Virus record (IMG/VR): IMGVR_UViG_3300046465_000212
Coordinates: 1-28,167 of that record
From: a virus
Length of the DNA stretch: 28,167 nucleotides
Strand: one strand, 5' to 3'
How positions within the stretch are numbered: position 1 is the stretch's first letter; every line of letters starts with the position of its first letter. The notes below the pieces were generated by a model. The model was given only the letters and a program-made list of their open reading frames with translations. It made no database searches and was not told the origin of the DNA. The position numbers and the translations under genes were made by a program. Below are positions 1 through 28,167 of this stretch, piece after piece.

Positions 1-494
1 ATGCTACTATTAGCAGAATCAGCTACTAACTTTGACGCATTCATGGAGCCATCAGGAGCAGAAAACCCGCTTGAAAGTGTTATGTCGTTTTTAGTCCAAA
101 AAGATTGGCTAAAGTCTTCACTGTAACTCAGCAAGTTTACACTCGACGGCTCCACCAGAATCATCGGCACTCCATCAACGTGGTCAACGCGCACCGTGTC
201 AGCACTGGCGGTCGCTATGTTACCGTTAACATCTGTGTAGGTTGCCGTCCCTGCCCTTGTAGCCGTAATAACATCAAGCGTGTCTTGCTTGCTTGGGTCT
301 AGGTCTAGCGTGGGATTCTCCAGCGTGCCTATCATCGACGTTTGGGCATCAAAGAGAAGGTAAGGGTCAAGGTCGTTCGGATGAAACGATTTAACACCTT
401 TATCAAATAGACCAGCACTAGAAAACAGGCCGGAAGCTGCTTGCAATCCGGCCCGTCCTGTTCCAATCCCAGCTTTGGCACTTTGAATCTTCAT
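1..494 (-). CDS. Tail fibre / receptor-binding protein, N-terminal part, cut by the window edge
   Basis: The reading frame opens at an ATG that shares ATGA with the stop of the upstream gene and stays open to base 1, giving 164 codons without a stop, so the C-terminus is missing. Residues near 122-150 read SYSEDFSQSFWTKND followed by SAPDGSMNASKLV. This pattern (YSEDFS..WTK...APDG...A.KLV) recurs at the start of carbohydrate-binding jelly-roll domains of phage tail fibre and minor tail proteins. Its place after the tape measure and two small virion genes fits a distal tail protein that contacts the host surface. The frame at base 1 is compatible with the partial fibre gene at the right edge, so both may be one gene. 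The family call is from the motif; the receptor is unknown. Confidence 0.75.
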   Translation of the reverse strand, partial: MKIQSAKAGIGTGRAGLQAASGLFSSAGLFDKGVKSFHPNDLDPYLLFDAQTSMIGTLENPTLDLDPSKQDTLDVITATRAGTATYTDVNGNIATASADTVRVDHVDGVPMILVEPSSVNLLSYSEDFSQSFWTKNDITLSSGFSAPDGSMNASKLVADSANSS

Positions 495-736
495 TTCTCA
501 AGAACCATCTCAGTTCCAGCCGCTGAAGGAGTCACTCTGATTTTGTCGCCGTTGGAATAAGTCACAAGAAACTTTTCCGTTCCAGCAGTAACCGGGCTAC
601 CGTCAACAGCTAACCATGCTCCCGCTGCTGTGTAGCGTTCAACCGTAAGGTCACCGCTTGCAGCAGAAATGTAGTGTGTCCTGCCGCGCTCAATCGGGTA
701 TTCGACCGGGGTGGTGTTTGCGAATGTAACAGTCAT
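491..736 (-). CDS. Small virion-associated protein (81 aa), function unknown
   Basis: An 81-residue protein rich in T, A, V, G and S that looks all-beta. It begins MTVTFANTTPVEYPIERGR and has no membrane segment or enzyme motif. It lies between two tail-region genes, and its stop overlaps the fibre start (ATGA), so the two are probably translated together. Composition and place suggest a small beta-sandwich part of the distal tail or a fibre attachment protein, but I do not recognise the family. The start is the first ATG after the upstream stop; the 34-nt leader has a TTTGACA element and no Shine-Dalgarno sequence. Confidence 0.65.
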   Translation of the reverse strand: MTVTFANTTPVEYPIERGRTHYISAASGDLTVERYTAAGAWLAVDGSPVTAGTEKFLVTYSNGDKIRVTPSAAGTEMVLEK

Positions 737-770
737 AATTCTAAATTTCTTTTTGTGTCAAATTAAAGGT

Positions 771-1124
771 TTAGCCGATGCGCCAGTTGGTGCCGTCAGA
801 GAAAACGGGTGTAAAATTACTACCGCCACCAACGACAACGTGGTTGTGGTGGTTCCCAAGTCCATTGGTTGAATCACTTACAAATGCTCGCTTTCCTTGA
901 GCGCTTGCAGCGGGAAGGTTTGCCACGGTGTAAACGGCTTGCTGGATGATTCCTGTGACGTTTAAAAGCCCGCTGACGTCGAGATTGAGCAAATCAATGT
1001 CGCCTGTCCCATCGCTCCCGGTCGCGCTTGTAATCTCATTGAGAGTGCCACCGCCACGGTTAATAATTACAGATGAAGCTGCACCTGCCCGGGTCGTTGT
1101 GATTACAATTGTTGCAACGCTCAT
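771..1124 (-). CDS. Tail or baseplate-associated protein with fibre-type C-terminus (117 aa)
   Basis: The start is set at ATG 1124, where it overlaps the stop of the upstream gene as TAATG; a longer TTG-started version would lie inside that gene. The first 60 residues are rich in T, S, G and A. The C-terminus reads VVVGGGSNFTPVFSDGTNWRIG (split as VVVGGGSNFTPVF and SDGTNWRIG). That ending is common at the C-terminus of small phage structural proteins and fibre tips, after a conserved stretch like the AYTVANLPAAS seen here (as VYTVANLPAAS). HHNH near residue 90 could bind a metal. Likely a virion protein of the distal tail; the exact role is unknown. Confidence 0.7.
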   Translation of the reverse strand: MSVATIVITTTRAGAASSVIINRGGGTLNEITSATGSDGTGDIDLLNLDVSGLLNVTGIIQQAVYTVANLPAASAQGKRAFVSDSTNGLGNHHNHVVVGGGSNFTPVFSDGTNWRIG

Positions 1125-1453
1125 TAGGTGTTCGGTGTGTTGCGGTTTGCAAGGATTAAGCGAACCGGGCTTGTCCAATAGTCATGGCCGTCAGCATCAG
1201 TCAATCTGATGTCATAGTAATAAGTGCCGTAGCAAAATTCTGCGTTGCCCGTGTCGATAGTTGTAGTGGCTACCCCGGCGGCAATTGTCATGGTTGGATT
1301 TAAAACAATATCCCCGCCAATGTGGTCTTCAGTGATTCGACACGCCGCGCTCCATGTATTATCTAGAGTGATGGGGTTGCCGCCTGTGTCTTGGGCAGAA
1401 ACGCTGATGTCATAGGTTTCGCCCCAAACTATTTCGTCAGTTGTAATTGCCAT
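1124..1453 (-). CDS. Small tail protein with predicted beta-sandwich fold (109 aa)
   Basis: A 109-residue acidic protein starting MAITTDEIVWGETYDISVSA and ending SPVRLILANRNTPNT. The body alternates polar and hydrophobic residues with repeated ITLD, TMTIA and TTTID segments. The closing YYYDIRLTDADG...W.SPVRL resembles the N-terminal domains of phage baseplate-upper and hyaluronidase-like proteins, where a YDI-type strand is followed by a final PVRL strand. That match is weak and from memory. The gene follows the tape measure gene and overlaps the next gene by TAATG, so it probably belongs to the tail tip. Confidence 0.65.
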   Translation of the reverse strand: MAITTDEIVWGETYDISVSAQDTGGNPITLDNTWSAACRITEDHIGGDIVLNPTMTIAAGVATTTIDTGNAEFCYGTYYYDIRLTDADGHDYWTSPVRLILANRNTPNT

Positions 1454-1498
1454 AATAAGAGTGCTTGCTGGGCGTCTTTAAGGTTTTGTCAAAAGTAA

Positions 1499-3325
1499 TT
1501 ATTGTGAAACGGGTTGCTGACCAGTTGCAGTTTTTACTCCTTCAAGAAGCCCCACCATTTTTTGCTGCAAGTCCACTAGCTGCCGCTGCAAGTCGGTCTG
1601 TGTTTTTTGAAGGTTTAGCTCGCCAGCAACACCACCACCTCCGCCAATGGCTTGCATGGATGAAACAGCGGTAATTGAAGAACGTGTCATTGCAGAGCTA
1701 AACCGGGATTCAGTTTCGCTTATATCACCTTCAAGATTAGCTTTTTTCTCTTCTTGTGATTTAGCTAAGTTAATCTCGTTATCTTTTCTTTTTTTCTCTG
1801 CTACTTCAGCTTCTCTTTTTTTCATAACAATTTTTTCAGCACTTTTTGCATCTAAAATAAAACCTTCAGCGGCGGATGCTCTTTGTTCTTCTTGGATTTT
1901 TTTCCTAAGCTCTTCTTGTGCTAAAAGCTTTTTGTCCCCTGTGATTCTAGCATTTAGAATTTTTAAAGTGTGGGCATATTCATCTCTAATTGACTTAATG
2001 ATTCCTTTTCTTTTTTCGGCTTCTTTGTTTGCCTTTTCTTCATTTTGCTTTTGCCTAACTGCTGCTGCATCTTGCTCGGCTTGAAGCCTTGCTCTAAATG
2101 CTGCATTTTCTTTATCTAGTTTTGCGTTTCTTTTTACCGCTTGCTCGTTTACTTGCCCGCTAGGAGTATCTGAAGAAAAACCCATAGGGCCATCGGGAAC
2201 AAAATTGGCAAATCCTTTTCCAATAAACTCCCCAACTTTAAAGCCAGCAAACCCAACAGCAGCAGCCGCTAAAACTTGCGGAAATCTAGCCATTAAACCC
2301 CCGGCTGCACCTTTTGCAGTTGCACCACCAGCAACAGCAGCACCGCCACCAGCACCAGCAGCAGCCCCAGCAGTGGCATTCTTTATTTTAGCGGCTGTGT
2401 TTGCTTCAACAGCAGCCGTTTCAGCACCCCAAAGGCTTATTGATTTAGTAAGCCCAGCAACCATGACAGCAAAAAATTTAGCTATCTGAATGCCTTTTAC
2501 GGCTGCTGCAACAGCAAGCACTTTTGGAGCCAAATCGATGACTGCTCTGGCAACTTCCGCAACTTTTCTAGATACTTCCTCAAAGTCAATGCCTTGAATT
2601 TTTTCAGTGATTTGGTCAATCAAGGGCATGAACTCAATTGCAAGAGTCAACGCTATTGCATCAAATGCAGTTCCAAGGTTTCCAAAACGGTCAGAAAGTG
2701 TGTCTAATTTTTGGGCGTTATCGGTCAGCAACTTAGGTAGATTCCCAAGTTCTTTTTCCGCTTGTTGAAATGCAGTTTGGTCTTCAAAAAGTGTTATAAG
2801 TGCTGTGCCAGACCTTCCAAATATATCCATTGCTGCCGCTGTTCTGTCTGCTGTTGAGCCTACAGAACGAAATGCGACAGAGATTTGCTTTAAGGCATCA
2901 ACTGGGTCTAAAGCTCTAAGCTCAGACATTGAAAGCCCAAGCATTTCAAACGCTTGAACGGTTGATTTTTGCTCTGAATTTAAACCAGAAAACGAATCTT
3001 GCATTTTACGCAAAATATCATCCATCTGAGCGGCTGCGATGCCGTTGTTTTTCAATGCTCTTTCTAAAACAACCAAACCTTCCCCTGATGCTCCAGTTTT
3101 GGCCATTTGGTCAGAAAGCTTGCCACCCGCATCAATCATTTCTTTCATCCTAGCAGGGACGCTTCTGGCGGCACTTATAAGGCCGTCAAACATTCTCTGC
3201 CCGATTCTTTCTTGAAAACCTTTGGCAATTGTAGACGCAATTTTTTTGGTTTTATTTTGGAAAGAAGCAAGTTCTTTCTGGGCTTTACTACTATCAGCCC
3301 CAATTGTTACGTTTACACTAGCCAT
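1499..3325 (-). CDS. Tail tape measure protein (608 aa)
   Basis: The longest gene after the tail chaperone pair, as expected for the H position in lambda order. The N-terminus (MASVNVTIGADSSKAQKELA) is typical of tape measure proteins. Residues 60-190 hold the MTGAS/ALKNNGI/AFRSVGSTADRTAAAMDIFGRSG pattern found in many siphovirus tape measures. Hydrophobic Ala/Gly-rich segments lie near residues 260-360, followed by a long charged coiled coil (about 400-540). Using the usual 0.15 nm per residue, the tail would be near 90 nm. The protein fills the tail lumen, sets tail length and leaves during DNA ejection. The start ATG at 3325 lies 19 nt after the stop of the frameshifted chaperone. Confidence 0.93.
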   Translation of the reverse strand: MASVNVTIGADSSKAQKELASFQNKTKKIASTIAKGFQERIGQRMFDGLISAARSVPARMKEMIDAGGKLSDQMAKTGASGEGLVVLERALKNNGIAAAQMDDILRKMQDSFSGLNSEQKSTVQAFEMLGLSMSELRALDPVDALKQISVAFRSVGSTADRTAAAMDIFGRSGTALITLFEDQTAFQQAEKELGNLPKLLTDNAQKLDTLSDRFGNLGTAFDAIALTLAIEFMPLIDQITEKIQGIDFEEVSRKVAEVARAVIDLAPKVLAVAAAVKGIQIAKFFAVMVAGLTKSISLWGAETAAVEANTAAKIKNATAGAAAGAGGGAAVAGGATAKGAAGGLMARFPQVLAAAAVGFAGFKVGEFIGKGFANFVPDGPMGFSSDTPSGQVNEQAVKRNAKLDKENAAFRARLQAEQDAAAVRQKQNEEKANKEAEKRKGIIKSIRDEYAHTLKILNARITGDKKLLAQEELRKKIQEEQRASAAEGFILDAKSAEKIVMKKREAEVAEKKRKDNEINLAKSQEEKKANLEGDISETESRFSSAMTRSSITAVSSMQAIGGGGGVAGELNLQKTQTDLQRQLVDLQQKMVGLLEGVKTATGQQPVSQ

Positions 3326-3344
3326 GATTATAATTTGTTAAAAG

Positions 3345-3973
3345 TCAAACTTGCTTTTCTAATCTTGCAATTTCACGTTCAAGCTCCCAATCAGAAGGGC
3401 CGCCATTTTTAGGAATCATTCCACTAGCCCAGCCAGAGCAAGCAGAAAGGGCAAAAGCTTGTGACATGGGAAGCTCATGTATTACATACTCAGGCTTCCA
3501 TTTATATTCTCGGCAAATGCCGGAAACACTACTTAAAAACCAACCGAACGGGTTTTTTTTTGAGCTTTAACACCTTCCGGAGCATCCATTGGAACAATGG
3601 TTTTCATTGAGCCAAAGTAGTGAGCAATTAAAATAGCTGACGATTGCTCGACTTCATCCATAGGAATTGCATCTAAAAATTCATAAAGAGAGTCCTCTAG
3701 TCTGTCTTCTCTTATGAGCTGGGTAAGCTCTTTTGATGTTCTAGTGAAAGCAAAAAGAGCAACAGCAATGTCATAAGGTTTCCAGTCATCAATTTGCCCA
3801 GTTGCAAGTGGGTGATTAATGTTTGAGAGAAACAAGCCGTGACCAAATGTGATGTCTACTAAAGGGACACCGCCAACAGTTTTTCCTTTTGGAATAAAAG
3901 CTTCAAGAATCTCACTCGGAGTTTTTCCCTCCGTGTTTTTAATTGCTTGCTGTAGCTGCTCAAGGCTCGCCAT
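3345..3973 (-). CDS. Tail assembly chaperone GT-type fusion made by -1 frameshift (about 209 aa)
   Basis: The upstream frame (146 aa) reaches a run of nine A (coding strand) at 3561-3553. A -1 slip there, from CAA AAA AAA ACC to AAC CCG, opens a frame of 69 codons that ends at TGA 3347-3345. I read every codon and found no stop. The added part contains WKPEYVIHELPMSQAF and ends WELEREIARLEKQV. In lambda, G and GT are made the same way and bind the tape measure during tail assembly; the short form coats it and the T domain recruits tube protein. The T part has no good start of its own, so frameshifting is the only sensible route to it. Confidence 0.88.
3533..3973 (-). CDS. Tail assembly chaperone, short G-type form (146 aa)
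   Basis: The zero-frame product lies between the tail tube and tape measure genes, the G position in lambda order. It starts MASLEQLQQAIKNTEGKTP, is mostly helical, and ends AQKKTRSVGF a few codons after the slippery A run. The start overlaps the tube protein stop (TAATG). Most ribosomes should make this form and a minority the longer fusion. The sequence is too diverged to name a family from the residues alone; position, size and the frameshift make the call. Confidence 0.85.
   Translation of the reverse strand: MASLEQLQQAIKNTEGKTPSEILEAFIPKGKTVGGVPLVDITFGHGLFLSNINHPLATGQIDDWKPYDIAVALFAFTRTSKELTQLIREDRLEDSLYEFLDAIPMDEVEQSSAILIAHYFGSMKTIVPMDAPEGVKAQKKTRSVGF
3553..3561 (-). promoter_or_regulatory. 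Programmed -1 ribosomal frameshift site (A9 run)
   Basis: On the coding strand nine A are followed by CCC. In the zero frame the codons are CAA AAA AAA ACC, which holds the classical A AAA AAA heptamer. The zero frame stops 18 nt later at TAA 3535-3533, while the -1 frame stays open for 69 codons up to the tape measure gene. No strong downstream pseudoknot was worked out by eye. Confidence 0.85.
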
Positions 3974-4356
3974 TAGGTGAAGCTTGGGTAATGTGTAACC
4001 GTAAAGCTTACGGTTGCTGTGTTTGTGCCAGCGTGAGTGATGCTCGCTGATTCAACAAAAGCTTCCCCAGCAGTAAAATCAACACCGTCAATTGCAGATG
4101 CAAATGTGACCGCAGTCCCTTTTGATGGGAGGGTTGGAGATGATGCGGTTACTAAACTTGAAAAAGAAACAGTATTTTTTTCGCCGTGGTCAACTCTGGC
4201 AACCATGTCACCATCTTCATCAGCTATCTCAGCTACGTTGCCGTCAGTTGAAATTTCAAAGTCTTGAACAATTCCATCAACCAGTGAGTCGGCCACTGTC
4301 TTTCCTGCTGCGGGGATTCCCCAAGATACGGTTGCGCCGTTAATTGTAACTGCCAT
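3973..4356 (-). CDS. Probable major tail tube protein (127 aa)
   Basis: A 127-residue beta-rich acidic protein (MAVTINGATVSWGIPAAGKT... ending TATVSFTVTHYPSFT). It sits between the tail terminator-like gene and the chaperone pair, exactly the place of lambda gpV. The segment EIADEDGDMVARVDHGEK followed by an FSSLV strand resembles small tail tube proteins. It is shorter than lambda gpV (246 aa), which carries an extra Ig-like domain, and nearer to one-domain tube proteins. It would form stacked hexamers around the tape measure. The start has a short leader with a TTTTGACA element and no Shine-Dalgarno sequence. An Ig-like decoration protein is the alternative. Confidence 0.72.
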   Translation of the reverse strand: MAVTINGATVSWGIPAAGKTVADSLVDGIVQDFEISTDGNVAEIADEDGDMVARVDHGEKNTVSFSSLVTASSPTLPSKGTAVTFASAIDGVDFTAGEAFVESASITHAGTNTATVSFTVTHYPSFT

Positions 4357-4377
4357 GATAATTTTCTGTTGTCAAAA

Positions 4378-4782
4378 TTAAGATGGGCCAGCAATAAGCC
4401 TGTAAGTTTGAAAGTGCGTCCACTTGGTTTCTTCCCGTCCTGCTTCGATAAGTTGCGGATGCCACACTGATGCTTGAAAATTCCCAGAATTTAAATAAGC
4501 AGTTACATCTTCGTAATCTGCAAGCTCATCAAACAGTTCAGCGGCGTCAGTTTCAGCCGTTTCAATTGTGACGTCATCAGCATCATGAAACACGGCGACA
4601 ATCACGTTAAAATCCCAAACATAAGCTTGATTTGCTCCCATGTCCTCAGCGGAGCTAATGCGAACGACAGCACAAGGTGGCGTTAAGTCTCCGTCATCTT
4701 CTTCCGTTAAGATTGTGATGTTTCCATCATACTGGGTTTGCAAATAGCTTTGCAGCCTTCTAATTATGTCTGTTCTAATCAT
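4378..4782 (-). CDS. Tail terminator / gpU-like minor tail protein (134 aa)
   Basis: A 134-residue protein beginning MIRTDIIRRLQSYLQTQYDG. This N-terminal helix, followed by beta strands and an acidic DADDVTIETAETDAAELFDELADY stretch (cited in two parts: DADDVTIETAETDAAEL and FDELADY), is typical of tail terminator and tail completion proteins that cap the tube and join it to the head. The start overlaps the upstream gene stop by ATGA. The order Z-, U-, V-like matches lambda. The assignment rests on position, length and helix/strand pattern. Confidence 0.7.
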   Translation of the reverse strand: MIRTDIIRRLQSYLQTQYDGNITILTEEDDGDLTPPCAVVRISSAEDMGANQAYVWDFNVIVAVFHDADDVTIETAETDAAELFDELADYEDVTAYLNSGNFQASVWHPQLIEAGREETKWTHFQTYRLIAGPS

Positions 4783-5558
4783 TTTCTGCGCATTTTGCGG
4801 TTTGTTTTTTCAGCGTTCTTCTTCATTGCAACCCCTATCAATGCTCTTAGGTTGCGCTCTGAACGATAAATTGACTGATTGATTCTAGCGGCTGCATCTT
4901 TAGGATAATAGTTTACCTTGTTTGCAATTGTTATAGCCAAGCCGCGCTTGCTTTTTCTGAAAATAGCATACCCCGGTTTTGGTGTGTGTCTGGTTATCCA
5001 TTTAGGGGTTGCTGCTTTAGCAAGTTTTAAATCTCTTGCAGCATTAAGCCAGCCAGCGTTCAGCAAACCAATCTTTGCAAATTGCCTTTTCTTAAATTCA
5101 TTTTTAATTTGGGTTCTGGTCAAAGCCATATTTGCAGAAGCTCTTCCTGCATTTACCCTTCCTCGCTTATTTCTTGATTGTTTGTGAATTCTTTCAAGCT
5201 CTGCAATTGAGCCAGCAAACTGCTTTACTTGTCGCAACCCCAATGCGGTTTTAAATTCTTTGCCGCCTGCAATTTGCCCTTTTAGCTTGCTTTCTTCAAC
5301 AGCGGAAGTGGGGAACAACTTCGCAACGTCCGAAGTAATTACTTTTTTTGCATTTTGAAATGCTGCGTTTGAGATGTAGCCTTTTTTGTTTAAAAAGTCA
5401 TTTCCTTGTCTTTTACCCGGGGGCGTGACTGCAATCAAGTTGCCAAGAATGACCTTTGTCTGGTCTTTAATTATATCGTTCAAATCTTTAAAATTCTCAG
5501 CGGCAAGCTCTGCCATGAGATAATTCATTTTGCTTGTGTCTACTTTAGCGGTGAACAT
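4779..5558 (-). CDS. Minor tail protein in the gpZ / gp10 position (259 aa)
   Basis: A very basic 259-residue protein (many K and R, C-terminus KKNAEKTNRKMRRK). It has a helical N-terminus (MNYLMAELAAENFKDLNDII) and a TPPGKRQG motif near residue 45 that is common in head-tail joining and minor tail proteins of the HK97 gp10 and lambda gpZ type. It lies directly upstream of the tail terminator gene, as Z lies before U. The basic character could help contact DNA near the head-tail joint. It is longer than lambda gpZ (192 aa) and has an extra middle region rich in R, N and A. The start is ATG 5558 after a 21-nt gap. Confidence 0.65.
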   Translation of the reverse strand: MFTAKVDTSKMNYLMAELAAENFKDLNDIIKDQTKVILGNLIAVTPPGKRQGNDFLNKKGYISNAAFQNAKKVITSDVAKLFPTSAVEESKLKGQIAGGKEFKTALGLRQVKQFAGSIAELERIHKQSRNKRGRVNAGRASANMALTRTQIKNEFKKRQFAKIGLLNAGWLNAARDLKLAKAATPKWITRHTPKPGYAIFRKSKRGLAITIANKVNYYPKDAAARINQSIYRSERNLRALIGVAMKKNAEKTNRKMRRK

Positions 5559-5579
5559 ATTAAAAGTTTTTTGCTAAAG

Positions 5580-6707
5580 TTATCCGTCGTAAGGAATCCA
5601 TTCGGGTGCTACTGTAGAACCACCAGCGTGAGCCAAAATAAAATATTCTCCATTTGAATTTGTTCCTGATGGCTTGGCTAAAGTCACCCAAGTTGAGCCG
5701 GTATGGTAAAGAATATCACCAGAGCTTCCAGACGGAGTACACCCTGCCGTAATAGTTTGCTCTCCTACTGATGTAATAAGCCCATCTCTCCAATCAAGCA
5801 ATGTTGTATCATCACCATCACAATCCATCCATAGAATGGTCCCGTCTACATTGTTTCCCCTAACTGTAATAGTTCCAGCATTGTCATCATTAACTTTAAT
5901 CTGAGAAGGGCTTGTTTTTTCAGCAATAGCGGAAAACTTAATTGCGTCATTTTGGTCATCATCTTCGGTATTAACAAAATCAACAATTACCTTTCCATAA
6001 TTCACGTTAGAAGGCTCGTGTTGCTTTAATGTTCTAAAATCATATCTATCAGCGGCCCCATCCCAATCTTTATGAATGTATCTTTCCCCGCCAACATTGC
6101 GAAATGTTGGAAGTCTTGTGTGTTCAATATCGCTTTGCTGGTAAACAATTATCTTAGGAGAGCCATTATCAATTGTAAGCTTAAATAGCTTTACCTTATA
6201 GCTTCCATATGCTCCAGCACTGACACCTGACGGCGGTTGGTGATGTGTGCTGTTTGGAACGGAAGACGCAACAGTAATTGTTGGGGTCGTATTTACAAAA
6301 CCTTCGTTGGTTGTCCCAAATTCAACGTAAGCAAATTGGTCATGCTCAAGAGATATTTCATTTCTTGGCCGGGTTGACATTGCTGCCCCGCCTAAATTTA
6401 CTTCGTGAAAACTTACAGCATCAACAGAAGAGTCATATCTTGTTTTCCGCTCAATTACCCAACCCTCTTGAAGCTCAACCGAGTATTGTGTGCTTGTTGT
6501 TTGACGCAAACTCAAAACAGAAAAAGGTGGTGCTTGTGACTGCCGAATATCTCTTGGCTGTTTAGCTGAAATAATGCTGCCGCTGCTAGTGCTGTTTTCA
6601 ATCTTAATGCCCTTTCCAGCATTAAGCTGCTTGCCTTTCAGATACTCGCCAAGCTTCTTCCACTTGTAATCTGAATAAGCACCTTGAAAGATTTGGTGTA
6701 AGTCCAT
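5580..6707 (-). CDS. Virion-type protein with fibre-like C-terminus (375 aa), role unknown
   Basis: The start shares TAATG with the stop of the upstream gene. Residues 25-50 contain the fibre-style strand pattern LNAGKGIKIENSTSSGSII (19 residues), seen in phage head fibres and host-contact proteins. The C-terminus holds SGDILYHTGSTWVTL followed by EWIPYDG, a domain ending typical of fibre and decoration proteins. The middle is Asp/Asn-rich (VNTEDDDQNDAIKF). No enzyme motif or membrane segment. It lies between the FII-like and Z-like genes, where lambda has nothing, so a capsid- or neck-attached fibre is possible. This is inferred from composition only. Confidence 0.6.
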   Translation of the reverse strand: MDLHQIFQGAYSDYKWKKLGEYLKGKQLNAGKGIKIENSTSSGSIISAKQPRDIRQSQAPPFSVLSLRQTTSTQYSVELQEGWVIERKTRYDSSVDAVSFHEVNLGGAAMSTRPRNEISLEHDQFAYVEFGTTNEGFVNTTPTITVASSVPNSTHHQPPSGVSAGAYGSYKVKLFKLTIDNGSPKIIVYQQSDIEHTRLPTFRNVGGERYIHKDWDGAADRYDFRTLKQHEPSNVNYGKVIVDFVNTEDDDQNDAIKFSAIAEKTSPSQIKVNDDNAGTITVRGNNVDGTILWMDCDGDDTTLLDWRDGLITSVGEQTITAGCTPSGSSGDILYHTGSTWVTLAKPSGTNSNGEYFILAHAGGSTVAPEWIPYDG

Positions 6708-7456
6708 TATGAGTAGATGTCAGTGTCCCAGCCGTTGCGTCCAGAAAGTTTCCAAGTGCTGGTGACTTGGTATATATGGCCTCTACGCACATATGTTTCC
6801 CCCCATGCTAACCAATTACGGCCTGATAAAGTTGGCGGTGAGCCTGCTGGAGATTCAATTGTTCCAACGTCACGAATTCCTGTTGGCCTTGATGTTTGAA
6901 ATTTTGTCTCCCTCCATTCAGCCCCGGGAGCTAAATAAGATTCAATTCCTGCTTTTTCGTTTGCTGTTCCTTTAAAAGCAAACTCTTTCCAAAGAGCATT
7001 GCTTTTTCTCGACCCAAATCCGGTATCTGGGTCAACAAATACAGAGCCATTGATTGGCGGGTTTGTGCTTGGTGTCCCTGCAAACGTAGCAAAATCTGGA
7101 TGTGTTTGAATTGGTTCCTGACTTAAAGATGTTGTAAGTTCATAAGTGGGGTCTGGCAAACTTACTAAAAAGCCTTCAAAAACATAGTTTACGGTCCACC
7201 AACCCGGCTTGCCGCGCTGCCCGGTTCTGCGAGTCAGTGACATATTTGGATAAGCAGAACTACTTGAAGGAGGTCTTGCGGGATAAGTAGCACCCTCAAG
7301 AAGCATTTGTGATGGAAAACTGGCGTTTGGTATTTCAACCGTCATTTCAATAGAATCAACTCCAAATCGGTCAGTTTCAAACCGTTCAGAAATCTGAGTT
7401 ACGACCGAAGTTGCACCGTTTGTAGAGGAAGGCATTAAAATTTGCCAAGCTGTCAA
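6707..7456 (-). CDS. Virion-associated protein (249 aa), function unknown
   Basis: A 249-residue soluble protein rich in P, S, T, G and W, with no signal peptide or known active site. It contains RFETDRFGVDSIEMTVEI near the N-terminus and ends SGRNGWDTDIYS. The TTG at 7456 (TTGACA...) and the ATG at 7435 are both possible starts; the longer form is given, while the shorter would begin MPSSTNGATS. It is coupled to the next gene by TAATG, so the pair probably acts together in the virion. The family is not recognised. If the TTG start is right, the 5' end touches the divergent plus-strand promoter. Confidence 0.55.
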   Translation of the reverse strand: MTAWQILMPSSTNGATSVVTQISERFETDRFGVDSIEMTVEIPNASFPSQMLLEGATYPARPPSSSSAYPNMSLTRRTGQRGKPGWWTVNYVFEGFLVSLPDPTYELTTSLSQEPIQTHPDFATFAGTPSTNPPINGSVFVDPDTGFGSRKSNALWKEFAFKGTANEKAGIESYLAPGAEWRETKFQTSRPTGIRDVGTIESPAGSPPTLSGRNWLAWGETYVRRGHIYQVTSTWKLSGRNGWDTDIYS

Positions 7457-7470
7457 TTTTTGTGTAATTT
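7442..7470 (+). promoter_or_regulatory. Candidate sigma70-type promoter for the plus-strand regulator pair
   Basis: TTGCCA at 7442-7447, a 17-nt spacer, then TAATTT at 7465-7470. The expected transcription start falls at about 7476-7477, the first base of the ATG, so the mRNA could be leaderless. No Shine-Dalgarno sequence is present. The element overlaps the 5' end of the gene on the other strand. Read by eye; the -10 box is weak. Confidence 0.35.
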
Positions 7471-7476
7471 TGTTTC

Positions 7477-7848
7477 ATGCAACAATTTTATTGGGAAAAC
7501 GGCGAGCGAGTCCCGGCATACGACCCACGAGAAGAAGAGACGGTGACTAACTCAATTGAGTCGCCCGTGCTTGTAATGATGAGACGCCTGCTTGGGTTTT
7601 TAAAAGCATCGCCACACCCTGATTTGACGATTGATTGCCTTTGCTTAATATCTGGACTTTGTTATGAAGGAAAGAGCATGGCGGAGATTGCCCGAGAGCA
7701 TAAGGTGAGCAGAGCAACCGTTTCCCGGCGCTGTGTTGACTTGTGTGAAGCTTTTGGGATTGAGCCGACTAGAGCCATGCGAAGCCGCAAAGGGCGTGAG
7801 AACTGCCGCAACGCACGATTTAAGAACGTAGAAAATACAATCAAATGA
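7477..7848 (+). CDS. Helix-turn-helix DNA-binding protein (123 aa), plus-strand cassette gene 1
   Basis: One of only two genes on the plus strand. Residues about 56-95 read as a helix-turn-helix: an ISGLCYEGKSMAEIAREHKV segment, then SRATVSRRCVDLCEAFG. The pattern (S..EIA...KVSRATVSRR) is a classic recognition helix, as in sigma region 4 and small transcription factors. The basic tail (RAMRSRKGRENCRNARFK) probably adds DNA contacts. The N-terminal 35 residues are acidic and of unknown role. The gene overlaps the next by ATGA, so both are made together. It is set in reverse inside the late operon and likely controls transcription of this cassette or of late genes; the target is unknown. Confidence 0.8.
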   Translation: MQQFYWENGERVPAYDPREEETVTNSIESPVLVMMRRLLGFLKASPHPDLTIDCLCLISGLCYEGKSMAEIAREHKVSRATVSRRCVDLCEAFGIEPTRAMRSRKGRENCRNARFKNVENTIK

Positions 7849-8459
7849 AAACTGAATTAACACAAAACGGGCCGGGTGAAGTCGGCATGACATTTCAAGC
7901 TGAATTACCTTTTGAAGAGTGGCGGGAAATCGGGCAACGATTTGGAGAAGCCACGAAGCGGTTTAGTTGGGCATTGGGTGACTGGCTTGTCTATGGCGGC
8001 ACCAACTTCAAAAAACGCATTTCATCAGAGATGTTTGAAGAAGCCGAGAAAACTACTGGAGTCGATAGGGCATCATTGTTGGCCTTGGCTACTGTCTGCC
8101 GAAGAATTCCAATGGACAAGCGAATTGCTCACCTTAGTTTTGAACATCACCAAGCAGTTGCATCAATTGCTAATGAAGAGTCACGTTTTGGCTGGCTTCA
8201 ATTCCTTGCTGGAAAAGAATCACAGCCGTCAAAGAAGATTCTAAAGCTTTCAATTTCTTGCTCACCTAAAGAGCCAAGGTTAATAACAAAAGAAGAGTAT
8301 GAAGGTCGAAAACGCAAGTTTGGCTCTGATAATTACATTGTCCACCTTACCCGGTTGCTTTCCGTATTAAGAAAGACACTACCAGCAATGGACGAAGATG
8401 AACGTGCAGCACTACGGGCTGACACAAAGGATTTGAAGCGATTGCTTGAGCTACTTTAA
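7845..8459 (+). CDS. LmbU-like transcriptional regulator (204 aa), plus-strand cassette gene 2
   Basis: The pattern FEEWREIGQRFGEA, then FSWALGDWLVYGG, then TTGVDRASLLALATVCRRI, then HLSFEHHQAVASI matches the conserved core of LmbU-type regulators and related plasmid and phage proteins (W..IG..LG....W..GDW..YG...tG.....L.....v....R...LSF.HH..VA). Those are DNA-binding regulators, best known from lincomycin biosynthesis control. The C-terminal third is basic, then helical (TRLLSVLRKTLPAMDEDERA). It is coupled to the helix-turn-helix gene by ATGA. Its stop codon interlocks with the stop of the FII-like gene on the other strand (shared TTAA). Assignment is from memory of the family pattern. Confidence 0.7.
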   Translation: MKTELTQNGPGEVGMTFQAELPFEEWREIGQRFGEATKRFSWALGDWLVYGGTNFKKRISSEMFEEAEKTTGVDRASLLALATVCRRIPMDKRIAHLSFEHHQAVASIANEESRFGWLQFLAGKESQPSKKILKLSISCSPKEPRLITKEEYEGRKRKFGSDNYIVHLTRLLSVLRKTLPAMDEDERAALRADTKDLKRLLELL

Positions 8460-8770
8460 CGCTTAGACGGGCGGCAGCTTATTTCACCAACTAATGCGCC
8501 GGGTTGTGTTCCAACTCTTGAAACTCTGAAGTTTCTTGAGCGGAATGACACGGGCTTTCCAAGGCTTGGAATCTGGGTAAGGTCAGAAAGTAAGACTTTC
8601 ACTTCAATGTCACCTTCGTCAGCAAAGCCGCCTTCCATTAGCTCCCGGGCGAACTGAGACTCTGACACAATTGCTGTAACAGTCTCGCCGTCAATGGTAA
8701 TGCTTACACCGTAATCGGCACGGTGCTGCACAAACGCATCTTTGATGCTGTTAGCTATCGCTGTCTGCAT
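8456..8770 (-). CDS. Head-tail connector, FII-like (104 aa)
   Basis: A 104-residue protein that begins MQTAIANSIKDAFVQHRADY, with an amphipathic first helix, then beta strands ending RVSRVGTQPGALVGEISCRP. Length and strand pattern fit the FII-type head-tail joining proteins that close the portal and receive the tail. In lambda, FI and FII follow the capsid gene, as here. The start lies 20 nt inside the FI-like gene. The tail-to-tail overlap with the plus-strand regulator leaves no room for a terminator between them. Confidence 0.7.
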   Translation of the reverse strand: MQTAIANSIKDAFVQHRADYGVSITIDGETVTAIVSESQFARELMEGGFADEGDIEVKVLLSDLTQIPSLGKPVSFRSRNFRVSRVGTQPGALVGEISCRPSKR

Positions 8771-8981
8771 CTACCTTTTTGGCTGCTTTCTTGGCTGCTT
8801 TTTTAGCAACTTTCTTTTTTGGCTCGGCTTTTGGCTTTGGCTCTGCCTTTGGTGCGATAATTGCTCTGCCACTAACAAGCAATTGAGCGGCTGCACCATT
8901 TTCTACATTTTCAAGAATTGCTCCTGCTTCGACAGGCTCACCTTTAACAAAGCAAGCTTCGATGATTTCAAGATTCTTCAT
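8751..8981 (-). CDS. Small head gene with Lys/Ala-rich tail, FI position (76 aa)
   Basis: The ATG at 8981 is preferred over an upstream TTG. Residues 1-43 (starting MKNLEIIEACFVKGEPVEAG, ending LVSGRAII) match a small domain often encoded right after phage capsid genes (A....G..V..G.......A..LV..GRA). The rest is a low-complexity tail: AEPKPKAEPKKK, then VAKKAAKKAAKK, then a short acidic end DADSDS. The tail resembles histone H1 repeats and could bind packaged DNA or drive disorder. It sits where lambda has FI, which aids packaging; homology to FI is not shown. It lies just after the intrinsic terminator. Confidence 0.7.
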   Translation of the reverse strand: MKNLEIIEACFVKGEPVEAGAILENVENGAAAQLLVSGRAIIAPKAEPKPKAEPKKKVAKKAAKKAAKKVDADSDS

Positions 8982-8998
8982 GTTCTTTCCCAAAAGTC

Positions 8999-9033
8999 AA
9001 AAAAGGACGGTAAGGATTAACCCTACCGTCCTT
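8999..9033 (-). terminator. Intrinsic terminator after the capsid gene
   Basis: Minus-strand RNA forms a perfect 10-bp stem (9033-9024 with 9012-9003, AAGGACGGTA / TACCGTCCTT) with an inner GG/CC, a short loop, and then six U. It lies between the capsid gene and the FI-like gene, so it could reduce transcription of downstream connector and tail genes relative to capsid. On the plus strand there is no U run at the matching place. Confidence 0.85.
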
Positions 9034-9058
9034 GCGATTGTTATTGCGCTCTGGTTAA

Positions 9059-10945
9059 TTATGCACCCAGTGCGTCAAGCATTGCTGCGAACGACTTAGG
9101 ACGGCGAACACCACCATCATAGTAGGTGTTAGCAACCAAGGTGTGCAATCCAGTCTTGGCGTTAGCACTGTCGCGGAGAAGCTCAAGGTTGAGTCCACCC
9201 CAGTAGCCAATCACATAGTCAGCAAAGTTACCGAAGAAGATTGCAGATGCAACTGATGAACTTCCTTTGGTCAATGTGCGGCTAACAGCGTTGGTGAACT
9301 CAGCGCGGTATCCGTTGATGACACCCGGGCTTCCATCAGAGATGATGAAGTTGCCTTCAACTCCAGAAGTCTGCTTGCTGGTCTGCTTGAGTTTCGCACG
9401 GATTTGGCCGTTTGTAACATAAGCGAGTCCACCTTGCAGAGCATTCTGAGCGTCAACCTTCTCTTCAAGAGCAACGATGTCAGCATAGTCAGGAGCGGCT
9501 CCGTTAGTTCCACCAACAACAGAACCAATTCCAGAAGCTCCAGCAACGCCGTTTGCTTCGTTGGTTCCACCGCCGTGGAAGAATGCCTTCTCTTGAGTCT
9601 CAAGCATCTGAGCAGTCAGGTGTCCGCGAAGCATTGCTTCAATTGCGGAAGACGACTGGCTCAAAAGCTGGTCACTGATGTCGATGAATGCAGGAAGTCG
9701 CTTGGGAGTAAGGCTCAACTGTGAAGTGGTTGGGCTAACTTCGTCGGCTGCTGCGTTCTCGGCTTTTTTAGCGGCTGCTGTTCCGGCTGCAAGAATCGGA
9801 ATGTCAAGGTTGCCAGAAAGTCCGGTGAGAACCGTAGCACCAAGCTGATTCATTACTGATGAAGCAAAGAAGTCATCAAGAAGACCAGCTTTGTCAGTTG
9901 CGATTGTGTTACCGCCTTGGTTGGCAGTTCCTGCGGTCATGTCACGCTTGTTGACGTAGAACGAAGGAAGCATGATGCCACGAGACTGACCGATGCCAGC
10001 GTTCTTAGCTTCACGAATTCCTTCTTCAACAATCTCACGCTCGGCACCGTCCAGCTTTGCACCAGAGTAGTGAGCGCGAAGAGCGGTTCCAAGGTCGAAA
10101 CGGCCAAGGTCACGCTTTTCAGACTTGGAAAGGTCGGCTGGGACAAACTCAGCTTTCTTTTCGCAAACTTTGTCGAATGCAGCCTGACGGAAATCGTCAG
10201 CAGATACGCCTTCAGCAACAGCTTTGCTTACATCAAGGCTGATGCCGCGCTCTTTAGCTTGCTCGGCTACTGCTTGGATGTTTGCAATGCGGCTGCGCTC
10301 GGCAGAAACAGCACTGTGACGCTCTGCGTTGATGTCAACACGGGGAGCTTCGTTGATAACCTCCACGGAGCGTTGCTCAGGAGCCGATGGGATGTCTTTA
10401 TTTTCGGACATATTTTCAGTTTTTAAATTTTGGTTTTCCGTTGTTTTGTTTTCCATTCCCCTGCCAACTCCCACGGAGTCGTCGGCTGGAATGCTCACCA
10501 AGCTGAGTTCATATGGCTCCCAATCAGTTGCCCGGATAGACTCCCGTCCCCCGTCCATCTTTTCAGAATCCATTTCGTGGATTCGATAGCCGACAGAAAC
10601 CAATCGCCGAATGCCATCTTTCACGTCTTGGAAAATCTCTTCGGCTCTTGCCGATTTTGAAAACTTAACGACTGCACGTCCTTTTTTGTCGTCGTCAATC
10701 CATGCTCTCTCTACAACGCCAATCTGGTCGTTGCGGTTGTGTTCCATAAGGAAAGCCCCGCCGTTGTTTAGACGGTCAAGGCGAACGCTTTCAGAGCGGT
10801 GGTCTAGCACTTCAGTACCGTATCCACGCTCTACTTCGGCTTCAGAAGAAAACGCAATTTCAATCGTGCGGTCGTCTTCGTTGATTGCCCGTTGATTTAA
10901 CTCAAACGAGCGGTGTGACAGTTCTTCAACCTTCTTCTGGCTCAT
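9059..10945 (-). CDS. Fused HK97-type prohead protease and major capsid protein (628 aa)
   Basis: One frame covers two proteins. Residues 15-165 are a U35-type HK97 prohead protease: AFLMEHNRNDQIG (His69), RRLVSVGYRI (Ser117) and YELSLVSIPADD (Glu146) supply the usual His-Ser-Glu set. Residues about 180-280 are a charged, helical delta/scaffold-like segment (AERSRIANIQAVAEQAKERG). Residues about 290-628 are an HK97-fold capsid protein, with FFASSVMNQLGATVLTGLSG, DISDQLLSQSS and a C-terminal VANTYYDGGVRRP stretch. The protease would cut itself and the scaffold away during shell maturation. ATG 10945 is preferred over an upstream TTG; it overlaps the portal gene by 20 nt. No stop separates the two parts. 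This single gene stands where many phages have C and E. Confidence 0.92.
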   Translation of the reverse strand: MSQKKVEELSHRSFELNQRAINEDDRTIEIAFSSEAEVERGYGTEVLDHRSESVRLDRLNNGGAFLMEHNRNDQIGVVERAWIDDDKKGRAVVKFSKSARAEEIFQDVKDGIRRLVSVGYRIHEMDSEKMDGGRESIRATDWEPYELSLVSIPADDSVGVGRGMENKTTENQNLKTENMSENKDIPSAPEQRSVEVINEAPRVDINAERHSAVSAERSRIANIQAVAEQAKERGISLDVSKAVAEGVSADDFRQAAFDKVCEKKAEFVPADLSKSEKRDLGRFDLGTALRAHYSGAKLDGAEREIVEEGIREAKNAGIGQSRGIMLPSFYVNKRDMTAGTANQGGNTIATDKAGLLDDFFASSVMNQLGATVLTGLSGNLDIPILAAGTAAAKKAENAAADEVSPTTSQLSLTPKRLPAFIDISDQLLSQSSSAIEAMLRGHLTAQMLETQEKAFFHGGGTNEANGVAGASGIGSVVGGTNGAAPDYADIVALEEKVDAQNALQGGLAYVTNGQIRAKLKQTSKQTSGVEGNFIISDGSPGVINGYRAEFTNAVSRTLTKGSSSVASAIFFGNFADYVIGYWGGLNLELLRDSANAKTGLHTLVANTYYDGGVRRPKSFAAMLDALGA

Positions 10946-12365
10946 CGACAATCTCAGAATTGTCAATTTGGTCAGGGTCTAATTTTAAGCCATAACTTGC
11001 AGCAAGCTCTTCGTCTTCTTTAACTTTGGCAAGAACGTCATAGATGTCATCCCCGGCATCAGCAATAATGTCACGAAGTGGCCTGATGCGGTTACGCATT
11101 GCAAGGACAGCGGCTTCCATGTCTTTCTTGGGGTCAACCCAAGCCCATCGGCGTCCCCGGAATTCTGGAGCGTTGAATTTGAAAAACTTGTCGAAAGGTA
11201 AACCAAGGCGGCCAGAAAGAAGCTCAACTTCAAGCCATGCTTCAAAAACTGGCTCAAGAACGTGGTCAATCATCATGCGCTGCACTGCCTTCCAGACTTC
11301 ACGCTCTTCAATTAACCCGGCTCGGATGCTTGAGTAGTTTACTCCTTCCAAGTCATTACTAAGAGCGTTGTAACTAATGCCAAGAGAAGTAGCGACTCCA
11401 CGAAGGCAAGATTTGACGAAATCTCCATAACCAGAATTTGGGTGGTTGGTGTCCCAGCTTTTGAAATCTACACCAGCAGGAAGTTCTTCGATTGTTCCGG
11501 GTGATGAATCAACAGGAAGATTTCCGTCATCATCAATCTCACCCGTCCACCCGTCTGGTGTTGCTTTAGTGAAAAAGCCCATTTTAGCGGCCCCGGTTCT
11601 AGCTGCAACAAGTTCGGCTTCTGCATAGCCGTCTAACATCTTGAGCCTGTTCATTGAACTAACAAGCCAAGGAATGCCACGGCTTTGCTCTGGTCTCTCC
11701 GTCTTGAACGGGTGAATGATTTCTTCGGCTGGGACTCGGATTCTTCGCTTAAAATCAGCGTTGAATTGTGAGTCACCCGGATGGTTACCAAGCAAGTGGT
11801 AAGCCACTGGGCGGCGGTATGAATCAAACTCAACGCCAAAACGGATTTCGTTGCCGTTATCAGCCCGGGCGTTGTAACTATCATCTAGAAGGTCGGCTTC
11901 AAGAATCTGCAAGCATAACCCGGTGCTTTTCTTAATCATACGAATAAGAACTTCACCATCACGGGCAATGCACCGAAGGATTAAGCGTTGAACGTCAACC
12001 CATGAGTGCCGTCCTGTGACTTCACAGTTGCCAACCTTGCTCCACTGTTTCCAAGCCCGCTCAATTATATTGTTTGCGATTTCGTCAAGCTGTCCACTCG
12101 GCTCTTTAGCTCTTACCTGTAAAGACACACCCTTTTCGCCGAGCGTGTTGTTTTCTAGGCTACGCAAAAAACCTTTTACCCATTCATTATTTCGCTCAAG
12201 GTCACGCGAGCGGTCACGAAGAATTGGAAGCTGGCCTTTAAGCTCACCATCTTGCGATAGGCAGGCAGTAATCCAGTCGAGCGTCAGACGGCTTGACTGG
12301 GTTGCGTTAAATCTGCGAACGGCTGTTTTGGGCGATGAGAATTTGCGCTTTAGATATTGAATCAT
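10926..12365 (-). CDS. Portal protein, lambda gpB type (479 aa)
   Basis: The start is set at ATG 12365, which shares ATGA with the stop of the gpW-like gene. The N-terminus is MIQYLKRKF. The middle contains RDLERNNEWVKGFLRSLENN and DGEVLIRMIKKSTGLCLQ, the pattern of lambda-family portals (Phage_portal_2), then IPWLVSSMNRLKMLDGYAEA and a GVNYSSIRAGLIEER loop that is strongly conserved in these portals. Twelve copies form the ring at one vertex that carries the packaging motor and later the tail. Lambda gpB is 533 aa; this one is shorter at the C-terminus, which ends with an acidic SEIVDEPEEG-like tail (NSEIVDEPEEG). It overlaps the protease-capsid gene by 20 nt. Confidence 0.93.
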   Translation of the reverse strand: MIQYLKRKFSSPKTAVRRFNATQSSRLTLDWITACLSQDGELKGQLPILRDRSRDLERNNEWVKGFLRSLENNTLGEKGVSLQVRAKEPSGQLDEIANNIIERAWKQWSKVGNCEVTGRHSWVDVQRLILRCIARDGEVLIRMIKKSTGLCLQILEADLLDDSYNARADNGNEIRFGVEFDSYRRPVAYHLLGNHPGDSQFNADFKRRIRVPAEEIIHPFKTERPEQSRGIPWLVSSMNRLKMLDGYAEAELVAARTGAAKMGFFTKATPDGWTGEIDDDGNLPVDSSPGTIEELPAGVDFKSWDTNHPNSGYGDFVKSCLRGVATSLGISYNALSNDLEGVNYSSIRAGLIEEREVWKAVQRMMIDHVLEPVFEAWLEVELLSGRLGLPFDKFFKFNAPEFRGRRWAWVDPKKDMEAAVLAMRNRIRPLRDIIADAGDDIYDVLAKVKEDEELAASYGLKLDPDQIDNSEIVDEPEEG

Positions 12366-12604
12366 CTGAATTGAATTTTCAAAGTTTTTCGGTGACGGTT
12401 GACTGATGCCTTTAATGTTTCCGCTTCTTGTCTCCAACGGTCACGGCTCTTTTCCAAATCAGCGATGCTTGCGAGTGTCAAAGATTGGTCGCCAAAACTT
12501 GTAGCACTAGCCGTCTTTTCATAAAGAGTTCCAAGAGTAGTTTCTATCTTGGTAATCATCGCCAACGCTGATGTCAGCTTTTCTTCGTCAGTTTTGTCGG
12601 CCAT
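12362..12604 (-). CDS. Head-tail joining protein, gpW-like (80 aa)
   Basis: An 80-residue protein between terminase and portal genes, the W position in lambda. The order helix (EEKLTSALAMITKIETTLGT), short strand pair, then helix (ADLEKSRDRWRQEAETLKAS) and basic end (RHRKTLKIQFR) fits the gpW fold, which plugs under the portal after packaging. The ATGA overlap with portal supports coupled translation. The leader has a TTTGACATTAGTCAAA inverted element and no Shine-Dalgarno sequence. Confidence 0.75.
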   Translation of the reverse strand: MADKTDEEKLTSALAMITKIETTLGTLYEKTASATSFGDQSLTLASIADLEKSRDRWRQEAETLKASVNRHRKTLKIQFR

Positions 12605-12627
12605 TGAATTTTGACTAATGTCAAACT

Positions 12628-14454
12628 CTACCAGTCATTCACCCAGCCGCCTTTCTTTTTGCGGGCATTCTTTTTTGGTTTTGCGGCTTTTTTCTTTGGC
12701 GGGTCTTGGATGCTTTGCTTGAGTTTGTCCCAGTTCACGCGCATCAATGACAGCGCGGCGGTTGCATAGACTCGGATGTCTAAAGCTTCGTTTCTTGCTT
12801 TGCTTGGATTCTCAAAACGTGTGTATGGCACGCCATTTTTGTAGCGGGTCACCTTTGTTTCACTAACAAGCTGCCGAAACCAATCTTCTGGTCGGTCGTT
12901 GGGGAAGTGCATAAATCCACTACCCTTTTCGCCAAGCGAAAGTCTAGAGTAAGTCAATTCCTTTGCCGTGTCAGTTCCAACGCTAAACAATGCGGCTCTC
13001 TCTGCTCCCCTTCTTGTCGGTCTGCCAACTAACGGCACACCCGGGCCACCCATACCTTTGCAAGCGTAAACTCTTCGGCCTTCTCTTGGTTTGGTAAATG
13101 AGTAAACGGCTTTTGTTTTGTGTCCTGAGTCGATAAACGTGCAAGTGATTGGTAGCTCCACACCGCTCGGGTGTGTAAACTTCTTTTGCAGAATCTCATC
13201 AAGTGCGGCTTGTGTGTCCGGTGAGTTGAAATCACCCATCACGTTGTAGTGGTCAATGCTCCAAGACTCTTCTCCTTCACCCCAGCCGACAATCTCGACT
13301 TCAAAACGGTCTCCTTGGATGTCAACGCCAGCAGTTAAAATAAGAGCGTCTTTCGGAAAATCACCCCAATCTTCCCGGCGTTGCATTAACGGCTCCCATG
13401 CCACACTTTCGCCTTCATCTTCCCAAGTTTCAGCTAAAAACGTGTTTATCCACGTCCTAAGCGTCTCTTTTCCTGATTTTTTGGCTCTGATATTGTCGGC
13501 AGCCATCTGGTGCAATCGCGATTTATAACCCTTTTTGTGCCGAAAAAGTGATGCAATTCCGGGCAAATGATAGCCCCGGCTTGTGCGTTCCGGGTAGCTT
13601 GGCACCCATTTCCCTGCTTTGACCATCTCAATCCGCTGCTCGTCGGTCAGCTTTGCCTTGCAATCTTCACATTGAAGCCACGCATCACTGCCGTCTTCCG
13701 ATTCCCATTGCACGTTTACCCATTTAAGGCTTTGAGAGTAGCCGCATTCTGGGCAATCAACGTGAAATCTTCGCTGGTCACTTGACTCAAACTCAGTCTC
13801 AACTCTACTCCGGCCTTTAACTGTTGGCGTTGATGTCATTACGATTACAGCGTTCCAGAAAGTCTCTGTTCGCCTTATCGCCAAGCTTGACGGGTCACCT
13901 TCACTTCCTGCTGTTACTGGGTAGCGGTCAACTTCGTCAAGTAACACAACCCGCCTTGGACGTGATGCCAAGCCAGCCGGGGCATTAGCTCCGGCAATAG
14001 CCAAGTTGCCGCCCGGGAAGGTTTTGTGCAAAATTGTGTTGCCGCTAGTTCGTGATTTCACATCGGCAATCTTGTCCTTGATGCGCGGCGTATCCCGGCA
14101 CATCGGTGCAAGTCGCTCTTTGCTCCACGCTTCACCCATCTCAATCGTCGGCTGTACCATCAGCATCGGTGACGGCTCGACATCGACAAAATATCCAATC
14201 ATGTTGTTCAAGACTTCAGTCTTTCCTAGTTGCGCCCCCACCATTAGCACAGTCCCAGTTGCTTCAGGGTCGTTAATTGAGTCCATCCATTCGCGAGCGT
14301 ATGGCGTAAGGTCAGAAGAATACTTGCCCGGTTGCCCTGATGACTCAGGCGAAAGAAAGCGGTATTGGTCAGCCCACTCTGAGACTGTTACCCGTGGCGG
14401 CGGTTCGTAAACGGTAAGCCACGATTCAGCGATGTCTTGGATTTGAATGTTCAC
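12628..14454 (-). CDS. Terminase large subunit, GpA family (608 aa)
   Basis: ATP-driven DNA packaging motor and nuclease. The N-terminal half is the ATPase: Walker A GAQLGKTE at 73-80 and Walker B VVLLDEVDR at about 169-177. CPECG and CEDC near residues 235-265 form a zinc ribbon common in GpA terminases. The C-terminal half is the RNase H-like nuclease, with acidic residues in AGVDIQGDRFEVEIVGWG, TFIDSGHK and EALDIRVYA. The tail is very basic (KKKAAKPKKNARKKK). Length is close to lambda gpA (641 aa). The start codon is GTG, overlapping the small subunit stop as GTGA; no ATG lies nearby. GpA-type enzymes usually cut at cos sites. Confidence 0.96.
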   Translation of the reverse strand: MNIQIQDIAESWLTVYEPPPRVTVSEWADQYRFLSPESSGQPGKYSSDLTPYAREWMDSINDPEATGTVLMVGAQLGKTEVLNNMIGYFVDVEPSPMLMVQPTIEMGEAWSKERLAPMCRDTPRIKDKIADVKSRTSGNTILHKTFPGGNLAIAGANAPAGLASRPRRVVLLDEVDRYPVTAGSEGDPSSLAIRRTETFWNAVIVMTSTPTVKGRSRVETEFESSDQRRFHVDCPECGYSQSLKWVNVQWESEDGSDAWLQCEDCKAKLTDEQRIEMVKAGKWVPSYPERTSRGYHLPGIASLFRHKKGYKSRLHQMAADNIRAKKSGKETLRTWINTFLAETWEDEGESVAWEPLMQRREDWGDFPKDALILTAGVDIQGDRFEVEIVGWGEGEESWSIDHYNVMGDFNSPDTQAALDEILQKKFTHPSGVELPITCTFIDSGHKTKAVYSFTKPREGRRVYACKGMGGPGVPLVGRPTRRGAERAALFSVGTDTAKELTYSRLSLGEKGSGFMHFPNDRPEDWFRQLVSETKVTRYKNGVPYTRFENPSKARNEALDIRVYATAALSLMRVNWDKLKQSIQDPPKKKAAKPKKNARKKKGGWVNDW

Positions 14455-14930
14455 TTGTCGCTATAGTCTAAATCTTTAAGGCTTAACAAATCACGCAAGC
14501 ACTTGTCTTTTTCGTCGTCTGTTAACGGCATGTTGAGAATCTTAGTCTTAATTCCGCTCATCACTTGCTCACCTAATCGCTTGACCTTGGCCACTTCGAC
14601 AAGCTCGCCCCGTGTTCGGGCATTGGCCAATTCTAGCTTGTCAGCTTCTTCCTTGGTTCGTCGCAATCGCTCCCGGTCAAAGTCAGTCTCTTCTTCTGTC
14701 TTGCTGCCCCATTGGTTTTTCGGAGCGTTGTGCAAATAAGTGACGTAAGCATTGACGGCATCACACAGAGCGTATTTCCCGCGCTCTTCTTTTTTAAGGA
14801 TTCCTTCTTGTGTCAGTTGAGACAACCTTGCCCCGGTAAGATTAAGAATGTTAGCCAGTTGCGAAGTGGTGGCAATCGGCCCTATTCCCCTACCTATGCC
14901 AAAGCTCTTGGTTTTCTTCTCATCGCTCAT
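14451..14930 (-). CDS. Terminase small subunit, Nu1-like (159 aa)
   Basis: Located directly before the large subunit with a GTGA overlap. Residues 18-50 (ATTSQLANILNLTGARLSQ then LTQEGILKKEERGKYAL) form a winged helix-turn-helix like lambda Nu1 and other phage DNA-packaging subunits, which bind cos and guide the large subunit. Residues 75-130 are a charged coiled coil (DRERLRRTKEEADKLELANA) for self-association and contact with the large subunit. Lambda Nu1 is 181 aa. The ATG follows about 200 nt without a gene, a good place for the DNA site that it binds. Confidence 0.88.
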   Translation of the reverse strand: MSDEKKTKSFGIGRGIGPIATTSQLANILNLTGARLSQLTQEGILKKEERGKYALCDAVNAYVTYLHNAPKNQWGSKTEEETDFDRERLRRTKEEADKLELANARTRGELVEVAKVKRLGEQVMSGIKTKILNMPLTDDEKDKCLRDLLSLKDLDYSDK

Positions 14931-15131
14931 TTTTAAATACTGTTCATGTGGTGGGTAAAATCAAGCGGCATCCAAAAAACTTTTTGGCTACAAAAACAGC
15001 GTAATGCCAAAAGACTAAGAGACGATTCCCAGAGGAAGGACCCGTAAGCCCCTGACTCTCAACGATTAGCATCATCAGCGTTTTGAGGGGTGTTCATTTG
15101 ATTAGTGCTTTGGTCTTAGTTGTAAGTCAGG
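14931..15131 (-). other. Gene-free stretch, candidate cos / packaging start region
   Basis: About 200 nt with no plausible gene, directly before the terminase small subunit. In lambda this place holds cos. Visible features: a GC-rich core around 15030-15055 (minus strand GGGGCTTACGGGTCC) inside AT-rich flanks; an A/T inverted repeat CCAAAAA-AC-TTTTTGG at 14972-14987; and CGATT repeated at 15022 and 15062. The nick positions and cohesive ends cannot be told from sequence alone. A late-gene promoter may also lie here, but no clear -35/-10 pair was found. Confidence 0.45.
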
Positions 15132-15491
15132 TTAGTTTATAGAATCCTTAGCCCAGCCCTTTGCTTCGTAAACCTTGTCTATAAACAGACCAAGCATCAA
15201 TGGCGTAGAAAACCCTTTTCTGCAAAAATAGCGAACCCACGACATTAGTTCCCCTTCACTGTTAATATCGTTTAAATCCACTTCTCTATAAAAACGGTCT
15301 TCATTTTCCGGTGGTTGGTAGGGATTCAAAGGATTTAGAATAATTATTTCTCTCTCCTTATCATGCTGAACCATAATAACTTGCTCTCTTTTAAGGTTTT
15401 CCATCATTTTTACAGATGCGTCAGAATTAAAGTTTAACTCATATGCTCTATCAATAAGGTCATTTATTGGATGTTTTTTTGTGTTTTTCAT
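15132..15491 (-). CDS. Hypothetical early protein (119 aa)
   Basis: A 119-residue protein starting MKNTKKHPINDLIDRAYEL, with a basic N-terminus, a central strand pair (EREIIILNPLNPYQPP) and a helical C-terminus with MSWVRYFCRKGFSTPLML. No membrane span (the LMLGLFI stretch is too short) and no catalytic motif. It is the last gene before the packaging region. The family is not recognised. The ATG has an A-rich leader with no Shine-Dalgarno sequence. Confidence 0.6.
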   Translation of the reverse strand: MKNTKKHPINDLIDRAYELNFNSDASVKMMENLKREQVIMVQHDKEREIIILNPLNPYQPPENEDRFYREVDLNDINSEGELMSWVRYFCRKGFSTPLMLGLFIDKVYEAKGWAKDSIN

Positions 15492-15510
15492 GTTGTTTTT
15501 TTTGAATAAA

Positions 15511-15780
15511 TTATTTTTCTTTTAATTGTTCCCTAACGACACCGCTGGCAATCAATTCATTATAGCAATCCCAATAAAGGTCTGACATCATGCATTGTGC
15601 GTCAGCGTCGGTCATCCCTAAAGCCTTTAGCCAGCCCAGATACATTTCCATCCTGCTCTTGGTAGACCCGTCTTTTACTGACCATTCATCGCTATGTCGA
15701 AGATTTGGTAAGTCAGTGTTGACTGGTTGCGGTTCGCTTTGATGATAATGGTACTTAGTGCCTTGGAGGTTTGTATTCAT
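15511..15780 (-). CDS. Hypothetical early protein (89 aa)
   Basis: An 89-residue polar protein. The N-terminal half is His- and Asn-rich and probably unstructured (MNTNLQGTKYHYHQSEPQPV). The C-terminal half looks helical (SRMEMYLGWLKALGMTDADA), followed by MMSDLYWDCYNELI. No known motif. It lies in the string of small early genes and is separated from neighbours by short A/T-rich gaps. Confidence 0.55.
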   Translation of the reverse strand: MNTNLQGTKYHYHQSEPQPVNTDLPNLRHSDEWSVKDGSTKSRMEMYLGWLKALGMTDADAQCMMSDLYWDCYNELIASGVVREQLKEK

Positions 15781-15794
15781 AAATTTTATGTTTA

Positions 15795-16187
15795 TTAAAG
15801 TGATGCAAATTTAAGTGCTTTATTCACACAATCTTTGACCGTATATCTGTCACCCTCTAAGCTCACCCATTGCCCTTGCCAGCGCACTTCTAGGGCTTTG
15901 CTTGCTGCACCGTTGACTATCTCGGTGTGTGCCGTGTTGTGCTGCCCTATGACAGCAAGAGAGACCTTACCGCTTTGGTGTAAGGCATCGACAACCCTTT
16001 CCAGTGCTGTCCTTTGACCGTAGCTAATTGGTGGAGCGTTCTCGTTCTTAAACTCAAGGAAGACAAAAAGCTTGTTCTTTATCTCCAGAAAGCCATCCAC
16101 ATCAGTAGGGCTAAGATTGCCGTAGTTAATGCCTGTGAGGTCAACTAATTGCGCGGCTCGTTCTGGGTGTTCTAGGGGTCTTATCAT
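15795..16187 (-). CDS. Small PD-(D/E)XK nuclease-like protein (130 aa)
   Basis: The ATG at 16187 is chosen because it forms ATGA with the stop of the upstream ribbon-helix-helix gene; a longer start would overlap that gene by 30 nt. The motif DVDGFLEIKNKLFVFLEFKN supplies Asp31, then Glu45-x-Lys47, with GQR at 57-59 at the place of the helix often carrying Q/K. This is the core of the PD-(D/E)XK nuclease fold. At 130 aa it is the size of single-domain archaeal-type resolvases and small phage nucleases. It may cut branched or host DNA; the substrate is unknown. The link to a DNA-binding partner gene suggests shared regulation. Confidence 0.65.
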   Translation of the reverse strand: MIRPLEHPERAAQLVDLTGINYGNLSPTDVDGFLEIKNKLFVFLEFKNENAPPISYGQRTALERVVDALHQSGKVSLAVIGQHNTAHTEIVNGAASKALEVRWQGQWVSLEGDRYTVKDCVNKALKFASL

Positions 16188-16360
16188 ATTTTGTAAATTG
16201 TCTGAGCAATCCATTTGGAGCGGCTTAAATCACCCCGGATTGCGTCCAGCTTCTCCCACACCGCTGGCGGTAGGTTAATGCTGCTAGTCTTAACAGTGCG
16301 GCCCTTGCCGCTGCCCTTGGGCCTTCCGGCCCCTACTCGTTTTCCTCCATGTTTATTCAT
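16184..16360 (-). CDS. Small ribbon-helix-helix-type DNA-binding protein (58 aa)
   Basis: A 58-codon gene from ATG 16360 to TGA 16184, reading MNKHGGKRVGAGRPKGSGKG first. GAGRPKGSG resembles an AT-hook and is common at the start of small phage repressors. The next part, KTSSINLPPAVWEKLDAI, then RGDLSRSKWIAQTIYKI, fits ribbon-helix-helix proteins of the Arc/MetJ type: one strand for the DNA groove and two helices for dimer formation. It overlaps the genes on both sides (8 nt upstream, ATGA downstream), strong support for a real gene. It is probably an autoregulator of the early operon; the target is unknown. Confidence 0.82.
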   Translation of the reverse strand: MNKHGGKRVGAGRPKGSGKGRTVKTSSINLPPAVWEKLDAIRGDLSRSKWIAQTIYKI

Positions 16361-16628
16361 TTGTTATTTTTTCTACTTTTATGGTTTTTCGCTCGACCCA
16401 AGTTTTTTTACTGGCGACAAGAAACGATTCAACCTCTATGAGGGTCTGATTGTATCTATTTCCTTTCACGGCGTAGGTATCAATGAAAGTGTGATACAAT
16501 TCTCTTTCCTCAATAATGCCATACAGCTTTTCCTTGTAATCTTTTAGAGAAGAAGCGTGGAATTCAGTAATTACATCATCTTCAATGAAGAGTTTGATGC
16601 GGGTAGGAAAATTGTTAAATTTTTTCAT
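16353..16628 (-). CDS. Hypothetical early protein (91 aa)
   Basis: The start is set at ATG 16628 (MKKFNNFPTRIKLFIEDDVI), one base after the stop of the previous gene; a longer version would run inside that gene. It shows alternating strands and helices (HASSLKDYKEKLYGIIEERE) and a basic end (KKTWVERKTIKVEKITNE). No recognised domain. Its place among early genes suggests a host-takeover or accessory role, which is only inference. Confidence 0.6.
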   Translation of the reverse strand: MKKFNNFPTRIKLFIEDDVITEFHASSLKDYKEKLYGIIEERELYHTFIDTYAVKGNRYNQTLIEVESFLVASKKTWVERKTIKVEKITNE

Positions 16629-16629
16629 T

Positions 16630-16884
16630 TTAGTAAATCCTTTTTGATAGCTTGATAACTGGCACCAACTCTTGAAATGGCTTTTCGTTTTGCTTGTCTT
16701 GCTCAAGTGCGCTTTGTGCTTCTGCAACCCACCTTGAAACAGGCAGGTGAGTCATAGCTGAGACCATTACTGAGTCAGCGTTTAATGCACCGTGTGCATT
16801 TGTGAAGTAAAAGCAACCGCTTCCGTTGCCGCCTTGTATCTCAAGCCCAAGGTGGGCGATGGCTTTGTTGATTTTTTTTCTCAT
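16630..16884 (-). CDS. Hypothetical early protein (84 aa), first gene of its transcript
   Basis: An 84-residue protein beginning MRKKINKAIAHLGLEIQGG. Residues 25-55 (FYFTNAHGALNADSVMVSAM) are followed by HLPVSRWVAEAQSALEQDK. The shape helix, strands, helix with a final SRWVAEAQ helix occurs in small phage proteins that help regulate or modify; no function is known. A promoter lies directly upstream and the ATG is in the GAT-ATG context also seen at other early genes. Confidence 0.65.
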   Translation of the reverse strand: MRKKINKAIAHLGLEIQGGNGSGCFYFTNAHGALNADSVMVSAMTHLPVSRWVAEAQSALEQDKQNEKPFQELVPVIKLSKRIY

Positions 16885-16894
16885 ATCTAAATAA

Positions 16895-16923
16895 AGTAAA
16901 TCGTATTTCTTGAATGTTGTAAA
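16895..16923 (-). promoter_or_regulatory. Early promoter A with conserved upstream element
   Basis: TTTACA (16923-16918), a 17-nt spacer, TTTACT (16900-16895); the ATG follows 10 nt later. The 30 nt upstream plus -35 region (16951-16922) match the same region before gene 17471 in 27 of 30 places (AAAAAT-ACCTTTTTT-CATTTT-GGGGTT), and the spacing to the ATG is nearly equal. The repeat suggests a shared operator or UP element. Confidence 0.6.
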
Positions 16924-16949
16924 CCCCTAAAATGAAAAAAAGGTAATTT

Positions 16950-17471
16950 TTATTTGATGTGAACTTTTACTGAAAACCAATCCCCGGTCGGTTCGGCTTC
17001 TGCTTGGCGTTCGATGATAGTTCCGTAATCACCAAGGCGGTAAGCCCCCCCGTTAATTTGGATAAAATCAGCTTCGTCTTGGTGCTGCTCGGCAAGCTCC
17101 CTAATGTCGGAAATTTTGCAGTAACTTGTGCCGTGGTAGGCTGGTGTGCCGTTTAGATACTCACCATCTTTAATAACTGCAACTTGCCAGTCAGTGAAGT
17201 AATTGCCATCAGCTTGCTTTTTAGCTTCAGCAATCGCGTCTTGTAAATCTTGAGCCGTTGCATTGTCAATGTGAACCTCAGTTGAGGAAAGCTTGTTGGC
17301 TAATTCTTCAACTTGTTTGATAAGGTTTTGAAGGTGAGCATCAATGCGCTTCTGGCTTGTCACCCAAGGGTCAGAGCATAGCGTAATGCTTACAGTGTGA
17401 TTTCCGTTTGTAGCACTAAGCTCTAACCATTCTCCAATTTTGCTGACGTGCGTTGTCGTTTTGTTTTTCAT
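16950..17471 (-). CDS. Hypothetical early protein (173 aa), first gene after promoter B
   Basis: The start is set at ATG 17471 (MKNKTTTHVSKIGEWLELSA) because the promoter and its expected transcription start lie just upstream, which excludes a longer version. Residues 1-45 look like strands; 50-100 form a helical, partly coiled segment (IDAHLQNLIKQVEELANKL); the C-terminal part contains TDWQVAVIKDGEYLNGTPAY and ends GDWFSVKVHIK. No recognised family or active site. Its own promoter and place at the head of the transcript suggest an early, possibly host-directed role. Confidence 0.65.
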   Translation of the reverse strand: MKNKTTTHVSKIGEWLELSATNGNHTVSITLCSDPWVTSQKRIDAHLQNLIKQVEELANKLSSTEVHIDNATAQDLQDAIAEAKKQADGNYFTDWQVAVIKDGEYLNGTPAYHGTSYCKISDIRELAEQHQDEADFIQINGGAYRLGDYGTIIERQAEAEPTGDWFSVKVHIK

Positions 17472-17481
17472 ATCTGCACAT

Positions 17482-17509
17482 AAATTACCACAATCTTGAT
17501 TAAGGTCAA
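17482..17509 (-). promoter_or_regulatory. Early promoter B
   Basis: TTGACC (17509-17504), a 16-nt spacer, TAATTT (17487-17482). The expected transcription start is only about 4 nt before ATG 17471, so the mRNA would be almost leaderless. GTTGAC-TTAATCA is shared with promoter C at 18.1 kb, and the upstream T-rich/G-rich block with promoter A. Confidence 0.65.
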
Positions 17510-17549
17510 CCCCCAAAATGCAAAAAAGGTGATTTTTCTGTTATGCCAT

Positions 17550-17585
17550 ATAAATGATATAAATAATATAAATGACATAAATGAT
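17550..17585 (+). repeat. Four tandem 9-bp AT-rich repeats
   Basis: ATAAATGAT, ATAAATAAT, ATAAATGAC, ATAAATGAT in direct succession, followed by the palindrome GATATATC (17583-17590) and, 10 nt on, an inverted repeat GGGACA / TGTCCC (17600-17605 and 17621-17626). The block lies in a gene-free stretch between a terminator and promoter B. Iterons of a replication origin, an operator array, or a simple microsatellite are all possible. Confidence 0.7.
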
Positions 17586-17639
17586 ATATCAGAAGAAAAG
17601 GGACAGTGCAGGCGTTGTGGTGTCCCCCTATGTTGGCAC

Positions 17640-17668
17640 AAAAAAAGAGCGGAGCAATTAAGCCCCGC
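17640..17668 (-). terminator. Intrinsic terminator after gene 17683-18000
   Basis: The minus-strand stem GCGGGGC / GCTCCGC (17668-17662 with 17655-17649, one G-U pair) with a 6-nt loop is followed by T, C and seven T on the coding strand. It ends the short transcript that starts at promoter C and insulates it from the 9-bp repeats and promoter B. The 17.52-17.64 kb stretch beyond it holds no convincing gene. Confidence 0.85.
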
Positions 17669-17682
17669 CCTTGTCGATTAAT

Positions 17683-18000
17683 TTAGCTAAGTTTTACGCC
17701 ACTTGAAATAGCTTCTTCTCGCTCTTCTTCTGTAAGAACATCACCTTTGTGCAATGCTTTTAGAAGGCTTCCAGCAGCCCGGACGTAATTACCATGATGG
17801 CCGCCGCGAATTCCAAAAGGGTGAACATAATACAATGCCCGATTAATAAATTCGTACATGCTGCGATTTCGCGCACTTTCAATCCAATAGGATTTACTAT
17901 TTTCCTTAATTATTTTAGGTGGATGAGTTTCACACTCATTTGAATCATCATAAAATCTTTGAGGAATTCTTACTGTCTTAAGTTTTTCTTGTGTTTTCAT
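17683..18000 (-). CDS. Hypothetical conserved phage protein (105 aa), single-gene transcript
   Basis: The ATG at 18000 (MKTQEKLKTVRIPQRFYDDS) is preferred. ATG 18060 is an alternative that would add 20 residues and lie about 20 nt after the expected transcription start. The pattern VRIPQRFYDD....IIKENSKSYWI...YEFINRALYYVHP...AAGSLLKAL resembles a small family of phage and actinobacterial proteins of unknown function (RFYDDH...ETK.H......DA.YYA......A..TL.AL). That is from memory and weak. The gene has its own promoter and terminator, unlike its tightly packed neighbours, so it is probably expressed separately, perhaps in the lysogen or very early. Confidence 0.65.
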   Translation of the reverse strand: MKTQEKLKTVRIPQRFYDDSNECETHPPKIIKENSKSYWIESARNRSMYEFINRALYYVHPFGIRGGHHGNYVRAAGSLLKALHKGDVLTEEEREEAISSGVKLS

Positions 18001-18087
18001 ATCAATATATTTTTTGAAAGTTAAACTCGAATCTAGGCTGTCAAAGAACGGTTGTCGCATTGGTCTATGACTCAATTGCTTAGACGC

Positions 18088-18115
18088 AGTTTACAAAACC
18101 CATGATTAATGTCAA
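18088..18115 (-). promoter_or_regulatory. Promoter C of the single-gene unit
   Basis: A perfect -35 TTGACA (18115-18110), a 16-nt spacer and TAAACT (18093-18088). The match GTTGAC-TTAATCA with promoter B covers the -35 and the start of the spacer. It lies between two intrinsic terminators, so it drives an isolated unit. Confidence 0.7.
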
Positions 18116-18133
18116 CACCTTTTTTTAAAGGGC

Positions 18134-18168
18134 AAAAAAACGGGGCAGGGAATTTCTCCCCCACCCCG
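18134..18168 (-). terminator. Intrinsic terminator closing the replication operon
   Basis: The minus-strand stem CGGGG / CCCCG (18168-18164 with 18145-18141) plus inner G/C pairs is followed by seven T. It lies 22 nt after the stop of the SSB-like gene and separates the replication genes from promoter C. Confidence 0.82.
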
Positions 18169-18189
18169 TGAATACACACACTAAAAATC

Positions 18190-18510
18190 TTAAAACGGGA
18201 TTTCGTCCCCATCATCGATGTCGGCAGCTACTTGCTCCCCGGTTGGTCGCTGACCAGCCCACTTGCCATTTCCTAGAATAGCCCCTTTAATGCCCTGCTC
18301 GCGCTCTTCTTTTGAGACATCTTGGACAATCATGCCGTCATTGCCGTATTGGTCAGGCTCATCTTTGAGTAGCACGGCGGCATTTAGGTAAACACCTTTT
18401 TTGCCCTTGTAGAGCTTGCTTTTGTCGATTTTGCTGACGTCGAGCGACAGCCGTAGTATTCCTCCCTTGTTCATTCTGTTTTTTATTTTGGGTTGTTTTT
18501 TTGGTTTCAT
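18190..18510 (-). CDS. SSB-like single-stranded DNA-binding protein (106 aa)
   Basis: The start ATG 18510 overlaps the stop of the DUF3127 gene (TGATG). The C-terminus ends DIDDGDEIPF, the acidic tip with final IPF that in bacterial SSB recruits helicase, polymerase and repair partners. The body (LRLSLDVSKIDKSKLYKGKK then YLNAAVLLKDEPDQYGNDGM) matches a group of small phage proteins of OB-fold type found beside replication genes. It would coat single strands during replication and recombination. It lies last in the operon with DnaB and DUF3127, followed by a terminator. The basic N-terminus (MKPKKQPKIKNR) is unusual for SSB. Confidence 0.8.
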   Translation of the reverse strand: MKPKKQPKIKNRMNKGGILRLSLDVSKIDKSKLYKGKKGVYLNAAVLLKDEPDQYGNDGMIVQDVSKEEREQGIKGAILGNGKWAGQRPTGEQVAADIDDGDEIPF

Positions 18511-18788
18511 CACTCAGCGCATTCAATACGCCAAGCAATAAGATTTGTGTAATGCTTTCCATCTTTTCCACGGTTTCCTTTAATATCGTAATAGACTTTC
18601 ACGAAGTCACCCGGCTGATAAACGCTTATGATGTCAGCCTTTTCGTGGTGCAGCTCAAAGACCAGCTCTTGAGAGTATGCCCCGGGCGTTTCAATAACAA
18701 ATCGGACCTTTCGGAAGCCATTTTCATAGGCTTCTTCTGGTTGGATTTCAATAATCTCACCCAGCTTAGTGTCTGGCTTGCGTTTCAT
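18510..18788 (-). CDS. DUF3127 OB-fold-like protein (92 aa)
   Basis: The pattern KLGEIIEIQPEEAYENGFRK, then VRFVIETPG, then LVFELHHEKADIISVYQPGD, and the end YTNLIAWRIE matches DUF3127 (G.I..I.....y..nGF.KR.FV..T....PQ...FE...dK..ll..y..Gd.V.V.f...G....gk.y.nl.aWRIe), known from Bacteroidota and their phages. A nucleic-acid-binding OB fold is assumed for the family. Lying between the DnaB helicase and an SSB-like gene, it may act as a second single-strand binder or a helicase helper. The gene has a 45-nt leader with no Shine-Dalgarno sequence. Confidence 0.78.
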   Translation of the reverse strand: MKRKPDTKLGEIIEIQPEEAYENGFRKVRFVIETPGAYSQELVFELHHEKADIISVYQPGDFVKVYYDIKGNRGKDGKHYTNLIAWRIECAE

Positions 18789-18833
18789 TTCTTTACGATT
18801 GTTAGGTTTTTGAATGGTTTAGCAAGTGTTTTT

Positions 18834-20135
18834 TTATAACTCACGAAAATAGATTTTGTCTGCATCTCTAATTATTGGGAAATTCATTCCTGAGCGTCCA
18901 GTGTGCCTGTCTTTCTTTACGTTTATGTCTGTAACACAAAGATAATTATCAGATTTCTCGTTCATATCTTGAACCAAGGAAAGCACATAGTCAGCATCTT
19001 CATTGATGGATGTGGCATATTTTAAATGCCCTTCCTTGTTTTGTTGGGACAGCACGAAAATGAGCAAATCTAGCTCCTTGGCGATACCTTGCAGAGCGTG
19101 TGAAATCTGAGTTAATTCCTGCTCCTTGCTGGTTGCATCAGCAACTTGGATTAGTTGCAAATAGTCGATTCCGATTACCCTAACGCCGTGGCGTTTATGC
19201 GCTCGCCGTATCATCGTAATGATTTGGCCGATTCGCGGTGACACTGGCTCTTCAAAATGCAAGGGCATATCCTTAATGGCCCTGTAAGCCTTTCTGAGGG
19301 CTTTTAGCTCTCCTTTGGACACCTTTCCTCTATTTTGCCTTTGGGCGTATGAGAGTGGGTCTGAGAGCAATTCAGAAGGTAACCTGCCATATGTCCCTAT
19401 GAACCGCTGCATGATTTGCTGGGCGGTCATTTCACAGCTTATCATCAGGCAAGGTGTCCCGGTGCTGGCGATGTCAGTCAGAAACTGCCCGGCAAGCAAT
19501 GTCTTACCGCTCCCGGGAAATCCGGCAATAACGCAATACCGTGGCGTTTTGAATCCCCGTAAAGCTGCCGAAAGAGTAGACAGTGAAACTTTAAAACCAT
19601 TTGGCTCAACCTTACCTTTGCAAAGGTCATAAAACTGCTGTGCAACTGACCTAAGCAGTGCCGCCCGGTCTCTGGTTGTCTCTGTGTCGGTTGCTGACTC
19701 GGCCACTTTTGTCATGGGCTGCCCAGTCGCATCAATAAAGCCCGTTTTGTCGTTCATGTCGGCTGCTCGCTCTGCAAGGTTCTCGGCTGCATCAATTGCC
19801 AGCCGTCTGCTGTGACAATCCCGCATGGTTTCAATGCTCTGCCCAAAATGGCTAATGCTTGGCGCATTTACTAAAATTTGAGCAATATCAGCCACGCCGT
19901 CAGTTCCGTTAATCATGCCGCGCTGCTTGAGTGCTTCAACGGTCAAGGACAAGTCTCCTTGAACATCAGCCGGGAGCTTGTTGCTCGTTGCAAATTCGTA
20001 GAGTCGGCGGTAGTGCTGCGAGTAGAACCATTCTGGTTGAATGGGCTTGTCATCCCATCCGGGCAGCTTCTGCATCACCACGCTGAGAACATATTTTTCA
20101 GCTTCTAAGGCTGTCGGTTTTTGAATTTGATTCAT
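18834..20135 (-). CDS. Replicative DNA helicase, DnaB family (433 aa)
   Basis: The N-terminal DnaB primase-interacting domain (residues 1-110, with LEAEKYVLSVVMQKLP and EWFYSQHYRRLYEFA) is followed by a RecA-like helicase domain. Walker A is GFPGSGKT (205-212), Walker B VIGIDYLQLI (about 319-328), then the LSQQNKEG segment (H3-like) and an ATSINEDADYVLSL loop. It unwinds DNA at the phage fork as a hexamer. It lies in an operon with the initiator upstream (ATGA overlap) and DUF3127 and SSB-like genes downstream. E. coli DnaB is 471 aa; the linker here is longer and the C-terminus shorter. It replaces the need for host helicase loading at the phage origin. Confidence 0.93.
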   Translation of the reverse strand: MNQIQKPTALEAEKYVLSVVMQKLPGWDDKPIQPEWFYSQHYRRLYEFATSNKLPADVQGDLSLTVEALKQRGMINGTDGVADIAQILVNAPSISHFGQSIETMRDCHSRRLAIDAAENLAERAADMNDKTGFIDATGQPMTKVAESATDTETTRDRAALLRSVAQQFYDLCKGKVEPNGFKVSLSTLSAALRGFKTPRYCVIAGFPGSGKTLLAGQFLTDIASTGTPCLMISCEMTAQQIMQRFIGTYGRLPSELLSDPLSYAQRQNRGKVSKGELKALRKAYRAIKDMPLHFEEPVSPRIGQIITMIRRAHKRHGVRVIGIDYLQLIQVADATSKEQELTQISHALQGIAKELDLLIFVLSQQNKEGHLKYATSINEDADYVLSLVQDMNEKSDNYLCVTDINVKKDRHTGRSGMNFPIIRDADKIYFREL

Positions 20136-20974
20136 AGCATTTCTTTGGTGAAAACTCTTTTCTTTGTTTCTTTTGGCTTTGCTAATAACCGAGCTTTATC
20201 TAAATCACTGTCCCAATTATTGAGAAGAGCATAAACACTTGTTCGGTGATATTCATAGGGCTGTTTTCTAAAAGCATCCATTTCCTTAACTTCCTCTTTG
20301 CTTGGTGCAAGTTGACGAAGGGCTGACGCTTCCAAAACCGACCAAAGCGTTTGGTCTTTTCTCCCAAACCACTTCCCGATAAACTGCATTTGTGAGTTGG
20401 TTCGCAAAACTCTTATTTTTCTTTGATTAGTCTTGGGCTTGTTTAACGCACCTTTTGGAAAAACAGAATCCCAACTATCCGCCGAAGGTGGAGGCTTCTT
20501 AGTTTTCTTTTCTTTATCTTTATCTTTATCTTTATCTTTATCTTTACTCTTTCCTTTCTTTTCGTTTTCGTCTTGCTTTTCCGAGTCGCTAACCACATGG
20601 CTAACCAGTTGGTTTTCCTCTTTGGTTTTATCAGGGTTTTCCTTTGGTTTTTCTTTTTTAGGACGGCCACCAAGCTTTCCTGCTTCACGTTTTGCTTTCA
20701 CTGCTTTTTCAGAATCAACAGGGTAATATGCAATTACTAAATCATCACCTTCAAAACCATAAAGAGGGCTGATGGTTTTAACTTCTTCTTCAGTCACTCC
20801 GGCAAGCTGTTGCCATTGCCTGTTTTTCCAAGATTTGCAGCCTTTAATTACACCGCTATTCTCTTGAGTCGCACACCAACCCAGCAACGCAATCCATGTG
20901 GCTCGCTCTACTGGTTCGGCTCCAATAAACTCAACACCGCGCAAAATGTCGGTGTGGATGTTCAAATAATTCAT
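20132..20974 (-). CDS. Replication initiator / helicase-loader type protein (280 aa)
   Basis: The N-terminal part (MNYLNIHTDILRGVEFIGAE, VERATWIALLGWCATQENSG, NRQWQQLAGVTEEEV) is a winged-helix replisome-organiser-like domain. To my memory, it is frequent next to DnaB in prophages of Verrucomicrobiota. KREAGKLGGRPKKEK follows, then a 40-residue Lys/Asp/Glu-rich linker with repeated KD encoded by a hexanucleotide repeat, then a C-terminal domain (IGKWFGRKDQTLWSVLEASA) likely to contact the helicase. It probably binds the origin and loads DnaB, whose gene overlaps it by ATGA. The AT-rich repeats inside the gene may themselves be origin DNA, as lambda has its iterons inside O. Confidence 0.72.
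   Translation of the reverse strand: MNYLNIHTDILRGVEFIGAEPVERATWIALLGWCATQENSGVIKGCKSWKNRQWQQLAGVTEEEVKTISPLYGFEGDDLVIAYYPVDSEKAVKAKREAGKLGGRPKKEKPKENPDKTKEENQLVSHVVSDSEKQDENEKKGKSKDKDKDKDKDKEKKTKKPPPSADSWDSVFPKGALNKPKTNQRKIRVLRTNSQMQFIGKWFGRKDQTLWSVLEASALRQLAPSKEEVKEMDAFRKQPYEYHRTSVYALLNNWDSDLDKARLLAKPKETKKRVFTKEML
20511..20546 (+). repeat. Six tandem TCTTTA hexanucleotide repeats inside the initiator gene
   Basis: Perfect (TCTTTA)6, coding on the minus strand for repeated Lys-Asp in the initiator linker. Changes in copy number keep the frame, so the linker length can vary. The block lies in a wider T-rich tract (20498-20575). It may be a simple repeat or part of an origin. Confidence 0.9.
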
Positions 20975-20980
20975 TCGTTT

Positions 20981-21067
20981 TCAGTCTTTTTTTTGGGTTT
21001 CGTGTCGTTGCTCTGTGAGCCTATAAAGGTCTCCTATCGTTTTGTCTATTTTCATTTCTTTTGTCAT
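20981..21067 (-). CDS. Possible 28-aa peptide between phosphoesterase and initiator genes
   Basis: ATG 21067, 7 nt after the phosphoesterase stop, to TGA 20981, 7 nt before the initiator start, so the frame just fills the gap. The product reads MTKEMKIDKTIGDLYRLTEQ followed by RHETQKKD and would be one charged helix. In a genome with almost no spare gaps this is suggestive, but so short a frame can arise by chance. Confidence 0.4.
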   Translation of the reverse strand: MTKEMKIDKTIGDLYRLTEQRHETQKKD

Positions 21068-21073
21068 AAAAAA

Positions 21074-22210
21074 TTAACCATCACACCGCTCACAAATCCA
21101 ACCTTGAGTGTGATTGTGGTATAAATTCACGCCGCATTTGCAAACCTTTTGGTCGGTATCAACGTAATGCGTCAGCCGGGCAACTTGCCCGTTGTCGTAA
21201 GAGTGAATAAATGCTTCCACCGCCTTCGGGCTTCGATAGCCCTTCTTTGCGTGCCAAGCGTCACTTGCTGACGGGCTGCGAAGATATTCAGCAGTGACTC
21301 CAATGAAGTCCTGCCCGGCCATGAATTTAGCCGTTTGCTTGTGATGGATGTGACCAAGGTAAATGTAGCGGTGAACGCTATTGCTCCACATTTCTGGGCG
21401 TTCGGTTGCCATCAAAAGCGGAGTGTCAGCAAGCTTGGCTCCGTCACCATGAGAGAAACTCAAAAGATTTTTTCCGTAGCTTGAATACTTTCGGTGAGCT
21501 ATTGAAACGTCAAAAGTGATGTTTTTGGATTTTCGGAAATATGCCTTGATTGTCTGGGCAAGCATAAAGCCACTCATGAAATCGTGGTTTGACGGCACAA
21601 AAATAATTTCAACATCGGCCAGCGGCAGGCATTTTTCAATTGCTCTTATATACATATCACGAGCAGCTAGAAAAGCATCATGCCATTTGCCGTCCATGTC
21701 TTGGCTTGTCCCCCCGGTTGTAACTGGAGAGCTTGATGAGTCGATATGAAGGCAGTCGTTGCCGATTACAAAAATGATTTTGTCTAAAGGAAACCCGGCA
21801 GCCTTTTGCAGAAGGGAATCAATGCCGGAGTCAACAATGCTCACGGCCTTCTTCACATCATAACTTTCACCAGCTTCGTGGTTGACTGCCAGTTTGCCAA
21901 CATGGATGTCCGAAGGGTCAAGGATTAAGCAGTGCGGGTTTTTAATTTTGCTGCGCTTAATTTTGCGAAACTTTGGTGAGTATCGCTGAACGTCTTTGAT
22001 GATAGGGTCAAAGACATCTTCAAGCTGCAACCCGTCAGTCTTGCTGAAGATTGAAAACTTCTCAGACTTATACCAAAAGTGTTTGACGTTTGAGAGCGGC
22101 AACCCGGCTTCATCGCATTGGTTTACAAGCTCGCTCGCCACGCCTTTTTTACGGAGCTGCCTTATAAGAGCATATTCGTCTTCACTTAGTCTAAGTCTTG
22201 GAACACTCAT
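21074..22210 (-). CDS. Calcineurin-like metallophosphoesterase (378 aa)
   Basis: All metal-binding motifs are seen in order: DIHVGK (Asp101, His103), GNDCLH (150-155), PSNHDF (Asn208, His209), SHGDG (His254) and YLGHIHHK (His287, His289). The N-terminus has a small helix-turn-helix-like part (LSEDEYALIRQLRKKGVASE). The C-terminus carries a zinc-knuckle-like pair (CKCG near 355 and CERC at the end). The enzyme class cleaves phosphodiester bonds and phosphomonoesters with two metals; relatives near phage replication genes may act on DNA ends. It overlaps the gene upstream by ATGA. Specific substrate unknown. Confidence 0.88.
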   Translation of the reverse strand: MSVPRLRLSEDEYALIRQLRKKGVASELVNQCDEAGLPLSNVKHFWYKSEKFSIFSKTDGLQLEDVFDPIIKDVQRYSPKFRKIKRSKIKNPHCLILDPSDIHVGKLAVNHEAGESYDVKKAVSIVDSGIDSLLQKAAGFPLDKIIFVIGNDCLHIDSSSSPVTTGGTSQDMDGKWHDAFLAARDMYIRAIEKCLPLADVEIIFVPSNHDFMSGFMLAQTIKAYFRKSKNITFDVSIAHRKYSSYGKNLLSFSHGDGAKLADTPLLMATERPEMWSNSVHRYIYLGHIHHKQTAKFMAGQDFIGVTAEYLRSPSASDAWHAKKGYRSPKAVEAFIHSYDNGQVARLTHYVDTDQKVCKCGVNLYHNHTQGWICERCDG

Positions 22211-22497
22211 TCTTTAAGTCTTTTTTGGGTTCGCTCCCATGCCGGGAAAAATACTTCATCCATGCAGCGCACAACGGCTTCCTGCTCATAGTTTTCACAC
22301 CAGCCAACGCCGGAAACCAGCAATGATGCTTCAAGCATTTCATGGCGTAGGGTTGTCTCTAGCGTCCAGCCAGTGATTTCTTTGCTCAAAACTATCACCC
22401 GGTCGTCATGGCGGTATTGGCCATAACAGTCATCAAGCTCGGCACGTTTGATTTTAATTCGTTGGCCTGCAATTAAGACGCTTTGCGGGAATGGCAT
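22207..22497 (-). CDS. Metallopeptidase-like small protein with HExxE motif (96 aa)
   Basis: Residues about 50-66 read LRHEMLEASLLVSG, resembling the helix of small phage zinc proteases of the SprT/ImmA-like kind (HExxH), which often sit beside replication genes. Here the second His is Glu (HEMLE), so the zinc site is changed and activity is uncertain. CENYEQEAVVRCMDEVFFPA could supply other ligands. The beta part (GQRIKIKRAELDDCYGQYR) matches the N-terminal sheet of such proteins. It overlaps neighbours on both sides. It might be an inactive relative used for binding. Confidence 0.6.
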   Translation of the reverse strand: MPFPQSVLIAGQRIKIKRAELDDCYGQYRHDDRVIVLSKEITGWTLETTLRHEMLEASLLVSGVGWCENYEQEAVVRCMDEVFFPAWERTQKRLKE

Positions 22498-22721
22498 TTT
22501 GAAAATTGGTAATATTTTAAGCGCGGCTCATGCACCACGTTGATGGCCCGGGCAAGTTCTAGAAAGTTTTCATCCGGCAAAGCGTGCTTGCGGCATTTGC
22601 ACTCTGCAAACGTAACACCCGGCTCATACTGTAGTTGCGGCTGGCATTTGCACTTGGGGCAATGTGAGACAAGCCACTGGGCCTGATTGAGTTCGTCGTT
22701 ATGTTTGGTTAGTGCGCTCAT
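22473..22721 (-). CDS. Small cysteine-rich (zinc-binding) protein (82 aa)
   Basis: An 82-residue protein with HCPKCKCQPQLQYEPG and FAECKCRKHA, giving C-x2-C and C-x-C pairs that probably hold one zinc. The rest is helical and polar (ENFLELARAINVVHEP). The start shares ATGA with the stop of the resolvase gene, and the end overlaps the next gene by 25 nt. Such small ribbons often bind nucleic acid or protein; no family can be named. Confidence 0.68.
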   Translation of the reverse strand: MSALTKHNDELNQAQWLVSHCPKCKCQPQLQYEPGVTFAECKCRKHALPDENFLELARAINVVHEPRLKYYQFSKCHSRKAS

Positions 22722-23200
22722 GCTCTTTGCCAGTGGTGTCTCGCTATCAAGTAAGCGTCAATTATACCGTCATGTGGTTTCTTAGCTCTTTCGCTTCCTA
22801 GCCAGTTCTCATCAGGGCAGAGCTTACTGGCTTCACGCAAAGCAAAAGCTTTGGTTTCACCTTTTGGCACCTTGCCAAGCATGGCCTTTTGCCACTCTCT
22901 CACTTGCACCCTTACGACTTGCTGCACCCGGCTTTCTGCCATGCCAACAAGTTTCCCAAATGATAGAGCCATAGAGCGCACTGCTGCACTACTCTTAGCG
23001 TGCGGCAGCGGCTCTTCAATAGCTAATGTGTAAGGTGAGTGTAAGTCACACAGCCAAAGGTAGACGGCCAGTGAGTCAACTTCGCGCTTCTTGCCTACCT
23101 TCTTGGTCGGCATTTTGATGCGGTCAATCAAATCACCGTTGTGGCAACTGATAGCTGCCAAGCCGCCGTCAAGCCCGTTGTCTATGCCTACAATTATCAT
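22718..23200 (-). CDS. RuvC-like Holliday junction resolvase (160 aa)
   Basis: RNase H-fold nuclease of the RuvC type: MIIVGIDNGLDGGLAAI supplies Asp7, LAIEEPLPHA supplies Glu62/63, and HDGIIDAYLIA gives the final Asp144 and Asp148. Basic residues (KKVGKKRE, RVQVREWQKAML) lie between. It cuts four-way junctions made during recombination or replication, so that packaging can run freely. Size agrees with E. coli RuvC (173 aa). It follows the winged-helix gene by ATGA and shares the operon with ERF and exonuclease. Confidence 0.88.
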   Translation of the reverse strand: MIIVGIDNGLDGGLAAISCHNGDLIDRIKMPTKKVGKKREVDSLAVYLWLCDLHSPYTLAIEEPLPHAKSSAAVRSMALSFGKLVGMAESRVQQVVRVQVREWQKAMLGKVPKGETKAFALREASKLCPDENWLGSERAKKPHDGIIDAYLIARHHWQRA

Positions 23201-23514
23201 TTCAGCTTGTCGGCTAATGCTAGACCGTCAGCGGTTGGGTGATAGGTTAGAAAGCCACCATTAACGGTTGATTGCACTCGCTTGTGCTTGATTAACCCCA
23301 AAGCGGTGCAGCGTTTAATCGTTGCCCTGACCGTTTCATTTTCAACTTTGCAAACATCGGCCAACTCAGCGGTTGAGATGCCGGGTTGAATGCAGACGGT
23401 TATAATGATTCGGGCTTGGCGTAGTGTTCTAATCCCGTGCTGCTCGAGCAGTGTAAAGTTGAGCAATGTCCTAAAGCGAACGTCTTGCTGGAATGGATTA
23501 AACATCGTCTTCAT
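23197..23514 (-). CDS. Winged helix-turn-helix (MarR-like) protein (105 aa)
   Basis: The start is set at ATG 23514 (MKTMFNPFQQDVRFRTLL), just inside the end of the exonuclease gene; ATG 23505 is also possible. Residues 35-85 form a winged helix: PGISTAELADVCKVENETVR with ATIKRCTALGLIKHKR, then the wing HKRVQSTVNGGFLTYHPT. The Gly-rich hairpin and the final TADGLALADKL helix fit MarR-like folds, which dimerise. It probably regulates the recombination/replication operon; the effector is unknown. ATGA overlap with the resolvase gene. Confidence 0.75.
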   Translation of the reverse strand: MKTMFNPFQQDVRFRTLLNFTLLEQHGIRTLRQARIIITVCIQPGISTAELADVCKVENETVRATIKRCTALGLIKHKRVQSTVNGGFLTYHPTADGLALADKLK

Positions 23515-24346
23515 CTTGCATTGATGCCCAAACCGGGCGGTTAAGAATTGGAGTCTCGTTCTCTGCCAACATCGGCCAGTGGTCTTCCTGAGCGGCGTGT
23601 TTGAGTTTGCCAAGCAATCGCAGCGCAGTTTTTAAGCCTGCCGCAATTTCATCCCGGTGCAACTCAGTCACGCAGACTTCATAAGGTGGCTGGCTTGACT
23701 GCCAGATAATCTTGAAACGCCGCCGGGTATCTTCTGGATGCGTTGAGTTCCAAAGTGCTAGGTATAATCCGGCTTGAATGTGATAACCGAAATTTGCAAT
23801 CGCCTTGCTAAATCCTTCAAGCGTGAAATCCATGCCTGTTGTCTTTAAATCAACAAGGTAATCTTTGCCGACCGGGGCAAGGTCAACCAATCCCTTGAAT
23901 TGAACGCTGCTAATTTTTGCGCCAATGATTACTTGCTTCAAACTGCCATCAAATATCTCGGCACTTTGCACATTAGTCTGCATCAGCATCTCAGATGCTT
24001 TAACGCCTTCATCAAATTGCTGTTGCGTAATTATTGTCTTTCCAACTGCAAGCTGCTCATCACGCCAATCTTTGGCTTCTTTCGTCCGGTATGAAGAGAA
24101 AGGTGAAATTCTTATTTCTTCGTCAACCAACTCCGGCGTGGTAGTTAGGCAATCAACTAGGCTACCCCACTGCATTGCTGGAGTCGGTGAAAACTCCCGG
24201 GGGTGAAACCGCCACTTGAACAGGCTGCTGCTGTTAAGCTCCCAAAGCACTGATTTGCTTAGATAGCTTTCCGGTGCAAATATGTCAGCCCGGTTGCATT
24301 TGAGTAGTGTGTGATAGTCGGCTGATGATACTTCGTGAATCTTCAT
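23498..24346 (-). CDS. PD-(D/E)XK exonuclease, RecE/YqaJ-like (282 aa)
   Basis: Partner nuclease of the ERF protein. The core is GLVDLAPVGKDYLVDLKTT (Asp155, Asp167-x-Lys169) followed by GYHIQAGLYLALW (Q191...Y195), the motif order of RecE and DUF3799/PDDEXK nucleases. The helix WGSLVDCLTTTPE (60-72) matches the GxxxH region with Asp in place of His. It trims 5' ends of double-stranded DNA to make single strands for annealing. The start overlaps ERF by ATGA; the end overlaps the winged-helix gene by 17 nt. Good match in size and context. Confidence 0.85.
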   Translation of the reverse strand: MKIHEVSSADYHTLLKCNRADIFAPESYLSKSVLWELNSSSLFKWRFHPREFSPTPAMQWGSLVDCLTTTPELVDEEIRISPFSSYRTKEAKDWRDEQLAVGKTIITQQQFDEGVKASEMLMQTNVQSAEIFDGSLKQVIIGAKISSVQFKGLVDLAPVGKDYLVDLKTTGMDFTLEGFSKAIANFGYHIQAGLYLALWNSTHPEDTRRRFKIIWQSSQPPYEVCVTELHRDEIAAGLKTALRLLGKLKHAAQEDHWPMLAENETPILNRPVWASMQDEDDV

Positions 24347-24924
24347 TGCAATGGTTCGATTGTGTTTTGAATCTTGCTTTCAAGCACTGTTTTTGATTTT
24401 ACAAAATCAATCTTTGGAATGTCTTCCACTTTATCAACTCCAAGCCACTTCAAGAATTTATCTTTATCAGAGCCTGTCTGAGTCAGCAAGCTTTCCAGCT
24501 TTTTAGCCTGTGCTGCTGTGATTACTTGCACAGTGTGCCGCGCTTGATGAGCATCAGAGTCTTCACTAGCGTCAAGGCAAAGCAATCCGGCCAAAGCATA
24601 CTTGCGAGCATAGCTTGATGCAGAGCCGCTGATTTGCTCCATGCTCATGCCTTTACGGCTAGAGTCTAGTTCAGCGTAGCCAGTGCTTGCTAGTGCAGTC
24701 TCGCCATCTGAAATGGTCGCTGTTGCTTTCACAAATAGGCGGCCATCAATGTCGTAAAGGTCATCACTGATGTTAAGCAAGAGCTTGTGCTTTTCAAGCA
24801 ATGGCTTGGCCGCTTGGGTAATGTCTTCAACATTGCGGTAGTTGAATTTGGCAAAAGAATTCTTTCGCCCTTTTGGTGTTTTAAGTTCAGCAATCAATGC
24901 GATTGCGTTTTTTGGTGTTTTCAT
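24343..24924 (-). CDS. ERF-family single-strand annealing protein (193 aa)
   Basis: The KFNYRNVEDITQAAKPLLEK segment (residues 26-45) and MSMEQISGSASSYARKYALA followed by GLLCLDASEDSDA (about 94-126) match the ERF superfamily used by phages in place of Red-beta or RecT. It anneals single strands during recombination-dependent replication. A C-terminal part of about 60 residues (SLLTQTGSDKDKFLKWLGVD) is a small helical domain seen at the end of some annealing proteins. It overlaps the exonuclease by ATGA and the upstream small membrane gene by ATGA. Confidence 0.88.
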   Translation of the reverse strand: MKTPKNAIALIAELKTPKGRKNSFAKFNYRNVEDITQAAKPLLEKHKLLLNISDDLYDIDGRLFVKATATISDGETALASTGYAELDSSRKGMSMEQISGSASSYARKYALAGLLCLDASEDSDAHQARHTVQVITAAQAKKLESLLTQTGSDKDKFLKWLGVDKVEDIPKIDFVKSKTVLESKIQNTIEPLQ

Positions 24925-25073
24925 TGGTTTTTTCTGTTTTGTTTCTTGTCGGCTCGCTGTTTTAGCTTGCTTAAATATCTCTGATTGCTGCGCTTCATGT
25001 TGAGTGCAACAACCAAAACGGTAAATGGAGCCATCAAAGCAATGGCGATAATTGTTAAGAGTGGATGATTCAT
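24921..25073 (-). CDS. Small single-span membrane protein (50 aa) coupled to ERF
   Basis: ATG 25073 to TGA 24921, the stop forming ATGA with the ERF start and the start lying 5 nt after the previous stop. The first 26 residues are one membrane helix (HPLLTIIAIALMAPFTVLVV), followed by a basic tail (NMKRSNQRYLSKLKQRADKK). By the positive-inside rule, the C-terminus faces the cytoplasm. It could be a membrane anchor, a superinfection-exclusion peptide or a lysis helper; the family is unknown. Gene overlap on the 3' side is the main support. Confidence 0.72.
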   Translation of the reverse strand: MNHPLLTIIAIALMAPFTVLVVALNMKRSNQRYLSKLKQRADKKQNRKNQ

Positions 25074-25078
25074 TTTCT

Positions 25079-25396
25079 TTAATTGTAAAAACGCTTACGG
25101 CTTGTGTATTCTTTTTTGATTAGCTCAAATGCTTTTTCATCAGATAAAATGTTGTGATTAATGTAATGACCTTCTTTCTCAAGAATATCAACACACTCTT
25201 CCCACTTGTTAAATGAAACCCGATAGGTAGGACACCAAACTTTATCGTTTTCCCAACAATATACATTAATGGATATTAAATCCTTTTTGCTATCAACATG
25301 AGTGACACGATAGCGAATCTTTTTTCGCCCATGATTATCATCATTAATTTCAATAAATAGACCCGGAGTAAATTTGTCTTTGCTTGTTATATTCAT
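25079..25396 (-). CDS. Hypothetical early protein (105 aa)
   Basis: A 105-residue protein beginning MNITSKDKFTPGLFIEINDD, then HGRKKIRYRVTHVDSKKDLI and a C-terminal helix with DEKAFELIKKEYTSRKRFYN. The first half resembles a small beta barrel that could bind nucleic acid; not recognised. The start context is GAT-ATG. It heads the segment that leads into the recombination genes. Confidence 0.65.
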   Translation of the reverse strand: MNITSKDKFTPGLFIEINDDNHGRKKIRYRVTHVDSKKDLISINVYCWENDKVWCPTYRVSFNKWEECVDILEKEGHYINHNILSDEKAFELIKKEYTSRKRFYN

Positions 25397-25482
25397 ATCG
25401 TTTTTTAGTTGGTTGCCCGTCTTTCCGGGCTGTCAGGTGTAGAGTTAGGACGCACCAAGGTCCGGTAGTAGGCTGCCAGCCG
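25397..25482 (-). other. Short gene-free stretch with hairpins
   Basis: Eighty-six bases with two inverted repeats: GCCCG / CGGGC (around 25418-25433) and GGCTG / CAGCC (around 25473-25483). There is no U run after either on the minus strand, so they are not clear terminators. They may be a leader hairpin or operator for the downstream early genes. Confidence 0.35.
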
Positions 25483-25563
25483 TTAAGGTTGTCCGCCAGC
25501 CCATGCCATTAAGATTAAAATGGCAATGTAGGCGATGGCTTGGAGAATTTCTTTAAAGTTCAT
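25483..25563 (-). CDS. Possible 26-aa membrane peptide
   Basis: ATG 25563 to TAA 25483 gives MNFKEILQAIAYIAILILMA followed by WAGGQP, one hydrophobic helix with a short polar start. It lies 20 nt after the stop of the previous gene, in the right order and spacing for this operon. The leader is A/T-rich without a Shine-Dalgarno sequence. Tiny membrane peptides are common in phages, but a chance frame cannot be excluded. Confidence 0.45.
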   Translation of the reverse strand: MNFKEILQAIAYIAILILMAWAGGQP

Positions 25564-25582
25564 AATATTAAGGTTTTGGTGA

Positions 25583-25846
25583 TTAATGATTTTTAAGTGT
25601 TGGCTGCCGAGTGGTAAGCCACTTGACTTCATCTTTTGCGTGACAAATTGCGGCATCTCTGCTGAAAAACTCATCTCGGCTGATGCAGTCCAACCAATTT
25701 CCTCCTCCAGTATGTTGAAGAAAAGATGTGGTAACACGCCACTGACCCCACTCCTCAGAGCCTAAACAGTCAAGCGTGACTGATGCATTCCGAATAGTTA
25801 ATGAGTCCGCAATGTTGCGAATTAAGGGCTTAGTAATTATTTTCAT
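25583..25846 (-). CDS. Hypothetical protein (87 aa), first gene after the endolysin terminator
   Basis: An 87-residue soluble protein starting MKIITKPLIRNIADSLTIRN, with SEEWGQWRVTTSFLQHTGGG then DEFFSRDAAICHAKDEVKWL. It looks like strands followed by a helix. No known family. The start context is GAT-ATG. A weak promoter (TTTACT near 25886) may lie upstream, after the endolysin terminator. Confidence 0.6.
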   Translation of the reverse strand: MKIITKPLIRNIADSLTIRNASVTLDCLGSEEWGQWRVTTSFLQHTGGGNWLDCISRDEFFSRDAAICHAKDEVKWLTTRQPTLKNH

Positions 25847-25916
25847 ATCGCCGTGACTATTTCACAAATGCCCCGGGAGTAAAAGACTTTTTTTATCCGC
25901 TAGAGCGTTTTTCTTT

Positions 25917-25938
25917 AAAATCCCTTATTTTATAAGGG
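25917..25938 (-). terminator. Terminator after the endolysin gene
   Basis: Minus-strand CCCTTAT-AAA-ATAAGGG (perfect 7-bp stem, 25938-25932 with 25928-25922) is followed by ATTTT on the coding strand. The stem begins at the endolysin stop codon. The U run is short, so termination may be partial. It separates the lysis cassette from the early genes. Confidence 0.6.
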
Positions 25939-25939
25939 G

Positions 25940-26557
25940 TTAAGCAGCAAAATAATTCTTGAGAGCGTCAGCATAAACGTCTGCAAGAGCTTCCTGATTG
26001 CCGTCAAACAGCACCCATTCGCCGGGATTGCTGCCAAAGAACGGCTCGCAGATGATGGCAGTTGGCTCTGTCTTCACTAGGAATTTGTAACCACGCTCAC
26101 CAACCCGCACCATCTTTGCGCCCCGATTGTTCTGTGCAGGAATTGCTGCTTCATGCTGGTTGGCAAACGCCTTGGCCAACTTCTCTCCGCTTTTACTGCC
26201 GTGATAGTAAAGATACTCAAAACCTTTTGCACTTGTGCTTGTGTAGCTGTTGAAATGAAGCTCAATCGCAACATCAAATCCCCAAGTTCGCTCTCGCACC
26301 CACTCCATTGATTTGCCGTATGTTTTGAACGGGTATTCGTTGATGACTTCGGATGCAATCCCGCGCTCCTTGAGCTTCTCATTTAAAAAGATGGCAACGG
26401 CATGGTTGAATTCCCACTCGCTAACACCCCCCACACTTTTAGCGCCGCTATCGTTGATTCGGCTGTGGCCGACACAAATGGCAACCTTTCTAACTGGCTC
26501 GGGTTTTGGCTCACGTTTAAAAAACAAGGAGAGCAGTTTTTGAATGAGTGATTTCAT
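25940..26557 (-). CDS. Endolysin, N-acetylmuramoyl-L-alanine amidase, Amidase_3 type (205 aa)
   Basis: Cuts the bond between muramic acid and the first L-Ala of peptidoglycan. The zinc ligands are clear: His31 (AICVGHSRINDSG), Glu in VGGVSEWEFNHA (about 47), and His101 (ELHFNS); catalytic Glu lies in AIICEPFFGSN near 175. There is no cell-wall-binding domain, and the N-terminus (MKSLIQKLLSLFFKR) has only a short hydrophobic stretch, so it probably needs a holin for release. It starts with an ATGA overlap after the lipoprotein gene. The single-domain build is typical for phages of Gram-negative hosts. Confidence 0.93.
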   Translation of the reverse strand: MKSLIQKLLSLFFKREPKPEPVRKVAICVGHSRINDSGAKSVGGVSEWEFNHAVAIFLNEKLKERGIASEVINEYPFKTYGKSMEWVRERTWGFDVAIELHFNSYTSTSAKGFEYLYYHGSKSGEKLAKAFANQHEAAIPAQNNRGAKMVRVGERGYKFLVKTEPTAIICEPFFGSNPGEWVLFDGNQEALADVYADALKNYFAA

Positions 26558-26784
26558 TTGCCGATTATTATGGCGCGTCGATAGGAGTAGTCACTGTGAA
26601 ACTTCTGCCCGCGCCCGGGAAGGATGCCTTCTTGAAATTGATAAAACTGGCCGTCAATCAGAGTCACTGTCGGCGGGTCGTAAAGTGCGCTCTCGTTTAA
26701 GTCTCCGCGCAAGCCTTTCAATGCGCAACTTGGCAGCAGGACTGCCATCAGCAGCAAGCTCATCAATTGCGTCTTCAAGCTCAT
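26554..26784 (-). CDS. Small lipoprotein, candidate outer-membrane spanin (76 aa)
   Basis: The ATG at 26784 (MSLKTQLMSLLLMAVLLPSC) gives a lipoprotein signal: a hydrophobic core, then lipobox L-P-S-C with Cys20 as first residue of the mature protein. The mature part (56 aa, with LNESALYDPPTVTLIDGQFY) is short and polar, as in Rz1-like outer-membrane spanins, though not as proline-rich. The first half of the gene lies inside the coiled-coil gene 26654-26857 in another frame, the classic Rz/Rz1 arrangement. It overlaps the endolysin by ATGA. Function is inferred from context. Confidence 0.72.
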   Translation of the reverse strand: MSLKTQLMSLLLMAVLLPSCALKGLRGDLNESALYDPPTVTLIDGQFYQFQEGILPGRGQKFHSDYSYRRAIIIGK

Positions 26785-26857
26785 AAATGTAATTTCGTTG
26801 CTTCCACTCCAAATGAGCGACAAAGGCTCTTAGAGCGGCTGTGAGCAGCTTTATCAC
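26654..26857 (-). CDS. Coiled-coil protein, candidate inner-membrane spanin partner (67 aa)
   Basis: It starts with GTG at 26857, which overlaps the stop of the previous gene as GTGA. The first 16 residues (IKLLTAALRAFVAHLEW) are amphipathic and could touch the membrane; the rest is a charged helix (YELEDAIDELAADGSPAAKL, then RIERLARRLKRERTLRP) able to form a coiled coil. Such proteins lie between holin and endolysin in many phages. Unlike true Rz, the N-terminal membrane span is weak, so membrane attachment is open. It shares 131 nt with the lipoprotein gene in a different frame. Confidence 0.65.
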   Translation of the reverse strand: MIKLLTAALRAFVAHLEWKQRNYIYELEDAIDELAADGSPAAKLRIERLARRLKRERTLRPADSDSD

Positions 26858-27030
26858 TTCTTGGCGTTAAAGATGTTCAAGGCCAGCCAGTCGATTAGCT
26901 TGTAAGCCTTGCCTATGATGGTGTCATCTTTCGGGGTGGGTGTCAGTGCAGCGATTGCGGAAGCGGCTGCGATGACGGCGGTGACAATTCCGAAGAGTTG
27001 TTCTTTGTTTTCAATTATGTAATCAATCAT
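26854..27030 (-). CDS. Small membrane protein of the lysis cassette (58 aa)
   Basis: The frame from ATG 27030 to TGA 26854 reads MIDYIIENKEQLFGIVTAVI, then AAASAIAALTPTPKDD and a helix ending LALNIFNAKK. One membrane helix is followed by TPTPKDD and a short amphipathic helix; this plan is common in small phage proteins of unknown function next to holins. It overlaps by ATGA on the upstream side and GTGA on the downstream side. It may act as holin or antiholin with the neighbour. Confidence 0.82.
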   Translation of the reverse strand: MIDYIIENKEQLFGIVTAVIAAASAIAALTPTPKDDTIIGKAYKLIDWLALNIFNAKK

Positions 27031-27206
27031 TTTTTGCGGTTCTTAAATTTTTGCCAAGTGTTAGCCAAAGAAAGGATTCCGATAATCAAACCAATGATTG
27101 CAGACATCAATCCTACGGCAGTCTCAAAATGGTTAAAATAAGCAGAGATAGCTGACCAGCTTGATGCGAGCATTCCAGTGATTGGGTGGGTCAAATGGTT
27201 GTCCAT
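27027..27206 (-). CDS. Holin-like small membrane protein (59 aa)
   Basis: The frame from ATG 27206 to TGA 27027. The first 28 residues are polar, with SSWSAISAYFNH; then one membrane helix AVGLMSAIIGLIIGILSLAN and a basic cytoplasmic end WQKFKNRKK. A single span with charged C-terminus resembles class III holins or antiholins. It is the first of the lysis genes and overlaps neighbours on both sides (TAATG and ATGA), so the cassette is translated as one unit. Lysis function is inferred from position. Confidence 0.8.
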   Translation of the reverse strand: MDNHLTHPITGMLASSWSAISAYFNHFETAVGLMSAIIGLIIGILSLANTWQKFKNRKK

Positions 27207-27547
27207 TACTCAAGTTCGTTTTGTGGCTCTGGCTTAATCGCTAAAAATTCCAGATGCGTCAACTCCTGCACTCCATCAACGCCGTCGAGAAGCGCGTCAT
27301 CGTTTGCGGTGAATCTCCAGCAATCAATTGCAATGAGTCTCCCGCTGCCGTCAGTGGCTTCTGCAAGGCTCTCAACGGGTGGCAAAGATGTCAGAGTCGT
27401 TTGCTGCTTGTTGGGAAATTGTCGGTCAGAATCTACGGATGCAACAAGTCCCGTGTAGAGTTCGTCTGGTTTGACGACGTAATAACGAAACCCTGTGTCA
27501 GCTCGTGATTGCTCAATGTCTGTGAGTGGTTCTTGTTGGTCTTCCAT
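27206..27547 (-). CDS. Hypothetical acidic protein between fibre and holin genes (113 aa)
   Basis: A 113-residue acidic protein, starting MEDQQEPLTDIEQSRADTGF. The middle (YVVKPDELYTGLVASVDSDR) and RLIAIDCWRFTANDDALLDG hint at a beta-rich fold. It ends KPEPQNELE. No motif of known function. It shares TAATG starts with both neighbours. Position after the fibre suggests a fibre chaperone or a small virion part, unproven. Confidence 0.62.
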   Translation of the reverse strand: MEDQQEPLTDIEQSRADTGFRYYVVKPDELYTGLVASVDSDRQFPNKQQTTLTSLPPVESLAEATDGSGRLIAIDCWRFTANDDALLDGVDGVQELTHLEFLAIKPEPQNELE

Positions 27548-27873
27548 TAGTCTATCAGTTCAAGTTCGTCGAGAAGCTCTAGGTCTTCTTCGACAGGTGG
27601 CTCCCAGTGTAGTCGTTGTAGATAAGTCTCAAGGTTAATCTCCTCAATACCATCTAGGGCAAAATCGTCACTAGGTAACACCCCTGCCTTCTTCACACAA
27701 TATAACCTATCGCTGTTGGTCTCAGGGTCTAAGAAAGTCTTATCCCACAATGCCAACCACCGTTCAGTTCCGTTGTCGTCTGGTAGGTTCCTTGCGGTGT
27801 TACCAGCGGTCGTTAAGGTCTCGTAGGATGCCTCGTTGCTGAACCTAAAGAATCGATGAGTTTCGTCTGTCAT
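27547..27873 (-). CDS. Hypothetical acidic protein after the tail fibre (108 aa)
   Basis: A 108-residue protein, starting MTDETHRFFRFSNEASYETL and ending in a very acidic stretch (EEDLELLDELELID). It contains RWLALWDKTFLDPETN, which looks like strands. The gene lies 2 nt after the fibre stop and is coupled by TAATG to the next gene. It resembles its downstream neighbour in size, charge and placing, perhaps a pair with a common role in fibre assembly. The family is not recognised. Confidence 0.62.
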   Translation of the reverse strand: MTDETHRFFRFSNEASYETLTTAGNTARNLPDDNGTERWLALWDKTFLDPETNSDRLYCVKKAGVLPSDDFALDGIEEINLETYLQRLHWEPPVEEDLELLDELELID

Positions 27874-27875
27874 AC

Positions 27876-28167
27876 TTAAAGTGTTACGTTGTTAACGATG
27901 ATGCTCCAGCCCTTAGACTTGAGTGATGTTACTGCGGCGTTCGTCGCGGCACTGAGCGAGCCAGTGGCTGTGTTGTAGTCGATGTCGATGCCAGCGTCAC
28001 CCAAAGCAGTTCCACCAGATGCTCCGTTAGTCGTTGCGTATTTGCCGGATGCGTCGATGGATGTTAGTATGTTCTCGACCGATTGAGCGGTGAGTGCAGA
28101 GCAACCGTCCCATGTGTTGTTAAAGACTCCGCTTTGAATGTTTGATGGATTCCAGTTAGCGAATAAA
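27876..28167 (-). CDS. Leucine-rich-repeat tail fibre, C-terminal part, cut by the window edge
   Basis: Open from the right edge (97 codons) to TAA 27876; the N-terminus is missing. It contains ANWNPSNIQSGVFNNTWDGC, then ALTAQSVENILTSIDASGKY, then a closing strand LKSKGWSIIVNNVTL. This looks like the last repeat and cap of BspA-type leucine-rich proteins that serve as phage fibre tips (W..C..LT..SV.NIL....). The next genes lead to lysis, as after lambda fibres. The reading frame matches that of the left-edge fibre if the ends are joined. Confidence 0.75.
   Translation of the reverse strand, partial: LFANWNPSNIQSGVFNNTWDGCSALTAQSVENILTSIDASGKYATTNGASGGTALGDAGIDIDYNTATGSLSAATNAAVTSLKSKGWSIIVNNVTL

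Follow-up and report, generated by a model that had tools for sequence, protein, structure and literature searches.

The minus strand of the 28,167-base virus record IMGVR_UViG_3300046465_000212 from IMG/VR, which was analysed at its full length and is referred to here as the window, contains a five-gene cassette for proteins of 59, 58, 67, 76 and 205 aa, in which the genes of a helical protein (CC) and of a lipoprotein (LIPO) overlap in different reading frames. CC and LIPO are two real genes, both under selection, which lie together in the relatives compared below, and LIPO carries a lipobox. Judging by these relatives, a large family of uncultured viruses has retained the pair, and it probably helps to break the bacterial outer membrane, a variant of the spanins appearing to be the best reading. 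The virus itself is known from environmental DNA only.

Gene layout and coding in both frames

The features of the cassette are listed in Table 1. The original prediction described four tiny genes which are chained by ATGA and GTGA overlaps, and this arrangement was recovered on the minus strand of the window, with ATGA at 27027-27030 between TM1 and TM2 and GTGA at 26854-26857 between TM2 and CC. While these four genes stand, the cassette does not stop at LIPO, but includes an endolysin gene that had been left out and whose start overlaps the LIPO stop by a further ATGA (26554-26557). The 205-aa endolysin covers the whole Pfam model of Amidase_3 (E 3.4e-17) and matches the endolysin family PHROG_435 (E 3.1e-34). 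The description as a lysis cassette is supported. The 59-aa protein TM1 had been called holin-like. Its membrane span is clear, with a hydropathy peak of 2.44, whereas the match to a holin family is weak (PHROG_20, E 0.28). Among the two neighbouring membrane families, a hydropathy peak of at least 1.6 was found in 113 of 115 members of the TM1 family and in 87 of 90 members of the other. The 58-aa protein TM2 had rightly been taken for a second membrane protein (peak 2.23); it is a member of PHROG_9685 (E 1.1e-15), a family without assigned function, but this likeness concerns a protein that is only a neighbour and stands outside the constant CC-LIPO pair. As also foreseen, LIPO begins within CC in another frame, namely the +1 frame, and the two genes have 131 nt in common. 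CC starts mostly with GTGA, ATGA or TTGA (171 of 186 loci), and Shine-Dalgarno-like cores seldom precede the starts of LIPO (25/186) or CC (32/186).

Table 1. Features of the lysis cassette in the window and the evidence on which each rests.
Feature	Position	Strand	Evidence
TM1, 59-aa small membrane protein, holin-like	27027..27206	-	hydropathy peak; weak PHROG_20 holin match
TM2, 58-aa small membrane protein	26854..27030	-	PHROG_9685; hydropathy peak
CC, 67-aa coiled-coil/helical-hairpin protein, GTG start	26654..26857	-	paired with LIPO; purifying selection; AlphaFold2
LIPO, 76-aa lipoprotein, lipobox LPSC	26554..26784	-	lipobox pattern; purifying selection
CC + LIPO dual-coding stretch, 131 nt	26654..26784	-	LIPO in +1 frame of CC
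Endolysin, 205 aa, N-acetylmuramoyl-L-alanine amidase (Amidase_3)	25940..26557	-	Pfam Amidase_3; PHROG_435

When LIPO was used as the query against the contigs of IMG/VR, 272 relatives emerged, and the 80 best of them were retained. Together with the window these make 81 sequences; across the overlap, all 81 have an open CC frame and none has an open third frame (0/81), and this frame count is unconditioned, as the 80 loci were selected regardless of CC. In addition, a resampling test was carried out on 187 of the 194 unique loci of the enlarged set described below, in which the LIPO protein was kept fixed and its codons were redrawn synonymously. The median probability of an open CC frame per locus was 0.178 (range 0.036-0.562), and not one of the 187 loci has an open third frame; these loci were picked because CC is present, and related loci are not independent of each other, with about 24 LIPO groups left at a loose similarity limit. 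The length of the overlap in the 187 loci is between 95 and 152 nt, with a median of 119 nt.

For the selection test, the substitutions in the overlap were classed by their effect in both frames, using 12 ungapped groups of at least four. Within the overlap, the ratio NN/SN, which reflects selection on LIPO, is 0.363 (95% interval 0.261-0.508), and the ratio NN/NS, which reflects selection on CC, is 0.293 (0.212-0.399). The corresponding ratio of the LIPO frame in the stretch that codes for CC only is 0.823 (0.485-1.411) and that of the CC frame in the stretch that codes for LIPO only is 1.45 (1.06-2.15), and neither frame is therefore constrained where it is non-coding. A separate pooled calculation, likewise on ungapped groups of at least four and giving no intervals, agrees with these ratios. 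The synonymous-site test on relatives, which had been set beforehand as the check on the overlap, was thus passed by both frames.

Conservation of the pair and variability of its neighbours

Further scans with CC, with divergent LIPO and with divergent CC sequences enlarged the set to 349 sequences, comprising 348 loci and the window, in which many contigs recur. Profile searches found CC and LIPO together in 347 of the 349, which collapse to 194 unique sequences over the core DNA. In the two exceptions, L168 and L202, the sequence breaks off close to the beginning of the contig, but the CC frame is open all the same; among the 349 sequences, no case of CC and LIPO being apart was found where the contig ends permit testing. 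Searches begun from CC or from LIPO each recovered the partner. In 193 of the 194 unique loci, the frame of LIPO is +1 relative to that of CC, and the predicted resemblance to the out-of-frame overlap of Rz/Rz1 is supported. The sole frame exception, locus L266 at the end of a contig, shows CC and LIPO seemingly fused in one frame without the usual signal sequence; this fusion is probably due to truncation or an assembly error, and the locus was retained in the counts.

The genes around the pair are more variable (loci L354-L428 were excluded from this neighbourhood analysis). Where 400 nt or more are available upstream (168 unique loci), the TM2 family was found in 116 and is immediately adjacent in 106. 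In 137 of the 168 loci, a small ORF whose peak indicates a membrane span ends no more than 25 nt from the CC start, while in 20 the ORF at this site has no such peak, 12 of these being soluble with 100-170 aa, and in 11 no ORF of at least 40 aa lies there. The replacements of TM2 include members of PHROG_37382, a family without assigned function, and in L169 a protein that matches a holin/antiholin family (E 0.00041). In L011, L015, L037, L066, L070, L071, L163 and L196, the space between the small membrane genes and CC is taken up by a soluble ORF (roughly 125-150 aa) with the motif YAHEAWVW, whose stop is near the CC start.

Downstream, the 189 unique loci that extend for 900 nt or more on this side include 158 with an Amidase_3-type endolysin in the fetched stretch. 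In 57 of 153 amidase loci, the endolysin start and the LIPO stop overlap by 4 nt, and in 78 of the 153 no start lies within 30 nt of this stop. Ten downstream ORFs, taken from 9 of the 31 loci without an Amidase_3-type endolysin and from L168, were put to Pfam and gave two Amidase_2, three CHAP (two of them below Pfam's own cut-off) and two M15 peptidase matches, and three ORFs were without a match. In a few loci, such as L054, L078 and L286, no endolysin was recognised nearby, and a gene that follows in L078 and L286 is presumably phoH-like. Since both the upstream membrane genes and the endolysins change, the CC-LIPO pair is the constant core of the arrangement.

Protein features and comparison with known lysis proteins

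The predicted lipoprotein nature of LIPO is supported: a permissive pattern detects the lipobox in 194 of 194 unique loci, with LPSC, as in the window, and LQSC as the most frequent forms, and among the ORFs of at least 35 aa on the coding strand of the window LIPO is the only one that fits the lipobox pattern applied there. The +2 residue after the lipobox cysteine is Asp in 0 of the 194 loci, and in E. coli a residue other than Asp following this cysteine favours sorting to the outer membrane. The proline content of LIPO is low, with a median of 3.4%, and its most conserved stretch is located outside the overlap, near HSDYSYRRAIIIG. The structure model of LIPO is poor (pLDDT 61.8), and the fold search was made with the CC model.

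CC was modelled with AlphaFold2 as a helical hairpin with helices at residues 2-37 and 40-59 (pLDDT 86.4). That CC has no clear membrane span, as originally described, agrees with the hydropathy peaks of 160 distinct CC proteins (including two truncated fragments), which have a median of 0.81 and reach 1.6 or more in only 3, with certain divergent members being more span-like (up to 1.88). Soluble controls gave a median of 0.13 and no peak of at least 1.6 (0/302), which places CC between them and the two neighbouring membrane families, and lambda Rz reached 2.63; as the i-spanin T7 gp18.5 scores merely 1.35, the measure is suggestive rather than decisive. Between positions 5 and 16, at least one charged residue is present in 110 of 158 CC proteins and none in 48, and the N-terminal helix in the window bears K3, R10, H15 and E17. 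The N-terminus, comprising approximately the first 18 residues, looks like an amphipathic helix and not like a clear transmembrane domain. The net charge of CC is +1 in the window (median +2), and its C-terminal half is basic, with a net charge of +7 over residues 40-60 in the window.

Neither CC nor LIPO of the window cassette has a significant match in Pfam or PHROGs, and the same applies to 25 diverse LIPO and 25 diverse CC members, whose best PHROG matches are at E 0.0066 (a CC member) and E 0.055 (a LIPO member). One of the 25 LIPO members aligned weakly with the Rz-like spanins of PHROG_456 (E 0.097, residues 1-33). Nothing significant was obtained for LIPO in NCBIfam (best E 0.085), and among the PDB sequences LIPO has no match and CC at best a ribosomal protein at E 0.039. 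A Foldseek search of the CC model against viral structures returned no match at E 0.001 or below, the top match being an uncharacterised protein of an uncultured phage (E 0.51, TM-score 0.84). A tblastn search of 50,697 phage records with four LIPO and two CC queries gave zero matches. In view of the missing Pfam, PHROG and tblastn matches, the family is confined, within this analysis, to uncultured viruses and contigs of metagenome-assembled genomes (MAGs), and we recognised no account of the CC-LIPO pair in the literature searched. Direct profile comparisons with hhalign gave probabilities of 0.2% and 0.1% with one aligned column each for CC against lambda Rz and T7 gp18.5, and CC as an i-spanin by homology was rejected on these grounds. 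For LIPO against lambda Rz1 and T7 gp18.7, the probabilities were 6.7% and 10.4% (E 0.0054 and 0.003, each for a single comparison), with alignments that consist mostly of the signal peptide, to which T7 gp18.7 adds a short stretch beyond.

A survey of 677 phages describes 528 two-component spanins, of which the overlapped ones form the largest class with 228 members (PMC6139136). The prototype i-spanin Rz has an N-in, C-out topology with an N-terminal span. According to the survey, at least one periplasmic cysteine, in one or the other component, is found in 507 of the 528 known pairs, leaving about 4% without (PMC6139136). A helical or coiled-coil domain in the periplasm is common in i-spanins, though not universal, and CC is predicted to be helical, whichever side of the membrane it occupies. 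The overlapped class, which is that of P2 LysB/LysC, Rz/Rz1 being of the embedded type, resembles the CC-LIPO pair in several respects: the LIPO gene, in the place of the o-spanin, starts within the gene of a helical partner in the +1 frame (131 nt in the window) and extends beyond its end, both frames are conserved, the pair lies near lysis genes in the window and in most relatives, and one component is a lipoprotein with a lipobox. In contrast, CC shows no clear transmembrane domain at the N-terminus, a feature on which the hydropathy value of T7 gp18.5 has to be kept in mind, neither component of the window pair has a cysteine besides that of the lipobox, which also holds for 115 of 180 distinct CC-LIPO pairs, and LIPO is not proline-rich and has the conserved C-terminal motif HSDYSYRRAIIIG. 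A further difference from the lambda and T7 i-spanins is the absence of a detectable relationship with CC. Disruptins of the phiKT type, short cationic amphipathic peptides that attack the outer membrane by themselves, are similar to CC in that it is short, amphipathic and helical and occurs in a lysis setting, but CC is only weakly basic overall and has a lipoprotein partner. Likeliest, as far as these comparisons go, CC-LIPO would work like a two-component spanin, yet we do not class it as one because CC has no clear span and the window pair no such cysteine.

Possible roles, host and further observations

Judging from their genomic position and their pairing, CC and LIPO would most likely act in the final stage of lysis of a diderm host, and we lean towards a spanin-like outer-membrane disruptor, in which a weak or in-plane helix would hold CC at the inner membrane. 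LIPO would be exported, lipidated and placed in the outer membrane facing the periplasm, whereas CC would be attached to the inner membrane through its weakly hydrophobic, amphipathic N-terminal helix, which would leave the helical hairpin free for binding LIPO. After the holin has opened the inner membrane and the endolysin has cut the wall, the complex of both proteins would then destabilise or fuse the outer membrane, and the cell would burst. Counting against this reading are the missing clear span of CC, the charged residues in positions 5-16 of most CC proteins, the lack of homology between CC and the lambda and T7 i-spanins, the missing cysteine and the low proline content of LIPO, as well as the fact that the endolysin gene does not follow immediately in every locus and in some was not recognised nearby.

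The amphipathic N-terminal helix without a clear span, the lack of an evident export signal in CC and its basic C-terminal half would also fit a cross between spanin and disruptin, in which CC is bound by its helix on the cytoplasmic side until the holin lesions let it out along with the endolysin, and encounters LIPO and attacks the outer membrane only after this release. We regard this as possible but rather unlikely, given that the overall net charge of CC does not make it a plainly cationic peptide and that disruptins are not known to be paired strictly with a lipoprotein. It would amount to a new class of outer-membrane disruptor, that of a cytoplasmic, amphipathic hairpin protein which is released by the holin and depends on a lipoprotein encoded by its own DNA in another frame, and although we consider such a class doubtful, it would, if true, be employed by a large group of uncultured phages. 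Both this and the spanin-like reading would make CC-LIPO a two-component outer-membrane disruptor.

The missing clear span of CC, together with the small membrane-span ORF immediately upstream in 137 of 168 unique loci, could alternatively indicate that CC is a cytosolic, antiholin-like regulator of lysis timing and that LIPO has a different partner in the inner membrane, for example the 58-aa or 59-aa protein; this is improbable, as these membrane proteins vary and are at times replaced by unrelated ORFs, whereas CC and LIPO were not found apart in the 349 sequences where the ends permit testing. Least probable is a superinfection-exclusion or receptor-masking lipoprotein with CC as its partner and no role in lysis, for which phage lipoproteins such as T5 Llp provide a precedent and the loci in which no endolysin was recognised nearby (L054, L078) or the amidase gene does not begin within 30 nt of the end of LIPO (78/153) could be cited, but which is opposed by the small membrane gene directly upstream in 137/168 loci and the endolysin within the fetched stretch in 158/189, with other endolysin types elsewhere.

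The survey data provide a context: approximately 13% of the surveyed phages of Gram-negative hosts have no recognisable spanin, 31 genomes contain a lipoprotein gene without a closely linked i-spanin candidate, and the criteria given there left other membrane anchors out of account (PMC6139136). A catalogue from 2025, which included IMG/VR, dropped inner-spanin candidates without a membrane span (PMC12596118). The CC-LIPO family would escape such filters, which makes it a tangible candidate for rupturing the outer membrane in phages that have no standard i-spanin. It also offers a compact, deeply conserved overlapping pair for studying the upkeep of both frames.

With regard to the hosts, a scan of one genome per species (84,980 species) found the CC/LIPO family in seven MAG contigs, labelled Porticoccaceae, Opitutae, Verrucomicrobiales, Acidimicrobiaceae (two, one isolate), Blastopirellula and Akkermansiaceae, four of which we take to belong to Verrucomicrobiota or Planctomycetota. 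In 387 and 392 genomes of two such phyla, no match beyond the seed genome was obtained among the matches listed, with at most 14 first-look candidates scored per genome. As only the seed genomes matched, there is no evident sign of prophages, and the contigs may have been binned wrongly. In their terminases, Roseobacter phages come nearest (48.8%), but the annotated lysis set of Roseobacter phage CRP-823 differs from the cassette.

Two further small proteins are encoded on the minus strand of the window. A 50-aa protein (24921-25073) combines a single strong membrane span with a highly basic tail and has no match in Pfam or PHROGs; it was considered as a partner of the pair and rejected, with homologues in 7 of 194 unique loci. 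A 96-aa protein (22207-22497) with the putative metalloprotease motif HEMLE has homologues in 156 of the 194 unique loci with CC and LIPO, mostly at a distance of 0.5-1.7 kb behind LIPO and in several loci directly following the endolysin, and it could be another gene linked to lysis or reflect mere synteny. It belongs to PHROG_1233, a family without assigned function of which one member weakly matches peptidases, and its 140 distinct copies contain the motif HExxH in 77 cases and HExxE in 60.
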